From: Chloroflexota bacterium | GTDB taxonomy: Bacteria > Chloroflexota > Dehalococcoidia > Lucifugimonadales > SAR202-VII-2 | Reading direction: 5' to 3' | Length of the DNA: 64,000 nt | Assembly: GCA_003228115.1 (NCBI GenBank) | Contig: QEVV01000001.1 | Coordinates: 558,001-622,000, forward strand | In this document: positions 1-64,000 of the stretch, one piece after another | Layout: each line of letters opens with the position of its first letter | Position numbering within the stretch: position 1 is the first letter of the stretch | Position numbers and translations under genes: made by a program | Notes under the pieces: model-generated | Seen by the model: only the letters and a program-made list of their open reading frames with translations | Told to the model about the DNA's origin: nothing | Database searches by the model: none

Positions 1-78
1 AGCCCAGCGTCAGCATCGGGGTGGAGCCTGTGAACATTTACCATGTCCCCACACTAGCACAAGCCGAAAATGGAGATA

Positions 79-100
79 GGCAAAAGGAATTCCTTTTGCC
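79..100. repeat. 22-bp perfect palindrome ggcaaaaggaattccttttgcc inside a larger imperfect inverted repeat (about 64-150)
   Basis: Read directly; outer arms ccgaaaatgga (64-74) and tccatttttcg (about 139-149) are also complementary. Confidence 0.6.
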
Positions 101-371
101 CCACCCTGCTTCCGGAGCCCCCGCCATTGCTAGCAAATTCCATTTTTCGACCCCCTTTTGGCCGAAGCAGCCTTGTGCTGAAGCGGCTTATAATCTGTCC
201 GCCTGCCAAAGCAAAGGAAATGGGTATCCAGCCAGCCAATACCGGCAACCTTGAACGCATGTAAGGGGGTAACCAATGATACAGGAACCTTGACAAGACC
301 AGGAAGAGATCGAGGGCAGTACATCAATCCAACCGGTCGATAACGTAGCTGACAACCTCGAAGTAGCTGCA

Positions 372-980
372 TTGTTACTGAGCGCCATCCCCGTGCTAGG
401 CGGCCCAGTGAGCAACATGGTTGGGGGCGTCGCTGGCGCTCGTCGGCAGCAGCGGGTGTACGAGACGATCTACGACCTGGCTCAGAAAATGGGAGAGCAC
501 ACCCATGAGTTGCCGGACACTAACGACGAATATGTGCGATCTGAGGATTTTGAGGAGTTGTTTGAACAGACGCTCCGACGGGTGGCAGACGAGCGGTCGG
601 AGGAAAAGCGAAAGGTGTACGCTAGTTTCCTGGCGGATGCGATTATGCAACCCTGGCAAGACTACGATGAGCAGCTCGGTTTTGTGCGTTCATTGGAACA
701 GCTGCAACCGGCTCATCTGAGCATTATCAGAGCCTATGCCCGTGAAGAAGCTCCCCCTAACAATGCAATGATGGGCTCTATCATTGGCACATTGCGTCGG
801 CGACTGCTGGATTCGATGGATGAAGCTCGAATCCAGCAACTCGTGAGCGACCTCGTGGGCATGCGAATTCTTATCGAACACACCCTCGGAGTGAATATGA
901 CATCTGATGGGGCAGAGCGTACGGCCAGCCGGATTTCTCCGTACGGTTCACGATTTACAAGATACCTGCAGGCTGAATAG
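372..980 (+). CDS. hypothetical protein (TTG start in ORF track; possible upstream ATG at 276 with in-frame TGA at 291)
   Basis: 202 aa ORF with plausible protein composition; no family recognised. Confidence 0.55.
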   Translation: MLLSAIPVLGGPVSNMVGGVAGARRQQRVYETIYDLAQKMGEHTHELPDTNDEYVRSEDFEELFEQTLRRVADERSEEKRKVYASFLADAIMQPWQDYDEQLGFVRSLEQLQPAHLSIIRAYAREEAPPNNAMMGSIIGTLRRRLLDSMDEARIQQLVSDLVGMRILIEHTLGVNMTSDGAERTASRISPYGSRFTRYLQAE

Positions 981-1178
981 GGCTGAATGGATTGATCCCT
1001 TGCGCCGATCAGCCGGTTTATAAACGGCCCTTTGTTTAGTTGCCTCTCAGGGGGTGGTTCCCAGACGCCGGCGCAACCACCCCCTTTGTTCGCCCTCTCC
1101 TGCGCCCGCTATTCACCACCCGTCATCCGGCCCTATTCCACGGTGCCGCGTGCGGTACAATGACGCCTGAGGAAAGCT

Positions 1179-3701
1179 ATGCCCAAACCTCTGGCCTCAT
1201 CCCGGCTGGACGCCCTTCTCAAGATCCTTGACCTAGAGCGATCCCGCGGCTATCTGGACTCCGCGGTCGTTGGTGGGTTGGACCGGTTCTTGGCCCAATG
1301 GGCTGAGGTCGTCGCCGGGCCCTCTTCCAGCGATGGGCAAGCGCTCCAGGGTCTGAGGGAAGCCGGGCTTCTTGATGATCTCTATGGGAGCATGGACAGC
1401 CGCCAAAGGGCCACCTGGATGGGGCGGCTGTCGGCGACCGTCGAGCGCGCCACGGGATCTGGCGCTCAGCCGACCCACACGCTCCCAGCAACGCGAAAGC
1501 GGCCACCAACTCCCCCTGCACCGACTATAGCTGCGTCCAATGGGCCGCCCCTTCCGGCGAAAGCACCAGCCCGAACGCCGAAGCCAAAGCCTAAGCCCAC
1601 CCTTGATAGTCCCGTTATCGTCCTCGGAGGCGTCACTGCTCGGACGGTTCCTCTGCTCGCCAAACTAGGCGTTCGCGTTGTCCGAGACCTTCTGTACCTC
1701 TTCCCGAACAGGCACATCGACTACTCCCGAATCACACAGGTTCGGGACCTCCGCCCCGGTGAGGAGCAGACCGTGGCCGCCGTGGTGTGGGAAGCAAAGA
1801 CATCCTTCCTGGGCGGCAGGCGCAGCAGTGAGGCTATCGTTGGGGACGACACCGGCAACTTCCGGATCGTCTGGTTCAACCAGCCTCACATGGCCCGAAA
1901 CCTGCGACCGCAGAGCCGGATCATCATCAGCGGCAAGGTGAATGTCTACCGGGGCTCGCTGGTCATGGAGAACCCTGAACACGAACTCCTGACCGGCGAC
2001 GGTAATCTCGTACACACAGGGCGGCATGTTCCCGTCTACCCCCTGACGGACGGGCTGACCCTGCGTCCGCTACGGCGACTGGTCAAGCAGGTGGTGGATG
2101 GGTTCGCTACGGAGTTAGAGGACCCCGTGCCTCCAGAGGTCGTCAAGCGCAACGGCCTCATGCGCCTGTCCCGGGCCATACAGCAATTCCACTACCCAGA
2201 CTCGGTTGAAGAACGCGATGAAGCCCGGCGACGGCTGGCCTTCGACGAGTTCTTCCTGATGCAGTTGGCTGTACTTTCCTACCGCCGCGCCCATCGTGAC
2301 GACGCCCCGGCTCAACCCATTACACCCGCGCCTGGCATCGTCGACTCGTTCTTGAAAACGTTGCCGTTCTCTCTGACCTCTGCGCAGGAGCGGGTTCTCG
2401 GCGATTTAACGCGGGACATAGCCGTGCCGAAAGCCATGACTCGCCTGCTCCAGGGCGAGGTAGGCAGCGGAAAGACCGTTATCGCTCTGGCAGGACTCCT
2501 TGCCGCGGCGGCATGCGACTTCCAGGGCGTCCTGCTGGCTCCCACAGAAGTCCTTGCCGAACAACACTTCCTGACCGTTGAGCGGCTGTTGGAAGCTTCG
2601 ATCGTTGACAAGCCTTCGCCTACTCGACTGGTAATCCATCTGGAAGGGTACCCTCGACCGGTGGTCGTAGGCCTGCTGGTGGGGGGGCAGACTCGCAAAG
2701 CTAAGACTGCGATGCACCGCCTGATGGCGGAGGGCGAGATGGACATCGCCATTGGCACTCACGCCTTGATACAGGAAGACGTCGAATTTCCCCGTCTGGC
2801 GTTCGTAGTAATCGACGAGCAGCACCGTTTCGGCGTGCGACAGCGATCAGCGTTGCGAGAGAAGGGCGGCAACCCCCACATGCTTGTGATGTCGGCCACG
2901 CCGATCCCGCGCTCCTTAGCCCTGACCCTCTACGGCGACCTGGACCTCAGCACGCTCGACGAGATGCCCAAGGACCGCCTGCCGGTCAAAACCCGACGCC
3001 TGGATGCCTCCGACCGCCATCGAGCCTACAAGTTCCTCCGCAAGGAGGTGGAAGAGGGCCATCAGGCCTTCGTCGTTTGTCCGTTGATTGAGGAGTCGGA
3101 GGTGGTGATTGCCAGGGCTGCCACCGAGGAATACGACCACTTGTCCGGTGAAATCTACCCCGACCTCCGCCTTGGGCTTCTCCACGGCCGCATGTCCCTG
3201 GCCGAGAAGGGTGAAGCTATGAACAGCTTCCGCCGCGGCGACACAGACATACTGGTCTGCACTCCGGTCATTGAGGTTGGCATCGACGTACCAAACGCCA
3301 CGGCCATCATCATCGAAGGAGCCAACCGGTTTGGGCTATCGCAGCTGCACCAGTTGCGAGGCCGCGTGGGCAGAGGAAAGGACCAGAGCTACTGCATTCT
3401 CATGGCTGAGAACGCATCCCAAGAGGCTCGTCAGCGCTTGGAGATTGTGGAGGGGGCCAATGACGGGTTTTCACTGGCGGAGGAAGACCTGCGCATTCGC
3501 GGTCCCGGCGACTACTTTGGCACCAGGCAGAGCGGCCTGCCGCAACTTAGGGTCGCTCGCCTCTCGGACACGGAGATCCTAGCCAGCGCACGCGAACAGG
3601 CGACGGCGATGCTGGAGATGGACCCTAGCTTGAAGGCGTGGCCCAAGCTACAAGGCGCACTGGAAGAGTACCGGCAAGAAGCACCGGGCGACGTGAGCTA
3701 G
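1179..3701 (+). CDS. recG: ATP-dependent DNA helicase RecG, with long Pro/Lys-rich N-terminal extension
   Basis: Helicase motifs GEVGSGKT, DEQHRFG, MSATPIPRSLALT, QLRGRVGRG. Confidence 0.95.
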   Translation: MPKPLASSRLDALLKILDLERSRGYLDSAVVGGLDRFLAQWAEVVAGPSSSDGQALQGLREAGLLDDLYGSMDSRQRATWMGRLSATVERATGSGAQPTHTLPATRKRPPTPPAPTIAASNGPPLPAKAPARTPKPKPKPTLDSPVIVLGGVTARTVPLLAKLGVRVVRDLLYLFPNRHIDYSRITQVRDLRPGEEQTVAAVVWEAKTSFLGGRRSSEAIVGDDTGNFRIVWFNQPHMARNLRPQSRIIISGKVNVYRGSLVMENPEHELLTGDGNLVHTGRHVPVYPLTDGLTLRPLRRLVKQVVDGFATELEDPVPPEVVKRNGLMRLSRAIQQFHYPDSVEERDEARRRLAFDEFFLMQLAVLSYRRAHRDDAPAQPITPAPGIVDSFLKTLPFSLTSAQERVLGDLTRDIAVPKAMTRLLQGEVGSGKTVIALAGLLAAAACDFQGVLLAPTEVLAEQHFLTVERLLEASIVDKPSPTRLVIHLEGYPRPVVVGLLVGGQTRKAKTAMHRLMAEGEMDIAIGTHALIQEDVEFPRLAFVVIDEQHRFGVRQRSALREKGGNPHMLVMSATPIPRSLALTLYGDLDLSTLDEMPKDRLPVKTRRLDASDRHRAYKFLRKEVEEGHQAFVVCPLIEESEVVIARAATEEYDHLSGEIYPDLRLGLLHGRMSLAEKGEAMNSFRRGDTDILVCTPVIEVGIDVPNATAIIIEGANRFGLSQLHQLRGRVGRGKDQSYCILMAENASQEARQRLEIVEGANDGFSLAEEDLRIRGPGDYFGTRQSGLPQLRVARLSDTEILASAREQATAMLEMDPSLKAWPKLQGALEEYRQEAPGDVS

Positions 3702-3719
3702 GAAAACTTGTGGAAACAA

Positions 3720-3758
3720 AAAAGAGGGGCGCCCCGACAATTGGGACGCCCCTCTTTT
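3720..3758. terminator. bidirectional intrinsic terminator between recG and convergent cupin gene
   Basis: aaaagaggggcg ... cgcccctctttt inverted repeat with A/T flanks. Confidence 0.85.
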
Positions 3759-3779
3759 GTTCTCCGTTAACTCTGTTGC

Positions 3780-4880
3780 CTAGGAGACGAGGGAAGCAGT
3801 TGCTGCCTGGGTCCACTTGAAGTCGTAGTCCTTGTAGGCCACGTCCGGCATATCGCTCTTCTGGCCCCGCTTCGCCAGTTCTTCGTGGAACAACTCCTGG
3901 ACCAACGGATCCTCATCAGGGTATTCGATCTGATCGTTCTTCTTGTCTTCCAGCTTCTCGCTGCGGCTGAACACTGGCAGCGTGTGCATTGCTAGATACC
4001 GGGCAGGGTAGCCGCCAACGTTGAAGTGCTGGTGGAACCAACGGTTGGGGGGAACAAAGAGGCTGCCCTCGTGCCAGGGTATAACGATCTTCTCTTTGCC
4101 CTCTTCCCACATGAGTGAGTAGCCGTCACCAGCGGGGATGATGATAACCACACCTGGCCCGTGACGGTGGCCCTTCTTGTATCTCCCTGATGGGAACACG
4201 GACATGTGGCCCGTCATCTCACTGTTGGGGAAGCGAAGGTCCAGCACAGAGCCGCCGCTGCCTCTCACCGTGTGAGATTCCAACTTATCCCACGCCGCTA
4301 GGTCAGGGAAGAAGTTGCCCCACCACTGAACGGTAATGTTGCGGAAGCCGTCCTTGGGAACATCCACGGCTTTGGCGGTGGCGAACTGCCCGCCTTCGGT
4401 CGCCTGGACATTAGTGTTCACATAGGGGTTGTTGAAGATGAACTCGGGGTCCGGCCAAACCGACATGGCGACTGGCATATAGCTAACGTGCGCCAGCCGG
4501 GCCGGCTTGTTGCCCTGCATGTTGGTGAATTGGTGCTTCACGTTGGGTGGGAGTATGAACATGCTGCGCTTGTCCCACTCGAAATTGATGCGCTTCTCTT
4601 CCTTACCTACCCAGACCGATGTCTGACCGACGCCGTCCAGCACGTAGACAGCCTCTTCCGCCACCGACCTGAGCGGCGGCAAGGTCTTGCCAGGCGGGAT
4701 TTCGGTTACGCGAATCTCGGCGACGCCCTCAAGGCCAAGGACATCAATAAAGGCCGCATTGCATTCGCGAGCGGACCATGGACCTACTTCAACGGTGCGC
4801 AGGTCCTCAATGTAGTAACCACTGTGGATGGGAATCCCTTGGGCTTCCACCCATTTCTTATACGTCGGGCTCGTTGGCAT
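3780..4880 (-). CDS. bicupin domain protein
   Basis: 366 aa with two cupin-like segments (PPGKTLPPLRSVAEEAVYVLDG; HRHGPGVVIIIPAGDGYSLMWEEG). Confidence 0.75.
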   Translation of the reverse strand: MPTSPTYKKWVEAQGIPIHSGYYIEDLRTVEVGPWSARECNAAFIDVLGLEGVAEIRVTEIPPGKTLPPLRSVAEEAVYVLDGVGQTSVWVGKEEKRINFEWDKRSMFILPPNVKHQFTNMQGNKPARLAHVSYMPVAMSVWPDPEFIFNNPYVNTNVQATEGGQFATAKAVDVPKDGFRNITVQWWGNFFPDLAAWDKLESHTVRGSGGSVLDLRFPNSEMTGHMSVFPSGRYKKGHRHGPGVVIIIPAGDGYSLMWEEGKEKIVIPWHEGSLFVPPNRWFHQHFNVGGYPARYLAMHTLPVFSRSEKLEDKKNDQIEYPDEDPLVQELFHEELAKRGQKSDMPDVAYKDYDFKWTQAATASLVS

Positions 4881-5228
4881 ATGCCCCCCTTTTAATTTCT
4901 GGAGTCGCGTGTGGAATTATACTGTCAGAGCCACGCCGTCACAACCTACCTCACTCCCTTCCGGTCAGAGCAAGCGGCGAAGGATTTCATAGAGCCCTGA
5001 ACTCGCCACCTCAAGAGTAGGCGCCGCAGGCTGGGGTGCAGGGGCAACGCACCGCCGGGGGTCTGGGGGCGTCCCCCAAATCCCTAAACCTTTCGTGGGC
5101 GGGATCGTGGGAGGGCGGCGCTAGCTGCAGCAAACCATTTGCCCAAACAGCGCCCCCCAAAGGGTGCACGCGAACCTTTTCCGTCATATAATCGCGTCCA
5201 ACAAGCCCTTAGCACCCAGGAGGCAACA

Positions 5229-5711
5229 ATGGTTACGGAACAAGCAGTAGAACAGATGCCTTTCAGCATGAAGACGCCCTTGCTATCAGCAGGGAACTCC
5301 TTCAAACACCTGGCCGACACCAGCGACCTGTGGATGCATGTAAAGGTCTACGCTGAGGGTGGCGAAAACGCCCTTCACGCCCACACCACAGAGGACCACG
5401 CCTTCGTGGTCTTGGAAGGCCAGGCCACCTTTTACGCCGGAGACGGCAGCACGACGGTGGTAGGCAAGAACGAGGGCATGATGATACCCAAGGGTGCGCT
5501 CTACAACTTCCAGAGCAGCGGCGAGGGTAACCTGGTAATGCTGCGGGTAGGTACCGGCACCGAGGGGAACCCCTACAAGAAGATCGGCAAAGACGACCGG
5601 ATTGGTCCAGACGGCAATGCCCTCCCCGGCCACGACCCAGCCAACAAGACCGGCGCCATTCCTGGCGTGCCCGTCCCCGGCAAGTTCTTCGCCGCAGACG
5701 CTCCTGACTAG
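5229..5711 (+). CDS. small cupin domain protein
   Basis: GGENALHAHTTEDHAFVVLEGQATFYAGDG cupin motif; AGGAGG 5' of ATG 5229. Confidence 0.8.
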   Translation: MVTEQAVEQMPFSMKTPLLSAGNSFKHLADTSDLWMHVKVYAEGGENALHAHTTEDHAFVVLEGQATFYAGDGSTTVVGKNEGMMIPKGALYNFQSSGEGNLVMLRVGTGTEGNPYKKIGKDDRIGPDGNALPGHDPANKTGAIPGVPVPGKFFAADAPD

Positions 5712-6324
5712 GCCTCGATCTAACTGAAAGCCTACGGAAGAAAGCGCCGGAGGTAAGTTGCTGCGGCTCGGTGCGGTCTGCCAGTTCCCACTTTCCCGCT
5801 GATTCCAACTCAGCGAACTTCTCCTTGAAGCCCGCTTCCTCATATGACGGAACTGAAAGCGTGAAGGCCACGTGGCCGCCAGGTTTTGTGACTCGGACCA
5901 GTTCATCGAAGGCGCTGGCCGGGGCGTGGGCTTGCGTAAATACGCCGACCGCGACCACCGCACCGAAGCTGCCGGTCTCGAAGTCCAAGTGCTCGCCGAG
6001 GGCCATGCGGCGTGCATCCTTATACACGCCCTTGCTTCGGGCCACATCCAGCATTCCCTCCGAAATGTCCATAGCCACGAGGTCGCCATAGCCAGCCGCA
6101 GCGAGCGCCTCGCCCGACAGCCCTGTCCCAGCACCAGCATCAAGGATGCGGGCGTCCTTGGAAACGAACTGGCTGACCAACTCAGCGATCAGTGCAGGGG
6201 CTCGGTATTCGTGGGTGGTGGTCACATCAGCGTCGTAGTCGCCAGCCCACTGGTCATAGCGCTCTTCTAGCTCTTGGTCGTTTGGGGTCGAGTATATCCA
6301 CTGGATTCGGTTCTGCTCGTCCAC
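5302..6324 (-). CDS. class I SAM-dependent methyltransferase; C-terminal about 130 aa are antisense to the cupin gene and probably not native
   Basis: ILDAGAGTGLSGEALAAAGYGDLVAMDIS SAM-binding motif; expected family end is near 5730 but no stop occurs in frame. Confidence 0.7.
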   Translation of the reverse strand: MDEQNRIQWIYSTPNDQELEERYDQWAGDYDADVTTTHEYRAPALIAELVSQFVSKDARILDAGAGTGLSGEALAAAGYGDLVAMDISEGMLDVARSKGVYKDARRMALGEHLDFETGSFGAVVAVGVFTQAHAPASAFDELVRVTKPGGHVAFTLSVPSYEEAGFKEKFAELESAGKWELADRTEPQQLTSGAFFRRLSVRSRPSQERLRRRTCRGRARQEWRRSCWLGRGRGGHCRLDQSGRLCRSSCRGSPRCRYLPAALPGYPRRCSGSCRAHPWVSSCPRSCLPPSCCRLRRKRWPGLPRPRRRGPLWCGREGRFRHPQRRPLHASTGRWCRPGV

Positions 6325-6374
6325 AATGCCTCCCAGCGATAAATAAAAGTCTCAGATTCCCAATCGCCGCGTCT

Positions 6375-7043
6375 CTACAGCGTGATCTCCCCCAAATCAT
6401 CAGCGGGCGTGAGCGGAGCGCCCGTCTGTGCCTGGATTTCTTCGTAGGTCCAGCCAGGGGCCATCTCCTTGAGCACCAGGCCCGAGGGCGTCACCTGGAT
6501 CACCGCCAGGTCGGTGACGATCAGGCTGACGCAGGCCTTGGCTGTCAGCGGATAAGTGCAGTCCTTGACGACCTTGGGGTCGCCGTTGCGGTCGTTGTGC
6601 TCCATGGCGGCAATGACGGTCCTTGCCCCGACGGCCAAGTCCATAGCCCCGCCGACGTTGCCGATGCCCCGTTCGGGAATCAGCCAATTGGCAAGGTCCC
6701 CCGCCTCCGAGACCTGGAGAGCGCCCAGCACTGTGACGTCGATGTGGCCGCCGCGGATCATGGCGAAGGAGTCAGCGGAATGAAAGAAGGACGATCCTGG
6801 CAGCAGCGATATGAACTGGCCGCCTGCGTTGATGAAATCGAGGTCCTCTTCGCCCTCGGGGACCAGCGGGCCGTAGTTGAGCACTCCGCTCTCCGAGTGG
6901 TAGATGACCGTGCGGCCCTCCGGCAGGTAATTGGAACAGAGGGTGGGTATGCCAATGCCCAGGTTCACCACCATGCCGTCCTGGAACTCGCGGGCAACGC
7001 GCATCGCAATGATGTCACGGTCCAATCGATCCTTGGTAACCAT
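6375..7043 (-). CDS. CoA-transferase subunit B (3-oxoacid CoA-transferase-like)
   Basis: GIGIPTLCSNYLPEG...YHSESGVLNYGP (catalytic Glu segment), GGHIDVTVLGALQV. Confidence 0.85.
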   Translation of the reverse strand: MVTKDRLDRDIIAMRVAREFQDGMVVNLGIGIPTLCSNYLPEGRTVIYHSESGVLNYGPLVPEGEEDLDFINAGGQFISLLPGSSFFHSADSFAMIRGGHIDVTVLGALQVSEAGDLANWLIPERGIGNVGGAMDLAVGARTVIAAMEHNDRNGDPKVVKDCTYPLTAKACVSLIVTDLAVIQVTPSGLVLKEMAPGWTYEEIQAQTGAPLTPADDLGEITL

Positions 7044-7193
7044 GTCGGCTCCTGCGCCAGCGCCTAATAAAGTGCTGTGTCATTTGGCGCTTCAGTATAT
7101 AGAGGCGCCCACGCCAAGCCAACCAGACGTGTTCAAACAGTGGGAGGAAGCAATATGGGAAGCGCGCGCTGAACAGCAACGGAGGAAAGTACG

Positions 7194-8504
7194 TTAGCCC
7201 TCGAAGGCTACCTTGGCTCCTCGCAAGCGAGGGCTGACGCCCCAGGCGAAGTAGATGAGGACGATGGCGCAGAGGTACATCCCGATGAACGCGGTGAACG
7301 GTATGTTGTAGGAGCCGTAGTGGTCATAGAGGAACCCTGCCAACGGAGGCCCAATGATGGAAGCTCCCGTCGACAAAGCGAGATTCACCAAACCAAACAC
7401 CGTGCCAAAGACGCGAAGGGGAAAGAGCGCGCCCACCGATAGAGGCAGCACGGTCATAACGCCTCCCGAAGCCGGCCCCGACACGGCCACATAAAGCCAG
7501 ACTACTGGGAGGCTGGTCGCTTGGAGGAGGATGAATGCCCCCGTCGCCTGAAGACTGAAGGACAGCATTACGGCGTACCGGACGGAGAACTTCTCCGACA
7601 GCAGCCCGAATCCTATCTTTCCTATGGCTCCGGTTCCTCCAAAAATCCCAAGCACCAAGCCGGCGGTCTTCACCGACACGCCCATGTCCCTGACATAGGG
7701 CACGAGGTGGTTCAGGATGCCAAGCGTACCAATACCCATAAAAAAGAAGCCCGCAGCAACGAACCAGAACGCGGGGCTTTTCATCGCTATTGAAAACGCA
7801 CTTCGTTCTTTCACCACCCCCGCGGTTCCGCTACCTCCCGAGACCGGTATCGGGGACAAGACAGGCTGCGGAGCAGGCATGATCCCGTCAGGGTGCAGAC
7901 CCATATCTTGGGGCTTCGTCTTGAGAATCAAAGTCGCGGGAAAATTGACGCACAACACGCCGATGCCCATAACCACGAAAGCGACGCGCCAGCCGAACTC
8001 GCTGACAATCAACGCCGTGATTGGGGAGAAAATGAGGGCACCCAAAGCCAAGCCCATCATCGTGAACCCCATAGCCCGGCCCCGTTTAATCTTGAACCAG
8101 TTGGAGACCACCGTAGCAAAGGGCACTACGCCACTGAAAGCTCCGCCGAACCCAGCCATGGCATAGAACAAATAAAGCTGCCATAACGAATTTGTAGTGC
8201 TCAGAAGAAACAGCGATGTCGACAGAATCACTCCGCCAACCATCACCAACCGCTTGATTCCGTGCCGCGACACCAGCCGGCCCATGAAGACCCCGCCCAC
8301 TCCCCCACAGATCATGAATGAAGACTGACCGATGGCAATCTGCCCCCGGGTCCAGCCAAATTGGTCCTCCAGGGGGATAAACATGTTGCCGAAGGCGTAG
8401 AACCCTGTCCATGACCAAACGGTTAGGACGGCGCAAGAGGCGGCGACAACCCACCATCCGTAAAAAATACGGCTTTCCGTAGCAGAGCTTTGCGGGTCGA
8501 TCAT
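7194..8504 (-). CDS. MFS transporter (monocarboxylate/oxalate-formate-like)
   Basis: 436 aa, 12-TM type hydrophobic pattern; FYGWWVVAASCAVLTVWSWTGFYAFG start typical of the family. Confidence 0.85.
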   Translation of the reverse strand: MIDPQSSATESRIFYGWWVVAASCAVLTVWSWTGFYAFGNMFIPLEDQFGWTRGQIAIGQSSFMICGGVGGVFMGRLVSRHGIKRLVMVGGVILSTSLFLLSTTNSLWQLYLFYAMAGFGGAFSGVVPFATVVSNWFKIKRGRAMGFTMMGLALGALIFSPITALIVSEFGWRVAFVVMGIGVLCVNFPATLILKTKPQDMGLHPDGIMPAPQPVLSPIPVSGGSGTAGVVKERSAFSIAMKSPAFWFVAAGFFFMGIGTLGILNHLVPYVRDMGVSVKTAGLVLGIFGGTGAIGKIGFGLLSEKFSVRYAVMLSFSLQATGAFILLQATSLPVVWLYVAVSGPASGGVMTVLPLSVGALFPLRVFGTVFGLVNLALSTGASIIGPPLAGFLYDHYGSYNIPFTAFIGMYLCAIVLIYFAWGVSPRLRGAKVAFEG

Positions 8505-9289
8505 TCGAAGTTGGCCAAGTGCTTCTCCCTCAGACTAACGAAACCCTGTTGGCCAATGACAATGTGGTCGAGCAGGTCGACATTCAGCAGTTTACCAGCC
8601 TCGATGAGAAGGCGCGTTACTTCAACATCGTCACGGCTGGGTGAGGGGTCGCCTGATGGGTGGTTGTGCACGACGATGATCGAAGGGGCGTTGGCCCGGA
8701 TTGCGTCTCGAAACACTTCGGCGACGCGCACCTGGGACTTGTCCACGGTGCCTTTATATACCTCGACCACCGACAAGACCTGGTTCCGGGTCGAGAGTAA
8801 AAGGACTCGGAGATGCTCCTGGGCCAAAAACGCCATATCAGAGTGCAGAAGGTTCCTGACATCCTGTGCGCTGCTAATGGTCACACGGTCGTCAGGGGTA
8901 GCGGTGGCAATCTGGCGGCCCAACTCAAGGGCCGCCAGCACCTGTGCAGCCTTGGCCTCGCCAAGACCCTTGATGGAGCACAGGTCGTCGTAAGAAACGC
9001 GGGCTAGACCCTCAACGCCCTGGAGATCGGAAAGAATACGAGTCGCCATAGACACGGCGCTTTCGGACCTAACGCCGACCCGCAGAAGGATGGCCAGCAA
9101 TTCAGCGCTGCTCAGCGAACGGGCACGCTGCTCGCGAAGCCGTTCCCGGGGACGTTCCGAAACCGGAAGGTCCCTGATCATGGGCTGGTACATCCCGAGC
9201 GTCCTCTGTTCCACCGATGTGCCTCTGAAGGAACTCGGCGCAGAAAACAAAGCAAACCCCAGAACACCAGGCAACCTTTCGTCAGCCAT
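8501..9289 (-). CDS. radC: DNA repair protein RadC (JAB/MPN domain); true start may be 9193 or 9181
   Basis: IRDLPVSERPRERL...VVHNHPSGDPSPSRDDVEVTRLL...LLDHIVIG. Confidence 0.93.
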   Translation of the reverse strand: MADERLPGVLGFALFSAPSSFRGTSVEQRTLGMYQPMIRDLPVSERPRERLREQRARSLSSAELLAILLRVGVRSESAVSMATRILSDLQGVEGLARVSYDDLCSIKGLGEAKAAQVLAALELGRQIATATPDDRVTISSAQDVRNLLHSDMAFLAQEHLRVLLLSTRNQVLSVVEVYKGTVDKSQVRVAEVFRDAIRANAPSIIVVHNHPSGDPSPSRDDVEVTRLLIEAGKLLNVDLLDHIVIGQQGFVSLREKHLANFE

Positions 9290-9355
9290 AGTGCCCTGGG
9301 GCTGCGCTATCGTTTATGTATGAGCGGCCAGCGAGTTGGCCGAAGTCTCTAAATG

Positions 9356-9736
9356 CTAGGCCAGCGTTATAGTGGCGCCAGCTTCCTCAAGGGCCTTTTT
9401 GATCTCTTCGGCCTCGCCCTTTGTGATCCCGTCCCTGACGGCAACTGGCGCGCTCTCAACCAAGTCCTTGGCCTCCTTGAGGCCCAGGGTGGTCACGGTG
9501 CGAACTGCCTTAATGACGTTGATCTTATTCGCGCCGAAGTCCTGGAGCATGACGCTGAACTCCGTCTTCTCTTCCACAGCATCAGCAGAGGCGCCGGCGG
9601 CGGCAGGAGCCCCTGCAGCAGCTACCGGAGCAGCAGCGCTCACACCGAAGGTCTCTTCCAGTGCCTTCACCAGCTGAGACAGATCCAATACCGACATTCC
9701 CTTGATCGCTTCCAATATTTCTTCTTGGACAGCCAT
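9356..9736 (-). CDS. rplL: 50S ribosomal protein L7/L12
   Basis: [42 protein letters not shown]. Confidence 0.97.
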
Positions 9737-9769
9737 TCCTACCTCCCTTAATTTCCCGAGATTACCGGA

Positions 9770-10537
9770 CTACTCAGACTTTTCTTCTTCCTCAGCTTCT
9801 GCAGAGCCGCTTTCTTCTTGCTCCGCAGCTTCTTCAGCTACATCTTCACTCGCAACTCCCTCTTCGGGAGCTGCCTCGGAGGCAACTTCCTCCTGAGGTG
9901 CAGGAGCCTCTGCAGCGACTTCTTCAGCTACCGATGCCTCAGGCTCCGTGCTGTCTGCCTCGGATGCCTCGGAGCTTTGCTCAACAGACGCCGAAGAGTC
10001 GTTCTCACTCGCTGAACCACCATCTCCATTTTCGACCACGCGTTGGAGGACGATTGCCAGCGACTGTATCGGTGCGTTCAGCACATAAAGCAACTGAGCG
10101 ATCGGGGCCTGCATCTGTCCGAGCAGTATCGCGATCAGTTGGTCCTTGGGGGGAAGCGTCGCCAGCGTGCGGACCTCATCAGATGAGAGCGTCCTGCTTT
10201 CCATAAACGCGCCGTTGATCTCCAACGGCAGGCGGGTTGACCGGATGAACTCAGCAAGAATCCTTGCTGGTTCTATGGGATCCCCGTAGCCGAAGGCGAC
10301 CCCCGTGGGACCCTGGAACACAACCTCAACCGAGGTCTTTCCGGCCTCCCTGGCAGCTATCAAAGCCAGGGTGTTCCTCACTACCCTGAACTCAACATCC
10401 TGGACCGCCAGCCTACGACGTAAATCGTTGAGCTGCTGGGAGGTGAGTCCTTGAAACCGGGCGCCGATAGCGATAGAACTTCGGCTAAGCCTATCCTTCA
10501 GATCTTCTACAGCCTTTACTTTGAACTCTTTGACCAT
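9770..10537 (-). CDS. rplJ: 50S ribosomal protein L10 with about 85-aa acidic low-complexity C-terminal tail
   Basis: L10 core VEDLKDRLSRSSIAIGARFQGLTSQQLNDLRRRL..., then Glu/Ala/Ser-rich tail. Confidence 0.95.
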   Translation of the reverse strand: MVKEFKVKAVEDLKDRLSRSSIAIGARFQGLTSQQLNDLRRRLAVQDVEFRVVRNTLALIAAREAGKTSVEVVFQGPTGVAFGYGDPIEPARILAEFIRSTRLPLEINGAFMESRTLSSDEVRTLATLPPKDQLIAILLGQMQAPIAQLLYVLNAPIQSLAIVLQRVVENGDGGSASENDSSASVEQSSEASEADSTEPEASVAEEVAAEAPAPQEEVASEAAPEEGVASEDVAEEAAEQEESGSAEAEEEEKSE

Positions 10538-10559
10538 TGCGTCTCCTTAAAGAAACACG

Positions 10560-10757
10560 AAGCCCACGCCGAAGGAAGGCGTGGGCGCAGTTCAGCGATT
10601 GAATCGCTGGGACACCTCTATGCCTCAGTGGGCGCTTAACGCTTTCAGCCCCGTCAGGGTCACCCACAGTCTTCAGCAACGGATCTCTTCAGTTGTTGGT
10701 TCCGTATTGAGCGTGAAAGGCGGCCAAAAGGCCATACTTTCCGCCAACTCCTTGAAG
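10560..10757 (-). ncRNA. ribosomal protein L10 leader-like mRNA element (L10(L12) autoregulation) with strong hairpin 5' of rplJ
   Basis: 220-nt rplA-rplJ spacer; minus strand reads GACTGTGGGTGACC...TTAAGCGCCCACTGAGGC resembling the L10 leader core, plus GCCCACGCC-TTCCTTC-GGCGTGGGC hairpin (10562-10586). Confidence 0.6.
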
Positions 10758-11471
10758 CTACTCTACTTTCAGGGCCAGCGTTGCCGGAAGGTCAAGCCTG
10801 ATGCTGGGGCCCATGGTGCTGGTGAGGAAAGCGCTCTTGATGAACTGCCCCTTCACCCCACTGGGCCTCGCCCGAACTATGGTCTCTACTGTTGAAGAGA
10901 GGTTTTCCAACAACTGCTCTTGAGTAAAGCTAACCTTGCCCACCGGCACATGAATGATTGCCGTGCGATCCAGACGGAATTCCACCCGGCCTTTCTTCGC
11001 TTCAACAATCGCCCTGGGGATGTCTTGCGCCTGTACTACCGTACCCGTTCGAGGGTTGGGCATGAGGCCCTTCCTGCCAAGAAGACGGCCAAGCTTTCCA
11101 ATCTTGCCCATCACGTCTGGCGTAGCTATAGCCACATCAAAGCCTGTCCAGCCCTTTTCAATCTCTGCGATAAGCTCGTCATCGCCTACGAAATCAGCGC
11201 CAGCCTCGCGCGCCATTATTGCGCCATCGCTTGAGGCAAAGACAACGACCTTGATCTCTTTGCCCCGGCCGTTCGGAAGCACCACGACGCCGCGCACCTG
11301 TTGCTCGGCGTGGCGAGGGTCAGCCCCTGTGCGAAGGTGAATCTCCACGGTCTCGTCAAATTTGGTCTTTGCAGTCTCTCTTACCAAGCGTACCGCATCC
11401 TCTGGGGAATAGGATCCTTCCTCAGCGATTTTGCTCTCGGCTTCTTTGTAACGATTGCTTCGCTTCGCCAT
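10758..11471 (-). CDS. rplA: 50S ribosomal protein L1
   Basis: TKFDETVEIHLRTGADPRHAEQQVRGVVVLPNGRGKEIKVVVFA. Confidence 0.97.
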   Translation of the reverse strand: MAKRSNRYKEAESKIAEEGSYSPEDAVRLVRETAKTKFDETVEIHLRTGADPRHAEQQVRGVVVLPNGRGKEIKVVVFASSDGAIMAREAGADFVGDDELIAEIEKGWTGFDVAIATPDVMGKIGKLGRLLGRKGLMPNPRTGTVVQAQDIPRAIVEAKKGRVEFRLDRTAIIHVPVGKVSFTQEQLLENLSSTVETIVRARPSGVKGQFIKSAFLTSTMGPSIRLDLPATLALKVE

Positions 11472-11492
11472 AACGTACGTCCTCTGAGAGGG

Positions 11493-11918
11493 TTAGACCC
11501 CTGCTACCTTGATGCCCATGCTCCGGGCCGTGCCTTCAATGATCTTCACTGCTGCATCCGAGTCGTTGGCATTGAGATCCGGCATTTTGGTCGCGGCGAT
11601 CTGCCGCACCTGGTCCATCGTAACCTCACCAACAATCTTGGTCGGCTCGGCAGAGCCCTTGGCCAGACCTGCGGCCTTCTTCAGTAGTTCTGAGGCCGGA
11701 GGCGTCTTCAGAATAAAGGTGAAGGAGCGGTCTTCAAAGACGGTCAATTCAACCGGCACCACTGCGCCCATCTGTTCAGATGTGCGGGCGTTGTACTCTT
11801 TCACGAACTGCATGATGTTGACGCCGTGCTGACCGAGAGCCGGGCCAACGGGAGGGGCCGGCGTAGCCTGCCCACCTTGAATCTGCAGCTTAACTATTGC
11901 GCGGACTTTCTTGGCCAA
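11493..11918 (-). CDS. rplK: 50S ribosomal protein L11
   Basis: [37 protein letters not shown]. Confidence 0.97.
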
Positions 11919-11942
11919 CTTTCTCCTACCTCGCCGAGATCC

Positions 11943-12563
11943 CTACACCCGCTCTACTTGGCGGAAGTCCAGTTCTACTGGCGTATCCCGGCCAAAGAAC
12001 GAGACCAGTACCTGCACCTTGCCCTTATCAGGCGAGATGTCATTTACGGTCCCGATGAAGTCGGTGAAGGGTCCCTCAGTAATTCTTACGTTCTGTCCAA
12101 TTTCGAAGCCCACCCGCACTCTGGGGGTGGGCGATTCAATACGCTTAAAGATCGCCTCCAACTCGGCTTCTTCCAGGGGAACCGGCTCCAACTGTCCGGT
12201 GCGCTCATTCTCCACCGAAACGAAGCCCGTAACCCCAGGCGTGTTCCGCACAATCTGCCAAGTCTGGGTGTCCATGATCATACACACCAGCAGATAGCCC
12301 GGAAACACCTTTTTCTGAATCTGTTTACGCTTCCCCTCACGGATCTCAATCTCTTCTTCCGTTGGGATCTCGCACCGGAAGATACGGTCCCGCACATCAA
12401 GGCTCTCAATGCGCTGGGTGAGATTATTCTTGACCCGCTCTTCCTGGCCGGAATAGGTATGAATGATGTACCAGCGCCCGTTCTCTTCACCGGGCACCTT
12501 AACATTCAGCGGCTGCTCTAATTCTTGTTCTTCTTCTTCGGTAACCGAAGTCTTATTTGCCAT
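11943..12563 (-). CDS. nusG: transcription termination/antitermination protein NusG
   Basis: WYIIHTYSGQEERVKNNL...VFPGYLLVCMIMDTQTWQIVRNTPGVTGFV, KOW domain. Confidence 0.96.
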   Translation of the reverse strand: MANKTSVTEEEEQELEQPLNVKVPGEENGRWYIIHTYSGQEERVKNNLTQRIESLDVRDRIFRCEIPTEEEIEIREGKRKQIQKKVFPGYLLVCMIMDTQTWQIVRNTPGVTGFVSVENERTGQLEPVPLEEAELEAIFKRIESPTPRVRVGFEIGQNVRITEGPFTDFIGTVNDISPDKGKVQVLVSFFGRDTPVELDFRQVERV

Positions 12564-12603
12564 GCAACCTCGCCTGGCGCCCTTGTCTAAACACGCCGGA
12601 CAG

Positions 12604-12837
12604 CTAAGGGAAAAGGATAACGTTGAAAACGCGAGTAAACACTGAGTCTACAATTGCCAAAAAGATTGCCACTACCACGGCTACACTTATCACTAGGACT
12701 GTGAGACGCGTCGCCTCTTCTCGTGAGGGCCACACAATCCTTCGGAGCTCAGCGTAGACCTCTCGGAAGAAGCCTAAGCCGCCCCTGCCTCCGCTCGCCG
12801 GTCCCGCCATAGAGCGAGGATTCTGTTGACGCGACAT
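12604..12837 (-). CDS. secE: preprotein translocase subunit SecE
   Basis: FFREVYAELRRIVWPSREEATRLTVLVISVAVVVAIFLAIVDSVFTRVF. Confidence 0.93.
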   Translation of the reverse strand: MSRQQNPRSMAGPASGGRGGLGFFREVYAELRRIVWPSREEATRLTVLVISVAVVVAIFLAIVDSVFTRVFNVILFP

Positions 12838-12841
12838 GGCG

Positions 12842-13012
12842 CTACCTTACTTCCCGGTGCACCCGGTGCACGCGGCAGCGAGGGCAGAACTTGTTCAGTT
12901 CCATCCGGTTAGGGTCATTGCGCCGGTTTTTTTCGGTATGGTACGTACGCTCCCTGCACTCAGTGCACTGCAGGTTGATAAGCGTTCGCGCATTGCCACC
13001 TTTCTTAGCCAT
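12842..13012 (-). CDS. rpmG: 50S ribosomal protein L33 (56 aa; below the ORF-track cutoff)
   Basis: Manual translation [56 protein letters not shown]. Confidence 0.95.
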
Positions 13013-13015
13013 GGC

Positions 13016-14221
13016 TTAATCAGTGACCTTTGTGACGACACCAGCGCCTACCGTCCGCCCACCCTCGCGGATGGCGAAACGCACCCCTTCCTCCAAGGCC
13101 ACTGGGTACATCAACTCAAGGGTCATCGTAACGTTGTCTCCGGGCATTACCATCTCAACGCCTTGAGGAAGGCCAATGGAGCCCGTAACGTCCGTAGTCC
13201 GAATGTAGAACTGAGGGCGGTATCCATTGAAGAACGGAGTGTGGCGACCACCCTCCTCCTTACCAAGCACATAGACCTCAGCCTCTGCTGTTGTGTGCGG
13301 CCGGATTGACCCTGGCTTGGCCAGAACCTGACCCCGCTCAACATCTTCCCGGTCAATACCACGCACCAGCACCCCAACGGCGTCGCCGGGCTCGCCTGAT
13401 TCCAGGGTCTTGTGGAACATCTCCACACCGGTGGCAACCGTCTTCTTGGGTTCGTGGTGCAACCCAACGATTTCGACTTCCTCGCCTGCCTTGAGCGTGC
13501 CACGCTCAATTCGCCCCGTGAGCACGGTGCCACGGCCCTTGATGCCGAAGATGTCCTCAATCGGCATCAAGAAGGGGAGATCGCTCGGGCGAACCGGGAT
13601 CGGAATGTAGTCATCCACTGCCTGCATGAGGTCCGCGATGCACTTGTATTCCGGTGACTCAACATCGGTTGACGTAGACTCAAGAGCCGTAAGCCCACTA
13701 ACCCTGACGATGGGAATGTCATCTCCCGGGAACTGGTAGGAAGAGAGCAACTCTCTAACCTCTAGTTCCACCAACTCCAACAACTCTTCATCATCTACCA
13801 TGTCCACCTTGTTCAGGGCCACAACAATGTAGGGCACCTGCACCTGGCGGGCCAGCAAGATGTGCTCTCTCGTCTGGGGCATCGGGCCGTCTGGAGCGCT
13901 AACCACAAGGATGGCGCCGTCCATCTGAGCCGCCCCCGTGATCATGTTCTTGACGTAGTCAGCGTGGCCGGGGCAGTCAATATGGGCGTAGTGACGAGTG
14001 TCCGTCTCGTACTCCACATGCTGAATAGCAATGGTTAGGCCTCGAGCCCTTTCCTCTGGCGCGTTATCGATACTATCGTAGGGCCGATAGCTATTATTGC
14101 TGTTCTTCATCGACATCACCTTGGTAATGGCGGCCGTAAGGGTCGTCTTCCCATGGTCTACGTGCCCAATCGTGCCCACGTTTGCGTGGGGCTTGTTCCT
14201 CACGAACATCTGCTTCGCCAT
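13016..14221 (-). CDS. tuf: elongation factor Tu
   Basis: [51 protein letters not shown]. Confidence 0.98.
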
Positions 14222-14255
14222 CTCTACCCTCCTAGAGGTTTGAAGAACAACTGAA

Positions 14256-14330
14256 TGGAGCCCACAATCGGAGTCGAACCGATGACCCCGTTCTTACCAA
14301 GAACGTGCTCTGCCTCTGAGCTATGTGGGC
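14256..14330 (-). tRNA. tRNA-Thr(GGT)
   Basis: Cloverleaf on minus strand: GCCCACA acceptor, anticodon stem-loop CGTTC-TTGGTAA-GAACG, TTCGACTCC T-loop, encoded CCA. Confidence 0.95.
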
Positions 14331-14378
14331 TCGCCTAATGTAAGGAAAGCCCCCAGGTCACAGACCCCCGGGGCCGAG

Positions 14379-14466
14379 TGGTGGAGGGGGTAGGATTCGA
14401 ACCTACGAAGCTCTTCCGAGCGCCGGATTTACAGTCCGGTGGCTTAAACCACTCACCCACCCCTCC
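14379..14466 (-). tRNA. tRNA-Tyr(GTA), long variable arm
   Basis: CCGGA-CTGTAAA-TCCGG anticodon arm, GGTTCGAATCC T-arm, encoded CCA. Confidence 0.95.
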
Positions 14467-14562
14467 ACACAACTGTACAAGTGTAGCACGGGCTCCGCTT
14501 TTCGCCAAGCCTCCGTTACGGCGCGTCCAAAGCCACCCCAAGGCTGGTGCGTCTCTCAACGG

Positions 14563-14637
14563 TGGAGCCGGAGGGGGGAGTTGAACCCCCAACCTGACGA
14601 TTACAAATCGCCTGCTCTGCCGTTGAGCTACCCCGGC
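14563..14637 (-). tRNA. tRNA-Thr(TGT)
   Basis: Acceptor GCCGGGG/CTCCGGC, anticodon loop TTTGTAA, T-arm GGGGGTTCAACTCCCCC, encoded CCA. Confidence 0.93.
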
Positions 14638-14763
14638 TGGCATCCCGAAAACGGTCCGCTGGACGCCTAATGCCTAGCTGAGCGCCTTTGGCAGTATAGC
14701 ACCGACTCCGCCCTCGTCCAAGAGATCAGCCTCGCCTTCCGGCCGCGTTGCAGGGGGTGTAGA

Positions 14764-16008
14764 ATGAGCGCCAACTTTACCATCGGCGCTTTGGAACGGA
14801 GCATCGTGACCAACCTACCTTTCAATGGCATCAAGATTCTGGACCTCACGCGGTGGCTTGCCGGCCCTATCGCTACATCTTTATTAGGTGACCTGGGAGC
14901 CGAGGTCATCAAGGTGGAGTCCCTTCCAACGGGAGATCAGACCCGGCAGACGGCTCCCTTTATAGATGGTGAGTCTGCCTACTACATGAGCATCAACCGT
15001 AATAAGAAAAGCGTGGCTTTGAACTTTCGGACGCCGCAGGGCAAGGAAATTCTGAAGCGGCTGGCACTGAGCTGTGACGTTTTGGCCGAGAACTTCAAGG
15101 TGGGCGTAACGGAGCAGATGGGCCTTGGCTATGAAACCCTGAAGGCAGAAAACCCCAGGCTGGTCTACGGAGCCATCACCGCCTATGGCCTCGATGGCCC
15201 CTATCGGGACCGAGCAGGTCTTGACCAGGTGGCCCAGGGGATGGGGGGGCTCGCCAGCGTCACTGGCTTTGACAGCAGCAACCCCGTCAGGGTAGGAGTA
15301 CCGATCTCCGACCTAACGACAGGCATGTTGGCCGCCGTGGCCATTTCGTCTGCCCTTTACGAGCGCCAGGTGACGGGGAAGGGCCGCAGGGTCGAAGTGT
15401 CTCTTTTGGACTCGACAATTGGCTTGCTTACCTTCCAGGCCCAAAAGTTCCTTTCGCTGGGAGACGTGCCGACTCCTCAAGGTAACAATCATCCTTTGTT
15501 GACACCTTGTGGCGTGTTCGAGACCAGCAACGGACCGATGAACCTCTGCGTTTCATCAGACTCCCATTGGAAAATATTCTGCGACATCTTGGACTCTCCG
15601 GAATTGCTGAGCGACCCCCGCTTCACCAATAACACAACGCGACGCCAGCACCAGGACGAGCTCCTTGAGCTTCTCCGCCCACACCTGGCTGTGCGCACCA
15701 GGGAAGAATGGACAGAGGCCCTAAGCGACGGAGGAATTCCCGCTGGCCCTCTCTACTCTGTGGGAGAACTCTTCTCCGACCCCCACGTCCAAGCACGGAA
15801 CGTAGTGGAAACCACGAACCACGCCACATTGGGAGACCTCCCGTTGGTGCGCAGTCCCATTCGCATGGAGGGCATGGAACGTTCAGTGAGGCTGGCGCCA
15901 CCGGTCTTGGGCCAGCACACGAAGGAGGTCCTAGAAGATTTGGGGTTCACTACGGATGAGGTGCGGACACTGCTCGACGAAGGGGTTGCCCTGCAAGCCA
16001 CCCTGTGA
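14764..16008 (+). CDS. CaiB/BaiF family (class III) CoA-transferase
   Basis: GIKILDLTRWLAGPIATSLLGDLGAEVIKVESLPTGDQTR; NRNKKSVALNFRTPQGKEIL. Confidence 0.95.
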   Translation: MSANFTIGALERSIVTNLPFNGIKILDLTRWLAGPIATSLLGDLGAEVIKVESLPTGDQTRQTAPFIDGESAYYMSINRNKKSVALNFRTPQGKEILKRLALSCDVLAENFKVGVTEQMGLGYETLKAENPRLVYGAITAYGLDGPYRDRAGLDQVAQGMGGLASVTGFDSSNPVRVGVPISDLTTGMLAAVAISSALYERQVTGKGRRVEVSLLDSTIGLLTFQAQKFLSLGDVPTPQGNNHPLLTPCGVFETSNGPMNLCVSSDSHWKIFCDILDSPELLSDPRFTNNTTRRQHQDELLELLRPHLAVRTREEWTEALSDGGIPAGPLYSVGELFSDPHVQARNVVETTNHATLGDLPLVRSPIRMEGMERSVRLAPPVLGQHTKEVLEDLGFTTDEVRTLLDEGVALQATL

Positions 16009-16070
16009 GCGCGGCTGTCTAGGCAGGTTAGTAGCAAGACAAGTTAGTAGCGAAAAGGAGTAAACGAACA

Positions 16071-16799
16071 ATGAGCGTCTACGGATATAGGGCACGGATC
16101 GGTTACACGTCTCCCCCAATGCTGACAGAGGTCTTCCCTATAGAGTGGTATGCCATGGCCCCCAAGGGCATGTCTCTCGTGGTGACCTCCCTGGCCATCC
16201 TGGCGGTAACTACGGAAGCGGTTGATGAGAGCTACCAGATGAGCCTCCGCATCGCCAAGGAAATGGGGCGGTCCAATGTAGACCTTGTTGTGCTAGGGGG
16301 CCTCCCTATCAACGCGTCGCAGGGCGCCAGCAAAGTAGATGACCTCATCAAGACGGTCTCAGACAGCAGCGGGGTGCCAGTGACTACGAGCCTCACTGCT
16401 CAGATCAACGCCTTGCGGGCAGTGGGGGCCAGTAAGATAGCCCAAGCCCACCCAATGAGCGAAGACCTGGATGATGCCGCTGCCGGGCCCCTGAGGGAAC
16501 ATGGCTTCAACGTCATTGGCAGCATTGGCGCAGATGTCAATACGGCCTATGAATGGGGCCGCATGTCCATCGAGACCTCCCTGGAACTTGCCCGCCAGGT
16601 CAAGAAGGACTACCCCGAGGCAGACACCATCTGGTTTCCCTGCCCTCACTGGCCCACGGCCGAAATGCTGGAAACGGTAGAGCAAGAGCTGGGAGTGAAC
16701 GCGATTAGCGCCTCCCAGGCCATTGTTTGGGAAGCCATGCGCAAGGTCGGCATCGAAGACAAAATCGAGGGGTATGGGCGCTTGATGAGAGACTTCTAG
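16071..16799 (+). CDS. maleate cis-trans isomerase / arylmalonate decarboxylase family protein
   Basis: RIGYTSPPMLTEVFPIEWYAMAPKGMSLVVT; IGADVNTAYEWGRMS; WFPCPHWPTAEMLETVEQELG. Confidence 0.75.
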   Translation: MSVYGYRARIGYTSPPMLTEVFPIEWYAMAPKGMSLVVTSLAILAVTTEAVDESYQMSLRIAKEMGRSNVDLVVLGGLPINASQGASKVDDLIKTVSDSSGVPVTTSLTAQINALRAVGASKIAQAHPMSEDLDDAAAGPLREHGFNVIGSIGADVNTAYEWGRMSIETSLELARQVKKDYPEADTIWFPCPHWPTAEMLETVEQELGVNAISASQAIVWEAMRKVGIEDKIEGYGRLMRDF

Positions 16800-16834
16800 C
16801 GCCTGCCTTCCTTACTAGGCTGCGGGAGGATCAA

Positions 16835-17287
16835 ATGACAGCAATGACGGAAGTAGAGCTGGCGGCCAAGCGCGCCCGGCTAAGCGGGCGCATCTCTGGT
16901 GACGGGCAGCCCACGCCCACTCGCGGCGTTAACCACATCGCCATCGAAGTCTGGGACTTAGAGCGGTCTCTGGACTTCTATTGCGGACTGCTGGGCTTTC
17001 CTTTAATGAATGTCACCGCTAACCGAGACGAGCCTCTCTCCACCCACGTCAACGTGGATATCGGGGGCAGCATGGCCCTCTCTCTATTCGACTTCCCGCA
17101 CCTGGACAGAGTTGCCTCCGAGGGGGCGGGCGGGGTGATGCATATCGCCATCGCCGCAGACAAAGGTCGAGTAGAAGAAGCAAGGCAGCGGTTGGACGAG
17201 GCCGGTAGGCCCTATCAGCAGATCGGCGGCAATCTGTATTTCCCGGACCCGGATGGTCTCACCCTTGAATTTTGTCTCACGGAGTGA
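16835..17287 (+). CDS. VOC (glyoxalase/dioxygenase superfamily) protein
   Basis: GVNHIAIEVWDLERSLDFYCGLLGFPLM ... NLYFPDPDGLTLEFCLTE; GGAGG 5' of ATG 16835. Confidence 0.85.
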   Translation: MTAMTEVELAAKRARLSGRISGDGQPTPTRGVNHIAIEVWDLERSLDFYCGLLGFPLMNVTANRDEPLSTHVNVDIGGSMALSLFDFPHLDRVASEGAGGVMHIAIAADKGRVEEARQRLDEAGRPYQQIGGNLYFPDPDGLTLEFCLTE

Positions 17288-17299
17288 CGTTACCAAGAG

Positions 17300-18379
17300 A
17301 TGACCACTAAAGAAGAGATCTCGGCTCAAGACCTTCACCCCGTATCCCACGAAACGCTACGGGCCTTCGTTGCCTCTGTCTTGCAACGTCAGGGTGTGCC
17401 TTCCGAAGATGCGGCATTCATTGCCCAGGTACTCGTTGAGGCAGATTTGCGAGGGGTGGAATCCCATGGAGTAACCCGGTTGGCCGGGTACATAGGCATG
17501 ATCCAGGCCGGTGTCCTCAACGCCACTGCCGAAATAAGCATCGTCCAAGATAGCGGGGCCTGCGCCTCGCTTGATGGCGGCATGACCTTCGGCATGCTTG
17601 CCGCCCGCAAGGGAATGGACCTCGCCATAGAAAAGGCCGGCCAATTCGGCGTCTCCTTCGTAACGTCCCGCAACATGAGCCATACGGGAATGGTCGGCTT
17701 CTATCCCATGAGGGCTGCTGCTCAGGGCTTTATCGGAATTGCTTTAAACAACGGGCCTTCCATTGTGCCCCCATTCGGCGGACGGACACCTACCTACGCC
17801 ACGAATCCAATCAGCATCGCCGTTCCCGCAGGGAAGGAAGAGCCAGTGGTCTTGGACATGGCCACTACGATGGTTGCGGCCGGCAAGTTGCGCTTAGCCG
17901 GCAAGAAGGGCGGCGCCATCCCAGCGGATTGGGGCCTTGACCGAGACGGCGTCCCTACTACTGATCCCCAAGAGGTGTTGTTAAACGGCTTCCTTCAGTG
18001 GGCCGGTGGCTACAAAGGTTTCGGCCTTGGCACCATGGTTGAAATTCTGGGCGGTGTGCTATCCGGAGGCCTTTTCGGCTCCGATGTACCAGCCCTGAAG
18101 GATTTCGGCCGTGATCCCCTGGTTTCTAGCGGCGCCTATATCGCCGTGGACATCCAGCGTTTCATGCCCCTTGAAGACTTTAAGGGGAAGGTTGACCGGC
18201 TGGTGAGCCAAGTCAGGGCGGCCGAGCGGGCACCTGGGGTTGAGCGGATTTATCTTCCTGGCGAGCCTGAGTTCCTTCGCAAGCAGGAACGTCTGGCCCA
18301 CGGAATTCCACTGAGCAATGCTGTTTACACAGAGCTGCAAGGCCTGGCCGAGAGCCTGGGCCTCCCTTTCACTCTGTAG
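17300..18379 (+). CDS. Ldh family (malate/L-lactate/ureidoglycolate dehydrogenase-type) oxidoreductase
   Basis: EADLRGVESHGVTRLAGYIGMI; GMVGFYPMRAAAQGFIGIALNNGPSIVPPFGG; FLQWAGGYKGFGLGTMVEILGGVLSG. Confidence 0.92.
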   Translation: MTTKEEISAQDLHPVSHETLRAFVASVLQRQGVPSEDAAFIAQVLVEADLRGVESHGVTRLAGYIGMIQAGVLNATAEISIVQDSGACASLDGGMTFGMLAARKGMDLAIEKAGQFGVSFVTSRNMSHTGMVGFYPMRAAAQGFIGIALNNGPSIVPPFGGRTPTYATNPISIAVPAGKEEPVVLDMATTMVAAGKLRLAGKKGGAIPADWGLDRDGVPTTDPQEVLLNGFLQWAGGYKGFGLGTMVEILGGVLSGGLFGSDVPALKDFGRDPLVSSGAYIAVDIQRFMPLEDFKGKVDRLVSQVRAAERAPGVERIYLPGEPEFLRKQERLAHGIPLSNAVYTELQGLAESLGLPFTL

Positions 18380-18429
18380 GAGCCTTGCCGCCAGCCACTG
18401 CTTAGGAACAAAATTAGGGGCAGAGATAG

Positions 18430-18458
18430 TTGCAGATATCACAAAGTTCTGGTATTCT
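18430..18458 (+). promoter_or_regulatory. candidate sigma70-type promoter for the ACIII locus
   Basis: TTGCAG - 17 nt - TATTCT upstream of 18515. Confidence 0.45.
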
Positions 18459-18514
18459 CCCGCCCGTGGTCAGAAGGCATTGCAGAGGCCACGCAAATTA
18501 GCAGGGTGCCAACT

Positions 18515-18805
18515 ATGGATCCTAGTTACATAACGACTGCCTTCTGGCACGAACTGGCTCTCACCCTACGCCTACTGTTACTCCTCGTAGGTTTCGTGTT
18601 CTTTTTCGCAGGGAACATGGTGGTTGCCCACATGGTGATCCCCTCCCTGGTTATGACCGGACACGCTCCCGAGACGATCTCGCGATACCGGCCTCTTTTC
18701 TACATGGCCGCTTTGACAGGCGCCGCGGGCGTCATAGTGACTTTCATAGTCCTGAGCAACATCATCCAGGTGCTCAGCGACATTTACCCACGATGGTGGA
18801 TCTAG
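18515..18805 (+). CDS. small two/three-TM membrane protein heading the ACIII locus
   Basis: 96 aa hydrophobic ORF immediately 5' of the multiheme cytochrome gene. Confidence 0.65.
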   Translation: MDPSYITTAFWHELALTLRLLLLLVGFVFFFAGNMVVAHMVIPSLVMTGHAPETISRYRPLFYMAALTGAAGVIVTFIVLSNIIQVLSDIYPRWWI

Positions 18806-18828
18806 CAAGGGAGCCTGTTTAGCCGACG

Positions 18829-19434
18829 ATGCGACCAGACCGCAAACTCTTACTTCTCAGCCTACCTGTAGTCCTCATTGGAGGGCTGGTTGCTACCATT
18901 ATCGGTGGCTTTGTCATCTGGCGCGTGGCCGCTCACTACTTCTATCCATTAGAGCTTATCGCCAAGGCAGCTCCTACACAGCCGATTCGTTTCACTCACG
19001 TCACTCACGCAGGCCAGTTGGGCATCGACTGCACGTTCTGCCATCGAACAGTTACAGAAGAGCGCACGGCTGGCATCCCGGCCGTACAGCAATGCATGTT
19101 CTGCCACGCCGTCATCAAGGGCGTGGAAGAAGACAAGGCTAGCGAGATCGCCAAGCTTCAAGAGTACGCGGCCAACGATGAGCCTATCGACTGGATTCGA
19201 GTACACCGTCTCCCCGACCACGTGCAATTCACCCACGAAGTCCATATAAGACGCCTCCCAGAGGTCCTGGGCCTAGGCGAGGACTTTCAGATTCAGGCAG
19301 TATGTTCAACGTGTCATGGCAAGATTTGGGAGATGGAAGAGGTGCGTCAGGTACGGGCACTCAAGATGGGCGACTGCGTAGACTGTCACAGAGCTAACAA
19401 CGCGCCCACCGATTGTGTCATCTGTCACTATTAG
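18829..19434 (+). CDS. actA: pentaheme cytochrome c (ActA-like subunit of alternative complex III)
   Basis: Five CXXCH motifs (CTFCH, CMFCH, CSTCH, CVDCH, CVICH) and N-terminal TM anchor. Confidence 0.88.
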   Translation: MRPDRKLLLLSLPVVLIGGLVATIIGGFVIWRVAAHYFYPLELIAKAAPTQPIRFTHVTHAGQLGIDCTFCHRTVTEERTAGIPAVQQCMFCHAVIKGVEEDKASEIAKLQEYAANDEPIDWIRVHRLPDHVQFTHEVHIRRLPEVLGLGEDFQIQAVCSTCHGKIWEMEEVRQVRALKMGDCVDCHRANNAPTDCVICHY

Positions 19435-19504
19435 GCTAACCCCAGGGCACGCCTCCGAAGCGTGCCCCGCTTAAAGAATACGAGGACCGAGGAAAACGCA
19501 GCAC

Positions 19505-21784
19505 ATGGGTCTGACGAGAAGACAATTTCTGAAAATGGCCGGGGTCTCCGGAGCCGGGGCCGTGGTGTTCGCTGGGTGCAACATCCCGGACGAGGAACTA
19601 TGGGTTCAGAGTCCCGTTAACCTACCGGAGGACCTTGTTACCGGTGTCGACAACTGGTACGCCACCGTTTGCCGCCAATGTGCTTCGGCCGAAGGCCTGC
19701 TCGTACGCGTCATGGAAGGCAGGGCCAAGAAAATACAAGGGAACCCGGACTATCCCACCAACGCTGGCAAGCACAGCGCTCGCTGCGAAGCGCAGCTTCA
19801 AGAGCTTTACCATCCCGACCGCATCGCTCAGCCAATGGCACGCGACGGTGACGGCTTTCTTCCCGTAGGCCCGGGCGCTGACCCCTATGCTGACTCTTTG
19901 GAATGGCTGGTCAACACACTCGACAGCCTGAAGGGTCGCGCCTCTCGAGTGGCCTTGATCACACCGCCGCTTCGAGGGCACCTGGGCCAGGTTGTTAGCC
20001 GGTTCGCCAGCGACTACGGGCTCCGCTACCTCACCCTGGAAACCCTTGGTGAGGGCGTGTTGCGGCAGGCTGTGAAGGATGTATTCAACGCCGACCGTCT
20101 GCCCCACTTCGACATAGCTAACGCAGCCTTCGTGCTGAACTTCGGCTCCGATTTCCTGAGCACATGGGTGTCACCCGTCTCACTGGCACGGGCCTATGGC
20201 AAGTTCCGCAACGTAGAGGGCCACGAAAGAGGGACATTCGTTCATGTGGGCCCCCGTTTCTCTATGACAGCTGCCAACGCTGATCGCTGGATGCCCGTTC
20301 GGCCAGGAACAGAAGGTGTACTTGCCCTCGGGTTGGCCAAGATCATCATCGAACACGGCTGGGCCGACCCGCAGGCAGTCCAGGCGGTAACTGGTGGCAG
20401 AGGTGGCGCGGCTCTTGAGGCCTTCGATATCGACCGAGTAGTCCGCGAAACCGGCATGGGCGACTACTTCGGCGTGGATGAGCACGGTGTAAGCAAAGCA
20501 ATCCCGAAGATCGAGAGGCTGGCCGAAGACTTCGCTACACATGGTCCCGCACTGGCCATAGGCGGCGGCGAGACTGCCGCACAGACAAACGGCTTGCAGA
20601 ACATGCGGGCCATCCTAACCCTGAACTATTTGGTTGGAAGCGTCGGGCAAAAGGGCGGCGTTCTCCTGAACCCAGACTCAGCAGTGCCTTCCGTACCAGC
20701 ATCGGCTGGAGGCGCCTCGTTCAACCAGTGGAGGGCCTTCACTGACGCCCTCCGTTCCGGAGACATTGATCTCGTGATCGTTCGGGGGGCCGACCCAGTT
20801 CACTCATTGGCAAACCTCGACTTCGGCGGAGCCCTAGCGAGGGCGTCTTCTGTCGTCACCTTCGGCAACTTCTGGAATGAAACTGCGCTTCGGTCCACCA
20901 TCGTTCTCCCAGAACATACCTCACTTGAGGAATGGGGCGACGATGTTCCCGAGCCAGGCCCTGGTCACCAGACTCTGGGATTCCAACAACCAGTGGTGCG
21001 TCCCGTGCTCAACACCCGCAGCTTCGGAGACGTGCTCATCCAGAGCGCCGAGCGCTTGGGCGTGGCTCAGGGACCATCGGGTCTTACAATGCAAGAACTC
21101 GTCCGCAGCGGTGCGGAAGAACTCTTCCGCCAGAACCGCGGGCTGATCATTGGGGCCACCGACGCCGAAGAGTATCTCAAGGCAGCTCTATCCCGAGGCG
21201 TTTGGTCAGACCCCAACACCAAGGGGCCCCAGGCGGGTTCCGCTCCTGAGTTCGACCGTGAGATTCCCAGCCCGCAGCAGGACGGCAACGGCCGCTTCTT
21301 CCTCGTTCCCTATCTGTCAAACGCCCTAGGCGGTGGAGAAGGCGCCCATCTGCCATGGCTCCAGGCTGCTCCCGACCCCATTACGACCGTGGTGTGGAAG
21401 TCCTGGGTGGAGCTCAATGAAAAGACGGCCGATGAGCTAGAACTTCGTATCGGGGACGTCGTAAGAGTTGAAGGACCCAGTGGGGCTATTGAGCTGCCCG
21501 TCTACTTCCACCCCGCCCTACCGCCCGATGTAGTAGCCATCCCGGTTGGCCAGGGTCACAAAGAAAACGGGAGATACGCTAGAGACCGAGGCGCTAATGT
21601 AATGTCCATTCTCGGTTGGTCCACGGAGACCACGACGGGCTCCTCAGCTTGGGCCGCCAGCCGAGTCAATTTGGTCAAGACCGGTGAGCACGTCACCATG
21701 TCTCGAAACGAAGGCACAACAGGAATCATTCGGGAGCCGCATCCCGGTGAGATTATTGGGGTAACAACCCACGCTCAGATGTAG
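19505..21784 (+). CDS. ACIII molybdopterin-oxidoreductase-like subunit (ActB N-terminal half), Tat/lipobox signal
   Basis: MGLTRRQFLKMAGVSGAGAVVFAGC; MopB-like body; CRQCASAEG lacks the third Cys of the canonical Fe-S motif. Confidence 0.88.
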   Translation: MGLTRRQFLKMAGVSGAGAVVFAGCNIPDEELWVQSPVNLPEDLVTGVDNWYATVCRQCASAEGLLVRVMEGRAKKIQGNPDYPTNAGKHSARCEAQLQELYHPDRIAQPMARDGDGFLPVGPGADPYADSLEWLVNTLDSLKGRASRVALITPPLRGHLGQVVSRFASDYGLRYLTLETLGEGVLRQAVKDVFNADRLPHFDIANAAFVLNFGSDFLSTWVSPVSLARAYGKFRNVEGHERGTFVHVGPRFSMTAANADRWMPVRPGTEGVLALGLAKIIIEHGWADPQAVQAVTGGRGGAALEAFDIDRVVRETGMGDYFGVDEHGVSKAIPKIERLAEDFATHGPALAIGGGETAAQTNGLQNMRAILTLNYLVGSVGQKGGVLLNPDSAVPSVPASAGGASFNQWRAFTDALRSGDIDLVIVRGADPVHSLANLDFGGALARASSVVTFGNFWNETALRSTIVLPEHTSLEEWGDDVPEPGPGHQTLGFQQPVVRPVLNTRSFGDVLIQSAERLGVAQGPSGLTMQELVRSGAEELFRQNRGLIIGATDAEEYLKAALSRGVWSDPNTKGPQAGSAPEFDREIPSPQQDGNGRFFLVPYLSNALGGGEGAHLPWLQAAPDPITTVVWKSWVELNEKTADELELRIGDVVRVEGPSGAIELPVYFHPALPPDVVAIPVGQGHKENGRYARDRGANVMSILGWSTETTTGSSAWAASRVNLVKTGEHVTMSRNEGTTGIIREPHPGEIIGVTTHAQM

Positions 21785-21822
21785 CGCACACTAAGATCGT
21801 TTTGGGACTCTGGAGGATCTGA

Positions 21823-22575
21823 ATGGCCGAGCCGCAAGTAGACGTTAAATGGTCGATGGTCGTAGACATCGACAAGTGCACGGGGTGCCAAGCCTGCGTA
21901 GTGGCTTGCCAGTCGGAAAACAACGTGCCAATCAGCACGCAGGAACTCTACGACCAGCGTCGGCAGATGACGTGGATCCGCGTAGAACGCTACTGGGAAG
22001 GCGACTTCCCAGACGTGAAAGCACGGTACATACCCATCATGTGCCAACACTGCGATACCGCCCCGTGCGAACCGGTGTGCCCGGTGTTCGCCACCTATCA
22101 CAACAACGAAGGCCTCAACGTCCAGGTATATAACCGGTGCGTAGGCACCCGTTATTGCGCCAACAACTGCCCGTACCAGGTTCGCTTCTTCAACTTCTGG
22201 GAGCCAGTCTGGCCGGACTCACTAAAGAACCAGTTGAACCCAGACGTTACCGTTCGCAGCCGGGGCATCATGGAAAAGTGCTCCTTCTGCGTCCAGCGCC
22301 TCCGTCGCTCAGAGCGGGACGCCGCACAGAATGGTGATGACCGGCCGGCTGACGATGCGTTCGATCCGTCTCACGGCGCATTCGCCCCGGCATGCGTGCG
22401 GGCTTGCCCAACAGACGCCCTGGTTTTTGGGGACGCAAACAACCCCAATTCGAGGGTAGCCAGCTTGGCTCACAGCGACCGCAGGTATCACTTGTTGGAG
22501 CATTTGGGCACAGAGCCCAATGTTATCTATCTAAAGAAGATTGATCCGGAAGCCGGGGATGGAAACCACGAGTAG
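21823..22575 (+). CDS. ferredoxin-type 4Fe-4S subunit (ActB C-terminal half as a separate gene)
   Basis: DKCTGCQACVVACQSENNVP, CQHCDTAPCEPVCPV, CVGTRYCANNCPYQVRFFNF. Confidence 0.92.
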   Translation: MAEPQVDVKWSMVVDIDKCTGCQACVVACQSENNVPISTQELYDQRRQMTWIRVERYWEGDFPDVKARYIPIMCQHCDTAPCEPVCPVFATYHNNEGLNVQVYNRCVGTRYCANNCPYQVRFFNFWEPVWPDSLKNQLNPDVTVRSRGIMEKCSFCVQRLRRSERDAAQNGDDRPADDAFDPSHGAFAPACVRACPTDALVFGDANNPNSRVASLAHSDRRYHLLEHLGTEPNVIYLKKIDPEAGDGNHE

Positions 22576-23968
22576 CGAAAGCAACGGTCACAACGGCCAT
22601 CACCGGCACATGCCGGAGATCGGCGAATACACTGCGCAGGTAGCCAACGAGGAAATCCGTGCCTGGTTCGGCGCGCCTGGTTCCTGGCATGGCAAGGCCT
22701 TATTCGTGGCCGGGGCTCTCTTGGTCGCGGGCATCGTCGCCTTTGTCATCAGGGCCTCCTCCGATGGCTTTGACGAACGTGGGCCTTGGGCTTACTACGC
22801 CGCAGGGTTCGCTTTCCTATTGACCACGGTGGGTTCCGCCCCGCTCGTTTCGGTCGCTTTGCGCATGTCCAAAGCTCACTGGCGCCGCGGGCTGTCCCGC
22901 CTTTCTGAATTGTTCGCAATCAGCAGCATTTTCATGCTCATTGTCTATATCCCTCTGCCATTCATGCTCCCTGTGGTGGATGACAGGCCTTCCTTGTGGA
23001 TCAATTGGCACGGCCACGCCCCCCACATCTACGACTCCATGCTGCTCGTGACGACGGTCCTCTGCGGCCTTGCGATCCTGCTGATCGGCGCCCGCCCTGA
23101 CTTCGCCGCCCTGAAACACGAAACCAAAGGGATTCGCAGGTGGTACTACTCCATCATTGGCGGCAATTGGAAGGGCACCAAGAAAGAGTGGCAACGGCTG
23201 AGAGCTGCGCAGGGCGTCCTGGGCGGCCTCTACTTCATGATGCTTATTTTCACGCAGCTCATCGTCAGCAGCGATTATGCCTTGGCCCTGATACCGGGCT
23301 GGAAAGATTCCATCTACCCTGCCTTCTATTCCCTCACCGGCCTCCAGGGAGCACTGGCTGTAACACTCATAGCAATGTTCTGGGTGCGCCGCACTGGGCT
23401 GCAGCGCTATATCAGCTTGGACCAGTTCTGGGGCTTGGCTAAGCTTCTCCTGGCAACCTCGCTACTGTGGTTCTACTTCTGGTGGTCAGGCTTCTTCGTT
23501 TTCTGGTACGGCCGGTCCGTTGCTGAGGTAGGGGTGCTGGAATACATGATCAAGGGCGCCTACTTAGCGCCCTTCCTCGGGGCCATAGCCTTCAGCTTCT
23601 TCGTGCCGTGCTTCTTCTTCCTCATATGGAACCCTATACGGAAGAGCATCAGAGGGCCGGCTATCGCTGCCACCATAGTCATGTTAGGCATCATGTTCTC
23701 CCGGGTTCGAGAGTATGTTGCCGCATTCTCGATACCCAAGGGTATGGTCGGCAGCACGCACATTGAGGGCATCCTGGGGACCAATACCCCGGACGCCATA
23801 GACATTCTTCTTTTGCTGGGTATTCTGGGTGGCTCGGCCTTCTTTTACCTGGTGGCCTTGCGAATCTTCCCGGCGGTCAATATTTGGGAGCAGCGGGAGT
23901 TCACCCTGCTGAGAAAGGTTCGCCCCTACTTCAAACGATATGCAGTTGTTCTGGGCAAGCCAGACTAG
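22559..23968 (+). CDS. actC: NrfD/PsrC-type quinone-interacting membrane subunit (ActC-like)
   Basis: 475 aa ORF, multi-TM NrfD-like; ATG 22559 overlaps preceding stop. Confidence 0.87.
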   Translation: METTSSESNGHNGHHRHMPEIGEYTAQVANEEIRAWFGAPGSWHGKALFVAGALLVAGIVAFVIRASSDGFDERGPWAYYAAGFAFLLTTVGSAPLVSVALRMSKAHWRRGLSRLSELFAISSIFMLIVYIPLPFMLPVVDDRPSLWINWHGHAPHIYDSMLLVTTVLCGLAILLIGARPDFAALKHETKGIRRWYYSIIGGNWKGTKKEWQRLRAAQGVLGGLYFMMLIFTQLIVSSDYALALIPGWKDSIYPAFYSLTGLQGALAVTLIAMFWVRRTGLQRYISLDQFWGLAKLLLATSLLWFYFWWSGFFVFWYGRSVAEVGVLEYMIKGAYLAPFLGAIAFSFFVPCFFFLIWNPIRKSIRGPAIAATIVMLGIMFSRVREYVAAFSIPKGMVGSTHIEGILGTNTPDAIDILLLLGILGGSAFFYLVALRIFPAVNIWEQREFTLLRKVRPYFKRYAVVLGKPD

Positions 23969-24010
23969 TAATGTTCAGCGCGGATTCGAACCGACGGATT
24001 CGGAGTCGGA

Positions 24011-25399
24011 ATGCAAGAGCGTAGAGAAAAAACAGAGAGCCAGATAAACACAGATCTGCTCAGCGCGATGCTGGACAATCATCTGTGGTTCTGGATCGTC
24101 CTAGCCGGTCTGGGTCTTGTCATCCTGGCTGGCGCTGCTGCCGCGGGTTACATGTTCGACCGGGGCCTAGGCGTCACCGGGCTTAACAGGCCTGTCTTCT
24201 GGGGCTTCTTCATCACTAACTTCGTCTTCTGGGTCGGTATCAGCCACGCAGGGGTTATGCTCTCTGCTATTCTCCGGCTGGCCCAGGCAGAATGGCGGCG
24301 CCCCGCCACACGTGCGGCGGAGGTCCTGACGATCTTCTCCCTGGCCACCGCTCTGATCTTCCCCTTGCTTCACACGGGAAGGCCTTGGCGGGTGTTCTAC
24401 TGGGTCGGACTTCCCATCCTGCCCTATGACTTATCCCGCGGCATCTTTCAAAACGTACGTTCGGCGCTGCTTTGGGACCCAAGCGCCATTTTCACTTACC
24501 TGACGAGCAGCACGCTTTTCGTGTTTATCGCATTGGTGCCCGACCTGGCGGTTGCCAGGGACCGGACCACCGGATGGCGCCGAGCTCTCTACGCCACATT
24601 GGCTCTTGGTTTCCGCGGCAACGCGCGCCAATGGAGGCTTCAGGCCATCGCAGGCATCCTGCTATCGGCGTTGATCCTCCCGGTATTCGTTTCGGTTCAC
24701 AGCATCGTGTCCTGGGACTTCGCTGCTGCCGTTTCTGTAGAAGGCTGGCACCAGACCATCTTCGCTCCCTACTTTGTTATCGGAGCAGTCCACTCCGGCG
24801 TGTCCGGCGTTGTTACGGCCATGATCCTCATGGCCTGGCTCTTCAAATGGCAAGACTACATACGGCCGGAACACTTCGACGCCTTGGGCCGCTTGCTCAT
24901 CGTCGTAGCGACCGCCTGGTTCTACTTCTTCTTCATTGAGTTCAGCTTTGGCCTGTTCAGCCAAGAGCCGTCGGAAATCGCTCTTCGTCAGACGCAAGTC
25001 TTTGGGCAACCGTGGGGTTGGATGTATTTGACGTTTATAATGGCGTCCTATTTCATACCTGTGCCGTTATGGATGTTCAGACGCGTTCGTAGAAGCCTTG
25101 TGTTGATGTTCTGGACAACGATATTAGTTAACATCGGTATGTGGTTAGAACGCTTTCTTATCATTGTGCCAAGCTTGATGCGGAAACAGGGCCTAACGTT
25201 CGTGTGGGGTGATTACAACCCAAGCCCGATTGAGGTGTTGCTGGTAGCGGCATCGTTTGCCGTGGTACTCGGCGGAGTGCTTTTGTTCTCAAAGATATTC
25301 CCCCTCATACCCATCTATGACGCCAAAGAGGGCAAGTACATAGAAGCGGAAATCCAAGTCGGCCGGAGAACCGTCCCGGCCGTAATTCGAGAGGAGTGA
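24011..25399 (+). CDS. second NrfD-family membrane subunit (ActC/ActF-like)
   Basis: FWGFFITNFVFWVGISHAGVMLSAILRL; multi-TM. Confidence 0.87.
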   Translation: MQERREKTESQINTDLLSAMLDNHLWFWIVLAGLGLVILAGAAAAGYMFDRGLGVTGLNRPVFWGFFITNFVFWVGISHAGVMLSAILRLAQAEWRRPATRAAEVLTIFSLATALIFPLLHTGRPWRVFYWVGLPILPYDLSRGIFQNVRSALLWDPSAIFTYLTSSTLFVFIALVPDLAVARDRTTGWRRALYATLALGFRGNARQWRLQAIAGILLSALILPVFVSVHSIVSWDFAAAVSVEGWHQTIFAPYFVIGAVHSGVSGVVTAMILMAWLFKWQDYIRPEHFDALGRLLIVVATAWFYFFFIEFSFGLFSQEPSEIALRQTQVFGQPWGWMYLTFIMASYFIPVPLWMFRRVRRSLVLMFWTTILVNIGMWLERFLIIVPSLMRKQGLTFVWGDYNPSPIEVLLVAASFAVVLGGVLLFSKIFPLIPIYDAKEGKYIEAEIQVGRRTVPAVIREE

Positions 25400-25416
25400 C
25401 CTCGTAGAGGGGCGTT

Positions 25417-25944
25417 ATGGCAAATAAGAGACGTAGCGTACTAGGCTTGTTCAACGACCCAGGGACCGCAGCTGATGGAGTGGAAGCACTTCAGAACGCG
25501 GGCTTCGGGGCCAATGATTTTGAGATTCTCACGGGGGCTCCCTATCCTGAAGGCGCCTTCGGCGAGGAGCCCATCAAGCACAGGCTGTACTACTTCCCGC
25601 TTGTGGGGGCGGTGGTTGGTCTGTCCCTGGCGCTGTTGGCTACCGTGGGCACGCAGCTCTCTTGGCCGCTGGTCACCGGAGGAAAGCCTGTCTTGGCTAT
25701 CCCGCCCATGGCCATCATTTCCTATGAGGGCACCATGCTCGGCGCCATCTTGTTTACGATCCTCGGCATCGTTTTCGAGTCTAGGCTCCCACGTCTAGGA
25801 CTGGGCCTCTACGACGCCCGCATCAACGAGGGCAAGATCGGCCTATTGGTGGCCTGTGAGCCAGACCAGATGGGCTCGGCAATAGACGCTATGCAAGGCG
25901 CTGGCGTATTCGAGATCAAACAAGAGGAGTGGGAAAAAGCGTGA
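25417..25944 (+). CDS. actD: ActD-like (DUF3341) membrane protein
   Basis: VLGLFNDPGTAADGVEALQNAGF... two TM helices, ACIII context. Confidence 0.85.
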   Translation: MANKRRSVLGLFNDPGTAADGVEALQNAGFGANDFEILTGAPYPEGAFGEEPIKHRLYYFPLVGAVVGLSLALLATVGTQLSWPLVTGGKPVLAIPPMAIISYEGTMLGAILFTILGIVFESRLPRLGLGLYDARINEGKIGLLVACEPDQMGSAIDAMQGAGVFEIKQEEWEKA

Positions 25945-26453
25945 ACCTCTTGGCGACCTCTGCGCTCAAGTCCAAGGGCCGCCGCTCTCAACGCGGGCTC
26001 CTTCTGGCCGCGCTCTTCGTTGTCGTAGGGCTGGTGTCCGCAGCCTGCTACACAGGAACGGGCTCTTACCCTGTCGAAGTTTTCTCAGAGATGCACTATT
26101 CCCAAAGCTTCAAGGCCGCAGAGCCGCCTAGGCTCCATCCACCCCTAGGCTCGGTGCCACGGAACTTCCGCGACGGGTCCGACAACGGTGCGGAACTGTT
26201 CGCCGTAAATTGCTCCATGTGCCACGGCGTTACAGGCAAGGGAAATGGCACAGTTCTAAAGGCATTGACCATCAAGTATAAGTACGTCCCCGTTATGGAC
26301 CCGGACCTCTCCAGCGACGCCGCGTCCAGCCTTAGTGATGAGGGAATAGCCAGCTTGATCCGGCAGGGCGTCAACGTTATGCCGTCCTTCTCTAAGCTCC
26401 TCACAGAGGAGGAGATCAGGCTTATCACTCAGTATGTGAGAACCCTGCAGTAG
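25929..26453 (+). CDS. actE: monoheme cytochrome c lipoprotein (ActE-like); alternative GTG start 25941
   Basis: Lipobox VSAAC; GAELFAVNCSMCHGVTGKGNG; distal Met (VMPSF). Confidence 0.87.
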   Translation: MGKSVNLLATSALKSKGRRSQRGLLLAALFVVVGLVSAACYTGTGSYPVEVFSEMHYSQSFKAAEPPRLHPPLGSVPRNFRDGSDNGAELFAVNCSMCHGVTGKGNGTVLKALTIKYKYVPVMDPDLSSDAASSLSDEGIASLIRQGVNVMPSFSKLLTEEEIRLITQYVRTLQ

Positions 26454-26475
26454 CTGATACCTCCCGAACACTGGA

Positions 26476-26509
26476 AGGAGCGCAGTCTTTGACTGCGCTC
26501 CTCTGTTTT
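26476..26509 (+). terminator. intrinsic terminator of the ACIII operon
   Basis: aggagcgcagtc-ttt-gactgcgctcct followed by ctgtttt. Confidence 0.88.
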
Positions 26510-26556
26510 CGCCCCCAATTAGTAATCGGAGCCCATTGCTCCAGATGCTACTTCAG

Positions 26557-26586
26557 TTGAGGTGTTCCCAGGCGATGTGCTATAGT
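26557..26586 (+). promoter_or_regulatory. candidate promoter of rpsU
   Basis: TTGAGG - 18 nt - TATAGT. Confidence 0.55.
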
Positions 26587-26628
26587 ACTCAGGTTCAACA
26601 ACTAACCAGCATCTGAGAGGAAAAGTAG

Positions 26629-26814
26629 ATGGCCCATGTACTGTTGCGGGAAGGCGAGTCACCGGAGAACCTGCTCCACCGCTTTCGCGCGTCGGTAGCT
26701 CGGTCCGGCCTTATGAAGGAACTCAAGGATCGCCGGTTCTTCAAGTCGAAGGGTGAGAAGGAACGCTTGGCAGCCAAGCGTAGCGCTCGTCGACGGCGGC
26801 GCTCCGGGAACTAG
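26629..26814 (+). CDS. rpsU: 30S ribosomal protein S21
   Basis: VLLREGESPENLLHRFRASVARSGLMKELKDRRFFKSKGEKERLAAKRSARRRRR. Confidence 0.92.
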   Translation: MAHVLLREGESPENLLHRFRASVARSGLMKELKDRRFFKSKGEKERLAAKRSARRRRRSGN

Positions 26815-26836
26815 ACCCCCTTAACACGTACGATCT

Positions 26837-26867
26837 GAAGGACGCTCTCGCCATGAGGGCGTCCTTC
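26837..26867 (+). terminator. hairpin downstream of rpsU
   Basis: gaaggacgc ... gcgtccttc inverted repeat; weak T tract. Confidence 0.55.
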
Positions 26868-26939
26868 ACTGCTTTAATGGGGGTTCCCTCGGCGCTACAA
26901 TGAGCGCGGTCTATCGCCCACCTCAATAGGATCAACCCC

Positions 26940-29690
26940 ATGGTTCTTCAGCCCACCAAATCCCTCTTCGCCGACGACGAGCAGCCGCTCCTTCTCCTGA
27001 TGGACGGGCATGCTTTGGTCCATCGAGCATTCCACGCAATCACGACCTCTCTCACCATTCGAAAGACCGGCGAGGAGGTGCGCGGCGTCTACGGCTTCGC
27101 CAATACGTTCCTGAAGGTGCTGGAAGACCGCCGTCCCACGCACTGCGCCATAGCCTTCGACCTGCCCACACCCACCATTCGGCACAAGGCTTTCGCCGCC
27201 TACAAGGCGCAGCGGCCATCAATGCCAGACGACCTTCGGGGGCAGTTCCCTTGGATCAAGCAACTCTTGGAAGCCTTCCAAGTCCCCATCTTCGAGATGG
27301 ACGGCTATGAAGCTGACGATGTCCTGGGCACACTCTGCCGCCTAGCCGAAGAGAAGCGGGTGCAGACCCTGATTCTCACCGGTGACACCGACACACTCCA
27401 GCTCGTGTCTCCGTGGGTTCGGATCTTGATGTTCATGAGCGGCCAAAACCAGGTGATCTTTGACGAGGTGAAGGTCGCAGAACGGTACGGGGGTCTCACA
27501 CCCTTCCAGCAGCCCGACGTGAAGGCGCTTCAGGGCGACTCCTCGGACAATATCCCCGGGGTTCCGGGGATTGGGGCCAAGACGGCCATCAAGCTCATCC
27601 AGCAGTTCGGTAGCATTGAGGGTCTTTACGACCACCTGCCTGAAGTGGAACCAGTCAGAATCCGCCAGACCCTCGAAGAAAACAAGGATGCTGCTGTGCA
27701 GGGCAAATGGCTCACCACCATAGTGCGGGACCTGCCCTTGGAATTGGACATGGAGGCCTCGGCCTTCTGGAAGTACGACCGCCAAGATGTGTTGGCCCTG
27801 CTACGGGAATTGGAGTTCAACAGCATCGTGCCAAGAGTTCCCGAGGGAAAGCGCTCGGCCAATGGAACGCCCACTCCACCAATCGCCGTGGCCGAAGTCG
27901 ACTACGTCACTGTCGACACTCCCGACAAGCTAGAGAAGATGGTAACCAGCCTTCAACAAGCAGGCTCATTCGCCTTCGAGGCGGAGACCACCGGTCCCCA
28001 GGCAATGAACACCGACCTTGTGGGGCTCTCCTTTGCCCCTAAAGAGGGACAGGCCTTCTACCTGCCCCTAGCCCACGAGGAAGGTCAACAGCTCCCCAAG
28101 CGCGAAGCACTCGAGACCATCGGCCCTTTGCTTCATGACCCCGCCCTAAAGAAGACCAGCCACAATGCTCAGTTCTCTATGACAGTGCTCGGAGAAGTGG
28201 GCATTGCAGTGGAGGGGCTGGAGCAGGACGTGATGATCGCGGCGCATGTGCTAGGAGAGAAGGCCGTTACCTTGAAGGGCTTGGCGTTCGGCCGCCTCAA
28301 CGAGGAACTGACCCCCCTGACTGAATTGACGGGAACGGGGAGGAAGCAGGTAACGCTGGCCCAGGTACCCGTCGAGAAAACGGCCCAATATGCCTGTGCC
28401 AATGTTGACATGGCGCTGCGGCTCCAGGACCTCTTCAATATCGAGTTGAAAAAAGACGGCCTAACTCACATTCTCGACGACCTCGAAACACCCTTGGTTC
28501 CCGTGCTAGTGCAGATGCAACGGCATGGCATTGCTCTGAACACGGAGTTATTGGCGACGATGTCGGAGAGCCTGGGCACACAGTTGGCGCGCCTGGAACA
28601 GGAGTCCTACGACGCAGTGGGGCATATGTTCAACATTAGCTCGCCGCAGCAACTGGCTGTGCTCCTCTATGAGGAGTTGAAGCTGGCGAAGGGGAAGCGC
28701 ACGGCCAGCGGAGGCTACTCCACCGACGCTGCCGCATTGGAGAACCTTCGGGGAGCCCATCCCGTCGTTGAATCTGTTCTTGAGTACCGGCGCCTCAGCA
28801 AGCTGAAGTCCACCTACGTGGATGCCCTGCCCCTGCTGGTAAACCCCCGCACCGGCCGGGTACACACAACGTACAACCAAGCAGGATCAGCGACGGGCCG
28901 GGTGGCCAGCAGCGACCCCAATCTGCAAAACATCCCCGTAAGAGACGAGGATGGCCGCTTGGTACGAAATGCCTTCGTCGCCGAGGGTGCCCCTGAATGG
29001 ACGCTCCTGGCAGCGGACTATTCGCAGATTGAGCTGCGCGTTATGGCGCACCTCTCAATGGACCCCGGGCTACTGGAGGCCTTCCGCCGGGACGAGGACA
29101 TCCATTCGGCAACGGCGGCTCTCGTGCACAATGTGCCCTTGGACCAAGTCACCTCTGGCATGCGACGTCTGGCTAAGGTAATGAACTTCGGAATCATCTA
29201 CGGCCTCAGCGCCTTCGGCATCGCCCAGCAGACAGAGCTTTCTCCTGACGAGGGGACGGTCTTTATCAAGAACTATTTCGAGAAGTACGCCGGCATCAAG
29301 CAATACATCGATGAAACCAAAGAGCAGGTACGCAACCAGGGGTACGTTGAAACCCTTCTGGGCAGGCGTCGTCACATTCCTGAAGTTAGTTCCAGTAACT
29401 TCCAGGTCCGCCAAGCTGGGGAGAGGATGGCAGTGAACATGCCCGTCCAGGGCACAGCGGCGGACATCATCAAGATTGCCATGGTGCGCCTCTATGAAAC
29501 GATGCGCCGCCTGAAGCTGCGGAGCCGCATGCTCCTCCAAGTCCACGACGAACTGATCTTCGAGGTGCCTCAGGAAGAGTTGGAGGAAATGCAGGGCTTG
29601 GTGCTGGACATCATGCCCAAAGCCATGGAGTTGGCGGTACCCCTCAAGGTAGACCTCAAAAAGGGCGACACCTGGGGAGAGATGGAGTAG
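26940..29690 (+). CDS. polA: DNA polymerase I
   Basis: 5'-nuclease domain (LLLMDGHALVHRAFHA; GDSSDNIPGVPGIGAKTA) and polymerase motifs (ADYSQIELRVMAHLS; RRLAKVMNFGIIYGLSAFG; QVHDELIFEVP). Confidence 0.97.
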   Translation: MVLQPTKSLFADDEQPLLLLMDGHALVHRAFHAITTSLTIRKTGEEVRGVYGFANTFLKVLEDRRPTHCAIAFDLPTPTIRHKAFAAYKAQRPSMPDDLRGQFPWIKQLLEAFQVPIFEMDGYEADDVLGTLCRLAEEKRVQTLILTGDTDTLQLVSPWVRILMFMSGQNQVIFDEVKVAERYGGLTPFQQPDVKALQGDSSDNIPGVPGIGAKTAIKLIQQFGSIEGLYDHLPEVEPVRIRQTLEENKDAAVQGKWLTTIVRDLPLELDMEASAFWKYDRQDVLALLRELEFNSIVPRVPEGKRSANGTPTPPIAVAEVDYVTVDTPDKLEKMVTSLQQAGSFAFEAETTGPQAMNTDLVGLSFAPKEGQAFYLPLAHEEGQQLPKREALETIGPLLHDPALKKTSHNAQFSMTVLGEVGIAVEGLEQDVMIAAHVLGEKAVTLKGLAFGRLNEELTPLTELTGTGRKQVTLAQVPVEKTAQYACANVDMALRLQDLFNIELKKDGLTHILDDLETPLVPVLVQMQRHGIALNTELLATMSESLGTQLARLEQESYDAVGHMFNISSPQQLAVLLYEELKLAKGKRTASGGYSTDAAALENLRGAHPVVESVLEYRRLSKLKSTYVDALPLLVNPRTGRVHTTYNQAGSATGRVASSDPNLQNIPVRDEDGRLVRNAFVAEGAPEWTLLAADYSQIELRVMAHLSMDPGLLEAFRRDEDIHSATAALVHNVPLDQVTSGMRRLAKVMNFGIIYGLSAFGIAQQTELSPDEGTVFIKNYFEKYAGIKQYIDETKEQVRNQGYVETLLGRRRHIPEVSSSNFQVRQAGERMAVNMPVQGTAADIIKIAMVRLYETMRRLKLRSRMLLQVHDELIFEVPQEELEEMQGLVLDIMPKAMELAVPLKVDLKKGDTWGEME

Positions 29691-29692
29691 GG
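29655..29692 (+). repeat. direct repeat copy 1 (polA 3' end)
   Basis: ctcaaaaagggcgacacctggggagagatggagtaggg; 37/38 identical to 30195-30232. Confidence 0.97.
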
Positions 29693-29729
29693 TCCGTACC
29701 AAACCTGCCACCGCCGAGGTTCCCGGAAA

Positions 29730-29957
29730 ATGCCCGAACTGCGAAATGTACGGCCGGAGGATGCGATCCAGGCCTTCAGCCAGGCTGGTGGTCTTGTCCG
29801 GTGGGGCAAAGGCAGCCACATGAACATCAAGATGCCAAACGGGCAGATCGTGACCATTCCGGTGGGGCGAGGGCCGGTTAAGCAAGGGCTGCTTCGGGCG
29901 GCCATTCGTAAGGCCGGAATTACTGAAGCCGAGTACATCCGGCTTCTGGAGGCATAG
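29730..29957 (+). CDS. hicA: HicA family mRNA interferase toxin
   Basis: 75 aa; VRPEDAIQAFSQAGGLVRWGKGSHMNIKMPNGQIVTIPVGRGPVKQGLLRAAIRKAGIT. Confidence 0.92.
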   Translation: MPELRNVRPEDAIQAFSQAGGLVRWGKGSHMNIKMPNGQIVTIPVGRGPVKQGLLRAAIRKAGITEAEYIRLLEA

Positions 29958-29958
29958 C

Positions 29959-30174
29959 ATGGAATATTTCTTGATAATTCACGCGGCGGAAGAAGGCGGC
30001 TACTGGGTAGAAGTACCCGCTTTGCCGGGCTGTTTCGCACAAGGTGAGACCATTGAGGACGCGATTGAAGACGCCCGCGAGGCGATCCCTTCTCATAGGG
30101 AAGCCCTCCGAGCGGAGGGGCAAGACCTTCCCAATGAACACATTGTTGTCGCGACCACAGCCGTGGAGGGGTAA
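29959..30174 (+). CDS. hicB: HicB family antitoxin
   Basis: EYFLIIHAAEEGGYWVEVPALPGCFAQGETIEDAIEDAREAI. Confidence 0.92.
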   Translation: MEYFLIIHAAEEGGYWVEVPALPGCFAQGETIEDAIEDAREAIPSHREALRAEGQDLPNEHIVVATTAVEG

Positions 30175-30194
30175 AGCACACCCTCGCGCTGCCT

Positions 30195-30232
30195 CTCAAA
30201 AAGGGCGACACCTGGGGAGAAATGGAGTAGGG
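30195..30232 (+). repeat. direct repeat copy 2 (duplicated polA 3' end)
   Basis: ctcaaaaagggcgacacctggggagaaatggagtaggg, exactly 540 bp downstream of copy 1. Confidence 0.97.
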
Positions 30233-30235
30233 AAG

Positions 30236-30763
30236 ATGGCTAGGCGTGAGAGCAGTATCTGTTTCGCATTCGAAGGGGCTACCTACCAGGTATTCAAAGT
30301 GGTGGAGGTTCTAAGGGATAGGAACCCCCAGGTGGTAATTGCCTTCGCACAGTCCGACGATGAGCATGTCTCTCTTCACCAGCAAGACCATACCATCCTG
30401 AAAACCCACTATGATGCGCACAAACCATCTTCAGGCTGGTATCAGAGCAGAATTGAAGCGGCCCTGAGCATGGGCTTGCGGAACCCAAGCAGGCACGGTT
30501 CATATACTCATCAGATCCCCCTTTTGAGCATTGCAAACGTCAAGGGGCACTATCTGTTGGGAAAGCGAATCGAGCTCAAGAGTCTCGTTGTGACGAAACG
30601 GAAGAAATGTCAGACACTCTCCGCTCCTTCCCAGAGTTTCTGGGTGGATCTCTTCCTGTCCACCCAAGGCAACTACCACGACGGAGGAGCCTTCAGAATC
30701 GCCACCTTCCTGGGGGAAGTCTCAGGGGATGTGGCTATCGATGGCCCGATAACTAGTGCGTAG
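30236..30763 (+). CDS. hypothetical protein
   Basis: ORF track begins at 30044 but ATG 30236 lies directly after repeat copy 2; no recognised family. Confidence 0.55.
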   Translation: MARRESSICFAFEGATYQVFKVVEVLRDRNPQVVIAFAQSDDEHVSLHQQDHTILKTHYDAHKPSSGWYQSRIEAALSMGLRNPSRHGSYTHQIPLLSIANVKGHYLLGKRIELKSLVVTKRKKCQTLSAPSQSFWVDLFLSTQGNYHDGGAFRIATFLGEVSGDVAIDGPITSA

Positions 30764-30815
30764 ACATCCACCACTTGCCTATTCCAGCTTGCCTGCCTGG
30801 GCTTGACGAGCCCCC

Positions 30816-31625
30816 ATGCCTGAACTCCCAGAAGTCGAATCGCTGAGGCGCCATCTGATCAAGTCCGGCCTTGTGGGCCGGACTATCGTTGAGGCGCGGC
30901 TGGACTGGCGTAAGGCTGTCCGCGAGCCTGACCCTGATACCTTCTCTCAAGCCATTAGGGGACGCCGCGTCGAAGGAATCGAGCGGCGGGCCAAGTACCT
31001 GTTGATCCGCCTGGATGGCCCCACGCTCGTCGTACACCTGCGCATGACCGGCAACCTGACAATGGAGTCGGCTGATGCCGAACCCGCCCGTACGGTACGC
31101 AATGCCTTCGTGCTGGACGACAACCGGGAACTGCGGTTCCATGATTTCCGCAAACTAGGGCAGATGTGGCTCCTGGCTGATACAGCCCCACTGCTGTCCC
31201 GCCTTGGTCCTGAGCCCCTGGATACCGATTTCACCGCTGAGGTGCTTCAAAGCAGGCTACAAAGATCAGCACCCATCAAGCCTTTGCTTCTGGAACAGGA
31301 CGTTCTGGCAGGCGTTGGCAACATCTATGCCGATGAGGCCCTGTGGTGCGCCAAGATAGGCCCTCTACGCCCCGCTCAGGAGCTTTCCGTCGAAGAGGTC
31401 ACAAGGCTCCACCAGTGTCTACGAAGCGTGCTCACTGAGGCCACTGACCGTCTGGAAGACTCGCCACCCTTTAGCTGGCCCTCCTCTGAGTCCTTCAAGG
31501 GACCGAACGTGTTCCATGTGCCAAGGCGCGAAGGAGAAATTTGCTCCCGCTGTGGCGGCCCAATCTCTAAACGAACGATTCGAGGCCGCAGCGCCTATTT
31601 CTGCCCGGCGTGCCAGCGGAACTGA
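30816..31625 (+). CDS. mutM: formamidopyrimidine-DNA glycosylase
   Basis: MPELPEVESLRRHL; LLEQDVLAGVGNIYADEALW; C-terminal zinc finger CSRCGGPISKRTIRGRSAYFCPACQ. Confidence 0.96.
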   Translation: MPELPEVESLRRHLIKSGLVGRTIVEARLDWRKAVREPDPDTFSQAIRGRRVEGIERRAKYLLIRLDGPTLVVHLRMTGNLTMESADAEPARTVRNAFVLDDNRELRFHDFRKLGQMWLLADTAPLLSRLGPEPLDTDFTAEVLQSRLQRSAPIKPLLLEQDVLAGVGNIYADEALWCAKIGPLRPAQELSVEEVTRLHQCLRSVLTEATDRLEDSPPFSWPSSESFKGPNVFHVPRREGEICSRCGGPISKRTIRGRSAYFCPACQRN

Positions 31626-31691
31626 ACGCATTGACTAGGCTGGCGGCGCTGCATACAATCCAACTCAGATGCTTCAGGTAGGAGGAACGAG

Positions 31692-31958
31692 ATGCCCCTA
31701 TACGAATACGTTTGCAATGAATGCGGCGATCGCATGGAAGTGCTGCGCACTATGACCAAGTCGGACGAGGCCGTCACATGCCTCTCATGCAGCGCGCCGG
31801 CCCGCCGGGTTCTGTCGGTCTTTGCCTCCCGAACGAAAGCCGGGGCGGGTACCGGTATGGCCTCCCCTGGCGACTTCCCGAACTTCCCGACCCCCAGCAC
31901 GCCAGGCGGTGGCTTCGGCGGTTGCGGCGCGGGCGCGGGCGGGTGCGCCTGCCACTGA
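31692..31958 (+). CDS. FmdB family zinc-ribbon protein
   Basis: MPLYEYVCNECGDRMEVLRTMTKSDEAVTCLSCSAPARRVLS. Confidence 0.92.
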   Translation: MPLYEYVCNECGDRMEVLRTMTKSDEAVTCLSCSAPARRVLSVFASRTKAGAGTGMASPGDFPNFPTPSTPGGGFGGCGAGAGGCACH

Positions 31959-32232
31959 CCGCAGCTTTCGACCTCAGGGTGCTCTTGGGACGCTAAGGTT
32001 CCCAGGAGTTGAATATCGTCTAAGCGTAAGGGGCGGAGGAGAGGGAGCGGCTGTTAACCGCTTGCTCTTCCCTGCCCCTACCCATGTGCAACGGGTCAGC
32101 GGCCTCAACTAGCTATAAACGGGCTCATCTCGCTTGTTGAGCCATAGCGGCCATGCTACAATTTCGCCGTTCCTAGCTGGCCTTTGCGAGCACGCGTGCA
32201 CCAGCTTCAACGGGATTAATCAGGAGTTCAAC

Positions 32233-33309
32233 TTGGGCAAAATCAACACGGCCATAGTGGGTCTGGGCAACTGCGCCTCGTCGCTGGTGCAAGGCATCGT
32301 CAAATACGAAGGCATCGACGACGACAAGTTCGTCCCTGGCATCATGCACCCCCGCATAGGCGAGTATCACATAAGCGATATCAACATCGTCGCAGCCTTT
32401 GACATCGACAAGAACAAGGTGGGCAAAGACGTTTCAGAGGCCATCTTCACAGAGCCCAACAACACGGTAAAGTTCCAGGACGTACCCAAGATGGGCGTGA
32501 CCGTCGAGCGAGGCATGACCCATGACGGTCTTGGGAAATACCTGAGCGAGATCATTACCAAAGCGCCCGGCCCAACGGCGGACATCGTTGGCATCCTCAA
32601 GGAGCGCAAAGTCGATGTACTAGTGAACTTCCTCCCCGTGGGCTCCGAGGAGGCCACCAAATGGTACGTGGAGCAGGCCCTTCAGGCGGGCGTCGCTATG
32701 GTCAACTGCATCCCCGTGTTCATTGCACGTGAAAAGTACTGGGGAGGCAGGTTCAAGGAAGCCGGACTGCCGATCATTGGCGACGATGTGAAGTCTCAGG
32801 TGGGTGCAACCATAACCCACCGGATGCTGACCACATTGTTCCGGCAGCGGGGCGTCCACCTAGACCAGACCTATCAACTAAACTTCGGCGGCAACACAGA
32901 CTTCCTCAACATGCTTGAGCGGGACCGCTTGGAATCTAAAAAGATATCCAAGACCAATTCCGTTACATCGCAGCTCGACTATGAGCTACCCAAAACGTCG
33001 GTTCACGTTGGCCCCAGCGACCATGTGCCCTGGCTGGGCGACCGCAAGTGGTGTTACATCCGCATGGAAGGACACACGTTCGGAGATGTACCGCTGAATC
33101 TTGAGTTGAAGCTTGAGGTTTGGGACAGTCCCAACTCAGCAGGCGTTGTTGTGGACGCAATCCGATGCTGCAAACTGGCCTTGGACCGGGGGATTGCCGG
33201 GGCACTAAAGGGTCCTTCCGCCTACCTGATGAAGTCTCCCCCAACCCAGTACACCGACGATAAAGCACGCATAATGATTGAGGAGTTCATCGCCGGCGGC
33301 AAGGCTTAA
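32233..33309 (+). CDS. ino1: inositol-3-phosphate (myo-inositol-1-phosphate) synthase; proposed TTG start
   Basis: [22 protein letters not shown] ... [21 protein letters not shown] ... [17 protein letters not shown] 6 nt 5' of TTG 32233. Confidence 0.93.
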
Positions 33310-33377
33310 CGGTTGCCTAACCGCAGCGCGGTGGCGTCGCCTGTCTCACAGGCGGCAGTCAATGGCAGCAGGTAGCC

Positions 33378-34505
33378 ATGAAGGTCGGCTTAGTCTGCCC
33401 CTATGACTTCTCCTATCCCGGCGGGGTGTCGTCGCACATCGCCAACCTGGCCGCCGAGTTAACCCGGCGCGATCACTCCGTCAAAATCATCGCCCCGAGT
33501 TCCGGACGGCCATCCGATTCACCGAATTTCATTAGGCTTGGCCGCTCTTTCCCCGTACCCACGCACGGTTCCATTGCTCGAATCTCCTTCTCCGTATGGC
33601 GCCGCGCCCAGGTGAGAGCAACCTTCGAACGAGAGAAGTTCGATGTCATTCACATCCATGAGCCCCTGTCGCCCGTGCTCCCGCTCATGGCTCTGTACTT
33701 CTCAAAAGCATTGACCGTAGGAACGTTTCACGCCTTCCACAGGAGCACCAAGCTCTATTGGGCGTCTCAGCCCCTCCTCCGGGGGGCCATCCGCAAGCTC
33801 CACGGCCGAATTGCTGTCTCAATACCAGCCAGGGACTACGTTAGCCGGTACTTCCCGGGGGAGTACCGGCTCATCCCCAACGGAATCGACGTTGACCACT
33901 TCGCCAAGCCCGCAGACCCGATAGAGGAATTCCAGGATGGCAAGATCAATATCCTATTCGTCGGCAGGCGGGAAAAACGGAAAGGGTTGAAGCATCTTCT
34001 GGCCGCATTTAGCGCCCTCAAGTGGCGTTGCCCTAACACGCGGCTCATTGTCGTTGGGGAGGGCCACCCAGACCCGGAGTGCCAGCGTATCATCGCCGAG
34101 CGGCAAATTCAGGATGTTGTATTCACAGGACCCATTCCGTATGGCGCCCTACCCCAGTATTACGCGTCAGCAGACATCTTCTGCTCCCCAGCTACAGGGG
34201 CAGAGAGTTTCGGAATCGTTTTGCTCGAGGCGATGGCGGCGGGAAAGCCCATAGTCGCTAGCAACATTGAGGGATACGCCAGTGTCCTGGAAGATGGCAG
34301 GGACGGCGTCTTGGTGCCGCCAATGCAAGATGAGGCGCTAGCGCAGGCGTTGGAGACCCTGGTGAAAGAACCGGAAACCCGAGCGCGGATGGGGTCCCAC
34401 GGACAAGAAAGAAGCAAGGACTATCGATGGGAGGTCGTAGCCTCTAGAGTCCTCGACTACTACGAAGAGTTGCTACAACAGAAAAAAGAGCCTGCAACCC
34501 CTTAG
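33378..34505 (+). CDS. GT4-family glycosyltransferase, PimA-like
   Basis: MKVGLVCPYDFSYPGGVSSHIANLAAEL; GAESFGIVLLEAMAAGKPIVASNIEGY. Confidence 0.9.
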   Translation: MKVGLVCPYDFSYPGGVSSHIANLAAELTRRDHSVKIIAPSSGRPSDSPNFIRLGRSFPVPTHGSIARISFSVWRRAQVRATFEREKFDVIHIHEPLSPVLPLMALYFSKALTVGTFHAFHRSTKLYWASQPLLRGAIRKLHGRIAVSIPARDYVSRYFPGEYRLIPNGIDVDHFAKPADPIEEFQDGKINILFVGRREKRKGLKHLLAAFSALKWRCPNTRLIVVGEGHPDPECQRIIAERQIQDVVFTGPIPYGALPQYYASADIFCSPATGAESFGIVLLEAMAAGKPIVASNIEGYASVLEDGRDGVLVPPMQDEALAQALETLVKEPETRARMGSHGQERSKDYRWEVVASRVLDYYEELLQQKKEPATP

Positions 34506-34539
34506 CAAGAAATATCCAGCCTCCCCGACAGTCATACTT

Positions 34540-35136
34540 ATGGCCAAACCAACATTTAAGAACAATGTGCGCCGCCGCCTTGCCATGCCCGTCGCTAGGA
34601 TGCTAGCAGCGTTGGGCGTTACGCCGAATATGGTGACGATGGGTGGCCTCGTGTTTGTTCTGGTGGCGGGCTACCTTGCGTCCCAGGGCTGGTTCATAGC
34701 GGCTGGCCTCGTGCTTCTCTTCTCCGGCGGCTTCGATGCTGTCGATGGCACACTAGCGCGGCTGACCGGCAAGAGCAGCGACGCCGGCGCCTTCCTCGAC
34801 TCCTTCACTGACCGGCTGGCGGAGGCTGGGTTCCTAGGGGGGATGGCCTGGTATTACCTGAGCCAAGAACCCCCTGCCCTCGGCGGGGCGATGCTTGCCT
34901 TCGGCACATTCGTAGCCTCTGTCATGGTTAGCTACGCACGGGCCAGATCAGAGGGGCTGGGCATCGAATGCAGCATAGGTGCTGTTGCACGCACGGAGCG
35001 AGTACTGATCATGGGCATTGGCGTGGCGATAGGTTTCCCCACGCCAACCCTTTGGGCGGTCTTCGCCCTGTCGGCCCTCACTGCGACGAGGCGATTTATA
35101 CACACGTTCAGAGAAGCGAAGAAGCGGCAGAGCTGA
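34540..35136 (+). CDS. CDP-alcohol phosphatidyltransferase family protein
   Basis: FDAVDGTLARLTGKSSDAGAFLDSFTDR matches the DG-AR-G-D-D signature. Confidence 0.92.
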   Translation: MAKPTFKNNVRRRLAMPVARMLAALGVTPNMVTMGGLVFVLVAGYLASQGWFIAAGLVLLFSGGFDAVDGTLARLTGKSSDAGAFLDSFTDRLAEAGFLGGMAWYYLSQEPPALGGAMLAFGTFVASVMVSYARARSEGLGIECSIGAVARTERVLIMGIGVAIGFPTPTLWAVFALSALTATRRFIHTFREAKKRQS

Positions 35137-35189
35137 TCGGCGTCGGCAGGTGTAGCGGCTGCGTTTGAGGAAGACTTGAACCGTACGAC

Positions 35190-36297
35190 CTAGCTCTTCG
35201 CCCCTACCATCGATTTCAGGTAGGCCTCAAGAATCGGGTCGATCTCCCCATCAAGAACAGATTCTGTGTTTGGCGTCTCGTAGCCCGAGCGGTGATCCTT
35301 GATCAATTGGTACGGGTGAAGGACATAGCTCCGAATTTGGTTCCCCCACCCAGCAGAAACGTGCTCGCCCCGCAGCTGAGACTGCTCCTCGGACCGGCGC
35401 TTCATTTCCCGCTCTAGTAGCCGCGCCTTTAGAACCTTCATCGCCATGGCGCGATTCTGGTGCTGGGATCGCTCGTTCTGGCATGAGACGACAATGCCCG
35501 ATGGCAAATGTGTCAGGCGCACCGCTGTGGAGTTCTTTTGGACGTGCTGGCCACCCGCCCCGCTCGCCCTGAAAACATCCACTCGAAGGTCGGAATTATC
35601 GACCTCAATCTCTGGCGCGTCCTCAACCTCTGGAACCACCTCGACAAGCGCGAACGATGTGTGGCGTAGCTTGTTGGCGTCGAATGGGGAAAGCCTAACC
35701 AGGCGATGCACTCCCCTTTCTGACTTTAGATACCCATACGCCCAGCGTCCATCAATTTCTATCGTTGCGCTCTTTATCCCAGCTTCCTCCCCTTGAGAGA
35801 CGTCGATCACCTCCGCCTTGAAGCGTCGGCGCTCCGCCCAGCGAAGGTACATGCGCATCAACATTTCCGCCCAGTCCTGGGACTCGGTACCACCAGCGCC
35901 CGCGTGGATAGAGAGGAAGCAGTTGACGCGGTCGTACTCTCCCGAAAGAGCCAGTTCGAACTCACGCCGCTCCACTTCCTTGAGAAGTTGTGCTACCTCC
36001 GACTCCAGACTTCCGAGGAGAGAGTCGTCATTCGACTCCAGTGACAGAGCGATAAGATCCAACGACGAAGACGCCGTTCCTTCCAGGCCTCGCCAGGTGT
36101 CTACGGTCTCCTTCAACGTGGCGATCTGCTGCATGTGCCTCCCAGCTGCCTGGGCGTCATCCCAGAATTCAGGCTGAGCGGCCTCTTCCTCCAACCGGGC
36201 GATCTCTATCTCTTTGGGGGATACCTCAAAGACGCTCCTCGATTCCCCTTATCCGGGTAACGAGCTGCTCGAGTTGGCCCTGCAGGTCTTGAAGCAT
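35190..36297 (-). CDS. prfB: peptide chain release factor 2, expressed via +1 programmed frameshift (TGA at 36226-36228)
   Basis: ATG 36297: MLQDLQGQLEQLVTRIRGIEERL-CTT TGA; +1 shift gives EVSPKEIEIARLEEEAAQPEFWDD...; GGQHVQKNSTAVRLTHLPSG (GGQ motif). Confidence 0.93.
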
Positions 36298-36353
36298 CTT
36301 CCGGTGTTCTCCTTGATGAATTCTTGGTCTCGGTAACCGTACTGTGAGCGACG

Positions 36354-37067
36354 TTAGGTAAGCAATTCCAACTGTTCTTGGGATCCGGGCGCCATTTCGG
36401 GCAACTTCCCAGCGGCCGCATTGTGCGCCAGAGCGATGGGCTTGGGCAATCTGATGCGGTCCCGGCAGGCCAGGACCCAGCGGACAGCCGTCTCAAGGTC
36501 CACCATATGCCCAATGGAAACAAAGATGGGTGATACGCCCGTCTTGACCCGAACTGCGGCGCCAATGACCTCGTCCTTGTCTATCAGCGGGGCCCACGCC
36601 CCTTGTTCAGCGACCAGCCCTTCGTAACGACCTCGGAGGATGTTCTTAGCGCATCCCACCGTCGGAATTTCCAAGAGCAGCCCGATATGGCAAGCGATGC
36701 CGAAACGCCGGGGATGGGCCAATCCATGACCATCCACGAGCACAAAATCGGGTATGGTAGTGAGCTTCTCCAAAGCGGCCAGAATCGGCGGCGACTCTCG
36801 AAACGAAAGAAGGCCTGGGATATAGGGCATCTTTGGCGTTGCCTCTGCGGTCCTCACCTCCACAATCCCCATGTCAGGCAGCCGCACGACTACTGCCGCT
36901 CCACGCGCCCTGCCGTCCTGATCCGGAGGTGACAGGTCAACGCCAGCCACCAACTTCGGGTCGCTGTCCAAAGGCGATAGCCGCACAACCTCAGACGCCA
37001 AACGCCGTTGGATTTCCCGCGCCTCTGCCGTATTCACGTCCCATGTGTGCAGAGCCCTAGCCTTCAC
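36354..37067 (-). CDS. nfi: endonuclease V
   Basis: LVAGVDLSPP; YIPGLLSFRESPPILAALEKL; VDGHGLAHPRRFGIACHIGLLLEIPTVGCAK. Confidence 0.95.
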   Translation of the reverse strand: MKARALHTWDVNTAEAREIQRRLASEVVRLSPLDSDPKLVAGVDLSPPDQDGRARGAAVVVRLPDMGIVEVRTAEATPKMPYIPGLLSFRESPPILAALEKLTTIPDFVLVDGHGLAHPRRFGIACHIGLLLEIPTVGCAKNILRGRYEGLVAEQGAWAPLIDKDEVIGAAVRVKTGVSPIFVSIGHMVDLETAVRWVLACRDRIRLPKPIALAHNAAAGKLPEMAPGSQEQLELLT

Positions 37068-37185
37068 AACGTCATTATAACAGTCGCCTACGCCTAGACT
37101 CTGTTACGGACGCTTCGTATAATGAGCCTAGCCAATCTGACCCACGCTACGGCGAAGTTGCGTCGGCCTATCAAAGGCCGCCCAG

Positions 37186-38349
37186 ATGGCCTCAGCCAAG
37201 CCTATCCCTCTCAATTCAATGACTACCCAACCAACACCTCAACCACAATTCAAAACCACCCATCCCTCCGCAGGGGCCAAGGTGGCTGTCGTCCGTACGA
37301 GTCCAGAAACCGTCTTAGCAGACGTCGCTCGGGCTATGGACCTAGCTGAGGCGCAGCGCTACTTGCCCTTGGACAAAGAAACCCTCCTCAAAATCAACAT
37401 CTCATGGCAACATTGGTACCCAGCCTGCTCAACGTCTCCCTACCAGCTGGAAGGCGTTATCCAGGCCCTTCAGTCGTGGGGCTACAAAGACCTCATCCCC
37501 GCCCATAACGGCACCGTTGTTGTGAAGTCCCGTGAGGGCGAGATCAACAACCGCCACAAGCCTGTCACGGACAAATATGGGCTCAAACCCGTCCACCTGG
37601 ACACGGACCCCGATGTTGAGTGGGTCCGTTATGAGCCCAAGCGCGAGCTCTTGGTACTAGACAAAATCTTTCCAGAGGGCATATTCATACCAGGGCCACT
37701 CATGGGCAGGAACATCGTGCATCTGCCCACCATGAAGACCCACGTGTTCACCACAATGACCGGGGCGCTAAAGAATGCCTTCGGCGGTCTGCTGCACCGC
37801 AAGCGCCACTGGACCCACTCCCTCATCCACGAGACGCTTGTGGACCTTTTGGCCATTCAGCACGATATCCACCCCGGCCTCTTCGCCGTAATGGATGGGA
37901 CACTTGCAGGTGACGGTCCTGGCCCACGGGCGATGCGATGGCATGTAAAGAACACATTCTTGGCCAGCGCCGATCAGGTAGCGATCGATGCGATTGCCGC
38001 CAAGATGATGGGCTTTGACCCCATGTCTATTAAGTGCATTCGCCTGGCGCACGAGATGGGCCTGGGCTGTGGCGACCCTTCACAAATCGAGGTCGTCGGA
38101 GAGGACATCTCCGAAGTGAACTGGAAGTTCGAGGGAAAGAAGGAAACCTTCGCCAGCCGGGGACAGAAGCTGATCTACTGGGGGCCACTCAAGCCCCTGG
38201 AGACCCTGCTCCTTCGCACTCCCCTTGTTCCTTGGGCCATCTTCGCCTCGAACGCCTACTACAACGGCTATTGGCTGAATGTGGTGGGTAAGCGCCGCAT
38301 TCGAGATGCGCTCAAGACAGACTGGGGCAAGCTCTTCCTAGACTACTAG
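37186..38349 (+). CDS. DUF362 domain protein
   Basis: LPTMKTHVFTTMTGALKNAFGGL; VMDGTLAGDGPGPRAM; SADQVAIDAIAAKMMGFDP. Confidence 0.85.
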   Translation: MASAKPIPLNSMTTQPTPQPQFKTTHPSAGAKVAVVRTSPETVLADVARAMDLAEAQRYLPLDKETLLKINISWQHWYPACSTSPYQLEGVIQALQSWGYKDLIPAHNGTVVVKSREGEINNRHKPVTDKYGLKPVHLDTDPDVEWVRYEPKRELLVLDKIFPEGIFIPGPLMGRNIVHLPTMKTHVFTTMTGALKNAFGGLLHRKRHWTHSLIHETLVDLLAIQHDIHPGLFAVMDGTLAGDGPGPRAMRWHVKNTFLASADQVAIDAIAAKMMGFDPMSIKCIRLAHEMGLGCGDPSQIEVVGEDISEVNWKFEGKKETFASRGQKLIYWGPLKPLETLLLRTPLVPWAIFASNAYYNGYWLNVVGKRRIRDALKTDWGKLFLDY

Positions 38350-38508
38350 AGAGCACGCGTCCAACCCTCTGTGTTGAAGGGGTCTCCGTTCGTTCTACGG
38401 GGCCGAAGGTGGGACATTTCAAGAGGCTTGCGTTCCTCAGCCGCAGCAGGCCTCAGAACGAACCTCCTATCTCAAGCCCACGCATCCTCAACCAACGAGA
38501 GGTTATCC

Positions 38509-38877
38509 ATGAACTACACTCGCATTTACACGGACGAGGCGGGTGAAACGCACTTCGAAGACCTGCCCATTGACCTCATCCCCCGCGACTTTGCACCGCC
38601 GGCCGGCCTCATCAACGTGTCGGATCCTATCCCCGCAGCGCATCTTGTGTTCTTCATGGTGCCGCCTGGCTGGGTCGGAAACTGGCACCCCGCGCCCCGG
38701 CGGCAATATTACGCCCACCTTGCAGGAACATTGGACGTGAGTGTAAGCGACGGAAGCGTTCGAAGAGTTCAGCCAGGCGACATTGCACTGCTAGAGGATG
38801 TCACCGGGAAGGGACATGAGACCCGGACAGCCAGTGACACAGAGGCGCAGGGGATATTCATACAGTTGCCCGACTAG
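38509..38877 (+). CDS. small cupin domain protein
   Basis: NWHPAPRRQYYAHLAGTLDVSVSDGSVRRVQPGDIALLEDVTGKGHETR. Confidence 0.75.
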   Translation: MNYTRIYTDEAGETHFEDLPIDLIPRDFAPPAGLINVSDPIPAAHLVFFMVPPGWVGNWHPAPRRQYYAHLAGTLDVSVSDGSVRRVQPGDIALLEDVTGKGHETRTASDTEAQGIFIQLPD

Positions 38878-38929
38878 CCGACGATTCGGCCAATGCCAAG
38901 GCCAGATAGCTGGCGGTGCTGCTCTCTCG

Positions 38930-40219
38930 CTATTTGGCTGGTTCCAGCCGGGAGTAACCTGTGTAGGGCTGCAAGACCGCTGGTATCTCTACCGAGCCAT
39001 CGGCCTGCTGATAAGTCTCCAGGATTGCGATCATGATGCGGGGGATAGCCAGGCCTGAACCGTTCAGCGTATGAACAAACTCGGGCCGCCCACCCCGCTC
39101 ACGCCGAAACCGGATATTCGACCGGCGTGCCTGAAAGTCGGTGCAGTTTGAGCATGAGCTAACCTCCAGCCATTCCGCACAGCCGGGCGACCATACCTCA
39201 AAATCAAAGCTCTTGGCCGACGGAAACCCCATGTCTCCGGTGCAGAGTTCCAGCAGCCGATAGGTCAGACCCAAACGACGCAGCAAGTCTTCGGCGTCAC
39301 CCATCAGCTTCCGCAGCTCCTCGTCGGAGTCCTCCGGGGCGACGAACTTGTACATCTCTACCTTGTCGAACTGATGCACCCGCTTAATCCCCCGAGTGTC
39401 CCTCCCCGCTGCTGCCTTCTCACGCCGAAAGCATGGAGTGGCGGCGGTGTAGTAGCGAGGCAGGATGCCGGGTTCCAGAATTTGGCCCGCGTGCATCCCA
39501 GTAAGCGGTACCTCAGCGGTAGGGATAAGCCACAGGTCATCCTCTTCGTCGTGGTAGAGGTTGTCGCCAAACTTGGGTAGGTTTCCGCTACCCAGAAGCG
39601 CCTCTCTGCGCACTAGGTAAGGGGGGTAAATCTCCGTGTAACCATGTTCCTGGGTGTGGACATCCAACATCCAGGTAATGAGGGCCCGCTGAAGACGAGC
39701 GCCCGCTCCCTTGAGCATGTAAAAGCGTGAACCGGACAGGCTCGCTCCAGTCTGAAAGTCGATGATATCCAGGGTTTCCGCAAGGTCCCAGTGAGGCACT
39801 GCCGGGAAGGGCAGAGTGAACTCCTCGCCCTCCACCCGGGCCACCACATTCGCCTCCTCATCCAGGCCCACAGGGACGTCTTCGATTGGCAGGTTGGGAA
39901 GCCACAAAAGCTCATCATTGAGACTCGCTTCTACAGCCTTCGACTCCTCCTCCACTGCCTCAAGCTTTTCGTTGACCTCTCGGACACGGTTCTTGGCGGC
40001 CTCTGCCTCGTCCGTGGTTTCGGGTCCTCCCCGCATGAGTTGGCCTATGCGTTTGCTCTCTTCGTTGCGAATAGCCCGGAGGCTATCCACCTCACTGATC
40101 AACTGGCGGCGGCGGGTGTCCAACTCCAAAATTCGATCCAGGGAAAGGTCGGCATCTCGCTTGGCGAGGCCAGCCATAACGAAGGCTGGATCTCTCCGGA
40201 TCATATCGAGGCTCAGCAT
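38930..40219 (-). CDS. serS: seryl-tRNA synthetase
   Basis: MLSLDMIRRDPAFVMAGLAKR; TAEVPLTG; PCFRREKAAAGRDTRGIKRVHQFDKVEMYKF. Confidence 0.97.
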   Translation of the reverse strand: MLSLDMIRRDPAFVMAGLAKRDADLSLDRILELDTRRRQLISEVDSLRAIRNEESKRIGQLMRGGPETTDEAEAAKNRVREVNEKLEAVEEESKAVEASLNDELLWLPNLPIEDVPVGLDEEANVVARVEGEEFTLPFPAVPHWDLAETLDIIDFQTGASLSGSRFYMLKGAGARLQRALITWMLDVHTQEHGYTEIYPPYLVRREALLGSGNLPKFGDNLYHDEEDDLWLIPTAEVPLTGMHAGQILEPGILPRYYTAATPCFRREKAAAGRDTRGIKRVHQFDKVEMYKFVAPEDSDEELRKLMGDAEDLLRRLGLTYRLLELCTGDMGFPSAKSFDFEVWSPGCAEWLEVSSCSNCTDFQARRSNIRFRRERGGRPEFVHTLNGSGLAIPRIMIAILETYQQADGSVEIPAVLQPYTGYSRLEPAK

Positions 40220-40227
40220 TTCATCAC

Positions 40228-40965
40228 CTATCGCCCATCCAAATCGTCATCGCCTTCACTCTCGATTATGTGCCAGCCCTTGGCCTCCGCTAAGTCCAGC
40301 AAGTCATCGTCGGGGTAGACGGCTACAGGCAAACCTACAAGGTCCATTACGTACCGGTCATATATACGGTCTGCGTAGGCGAAGCTCCTAGACCAGTCCA
40401 CTGACAGTCCATTGGCAGCGATGTAGGCCTTCAACAGATCGGCCTTGGACTCACCGAAGCAAAAAGGTCCAGCCAGCTCGCCTGTTAAGTATTCGTCGCT
40501 GATCTCCAGTTGAGATCCCACGATATGGGTAATTCCAAGCTCCTTGCCCACAAGCTCGAGCACGCCCTGGAAGCCACCAGATACAAGGACAACCAGATGC
40601 CCCCTTTCCTGATGCCATCGGAGCACCTTAACAACGTCGTCGCGCAGGGTTGGCAAGAGTTCGTTGTAAAGAATCTCGTAAAATACACTCTCCGCGGTCT
40701 CCTCGAAGAGGTCCTGAAGAAGCATTGCTGCACCTCGGCCACCCGAGTGGTGAAACCTCTCGCTGGACAAAAGGCCGAGCTTTGATGCTATCCAGCGGGC
40801 GGCATGAGTAACCATGAAGGCGTAATAGTGACGGCGGTTGAACTTGTGCTCCTTTACCGTTCGCGCCAATCCCCGCCAGACGTGGCCCCTGCAAAGGGTT
40901 CCATCCAGGTCAAAAATGGCGGCAATTCGCGGGGCTGAGCTTTCTGAGGTCGTCATGGGTGGCAA
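40228..40965 (-). CDS. HAD-IB family phosphatase (SerB-like)
   Basis: AIFDLDGTLCRGHVW; GHLVVLVSGGFQGVLE; CFGESKADLLKAY; AYADRIYDRYVMDLVG. Confidence 0.88.
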   Translation of the reverse strand: MPPMTTSESSAPRIAAIFDLDGTLCRGHVWRGLARTVKEHKFNRRHYYAFMVTHAARWIASKLGLLSSERFHHSGGRGAAMLLQDLFEETAESVFYEILYNELLPTLRDDVVKVLRWHQERGHLVVLVSGGFQGVLELVGKELGITHIVGSQLEISDEYLTGELAGPFCFGESKADLLKAYIAANGLSVDWSRSFAYADRIYDRYVMDLVGLPVAVYPDDDLLDLAEAKGWHIIESEGDDDLDGR

Positions 40966-40967
40966 GC

Positions 40968-42458
40968 CTAATTGCGCAACTGGGGGAAGAGGACTACGTC
41001 GCGGATAGTAGCCTGATTAGCCAAGAGCATCACGAGCCGGTCTATGCCGATGCCGAGACCCCCTGTGGGGGGCATTCCATGCTCTAAGGCTACCAGGAAG
41101 TCGTCATCAAGACGATCCGTTTCTTCCAAATCGCCCGCTTCCGCTCGCAGGGTCTCCTGCGCCTCCATACGTTTGCGCTGCTCAAGAGGATCGTTGAGCT
41201 CGCTGAAGGCGTTGGCTATCTCCATGGCCCCTGCGAAGCCTTCGAAGCGCTCAACAAGATGTGGCTGGTCCCGCTTCTCTTTGGCCAGCGGCGACATCTC
41301 GATTGGGTAATCTACGAGAAATGTCGGTTGTATCAGGTGAGGCTCCACCATTGACGAGACGAGCTTGTCAATGAGATAGCCCCTGCCCCGCCGGGGGTCA
41401 ACCTGCAGCCCAAGTTCACGCATCCTTTGCCCCAAAGACTCGGTGTCCGGGAACCGGTCAAGTACGATTCCACTCCTGTTCTCTATCTCCTCCAGCAGCG
41501 ATACCCGACGCCACGGGGGGCTGAAGTCGATGGTTTCTTCGCCCCAGAGGACATTCGGGCTTCCTGTCGCCTCCTGCGCTAACCCGCACACGAGATACTC
41601 CACCAATTCCATCATGTCTCGATAGTCAGCGTAAGCCTGGTAGGCTTCGAGGAGGGTGAACTCAGGGTTGTGATCCTGATCTATCCCTTCGTTGCGGAAG
41701 ACGCGGCCAAGTTCATATACCTTGTCCATGCCGCCAACAACCAGCCGCTTGAGATAGAGCTCGGTCGCGATGCGGAGGTAGAGGCGACGATTCAACGCAT
41801 TGTGATGAGTTTCGAATGGGTGGGCCATCGCACCAGCAGCGATGGGAACAAGAACCGGCGTATCCACTTCTATGAAGCCCCGGTCGTCCAAGAGTCGCCG
41901 GAGCGTGACGAAGATGCGGCTCCGGAGGCGAAAGGTCTGTCTCGCCTCTTCGTTCGAAATCATGTCGAGGTAGCGTTGCCGGTAACGTTTTTCAAGGTCT
42001 TGCAGGCCGTGCCACTTCTCGGGCAAAGGGCGCAGAGCCTTGGCCAGCACCGTGATGTCGTTCGCTTCCACCGTAACCTCTCCGGTCTTGCTGCGTAGCA
42101 ACACCCCACTGACGCCTACAAAGTCCCCCAGGTCAAGCAGCTTGAGCAGTTCAAATTGCTGCTCGGTCAGCGCGTTTTTCCTGAGAAGTACCTGCATCCG
42201 GCCAGAGCCGTCCCGGATATCCAAAAAGGAGGCCTTACCCATGCCACGCTGGGCAGTGATGCGGCCTGCTAGCGAAACCTCGGCCGGGTCCGCCGCTCCT
42301 TCATTAGCCTCCTCGGCTTGAATGAAGAGGTCTACAGCTTCCTGAGTGGAATGGGAACGGTGAAAGGAAGGAGGAAAAGGATCTACAGAGCGAGAGCGAA
42401 GCTCATCCAGCTTTTCCCGGCGTCGCTCCATCTGGCCTTCAAGATCAGACTCGGACAT
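40968..42458 (-). CDS. lysS: lysyl-tRNA synthetase (class II)
   Basis: KRYRQRYLDMISNEEARQTFRLRSRI; FRNEGIDQDHNPEFTLLEAYQAYADY; GLGIGIDRLVMLL. Confidence 0.97.
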   Translation of the reverse strand: MSESDLEGQMERRREKLDELRSRSVDPFPPSFHRSHSTQEAVDLFIQAEEANEGAADPAEVSLAGRITAQRGMGKASFLDIRDGSGRMQVLLRKNALTEQQFELLKLLDLGDFVGVSGVLLRSKTGEVTVEANDITVLAKALRPLPEKWHGLQDLEKRYRQRYLDMISNEEARQTFRLRSRIFVTLRRLLDDRGFIEVDTPVLVPIAAGAMAHPFETHHNALNRRLYLRIATELYLKRLVVGGMDKVYELGRVFRNEGIDQDHNPEFTLLEAYQAYADYRDMMELVEYLVCGLAQEATGSPNVLWGEETIDFSPPWRRVSLLEEIENRSGIVLDRFPDTESLGQRMRELGLQVDPRRGRGYLIDKLVSSMVEPHLIQPTFLVDYPIEMSPLAKEKRDQPHLVERFEGFAGAMEIANAFSELNDPLEQRKRMEAQETLRAEAGDLEETDRLDDDFLVALEHGMPPTGGLGIGIDRLVMLLANQATIRDVVLFPQLRN

Positions 42459-42607
42459 TGCACCTGCTTACCTGTGGTTTACCACGATACCTGGTAGCCT
42501 CAGTATCCCCTTTATTCGTTGAAGGTGTCCAGTGCGGGGCAAAAAGAAAGACGCCTGAGGAAGAGCGCCCCGCCTCTAGCGTCTGGAACCAAGCGGTGCG
42601 ATTCCGC

Positions 42608-43075
42608 CTATACAATCAGTTTTACAGTTAGGGTCACCTTCCCACCCGGCGCAGGAACCTCAATGACATCTCCAACCTTGTGATCCATCAAACCCTTTCC
42701 GACGGGTGACTCGTTGGATATCCGGCCATTTAGGGGGTCGGCCTCAGTACTGCCAACCAGTGTGTAGATGACTTCCTGGCCCTTCTCATTCTTCAGAGTC
42801 ACGGTCGTACCCAGAGAAACCTTGCCTGCATCGTGCTCTTCCGGTATGAGCACCGCGCTGACCAAGAGGCTCTCAATAGTCTGAATACGCCCCTCTACGA
42901 AGGACTGTTCGTTCTTGGCTTCTTCATATTCGGCGTTGTCTACCGTGCCGCCTATGTCATGGGAAACCTGGATTCGCTCTGCGATAACATGGCGGCGCGA
43001 GGTCCGCAAATGCTCCAACTCAGCCTCGAGCTTCTTCACGCCGTCTTTAGTGATGTAGGTCTCTTTCTGCGCCAT
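42608..43075 (-). CDS. greA: transcription elongation factor GreA
   Basis: MAQKETYITKDGVKKLEAELEHLRTSRRHVIAERIQVSHDIGGTVDNAEYEEAKNEQSFVEGRI; GGGAGGG RBS. Confidence 0.95.
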   Translation of the reverse strand: MAQKETYITKDGVKKLEAELEHLRTSRRHVIAERIQVSHDIGGTVDNAEYEEAKNEQSFVEGRIQTIESLLVSAVLIPEEHDAGKVSLGTTVTLKNEKGQEVIYTLVGSTEADPLNGRISNESPVGKGLMDHKVGDVIEVPAPGGKVTLTVKLIV

Positions 43076-43251
43076 TGTAGCCCTCCCGTTGCCACGCCCT
43101 GTGGGCCAAGGAACACATAAGAAAAAAGACTGAGCTACACCGACTTCACGGGCCACCCAGTCTACGGCGGATTGTACGCCCGGCCCAAAAACCTGTAAAG
43201 ATGAAAACGCATCAGCGCTGGTTAGCCACCAACTAGCCCTTGGGCAAAACG

Positions 43252-43274
43252 AAAGGGCCTCTCAAAGGCCCTTT
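43252..43274 (-). terminator. intrinsic terminator of ftsH
   Basis: minus strand AAAGGGCCT-TTGAG-AGGCCCTTT-CGTTTT. Confidence 0.85.
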
Positions 43275-43302
43275 TTCTGCAACCAGCTGCCACCAACTCT
43301 GT

Positions 43303-45411
43303 CTAGGTGGCAGCGCTAGGCTCAGGGGTTGGCTCTGGCGCCTCTTCCTCTTCCGTCTGCAACGCAGACTCGAATAGGTCTCGAAGTTCTTGACCCTCAA
43401 GGGTCTCGTGAGCGATGAGGTACTCAGCCACCTGGACCAGCTTGCCTTGGTGCTCGGTGAGAATGGCCCGAGCGACGTCGTATGCGCCGTTGATCAAGAG
43501 CCGCATCTCAGAGTCGATCTCTTCCGCAATGCGGTCGGAATAGTCGCGTTGCTCCCCAAACTCCTTGCCGAGAAAGACAAGTTCTTCCCGCTTACCAAAG
43601 GTGCGGGGACCCAAGCTACCAAGAGCATTGGCGGCCTTAACGTTCACTTGGATGGTCCCGTTTCGGTTCTCATCCTTCTGGCTGCGCAGGAACTCCAGGA
43701 TGCTGAACTCTTCTTCTTTGCGGGACTGGAAGACATCGCCCTGCTTGGTCTTTATCAGCAGGTCGTTTCCATACACATCTATCGATTCGACATCTCCAGC
43801 CAAAGCGGACTCGATGACGGAGCTGATCGGCCTCTCTTCATGCTTGATGGTATCGCTCATGCCATAACGGGTCACCATCTGCCGTGCGAGCCGGGTTGCT
43901 ACTTCCAGGTCATTGCTGGCACCGGTCGTAATCTCGTCGAACGTCACCTCTTCGGCAACACGACCGCCCAGCGCCGCGGCAAGCTGGTCCTGAAACTGGC
44001 CCTTGGTCCAGAGATGCCGGTCTTCCTCCGGCAGGTAGCGGGTATAGCCCCCAGCCGCACCTCGAGCCACAATAGATATCTTCTGAACCGGGTCAGCGTT
44101 GGGTAGCTTAAAAGCGACCACGGCATGACCCGCCTCGTGGTAGGCGGTGATGGCTTTCTCTTTGTCGGTGACCAAGCGGCTTCGGCGCTCTGGTCCCATA
44201 AGGACCCTATCCACTGCTTCAGCGAACTCTGCATAACCAATAGTAGTCTTCAACCGACGCGCAGCCAAAACCGCAGCCTCATTGACCAAGTTAGCGAGAT
44301 CAGCACCGCTAAAACCGGTGGTAAGCCGGCCGACTTCTTTCATATCAAGGGCTTCCTCAATGGGCTTCCCCTCGGAATGGACCTTGAGTATGGCCACTCG
44401 ACCAACAAGGTCGGGTGGATCCAACAAAACGCGCCGGTCAAAACGGCCAGGGCGGAGAAGGGCCGGATCCAGAATGTCAGGCCGGTTCGTAGCTGCAATG
44501 ACAATAATGTTAGTGCTGCTGTCGAAGCCGTCCATCTCAACCAGGATCTGGTTAAGAGTCTGCTCGCGCTCGTCGTGCCCACCGCCAAGGCCAGCTCCGC
44601 GGTGGCGACCGACGGCATCAATCTCGTCAATGAAAAGTATGCAGGGTGCAGCACGCTTTGCTTGGTCGAAGAGGTCACGCACTCGAGAGGCGCCCACACC
44701 GACGAACATCTCCACGAACTCGCTTCCGCTTATGGAGAAGAAGGGTACCCCTGCCTCGCCAGCCACGGCCCTACTGAGAAGGGTCTTGCCCGTTCCAGGG
44801 GGCCCTACAAGAAGCACTCCCCTTGGAATCCGAGCGCCCAGAGCTGCGAATCGCTCAGGAAACTTGAGGAACTCTACAACTTCTTCAAGCTCTTGCTTTG
44901 CTTCTTCAACCCCGGCCACATCGGCGAAGGTGACTCCAGGGCGGTTCCCGACAAACATTCTCGCCTTACTACGGCCAAAGTTCATGGTCTGGCTACTGCT
45001 TCCTTGCGCCTGGCGCATCATGAAGAGCAGCAGTCCACCAAAGATGATGAGAGGAAGGAAGTTTAGGAGGATGCCAAAGACGCTCCCGAAGCCGCTGGAC
45101 TGCTTGGCGCTAACGTCCACGGCGTTGGGGCCGGTGCCCACATTGACACCCTCATTCTGGAGAAGCTCCACGATGCTGGAGCTGTTCTCCATCTTGGCCT
45201 TAAGCGACCGCCCATCGGTTGCCTCAACAACCAACTCGGGGCCGGCCACCTCTATTGACCGAACGGTACCCGCTTGGGCCATTTCAAGGACTTGCCCCAG
45301 GGAAACTTCTTCGGGGCCGGAACTGGGGCGCAAAAGAACATAGAAAATTGCGATGATCGACACCGCAATGCCTACATATATGAGCCCGCTACGGGTCCAG
45401 GTTCGCCCCAT
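43303..45411 (-). CDS. ftsH: ATP-dependent zinc metalloprotease FtsH with an inserted about 79-aa segment in the M41 domain
   Basis: [28 protein letters not shown]; insertion between YGMSD and [16 protein letters not shown]. Confidence 0.96.
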
Positions 45412-45510
45412 AAATCCTCTGCACACCGGAGGCTCGCAACGCTCCAGCGACCAATTCTTTCTATACTAGATACGAATTTATCTTACCCCAAGGCATAGGT
45501 GAAATCAAAA

Positions 45511-45537
45511 AGCACGGGAATTATTTGCCTCCCGTGC
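45511..45537 (-). terminator. intrinsic terminator of ligA
   Basis: minus strand GCACGGGA...TCCCGTGC followed by TTTTTG. Confidence 0.8.
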
Positions 45538-45556
45538 CGCTCCAATCGCTTGGAGA

Positions 45557-49043
<3,487 letters not shown>

Positions 49044-49159
49044 GGGCGTCTAGCTCAAATAATGGCCGCCGTCTCAGAAGTCGGTGATCGCCAGGGCAAG
49101 GGTTTGAACGTGACTAGGAAAGAGGAAATGCGCCACCAACGTCGGTGCTAGACCAATGT

Positions 49160-49189
49160 CGTAGGGACGTTTAATTAAACGCCCCTACG
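49160..49189. repeat. 30-bp near-perfect palindrome in convergent intergenic region
   Basis: cgtagggacgtttaattaaacgcccctacg, one mismatch pair. Confidence 0.85.
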
Positions 49190-49263
49190 ACTGCCATTAA
49201 CGACTTTCGGGGCCCTTAGATTGACCGGCCGACTCTTGGGACAGCCTCGTTCATCGCCCCTGC

Positions 49264-50448
49264 CTACTGCATCGTATCGAGCACCCGCTTCACGGCGTCG
49301 GCTGCTTCATCTATCTCGTCTTCAGTATTGAAGAAAGCGGTGCACAGGCGGACGCCATCTGGGTGGAGTACGGCCCTGATAGCGATGTCATCCTCTCGAT
49401 AGAGACGCTCAACAAAGTCAGATGGCTCTATCCCCCCGACAGCAATGGTGACGAGACCAGATGATCGAGCTGGATCAACCGGGCAGGTAAGTTGGACGCC
49501 CGGCATCGCCGCCAGGCGATCCTTCATGCGATTGCTGAGAGCAAGGTGGCGTTGTTCCACTGCAGCCATGCCCAGGCCCGCCAGGATGCCAACACCCGCC
49601 TCCAGGCCGCACTGGAGCGCCGTGGAGGCCGTGCCCGCCAGTAGTTTCTCTAGCGCTTGGTCCTTGAAGGTCACTGTACCGTCGGCTTCCCACGAAGCGA
49701 CCGAGCGATACGATCCGGCAACCGGTTGAAGATCGGCAATGAGGTTCTGACGCACGTACAAGACTCCTGTGCCGCCCGGACCAAGGAGCCACTTCTGACC
49801 GGGCATTGAGTAGTAGTCCACTCCCATCGTCGTCAGGTCGACGGCCATCTGACCGGCCGCCTGGGCCCCGTCCAGCACCACCTGGGCCCCCCGTTGATGG
49901 GCGAGGCTGATGATTTCTTCCACCGGCATCCGCAGGCCACACGAGTACTGAACGTGGCTGATCGCCACAAGACGAGTGCCAGGGATGATCGCCTCGTCGA
50001 ACTTGGCCAGAATCGTCTCGGTATCGTCCAAGGAATTGAGCTGAACAATCCTGAGGTTGACTCCGAACCGGTTCCGAAGACCGTGGGCCATGCCTAGCAC
50101 GGACGGATGCTCTAAAGAGCACGTTACGAGCCCATCACCCTCACGCCAGGCCAACCCGCCCGCGACCATATTCAATCCCGCCGTCGTGTTCTGCGTAGGC
50201 ATCAGTTCTTCCACGCCAGCGTTGAAGAAACTGGCCAGAGCTTGCCGGAGCCGGGCCAGAGCCTCCTCGCTGCGGGCTATCCCTGCAAGCGTTGCCGCTC
50301 CCTGCTCCATCTCAAATTGGATCTGAGACCTGATCGCCTCAGCGACAGGAGTGAACACGGGGCAGGTCCAGCCAGTGTTCATGTAGGTGATGCTCTGAGT
50401 GATCGGGATCTGGTCTCTGATCGCTTTGATGTCCACGGTGCCTTCCAT
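49264..50448 (-). CDS. class V aminotransferase (cysteine desulfurase-like)
   Basis: NTTAGLNMVAGGLAWREGDGLVTCSLEHPS; QVVLDGAQAAGQMAVDLTTMGVDYYSMPGQKWLLGPGGTGVLYVR. Confidence 0.92.
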   Translation of the reverse strand: MEGTVDIKAIRDQIPITQSITYMNTGWTCPVFTPVAEAIRSQIQFEMEQGAATLAGIARSEEALARLRQALASFFNAGVEELMPTQNTTAGLNMVAGGLAWREGDGLVTCSLEHPSVLGMAHGLRNRFGVNLRIVQLNSLDDTETILAKFDEAIIPGTRLVAISHVQYSCGLRMPVEEIISLAHQRGAQVVLDGAQAAGQMAVDLTTMGVDYYSMPGQKWLLGPGGTGVLYVRQNLIADLQPVAGSYRSVASWEADGTVTFKDQALEKLLAGTASTALQCGLEAGVGILAGLGMAAVEQRHLALSNRMKDRLAAMPGVQLTCPVDPARSSGLVTIAVGGIEPSDFVERLYREDDIAIRAVLHPDGVRLCTAFFNTEDEIDEAADAVKRVLDTMQ

Positions 50449-50584
50449 TTGGAGTTCAGGGTTCCGCCATTCTATCGTTGGGCGGGGATCAGTGACCAGA
50501 CGACGCCATCATTGTTGCCCCAGGTCTGACCATGCCATAATGGCCGGGCTCACCAGAGACTTGACCAAGCATAGCGGAGGTTCC

Positions 50585-50962
50585 ATGGACTCCGATCAAA
50601 TCAAGCCCGGCCTGAAGGCCGAAATGCATCGCAAGGTCATCAAGAAGCTGAGCGTCGCCCCAGGGGGTCCAGGCGCTGGCTACGTCCTATCCAGCCCGTC
50701 AATGATTGGTCTCATGGAGAACACCTGCGTACAAGCCCTCCGCCCATACTTGCCGGAGGGATACGCCACCGTCGGTTACCACGTGGATGTCCGTCATTCC
50801 GCCCCAACGCCTCTGGGCGAGCAGGTACGGGTGACGGCTGAGCTCAACGAAGTCGATGGCAACAAACTGTTGTTCTCGGTTGAGGCCTTCTACGGAGAGA
50901 AGAGGATCGGTTCGGGCCTCCACCGCCGAGCCATCATCCCGATAAAGCCTCCCACTGCCTGA
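50585..50962 (+). CDS. thioesterase family protein (hotdog fold, fluoroacetyl-CoA thioesterase-like)
   Basis: SPSMIGLMENTCVQALRPYLPEGYATVGYHVDVRHSAPTPLGEQVRVTAEL; RBS ggagg. Confidence 0.82.
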   Translation: MDSDQIKPGLKAEMHRKVIKKLSVAPGGPGAGYVLSSPSMIGLMENTCVQALRPYLPEGYATVGYHVDVRHSAPTPLGEQVRVTAELNEVDGNKLLFSVEAFYGEKRIGSGLHRRAIIPIKPPTA

Positions 50963-50966
50963 AGCA

Positions 50967-51800
50967 ATGCAGGGCAAGGTCTGTCTCGTCACCGGCGCAA
51001 CCTCAGGCATCGGCAAGGCCGCTGCTTTGGAGCTGGCCAAGCGGGGAGCCACCGTCGTCGGGGTTGGACGAAACCCAGCCAAATGCGAGGCTACCGCAGC
51101 ACAAATCGAGGCAACGACCGGCAATCGACCCAATTTCCTCCTTGCCGACCTCTCCTCCCAAGCCGACATTCGACGCCTGGCTGTGGCGTTTCTGGAGAAA
51201 CACGAACGGCTGGATGTGCTCGTCAACAACGCCGGCGCAATTAATCTCTCGCACCGAAAAACCGTCGACGGGCTTGAACTAACGTTTGCTCTCAATCATC
51301 TGGCCTATTTCTTGTTGACCTTATTGCTCCTGGATGTGCTGAAAGCGAGCGCCCCGTCCCGAGTCATCAACGTGTCTTCGACGGCCCACGAGCGCGCCGG
51401 AATCAACATAGATGACCTTGCCGACCCTCTCAGTTATTCCGGCTTCGTCGCCTACTCACAGTCCAAGTTGGCCAACTTGCTGTTCACCTATGAAGCCACA
51501 CGACGATTCGACGGAGAGGGCGTCACATTCAACGCGCTACACCCCGGCCTCGTAGGGACCAACCTGCTATCGAGCAATGGTCTGCGCGGCCGAGTCGGGG
51601 GCTTGTTCCTGCGAGCGTTCGGGCGCGGCGTTTCCAAGGGCGCCAGGACGATAGTCTATCTAGCCACCGCGCCAGAGGTTGAGGGAGTGACCGGCAAGTA
51701 CTTCGTTGATGAACGGGCGGTGGCCTCGTCCGTGCCTTCCCACGACGAGGGTCTGGCAACTGAGCTATGGGAGTTGAGTAGCAGGCTGACGAGCGTATAA
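50967..51800 (+). CDS. short-chain dehydrogenase/reductase
   Basis: CLVTGATSGIGKAAALELAKRGATVVGVGRN; NNAGA; YSQSKLANLLF. Confidence 0.93.
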   Translation: MQGKVCLVTGATSGIGKAAALELAKRGATVVGVGRNPAKCEATAAQIEATTGNRPNFLLADLSSQADIRRLAVAFLEKHERLDVLVNNAGAINLSHRKTVDGLELTFALNHLAYFLLTLLLLDVLKASAPSRVINVSSTAHERAGINIDDLADPLSYSGFVAYSQSKLANLLFTYEATRRFDGEGVTFNALHPGLVGTNLLSSNGLRGRVGGLFLRAFGRGVSKGARTIVYLATAPEVEGVTGKYFVDERAVASSVPSHDEGLATELWELSSRLTSV

Positions 51801-51821
51801 AGAACGGGAGTTCAGGCCAGG

Positions 51822-52757
51822 CTAGTCAGCCATGCCCAGCTGTCTGAGAAAGGCGGGGTCTCTTCGCCACTGGGGCCGCGCCTTGACCCACAATTCCAAG
51901 AAAATCTGTTTGCCCAACAGTGTTTCGATGTCCCCTCGGGCCTGGACGCCCACTTCCTTCAACGCTAGGCCGCCTTTGCCAAGGAGGATGAGCCGCTGGG
52001 AATCTTTCTCAGGATGGATGCGGATAGCGATGTGGGTCTTCCCTCCATGGTTCGTCGACTCATCAACCCACTCATCTATTGTCACTGCGGTTGCGTAGGG
52101 CAACTCTTGGTAGAAGAGCCTGAACAGCTTTTCTCGCACCATCTCTATGACCCGGAATCGCTCGGAGCGATCGGTGATCTGATCCGGCGGGAACATTGGC
52201 CCTGCCTCTGGCAGCCTCTTTACTACCAACTCCATCAGTAGGCCGATGCCATCGCTTCTCAATGCGCTGATAGGAACTATTTCAACGAATGCGTCGAGGC
52301 GTGAATACGCTTCTATGACAGGCAGCAAGGCTTCCTTTGCGACGGAGTCCACCTTGTTTATCGCCACGATGGCGGGAATACCACGGCGAACAAGGTCCTC
52401 CGCGAAGTAGCGTTCGACATCACCAGGCGTTCGGGGCTCCACGACCAAGACGGCGACATCTGCCTCTTCCAAAGCCCTTGCCCCCTCCTGTGACATTCTG
52501 CGGTCCATCTCATCCCTGGCCCTGCCGATATAGCCTGGAGTGTCAAGGAAGGCTGCCTGGTATGCCTCTCGGTTGAGGACGCCAAGCATGCGGACGTGCG
52601 TGGTCTGTGGCCGGGGGCTGACGGCAGCCAGCTTGGTATCCATGATCCGGTTCAACAAGGTGGACTTGCCCACGTTTGGGCGCCCTACGACAGCAATGAA
52701 CCCGGCGCGGAATGCGTCGTCTGTATTGCCTTCGGACTCGGTCGGAAAACTGTTCAA
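51822..52757 (-). CDS. era: GTPase Era
   Basis: GRPNVGKSTLLNRIMDTKLAAVSPRPQTTHVRMLGV; FLDTPG; C-terminal KH domain. Confidence 0.95.
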   Translation of the reverse strand: MNSFPTESEGNTDDAFRAGFIAVVGRPNVGKSTLLNRIMDTKLAAVSPRPQTTHVRMLGVLNREAYQAAFLDTPGYIGRARDEMDRRMSQEGARALEEADVAVLVVEPRTPGDVERYFAEDLVRRGIPAIVAINKVDSVAKEALLPVIEAYSRLDAFVEIVPISALRSDGIGLLMELVVKRLPEAGPMFPPDQITDRSERFRVIEMVREKLFRLFYQELPYATAVTIDEWVDESTNHGGKTHIAIRIHPEKDSQRLILLGKGGLALKEVGVQARGDIETLLGKQIFLELWVKARPQWRRDPAFLRQLGMAD

Positions 52758-52822
52758 GTGGTATAACCTCCAACTTCACCGTCATTGTACGTTGCGCAGG
52801 GTCCAACGGCGACATTCCGCCC

Positions 52823-52848
52823 TTGACAAAGAGTAAGTTACAACTTAC
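52823..52848 (+). promoter_or_regulatory. TTGACA -35 box followed by perfect dyad GTAAGTT-AC-AACTTAC: candidate operator of the downstream gene
   Basis: ttgaca 52823-52828; dyad 52833-52848 lies in the presumptive promoter spacer. Confidence 0.5.
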
Positions 52849-52887
52849 GGTCTTCTGGCAGATCAAACAGAAGGGGGCTTTTAAACT

Positions 52888-53445
52888 ATGGCAGAACAGT
52901 CCACACCGAATCCCATCGAACTCTACGAGGCAGCTTCTCAGCGAGCCAGGCAGGTGATTGCCGGGGTCAAGGAGAGCCAGCTCAGCGACCCCACCCCCTG
53001 CGCCGATTGGAACGTGCAGGCCCTGCGCGATCACCTCGTTGGGGGTCCGAGCCTCGGGTATGGCATGCTGGCCGGGTTGGGCCGTCAACCTGCCCCAGAG
53101 GCCGCAACTCCTCAGGACTCTTACCAGGAAGGCGTCGCTCGCTTTACGGCGGAGGCCAGGAAGGCCGGGGCCCTCGACCAGACGCTAGAGGCAGTGGGAG
53201 GAATGTCCGGCGCCCAATTCATGATGACCCTATTCATGGACACTTTCATACACTCATGGGACCTAGCCAAGGCCACCGGCCAGGACACAAACCTCGACGG
53301 GGGCCTCGCCTCCGTTATTTACGAAGCCTGGCAGCCCAATATGGACGGCCTCCGTGCTTCGGGCCGCGTCGGAGCCGCGGTGCAGGTGCCTGAAGACGCC
53401 AGTGTCCAGGACAAGCTCATCGCGATGATGGGCCGCCAGCCTTAG
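52888..53445 (+). CDS. TIGR03086 / mycothiol-dependent maleylpyruvate isomerase-like (DinB-fold) protein
   Basis: DPTPCADWNVQALRDHLVGG; FIHSWDLAKATGQD. Confidence 0.85.
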   Translation: MAEQSTPNPIELYEAASQRARQVIAGVKESQLSDPTPCADWNVQALRDHLVGGPSLGYGMLAGLGRQPAPEAATPQDSYQEGVARFTAEARKAGALDQTLEAVGGMSGAQFMMTLFMDTFIHSWDLAKATGQDTNLDGGLASVIYEAWQPNMDGLRASGRVGAAVQVPEDASVQDKLIAMMGRQP

Positions 53446-53446
53446 T

Positions 53447-53495
53447 TTTTTCGAACGCGTTCGAAAAAGCGGCCCCGGCGAATGCCGGGGCCGCT
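53447..53495 (+). terminator. 22-bp perfect palindrome (53447-53468) plus GC-rich intrinsic terminator (53468-53495)
   Basis: tttttcgaacgcgttcgaaaaa and agcggccccggc-gaat-gccggggccgct-ttcgtttt. Confidence 0.85.
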
Positions 53496-53521
53496 TTCGT
53501 TTTCCACAAGTCAATCCGAAC

Positions 53522-54205
53522 CTACATCTCCGTTGGCGTTTGCCTTGGGCCATACCCTTGGTAGTACCGGTTGGTGTCAGGCTCATAGCGGCCCTGCAAG
53601 AAACCACCGGACTTCTCGCTGCGGATGATCACCGCAACCGTCCGTTCTTCGCCGCTCTGCTCCGTGTGTATCTGGTGGGGCGGGACTAGGTCTACATCGC
53701 CGGGACCGACCACGAAGCTGCCATCCAACTGGACCTCGGCATAGTCCGGTTTGGAGCCGTCGTCGAGCCGCTTGTAACGTTCGATAGTCTCGGTGCCATC
53801 AAGGACGCCGTAGAGCGTGTAGATATGGGCGTGGTCGTGAATGCGGCCGTGAATGTTGGGCAGCTTGGTTAGTCCGTTGACGGCAAACCCGTAATCGGGG
53901 TCTTCATAAAAGAGCAAGTTCTCAGCCCGCCCGTCCTTGACCACACAGTCGGGCCACTGCTTGGAACTGCGCTGCACCTCCGGATCAGCGAGGAGTTCGC
54001 TGAGGATGGGCGTCAGCTTCTCCCACCGCTTGGCCAAGTCCGGCTCCTGAGCGAATAGCTCTCGCGTCTTGGCCACAAACCTTCCCAATGCTGTCTCCGT
54101 CTTGATGACCATGCCGTCCTCCTTGCCCACGACTGGGCTCACGCCTTTGCCGACCATGTGTTTTGCCAACGATACCTTCATGAACTCGCCGGTACAACCC
54201 GGCAA
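53522..54205 (-). CDS. cupin / cysteine dioxygenase-like protein; start may be 54181
   Basis: GRIHDHAHIYTLYGVLDGTETIERYKR...GDVDLVPPHQIHTEQSG. Confidence 0.72.
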   Translation of the reverse strand: MPGCTGEFMKVSLAKHMVGKGVSPVVGKEDGMVIKTETALGRFVAKTRELFAQEPDLAKRWEKLTPILSELLADPEVQRSSKQWPDCVVKDGRAENLLFYEDPDYGFAVNGLTKLPNIHGRIHDHAHIYTLYGVLDGTETIERYKRLDDGSKPDYAEVQLDGSFVVGPGDVDLVPPHQIHTEQSGEERTVAVIIRSEKSGGFLQGRYEPDTNRYYQGYGPRQTPTEM

Positions 54206-54214
54206 TAACCATGC

Positions 54215-54619
54215 CTACCAAGGATCATACGATCCGAAGTTCCAAATGTGCCCCTCAGGATCACGAGCGAAATAGAGACGGTGGCCGTGGGGTTGGTCGG
54301 CGATCTCGACGGCGATATCAGCTCCTGCAGCCTTCACCTGCCGATAATGGGCGTCAATGTCTTCCACGAAGATGTACGGGACCTGGGTGACCTTGCCGCC
54401 ACTGGGCGTCGACATGAGGCCGCTGACATCGTCGTCACCAGCGGAACGCAACATGATCATGCCGTTTCCCAGGGTGAGTTGGGCGTGGATAATGGCCCCA
54501 CCCTCACCCGGCAACACCACACGCCGCTCGAAGCCGAAGGCCTCGCAAAGCCAATCGATGGCAGCGCCCGCGTCCTTGTAAAAGATCAAAGGGATGATGT
54601 TCCCCTTTGAGTTGGTCAT
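54215..54619 (-). CDS. VOC family protein (glyoxalase-like)
   Basis: NIIPLIFYKDAGAAIDWLCEAFGFERRVV...HRLYFARDPEGHIWNFGSYDPW. Confidence 0.88.
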   Translation of the reverse strand: MTNSKGNIIPLIFYKDAGAAIDWLCEAFGFERRVVLPGEGGAIIHAQLTLGNGMIMLRSAGDDDVSGLMSTPSGGKVTQVPYIFVEDIDAHYRQVKAAGADIAVEIADQPHGHRLYFARDPEGHIWNFGSYDPW

Positions 54620-54650
54620 GTCGTCATTTCCCTCCGTCGACTGTTGTGTC

Positions 54651-56231
54651 TTAGTCCCCAGATGGGATTTCTTTGGCAAGCCTGCGTTCCAGTCTTGAGA
54701 GAAAGACAGTAGCGGAAATGCCGTACGCTCCTGTGATACCTATGGCGAGCAATGCGGCGGTTTCATAGCGAGGTATGGAGGACTGAGACCAGAGGACAAA
54801 TGGGATCATAAATAGCCCTAAGCTCAAGGCGGCCGCCAATACGGTCAAGAGCCACCAAATGTCATCGACCTCCTGGAGGGCTCTCTGACTAAGCACGTAA
54901 GCAGACAACAGAACAGTAATAAAGACGCTAAAAACGAGTAGGCCGACGCTTGCCGCGCCGGTGCCCCCGACTGGAGAACTCAAGACAACAGCACCTGCCC
55001 AGAGAGTTGCGGCAATCAGAGGGTAGATTATTGCTGCGTGGCTGGAGCGCCAGAGACGTCTTGTAACGACAACCCACAGCAATGGGGCCAATCCCAGGGC
55101 GAGGACCACAGGCATCTCTAGGTCTTTGCCCAGCCTGCCGCCATCGTCGAAGCGCCCATACGCGCCAACAGTGACCCATTGATGATCTCCATTCTCAGTA
55201 ATAACGAGGACACCCTGTTGGCTCATAGCGAAAATCGCGTTGCCGGTTTCTCGATGTACGACGCCACCGACTGGTACGGGCTTCATAATGAGATCCAGTT
55301 CGCCTCTCTGCCCAAGCCCGTCCAGGTACAACTGATGCACGTCGCCGTAGATAGGGGTTAGGTCAACTACTTCCGCCCACGTCTCCCCACGATCAATGGA
55401 ACGTTCGATCGCCTGGTGATGCTCAAAGCGAAAGCGGATCTGCGGATCGAGCGGATTGATGAGTCTGCCAGCCAAAGAAATGCACCGCCGAATGGGTGCG
55501 GTAGATGTCTCCCGCCATCTAAGACCTCCATCATTGCTAACGTACCTCATCTGTTGGCTCTCCCACCCGTCGTCGTAGCCTTGGCCAACGAACGCGTACA
55601 AATCACCATTGACGGAGGCAAGGCAGGTAATGCCATAGTCCTTAGTGGGATCAGGCTCACTAGACGTGGCCACCGTTGCCAGCACGCCTAAAGCCACAAC
55701 GGTGGGGGCAATGGCCCGCAACATGGGCTGATTGGGGTCCTGCCTCCTCCACACCCACCAACCTATGAGAAGCCCTGGCAACGTGAGAACGTCGGTCCAG
55801 TCCCGCTCCATGGCCACAGTCCAACCGGTGAGTAGGCTCAGGAGGCGGAGGGTAACCCCATGCACAGGATCGACCGTATTGAAGAGGCCATACCAGAGGC
55901 CCACACTGCCGAACGCAAGGAGCGCCACCGTTCGTTCGTGGTGCCGGAACCGCTGGGGCACCAACCAAGCCAGGGGGAGAGCGAAGATGAGGGGGGTGAA
56001 GGCCACCCAGGTGACGTCGCTGAGTTTGCCCGTCCACCATGTCCCCCACAGGTCCTTGAAGACGTGGTCGTTGGCCAGCATCAGCAGGATCACGCCGATG
56101 ATAACCGGGTGTGCTAGGGCTAGCAGCGCTCGCCTAAAGGCTAGGTTTTGCACCAAATCACAATGGGAAAGAGCCGCAGCAGGAGGGGGGTTCTTCGTAG
56201 GGCGTGGATGACATGCCGGAACTATACACAT
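54651..56231 (-). CDS. multi-TM membrane protein with central BNR/sialidase-like repeat region (start uncertain)
   Basis: N-terminal and C-terminal TM clusters flanking YVSNDGGLRWRETS ... ERSIDRGETWAEV. Confidence 0.65.
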   Translation of the reverse strand: MCIVPACHPRPTKNPPPAAALSHCDLVQNLAFRRALLALAHPVIIGVILLMLANDHVFKDLWGTWWTGKLSDVTWVAFTPLIFALPLAWLVPQRFRHHERTVALLAFGSVGLWYGLFNTVDPVHGVTLRLLSLLTGWTVAMERDWTDVLTLPGLLIGWWVWRRQDPNQPMLRAIAPTVVALGVLATVATSSEPDPTKDYGITCLASVNGDLYAFVGQGYDDGWESQQMRYVSNDGGLRWRETSTAPIRRCISLAGRLINPLDPQIRFRFEHHQAIERSIDRGETWAEVVDLTPIYGDVHQLYLDGLGQRGELDLIMKPVPVGGVVHRETGNAIFAMSQQGVLVITENGDHQWVTVGAYGRFDDGGRLGKDLEMPVVLALGLAPLLWVVVTRRLWRSSHAAIIYPLIAATLWAGAVVLSSPVGGTGAASVGLLVFSVFITVLLSAYVLSQRALQEVDDIWWLLTVLAAALSLGLFMIPFVLWSQSSIPRYETAALLAIGITGAYGISATVFLSRLERRLAKEIPSGD

Positions 56232-56303
56232 TCGGCACCGATCGCGCAGGGCTAACGCAAGCTCCTCGGGCAGGCCAAAAGGTCCATGAGCCCCAGGACT
56301 CCG

Positions 56304-57629
56304 CTAGGGCCAAATGCGAAGCGTCCCATCTTCACGCCCCGCAGCGACCGATATCCTGTTGTCGCTGCCCTCCACGGCTGCGAGGTTGGTTGAGAGCCTC
56401 CCGCCGATGGGCAGCCGCCAATCCACTTCTGCGCCCCCTTCCACCCGCTGTATCCCCCAAAGCTCAGCCTGCGACTGATCTGGAGCCAGTAGTTCCACCC
56501 TCCCATCGCCGTCGAAATCGCCTGCCAGCGCCATGTCCAGGTTTCGGGAGCCGATGCGGTGGGTGCTGGCCCCTGCCAGCGTTGCCACGATATCCAGTGA
56601 GCCATTTCTGAGTCGGTAGAACTCCACGATGCCGCCTATGTGAGGCGTCATCACTACTGCCAGTTCAAGCTCACCGGAGGGCCCAAACGGAGCGACCGCC
56701 AACTGATGCCGCCAGCGGCCGCCACGCCCAATGGGTGGACCCTCCGCTACTATCTGGCCAGCCTCGTCGTAAACAACGATCCTCGATCCGACTTCAGCAT
56801 CACTTACTGTAACGACTATCTCCCGAACGCCATCCCCATTAAGGTCAGCCCAGATCGGCGCTATCCCTTCGACAACAGCGTCTGGCTGAATTGGAATCGC
56901 GGTCACTACGCGAACCGCCGGTTGGGTCTCCACCAGAACGATTGAACCGGCCTCAACGCGATCACCCACCACACCGTGAGGGTAGCGAGTGGTGGCGTCG
57001 GCCAAGAGAAGAATGCGGCCCTCGCCATCGGTCAGGAGCCGGGAGTCGGGCAGTGCACGTAGGGCAAGGCGGCCCGTTTCGACTCCACCGGAAGACAGGA
57101 CGAGGTCGCCATCGGCCTCCACGAAGACCAATCCGGCCTCAGAGGGCAGGATCACCGGATGTGTTTGCAGCGACGCTGTGTTAGGCGCAACGACAAGTCT
57201 CAGCCGACCATCAGCGACCCTTAACAAAGGGGGCATCCCTGGAGGCAACGCACTTGGAAGCACGTCAATGGCCACGACCTCCCTACCGGACAATGCGAAT
57301 CCCTGAACCAGACCTTCCTGAGACACAGCCACCCAGACGCTGCCCTCACCCAGGGGGGCACCCACAACCCACGCTGGCTCGCCATTGAGCAGGATATCAA
57401 TCGGTTCAACGTTGGGGAGGGCGCCTTCGCCGTCGACTAGCAGGTTGCCATCTGGGCGGTGGTGGGTAAATCCAAAAACAGCGGCGGATGTATGTTCGTT
57501 GGTCTGTGCCGGGACAGGGGAGGAGGCCTCGCTACAAGAAGCACCGAGAAGTGCCGCGGCCGCAACTAACCCGGTCAGGAAGTACCGAGCGCGGGAGCGC
57601 CTCCTGAGCTCGTTGGGCGGATTCGACAC
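56304..57629 (-). CDS. lipoprotein with FG-GAP/VCBS-type repeats
   Basis: LLGASCSEAS lipobox; IWADLNGDGVREIVVTV; AGDFDGDGRVELLAPD. Confidence 0.75.
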   Translation of the reverse strand: MSNPPNELRRRSRARYFLTGLVAAAALLGASCSEASSPVPAQTNEHTSAAVFGFTHHRPDGNLLVDGEGALPNVEPIDILLNGEPAWVVGAPLGEGSVWVAVSQEGLVQGFALSGREVVAIDVLPSALPPGMPPLLRVADGRLRLVVAPNTASLQTHPVILPSEAGLVFVEADGDLVLSSGGVETGRLALRALPDSRLLTDGEGRILLLADATTRYPHGVVGDRVEAGSIVLVETQPAVRVVTAIPIQPDAVVEGIAPIWADLNGDGVREIVVTVSDAEVGSRIVVYDEAGQIVAEGPPIGRGGRWRHQLAVAPFGPSGELELAVVMTPHIGGIVEFYRLRNGSLDIVATLAGASTHRIGSRNLDMALAGDFDGDGRVELLAPDQSQAELWGIQRVEGGAEVDWRLPIGGRLSTNLAAVEGSDNRISVAAGREDGTLRIWP

Positions 57630-57698
57630 TAGCTTCTCACGCCAAGAATTCCTTCAAAGATACCAAGCAATCCCGTCAGGGACGAGCGCGGGCAAAAA

Positions 57699-57732
57699 CA
57701 ATACGGCCAGCCGTGAAAGGCTGGCCGTATTG
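57699..57732. terminator. strong hairpin, bidirectional terminator-like
   Basis: caatacggccagcc-gtgaaa-ggctggccgtattg. Confidence 0.75.
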
Positions 57733-57891
57733 CAGCAATGGACGTGATATTCCTTATCTGTCAATCAACCGACAGTGCTAATCGGAGTCTTGCCTAGTGG
57801 CTTTCATCTATCGCTAATACATTAAGCTGGCGATGCGTTTGAGCCCGTCGCCTTGCCCTTGCCCCTTGTGCCCGGAGCCTTCTGAATCCGT

Positions 57892-59079
57892 CTAACCCCA
57901 AACCTGAGCAACGGTTTCCATGATGCGCTCCAGCTTGCGCCACTGGTCATCTTGGTCCAGCACAACGGAGAACATTCCGCCAAACCCACATTGCGGGCTG
58001 AGAGCCAACTGATCCAGTGGTATGTATCGGGTGGCCTCATCAATGCGCCGCTTTAGGTCGTCGACGGTTTCCAATTGGGCGCTCTTGGTAGTGACCAGGC
58101 CTAGCACCACGAGCTTGCCCTTGGGTATGAATCGGAGCGGCTCGAATCCACCAGCCCGCTCACTGTCGTATTCCAACAAGAAGCGCTGATGGTCTAGGCC
58201 AGTGAACAGGCGTTCCGCAATGGCATCGTAGAATCCCTCACGATGCCAGCGGGGTACGACCTCGCCCGTTTTGCTATCACGGCCCCTTGGATTTCCCCTG
58301 CAGAGGTGAATGCCGAAGGTCACGTCAGGAAAGCCAGCGATGACAGCATTGTCCGCTCTCATTGAGCGTTCCATGTTCTCGTCCGGGTCCTCTCCCCTAT
58401 CCCGCATCTGCTGCAGAGACCGTGGGTCGATGTAGGAGGTGTACCCTGGAGCGTCGATCTGAACGTAGCGGCAGCCGGCGTCAGCCAACCCACCGACGAT
58501 CTCTCGCTCTATTCCCACAACGTCAGCTAGAAACTCATCCTGGCCAGCGTAGACGGCGGTTGATCTCTCGTAAGCGAACCGCTGGCTGATTCGATCTGGA
58601 CTGACCAACGCCACCTTCACAGGCCGCTCCGCAAGGCTTGCAGCGAATCGGTACTCATCCAACGGCACATTTCGGACCAGACGCAGCCGCTCAACAACGG
58701 GCCGCCTCGTGACGATGGCGGGGCCTGGCGTCTCCATCCCGCTGTTCCTCTGGCCAGTGTTTATATGAGCGTCCTCTTCCTGCTCCATGTAATAGGGAGA
58801 CACATCAGTCGGCACGTCGAAGCCAGACACCGAGTCGGCGAAGCTGTCCTGGAAATTGCGGCGTCTGAATTCTCCGTCAGTGAGCACGGGAAAGTTGAGA
58901 GCCTCCTGCCCTGCGATAACGTCCCGGATCGCTTGGTCTTGGGCCTCGCTTAACTCCTGGTCCGTGGCCTGGCCACGAATGTTATGGGAAAAGGCTTCAC
59001 TCAGCGCAACGGGGGCGGACAAACTCCCCACCTGGTCGGCCCGAATCAGATTCAAATCAGTTGTGTTGGCAGAAGACAT
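57892..59079 (-). CDS. cobalamin-independent methionine synthase (MetE C-terminal domain) family protein
   Basis: RADQVGSLSAPVALSEAF; DGEFRRRNFQDSF; GIHLCRGN; LALSPQCGFGG. Confidence 0.85.
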   Translation of the reverse strand: MSSANTTDLNLIRADQVGSLSAPVALSEAFSHNIRGQATDQELSEAQDQAIRDVIAGQEALNFPVLTDGEFRRRNFQDSFADSVSGFDVPTDVSPYYMEQEEDAHINTGQRNSGMETPGPAIVTRRPVVERLRLVRNVPLDEYRFAASLAERPVKVALVSPDRISQRFAYERSTAVYAGQDEFLADVVGIEREIVGGLADAGCRYVQIDAPGYTSYIDPRSLQQMRDRGEDPDENMERSMRADNAVIAGFPDVTFGIHLCRGNPRGRDSKTGEVVPRWHREGFYDAIAERLFTGLDHQRFLLEYDSERAGGFEPLRFIPKGKLVVLGLVTTKSAQLETVDDLKRRIDEATRYIPLDQLALSPQCGFGGMFSVVLDQDDQWRKLERIMETVAQVWG

Positions 59080-59327
59080 CGCTCTTCCTCAAGACGTAGT
59101 GGATTATGGCTACCGACGGCAACAGCAAGGGCTCAAATCAGTTAAAGAATGGGAGCCGCCGCCAACCTGACTGCGATTGTACCATTCCCTTTCATCAGGG
59201 TCGGCCATTTCCAAGCCCCAACACCGATTTGACCGGTCGGGTCATTAGCAAGTACCGTTCCCAAGTTCTGCATCAAAGAGCTTGCGATTCATCACTGACA
59301 ACACACACTTGTTGGCCGGAGGCACAC

Positions 59328-60437
59328 ATGAAGGCGAGGTTCCCGTTTCTGCTCGTAGCCCTCTCAAGCCTGTTGGTAGCCGCGTTCACTACGGCGTGTG
59401 GGTCATCAGAGCCCACGCCCACGGCCACCCAGGCTTCCCCCCCGCAGCGAGTGCTTGTGATCCATTCCTATAGTGATCGCTTCACATGGACTCGTGACCA
59501 AAACACCGGCATAACCGAGGGACTTAGTCGTGCGGGGTATGCAGCGGGTCAGCAGTACGAGTTGGAAACCTTCTTCATGGACACTCGGCTCACCTACACG
59601 AGCCCCGAGCAGATCAAGCAGCGGGCTGCCGAAGCCCTTGGCATGATTGAGGATCTTGGCCCGGACATTATATTCGTGACCGATGACAACGCCTTGCGTG
59701 ATGTGGCCGTCGCGTACAACGAAGAGCACCCTGAAGCCGCGATTCCAACGGTGTTTTCCGGAATCAACGTGGACCCCAGCATCTACACCCCCATCCAGAG
59801 CCTGGGTCGACCAAGAGAGCCTATAACCGGAGCGCTGGAACGGGTGCCTTACTTTGCGATCTTCGAACTTGGGAAGCGATTATTCCCAGCCGCTTCAAGA
59901 GTCGTGATCCTGGGAGACAACAGCGGCAGCTCACAATCCGTGGCCAACGCTTTCCAGCAGGACTACGCTGATTCGACGGTGAACGCGCCGCTAGAAGTCT
60001 TGGACTTCGTGCTCCTAGCGACCTTTGAAGAGTGGAAGAAGACGGTCCTCGATTACCAGGATGCAGCCGATATCATCGGGATATTGAACTATCACCAATT
60101 GACAGATGAGAACGGCGCCATTGTGACCCCTCGGCAAGTTGTGGACTGGATGGTTGCGAACAATCAGCTACCGGAACTCGGCTTGGTGGCTGAGTGGGCA
60201 GAAGACGGCATCCTCGTATCGGCCGGCAATTCCGGGTACAAGGCCGGAATCTACGCTGGCACGCTGGGGGGACGCATCCTCGGCGGCGAAGACCCCGGCG
60301 CCATACCGATAGCAGACCCGCAGGAAATAGACGCTGCCTACAATTTGGAGCGGGCCAAGACACTAGGGGTAACATTCCCCCCCGAAGAGCTAGCGGCGGC
60401 AGCGGCGGTATACGACACTCTGGGTGGCGGAAACTAG
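59328..60437 (+). CDS. ABC transporter substrate-binding lipoprotein (ABC_sub_bind-like)
   Basis: Signal/lipobox FTTACGSS; VLVIHSYSDRFTWTRDQNTGITEGL; IPTVFSGIN. Confidence 0.8.
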   Translation: MKARFPFLLVALSSLLVAAFTTACGSSEPTPTATQASPPQRVLVIHSYSDRFTWTRDQNTGITEGLSRAGYAAGQQYELETFFMDTRLTYTSPEQIKQRAAEALGMIEDLGPDIIFVTDDNALRDVAVAYNEEHPEAAIPTVFSGINVDPSIYTPIQSLGRPREPITGALERVPYFAIFELGKRLFPAASRVVILGDNSGSSQSVANAFQQDYADSTVNAPLEVLDFVLLATFEEWKKTVLDYQDAADIIGILNYHQLTDENGAIVTPRQVVDWMVANNQLPELGLVAEWAEDGILVSAGNSGYKAGIYAGTLGGRILGGEDPGAIPIADPQEIDAAYNLERAKTLGVTFPPEELAAAAAVYDTLGGGN

Positions 60438-60508
60438 AACGCCGTAGGTTTCGAGGGTACCGGGTTGTGGACCCGCAACAGTCATCCACGGCCCAGGTTA
60501 GGATTGTT

Positions 60509-60585
60509 TGGTAGCGCATACGGGGTTCGAACCCGTGATCTCCGCCTTGAGAGGGCGGTGTCCTTGTCCACTAGACGAATGCGCC
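60509..60585 (-). tRNA. tRNA-Glu(CTC)
   Basis: GGCGCAT acceptor, CCGCC-CTCTCAA-GGCGG anticodon arm, GGTTCGAACCC T-arm, encoded CCA. Confidence 0.94.
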
Positions 60586-60590
60586 ACGTT

Positions 60591-60664
60591 TGGCTGGGGA
60601 TCCTGGGTTCGAACCAGGGCTTGCAGAGTCAGAGTCTGCCGTCCTACCACTGGACCAATCCCCA
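60591..60664 (-). tRNA. tRNA-Gln(CTG)
   Basis: TGGGGAT acceptor, GCAGA-CTCTGAC-TCTGC anticodon arm, TGGTTCGAACCCA T-arm, encoded CCA. Confidence 0.94.
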
Positions 60665-60714
60665 ACGCTGATTTCAATTGTAGCAAGCCTGGGCGTCCCT
60701 GGGAAGAACAGCCC

Positions 60715-61617
60715 CTAGCTATCAAGCTCCTGACCCTCGTCTTCAGCCCCAGCATCCTCGGCGTCTTCCGCCAGTTCTTCAGGCGGGAGTCTGCTGGGCT
60801 TTGGGCTGCATTTCCGAGCCACCGTCATAAAGCCGGTGTGGGCAACCATTCGGTGGTCGGGACGGACGCTGCGGTAGTCGACGTGCCAAGTCCGCTGCAG
60901 CACCTCAAAGGTTTTCATCTGGTCGAACCAAGGATGATCAAGCAGGGCCTCGCCGAGCCTGTGCACTTGAATTGTCGTCGGCACAAAGCAGAGCAAGATT
61001 CCACCCGGCAATAGCGCTTCAGCCGCCGACGACACGAGCGTCCACGGCTCGGGCAGGTCGAGGACTATACGGTCCAACTCGGTCTCTTCGATGCCCTCGT
61101 AGGCATCCTTCAACCGCACCACATGCTGGGGCGTGTTCGGCATGACGGCCCTGATGCTACGAAGCGCCCGGTTGACCACGTCCTGACGCGCTTCATAAGA
61201 AATCAACTGCCCCTTCTCTCCGATCGCACGGAGGAGGGTCAAGGACAGAGCACCCGATCCCATGCCTGCTTCCAGAATCCGAGCTCCCGGGAACGGGTCG
61301 GCCTCCATGAGAATATGTCCCAGGTCCTTGGGGTAGATGATCTGCGTTATCCGCGGAAGATCCACAATGTATTCAGCTAGCGTGGGCCGCAGAACCAGAA
61401 ACATGCGTCCGTTGCCTGAGGCCACTCGAACGCCCTCAGGTTGGCCTATGATGTCGTCATGCGGAACTGCCCCCCGATGAGTATGCAGTGTGCTGCCAGC
61501 AGCGAGGGTTACGACGTAGCGTTTGCCCTTATCATCGGTGGCAACAGCGATGCCCCCGTCTTCGAAAGGGGCCCCGGTTCGGGGGCGGCTTGATGTTTCG
61601 TTTATAAGCATGGCCAT
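60715..61617 (-). CDS. trmI: tRNA (adenine-N1)-methyltransferase
   Basis: AEYIVDLPRITQIIYPKDLGHILMEADPFPGARILEAGMGSGALSLTLLRAIGEKGQLISYE. Confidence 0.9.
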   Translation of the reverse strand: MAMLINETSSRPRTGAPFEDGGIAVATDDKGKRYVVTLAAGSTLHTHRGAVPHDDIIGQPEGVRVASGNGRMFLVLRPTLAEYIVDLPRITQIIYPKDLGHILMEADPFPGARILEAGMGSGALSLTLLRAIGEKGQLISYEARQDVVNRALRSIRAVMPNTPQHVVRLKDAYEGIEETELDRIVLDLPEPWTLVSSAAEALLPGGILLCFVPTTIQVHRLGEALLDHPWFDQMKTFEVLQRTWHVDYRSVRPDHRMVAHTGFMTVARKCSPKPSRLPPEELAEDAEDAGAEDEGQELDS

Positions 61618-61728
61618 TCATTGTACGGGCGGTCGGGGCTGCCGCCAAGCGTAGTACCCTGCGGCAACCGACCGAGAGATCTTATACTTGCGATCAAGAA
61701 TACCCAGTACCCGCGACAGAGGTGAGCC

Positions 61729-62187
61729 ATGTCAGTGAAGGAAAGCCTGAAGGAATTGGGCATCAACATTCCTGAGGTGACCCCACCGATAGCCAACTAC
61801 CTCCCAACCGTCCGAACGGGCAATCTTGTTTTCGTAGCAGGCACGCTGCCGCGGCGCGAGGACGGGAGCTTGATCACAGGGAAGCTGGGGCAGGATCTGA
61901 CTGTTGACCAAGGGTACGAAGCGGCGCGGGTGGCAGCCGTCAACGTTCTAGCCTCGCTTCAGGCTGCGATCGGCGACCTTGAGAAGGTAAAGCAGGTGGT
62001 GCGGCTCTTCTGTCTCATTAACTGTAGAACAGGTTTTACCCAGCACCCGCAGATAGCCAACGGGGCGTCAGACCTCTTCGTGGCGGTATTCGGGGACCGG
62101 GGCCGTCACGTTCGAGCAGCCGTGGGAACGAACAGCCTGCCCAACAACGTAGCGGTGGAGATAGAGGCCGTCGTTGAGGTCGAATAG
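61729..62187 (+). CDS. RidA family protein
   Basis: LPTVRTGNLVFVAGTLPRREDGSLITGKLGQDLTVDQGYEAARVAAVNVLASLQAAIGDL. Confidence 0.9.
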   Translation: MSVKESLKELGINIPEVTPPIANYLPTVRTGNLVFVAGTLPRREDGSLITGKLGQDLTVDQGYEAARVAAVNVLASLQAAIGDLEKVKQVVRLFCLINCRTGFTQHPQIANGASDLFVAVFGDRGRHVRAAVGTNSLPNNVAVEIEAVVEVE

Positions 62188-62206
62188 CTAGTACGCCTCC
62201 CAATTA

Positions 62207-62242
62207 AAAACTGGCGGCATCAGTAGTGATGCCGCCAGTTTT
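62207..62242. terminator. bidirectional terminator between ridA-like and peroxiredoxin genes
   Basis: aaaactggcggcatca-gtag-tgatgccgccagtttt. Confidence 0.92.
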
Positions 62243-62270
62243 CTTTCCTTCACAAATCAGGCCCGCGTAT

Positions 62271-62729
62271 CTACAGAGCCTTCACTTCCTCAAGGATCTC
62301 CGCGGGCTCCGGAAGCATCCCGGGTCCGTAGAAGTGGACCTGCCGCACAATTCCTTCCTTGTCAACGATAACAACAGACCTCTTTGGAACACCGTTCTCA
62401 TCGTTGTAGACGCCATAGGCCTTGGTAACAGCACCCTTTGGCTCAAAGTCCGAAAGCACTGGATAAGGAATCTTCCCAAGCGACATGGCGAAGGCTTCCT
62501 GAACGGGAGCGCTGTCCACACTGATGCCCAGTACCTGGGCACCTGCCTCCTCGAACTGGGCGTTGGCACGCCTGAACGAGGAGACTTGGTGTGTTCAACC
62601 GCCGGTAAACGACAAGACGTGCCAGGAAAGAACGACGACCTTGTCGCCCTTGAACTGGCTCAGGCTAACCTCTGTGCCCTGATGAGACTTCAGCGTGAAG
62701 TCCGGGGCCGATTGTCCTACTTCCACCAT
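62271..62729 (-). CDS. selenocysteine-containing peroxiredoxin (AhpC/TSA family), 152 aa with Sec45 at in-frame TGA 62595-62597
   Basis: ORF fragments 62595..62822 and 62271..62519 share a frame; readthrough gives MVEVGQSAPDFTLKSHQGTEVSLSQFKGDKVVVLSWHVLSFTGG[U]THQVSSFRRANAQFEEAGAQVLGISVDSAPVQEAFA...; GGAGGA RBS before ATG 62729. Confidence 0.88.
62547..62583 (-). promoter_or_regulatory. bacterial SECIS-like hairpin immediately 3' of the TGA
   Basis: CUCCUCG-UUCA-GGCGU-GCCA-ACGCC-CAGUU-CGAGGAG: 7-bp lower and 5-bp upper stem, apical loop starting with G, 27 nt after UGA. Confidence 0.75.
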
Positions 62730-62982
62730 AACGTTCCTCCTGTTTGACTGGGTGGTGAGGATTACACCTTTGCTGGCGACAGTATATACGTACCAGAGCG
62801 GGCCTGTATTGGGCCTGACCATCCTTTCGCAGGTTGCATGGCGTGGCTAAATAATAGCCAAATCCTTCCGTCTCCAAAGAGATCTCCGGTCCATTTGACG
62901 CTGCATCACCGCGTGCCTACAATCGTGCCAACCCACGAGGGTGCATTACCTAAATCCCCAGCCCTACAAGAGAGGAACGGCA

Positions 62983-63729
62983 ATGGGTCAACTAGACGGC
63001 AAACGGGCCATTGTAACCGGAGGAGCGTCAGGATTCGGCAAGGTCATATCGCAAGCCCTCGCCCGAGAAGGAGCGTCGGTGGCAGTTTGGGACGTCCGGA
63101 AGGAAGGCGCCGAAGGCACCGCTAAGACGGTTGAGGCCGCCGGCGGCAAAGCGACCGGCGTTGCCGTTGATGTATCCGACTCCGCATCCGTACAGATGGC
63201 CATGGCTCAATCAGTCGAAGCACTTGGGGGCGTCGACATCATGGTCAACTGTGCCGGCGTTATGTACAGAACGCCGATCATTGAAATGCCGGTGGAGGAA
63301 TGGACGCAGGTTATCAGCATCAACCTGACAGGCATGTTCCTCTGTTGCCAGGCCGTCAGCCGCCAGATGATCGAACAAGGGACCGGCGGGAAAATCGTCA
63401 ACTTTGCGTCGGGACGGGGTGTTACCGGCTCGGTAAACAGCGCCCACTACGCAGCCTCCAAAGGCGGAGTACTGGCCTTTACTACGACCTTGGGCATGGA
63501 GGTGGCGCCGCACGGCATCAACGCCAATTCCATTTGCCCTGGAGCCACCGATACTCCGATGATGCGGGGCGGCCTGACTGAAGAGCAGGTTCAGTCCCGC
63601 ATGAGTTCCGATGTCCCCTACAACAAGCGCATCGGTAAACCAGAGGACATCATCGGCCCGATCTTGTTTCTCGTCTCAGAGAGCAGCAAGGACATGTACG
63701 GTCAAACCTTGTTTATCAAAACGCCGTAG
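62983..63729 (+). CDS. SDR family oxidoreductase
   Basis: MGQLDGKRAIVTGGASGFGKVISQALAREGASVAVWDVR; YAASKGGVLAFT. Confidence 0.93.
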   Translation: MGQLDGKRAIVTGGASGFGKVISQALAREGASVAVWDVRKEGAEGTAKTVEAAGGKATGVAVDVSDSASVQMAMAQSVEALGGVDIMVNCAGVMYRTPIIEMPVEEWTQVISINLTGMFLCCQAVSRQMIEQGTGGKIVNFASGRGVTGSVNSAHYAASKGGVLAFTTTLGMEVAPHGINANSICPGATDTPMMRGGLTEEQVQSRMSSDVPYNKRIGKPEDIIGPILFLVSESSKDMYGQTLFIKTP

Positions 63730-63740
63730 CTGGGGGAAGT

Positions 63741-64000
63741 ATGGGACTGCTTGACGGAAAGAAAGGGATAGTCACTGGCGGTGGTTCCGGTCTCGGGCGC
63801 GCCAACTCCCTGGGCCTCGCTGCAGAGGGGGCTGAGATTGCCGTCGCTGATCTTCGGCTGGAAACGGCTCAGAAAACCGCCAGCGACATTGTAGCGGCGG
63901 GCGGCAAGGCCGTAGCCATCCAGGTAGACGTATCCAAGGGCGACGAAGTGCAGACGCTGGTGGACAAAGCGGCTGAGTCCTTGGGCCGCATCGACCTATT
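63741..64000 (+). CDS. SDR family oxidoreductase, truncated by window end
   Basis: MGLLDGKKGIVTGGGSGLGRANSLGLAAEGAEIAVADLRLETAQKTASDIVAAGGKAVAIQVDVSKG. Confidence 0.9.
   Translation, partial: MGLLDGKKGIVTGGGSGLGRANSLGLAAEGAEIAVADLRLETAQKTASDIVAAGGKAVAIQVDVSKGDEVQTLVDKAAESLGRIDL

Follow-up and report, generated by a model that had tools for sequence, protein, structure and literature searches.

Direct repeats of a gene 3′ end, by which the interrupted gene is restored, are typical of site-specific integrative elements. Insertion with long target duplication has been described for restriction-modification (R-M) systems (Nobusato et al. 2000 Gene, as cited in PMC3874152, PMC1643837 and PMC3031569), where the duplicated target measures roughly 100 bp (PMC3874152). 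A model comparable to the stacking discussed below comes from homology-facilitated illegitimate recombination and the immunity-gene arrays of Vibrio T6SS loci (PMC5361080, PMC3240628), and integron cassette arrays carrying toxin-antitoxin (TA) modules have been reviewed (PMC2654758). How solitary TA modules of chromosomes can move in the absence of transposases has yet to be settled, and the pattern described here hints at a route. In a Chloroflexota genome, a hicAB cassette has the intact polA on one side and a truncated polA 3′ end on the other; partial gene ends beside TA cassettes recur among uncultured relatives of the same taxonomic order. In the literature searched, we found no report of such a gene-end scar pattern for TA modules.

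A hicAB cassette between two copies of the polA 3′ end

The window (the whole 64-kb stretch of DNA that was analysed) contains the 38-bp duplication claimed by the original prediction, with its two copies identical at 37 of 38 positions and offset by 540 bp from start to start (Table 1). Copy 1 is indeed the end of polA including its stop codon, since it is read in frame as the final 11 codons and stop of the 916-residue PolA (LKKGDTWGEME*), and the PolA proteins of relatives have the same C-terminal ending. The search for the 38-mer elsewhere, which had been proposed as a check, returned exactly two copies in the 2.78-Mb genome, both at the polA locus, and no other 38-bp repeat with at least 34 of 38 identities and a spacing of up to 5 kb is present in the window. 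A chance origin of the match is excluded, since no match was obtained in 100 shuffles. We also considered whether the polA homology of copy 2 reaches further upstream, where ...TLALPLKKG... can possibly be read, and rejected this as not significant, with 42 of 500 shuffles equalling it.

Copy 2 had been placed just ahead of the ATG at 30236. The measured gap is 3 nt, with 5 nt between the relic stop codon and this ATG, and the reconstructed empty junction therefore reads polA TAG-GGAAG-ATG. This arrangement of stop codon, 5 nt and start codon is plausible as the ancestral junction, and ORF30236 has likely kept its initial spacing to a polA stop.

The cassette is a predicted HicAB type II TA system, with hicB directly downstream of hicA and both genes above the curated family cut-offs. 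ORFs and Pfam matches agree with the earlier claim that hicA-hicB is the sole content between the copies; the 502-bp insert contains no integrase gene, and no inverted repeat bounding it was found. No comparable flanking repeats were found at the other hicA loci of the window genome.

Table 1. Features of the polA–hicAB locus in the window, and host gene ends duplicated beside cassettes at other loci
Feature	Position or locus	Strand	Evidence or remark
polA (DNA polymerase I, 916 aa), intact gene	26940..29690	+	ORF; PF00476, PF02739, PF01367, PF01612
Copy 1 of 38-bp repeat, functional polA 3′ end	29655..29692	+	stop TAG (29688-29690) plus 2 nt
Insert, 502 bp, hicA-hicB only	29693..30194	.	ends without a terminal motif common to other cases
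hicA toxin gene, 75 aa	29730..29957	+	PF07927, 30.8 bits, cut-off 27
hicB antitoxin gene, 71 aa	29959..30174	+	PF15919, 49 bits, cut-off 27
Copy 2, relic of polA 3′ end, unattached to any polA gene	30195..30232	+	37/38 identical to copy 1
Downstream ORF, 175 aa, without family	30236..30763	+	no Pfam match
uvrA 3′ end	L194		
glyS 3′ end	L233		
Prephenate dehydrogenase 3′ end	L171		
LLM monooxygenase 3′ end	L195		beside pair of unknown family, then HicAB
aroB 3′ end	L224/L335		
Galactonate-dehydratase-like 3′ end	L258		
MFS 3′ end	L276		
hicB 3′ end	L263		
tRNA-Gln 3′ end	L193		
pheT 5′ end	L217		mirror image
Haloalkane dehalogenase 5′ end	L284		mirror image
Alcohol dehydrogenase 5′ end	L351		mirror image

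The region downstream of polA in related genomes

Named relatives of the window's polA come from Chloroflexi, SAR202 and Dehalococcoidia MAGs. The polA 3′ ends and up to about 11 kb of downstream DNA were fetched from 100 genomes of the same order, all from other families than that of the window genome, and near-copies of the last 150 bp of polA were searched for in them. A second copy of the polA 3′ end was found in three (G037, G180 and G230), and hicAB directly after polA in only two. G037 and G180 belong to other families of the same order as the window genome. In G037, polA is followed by HicB-HicA, in a gene order opposite to that of the window, and then by an 86-bp copy of its own polA end with 88% identity. 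In G180, polA is followed by an antitoxin of HicB type (UPF0150 family), then by a frame-broken stretch that resembles HicA by eye only and has no Pfam match, and then by a 42-bp polA-end copy with 81% identity. The cassettes of the window and G037 are far diverged, with 22/72 (HicA) and 18/54 identical residues. We do not claim polA as a special HicAB hot spot, the enrichment in the first kb being small.

The third genome, G230, carries no hicAB at this position; its polA is followed by a retropepsin-like gene (R), a 196-bp copy of the polA 3′ end with 87% identity, a gene X of no known identity, a second retropepsin (R′) and a gene H. Its congener G229 has polA, one retropepsin (R) and the next gene (H) only. 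G229 and G230, which lie outside the genus of the window genome, thereby give a partial parallel for the uninterrupted single-copy state at polA.

A small retropepsin-like gene (PF13650) was seen directly after polA in several members of one family (L133, L153, L095, L086, L109, L098 and L104), in two copies in L104. Further observations downstream of polA are three tandem HicB-HicA pairs in L133, about 6.1–8.1 kb past the gene, and a gene for a highly repetitive Gly/Met/Asp-rich protein in L162.

Gene-end duplications beside other TA genes

We have surveyed 80 HicA, 30 BrnT and 30 ParE loci, with 30 acetyltransferase loci as the control. Repeats bracket the focal gene in 8/80, 4/30 and 3/30 of the TA loci, respectively, that is in 15/140 against 0/30 of the controls (p = 0.047). 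In addition to these counts, for each of 152 TA cassettes the 400 bp to its left were aligned with the 400 bp to its right. An alignment score of at least 44 was reached by 15/152 cassettes and by 7/433 shifted pseudo-cassettes, some of the latter being the same events as the cassette matches (p = 3e-5), and by none of the reverse-strand (0/152) or cross-locus (0/757) controls. After removal by hand of tandem TA paralogs and dispersed repeats, 10/152 cassettes were left, still above the control (p = 0.004). A detectable copy is missing at most TA cassettes (about 90%). A phylum-wide sample of 30 HicA loci gave one clear case (L351, from the same class), and four others resemble intergenic repeats.

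Several candidate brackets were set aside, namely dispersed intergenic repeats (L239, L267, L282, L300 and L210), tandem TA paralogs (L184 and L254), an 855-bp tandem duplication (L222), and a dense field of 30–130 bp direct repeats around a HicAB pair (L196).

The cassettes in the gene-end scars are of the HicAB, BrnTA and ParE-type families (Table 1). In eleven 3′ cases, the duplicate starts 36–135 nt before the gene end and stops between −21 and +26 nt from the stop codon; in the five youngest (92–98% identical), the similarity begins 36–98 nt ahead of the gene end and ceases −2, 0, 0, +2 and +26 nt from the stop. The 5′ copies of pheT and of the alcohol dehydrogenase gene begin at the start codon, and the DNA upstream is unrelated. 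One edge of the scar is at the gene boundary and the other at a variable point within the gene. The repeat is 38 bp long in the window and 40–128 bp in the other 3′ cases, the inserts are consistently about 0.5–1.2 kb, and no common motif was seen by eye at their inner ends.

Some of the gene ends are present in arrays. The glyS 3′ end occurs three times, with HicBA and ParE between the copies; aroB is followed by BrnTA, an aroB copy and HicBA; and the alcohol dehydrogenase 5′ end occurs three times, with HicA and a DUF433/DUF5615 pair between the copies. Two cases, L116 (GNAT) and L145, carry no known TA genes, and the mechanism is therefore not TA-specific.

Some further details were noted at individual loci. 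In L116, an upstream region and the first codons of an ABC ATPase-like gene are duplicated (5758-5890 and 6822-6953), and the duplicated gene start continues in frame into an acetyltransferase ORF. An adjacent ORF pair without Pfam match inside the stack of L195 (3326-3903) is a candidate new TA pair. L080 (6405-7998) has three partial repeats, two of which enclose a VapBC-like pair (PIN domain); this may be a further stack.

An allelic series at aroB

In genus g77, where the aroB protein is 95–97% identical, aroB is found in several states. G182 of this genus, and the outgroup G203 of another genus, have an uninterrupted single-copy aroB, with both BrnTA and the aroB copy absent. G185 and G186 have aroB-BrnTA-D without an aroB copy, and G184 has aroB-BrnTA with a 122-bp aroB 3′ copy. 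In G183 the order is aroB-BrnTA-(98-bp aroB copy)-HicBA-D, with the same D that directly follows BrnTA in G185 and G186. Each aroB copy most resembles the aroB of its own genome (8 and 6 differences of 98), and 16 positions differ between the two copies, which therefore points to either independent events or gene conversion.

Origin of the scar

From these comparisons, the scar is most probably (at roughly 60%) the product of stacking, in which two alternative alleles of the region downstream of polA were joined by one-sided homology and an illegitimate joint. Allele one would be polA-hicAB and allele two polA-ORF30236-fpg. DNA with one allele would enter through homologous recombination within polA, and the exchange would be closed by an illegitimate joint some tens of bases ahead of the polA end in the other allele, leaving a truncated polA tail between the cassette and the old neighbour and the PolA protein intact. 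Single-crossover integration of a circularised fragment of polA tail and hicAB could give the same product. Stacking is supported by the same polA layout with different cassettes in G037 and G180, and also by G230, since a doubled R is predicted by stacking and not by simple insertion. The allelic series at aroB, the arrays and the excess of flank-to-flank alignments at TA cassettes count in its favour too. It fits the repeats, the sharp edges at gene boundaries and the doubled retropepsin together. The similarities among the aroB copies, as they would fit gene conversion as well as independent events, are counted against it, and so are the many TA cassettes that show no copy, the lower count after curation (10/152) and the cases that carry no known TA genes.

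If recombination between the repeats removed the cassette, the cells would be exposed to the HicA toxin. A repeat structure otherwise prone to collapse may thus be kept because of TA addiction, and the same addiction would account for the excess of TA genes in structures that ought to be erased by recombination.

The alternative that survives best, although we consider it rather unlikely, is insertion with long target duplication, in which the cassette itself integrates close to the stop codon and 40–130 bp of the target are duplicated, through either a staggered break or a template switch in the backward direction. Such an insertion, with its precedent in the R-M systems, accounts well for the variable repeat lengths, the single intact gene copy and the use of both 3′ and 5′ gene ends, but it predicts neither that the similarity in young cases stops at the start or stop codon nor that G230 has two retropepsin genes.

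A local tandem duplication of the polA-end–hicAB unit, with most of the second unit deleted afterwards, would require no horizontal input. Its product at polA would look alike, and tandem TA paralogs do exist (L184, L254); however, neighbouring array units differ in TA family (HicBA/ParE; BrnTA/HicBA; HicA/DUF433-DUF5615), and duplication alone is therefore insufficient for the arrays. For the single case in the window we consider this origin very improbable.

Even harder to credit is the view that hicAB is all that is left of a larger site-specific integrative element whose attachment site was the polA 3′ end. Repeats that restore a gene 3′ end are what such an element would leave, and L193 lies at a tRNA-Gln gene. 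Against this, the insert has no integrase, repeat length varies, insert size is consistently small, and many unrelated genes and even 5′ ends are used. A constant attachment core is missing as well, the polA duplicates of three genomes starting 36, 38 and 75 nt ahead of the polA end. In 97 of the 100 relatives, no polA-end repeat is present in the downstream DNA fetched (at most about 11 kb), and an integrase-bearing element between two polA 3′ ends was seen in none so far. Neither a 540-bp circle that excises itself nor a site-specific integrase has any support. A DDE transposon or IS was rejected, there being no inverted terminal repeats, no inner-end motif by eye and no fixed repeat length; since integrase and inverted terminal repeats are lacking, repeat length varies and targets are many, neither a transposon, an IS nor a site-specific element fits.

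The original prediction of an integration or recombination scar, with a TA cassette that enters at the gene end and leaves the C-terminus intact, gains support from polA in G037 and G180, from the many other genes and from the aroB alleles. It had also held that hicAB and both repeats in all relatives, with vertical divergence and no empty-site allele, would speak against such an entry; hicAB directly follows polA in only 2/100, and these are different HicAB cassettes.

It is tempting, if somewhat short of an even bet, to regard allele stacking combined with toxin addiction as a general route by which TA genes colonise and accumulate in Dehalococcoidia-type Chloroflexota chromosomes without transposases, with the truncated gene ends as its fossil record. 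With a scar that can be recognised by an edge at a start or stop codon and a second edge some tens of bases into the gene, TA movement would become countable, datable and comparable between genomes. The scar reading also predicts that TA modules protect direct repeats otherwise liable to collapse.

Comparison with known systems

As a HicAB type II TA system, the cassette of the window is ordinary, both genes matching the HicA and HicB families above curated cut-offs; its position and scar are what is distinctive. We judge the locus to be a genuine recombination scar that belongs to a wider pattern. It is best classed among the variants of insertion with long target duplication, and the pattern links TA systems to that of the R-M systems. 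In both, an addiction module is found in long, variable direct repeats of host sequence (~100 bp) with no linked mobile element. In contrast to the R-M cases, the cargo here is type II TA (HicAB, BrnTA, ParE-type and VapBC-like) in Chloroflexota, the similarity ends at gene boundaries, and arrays of different TA families are stacked at single gene ends.

On the stacking reading, the Vibrio T6SS arrays would share with the present scars a homologous anchor on one side, an illegitimate joint on the other, older genes pushed outward and relic 3′ ends. Their anchor is within the effector locus itself, whereas here it would be the adjoining housekeeping gene, and the cargo is an intracellular TA system. 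Like the integron arrays, where DNA rich in repeats can be protected from loss by TA cassettes, the stacks described here combine TA genes with repeats, but they have no integrase and no common recombination site, and each array is built on the end of its own host gene.
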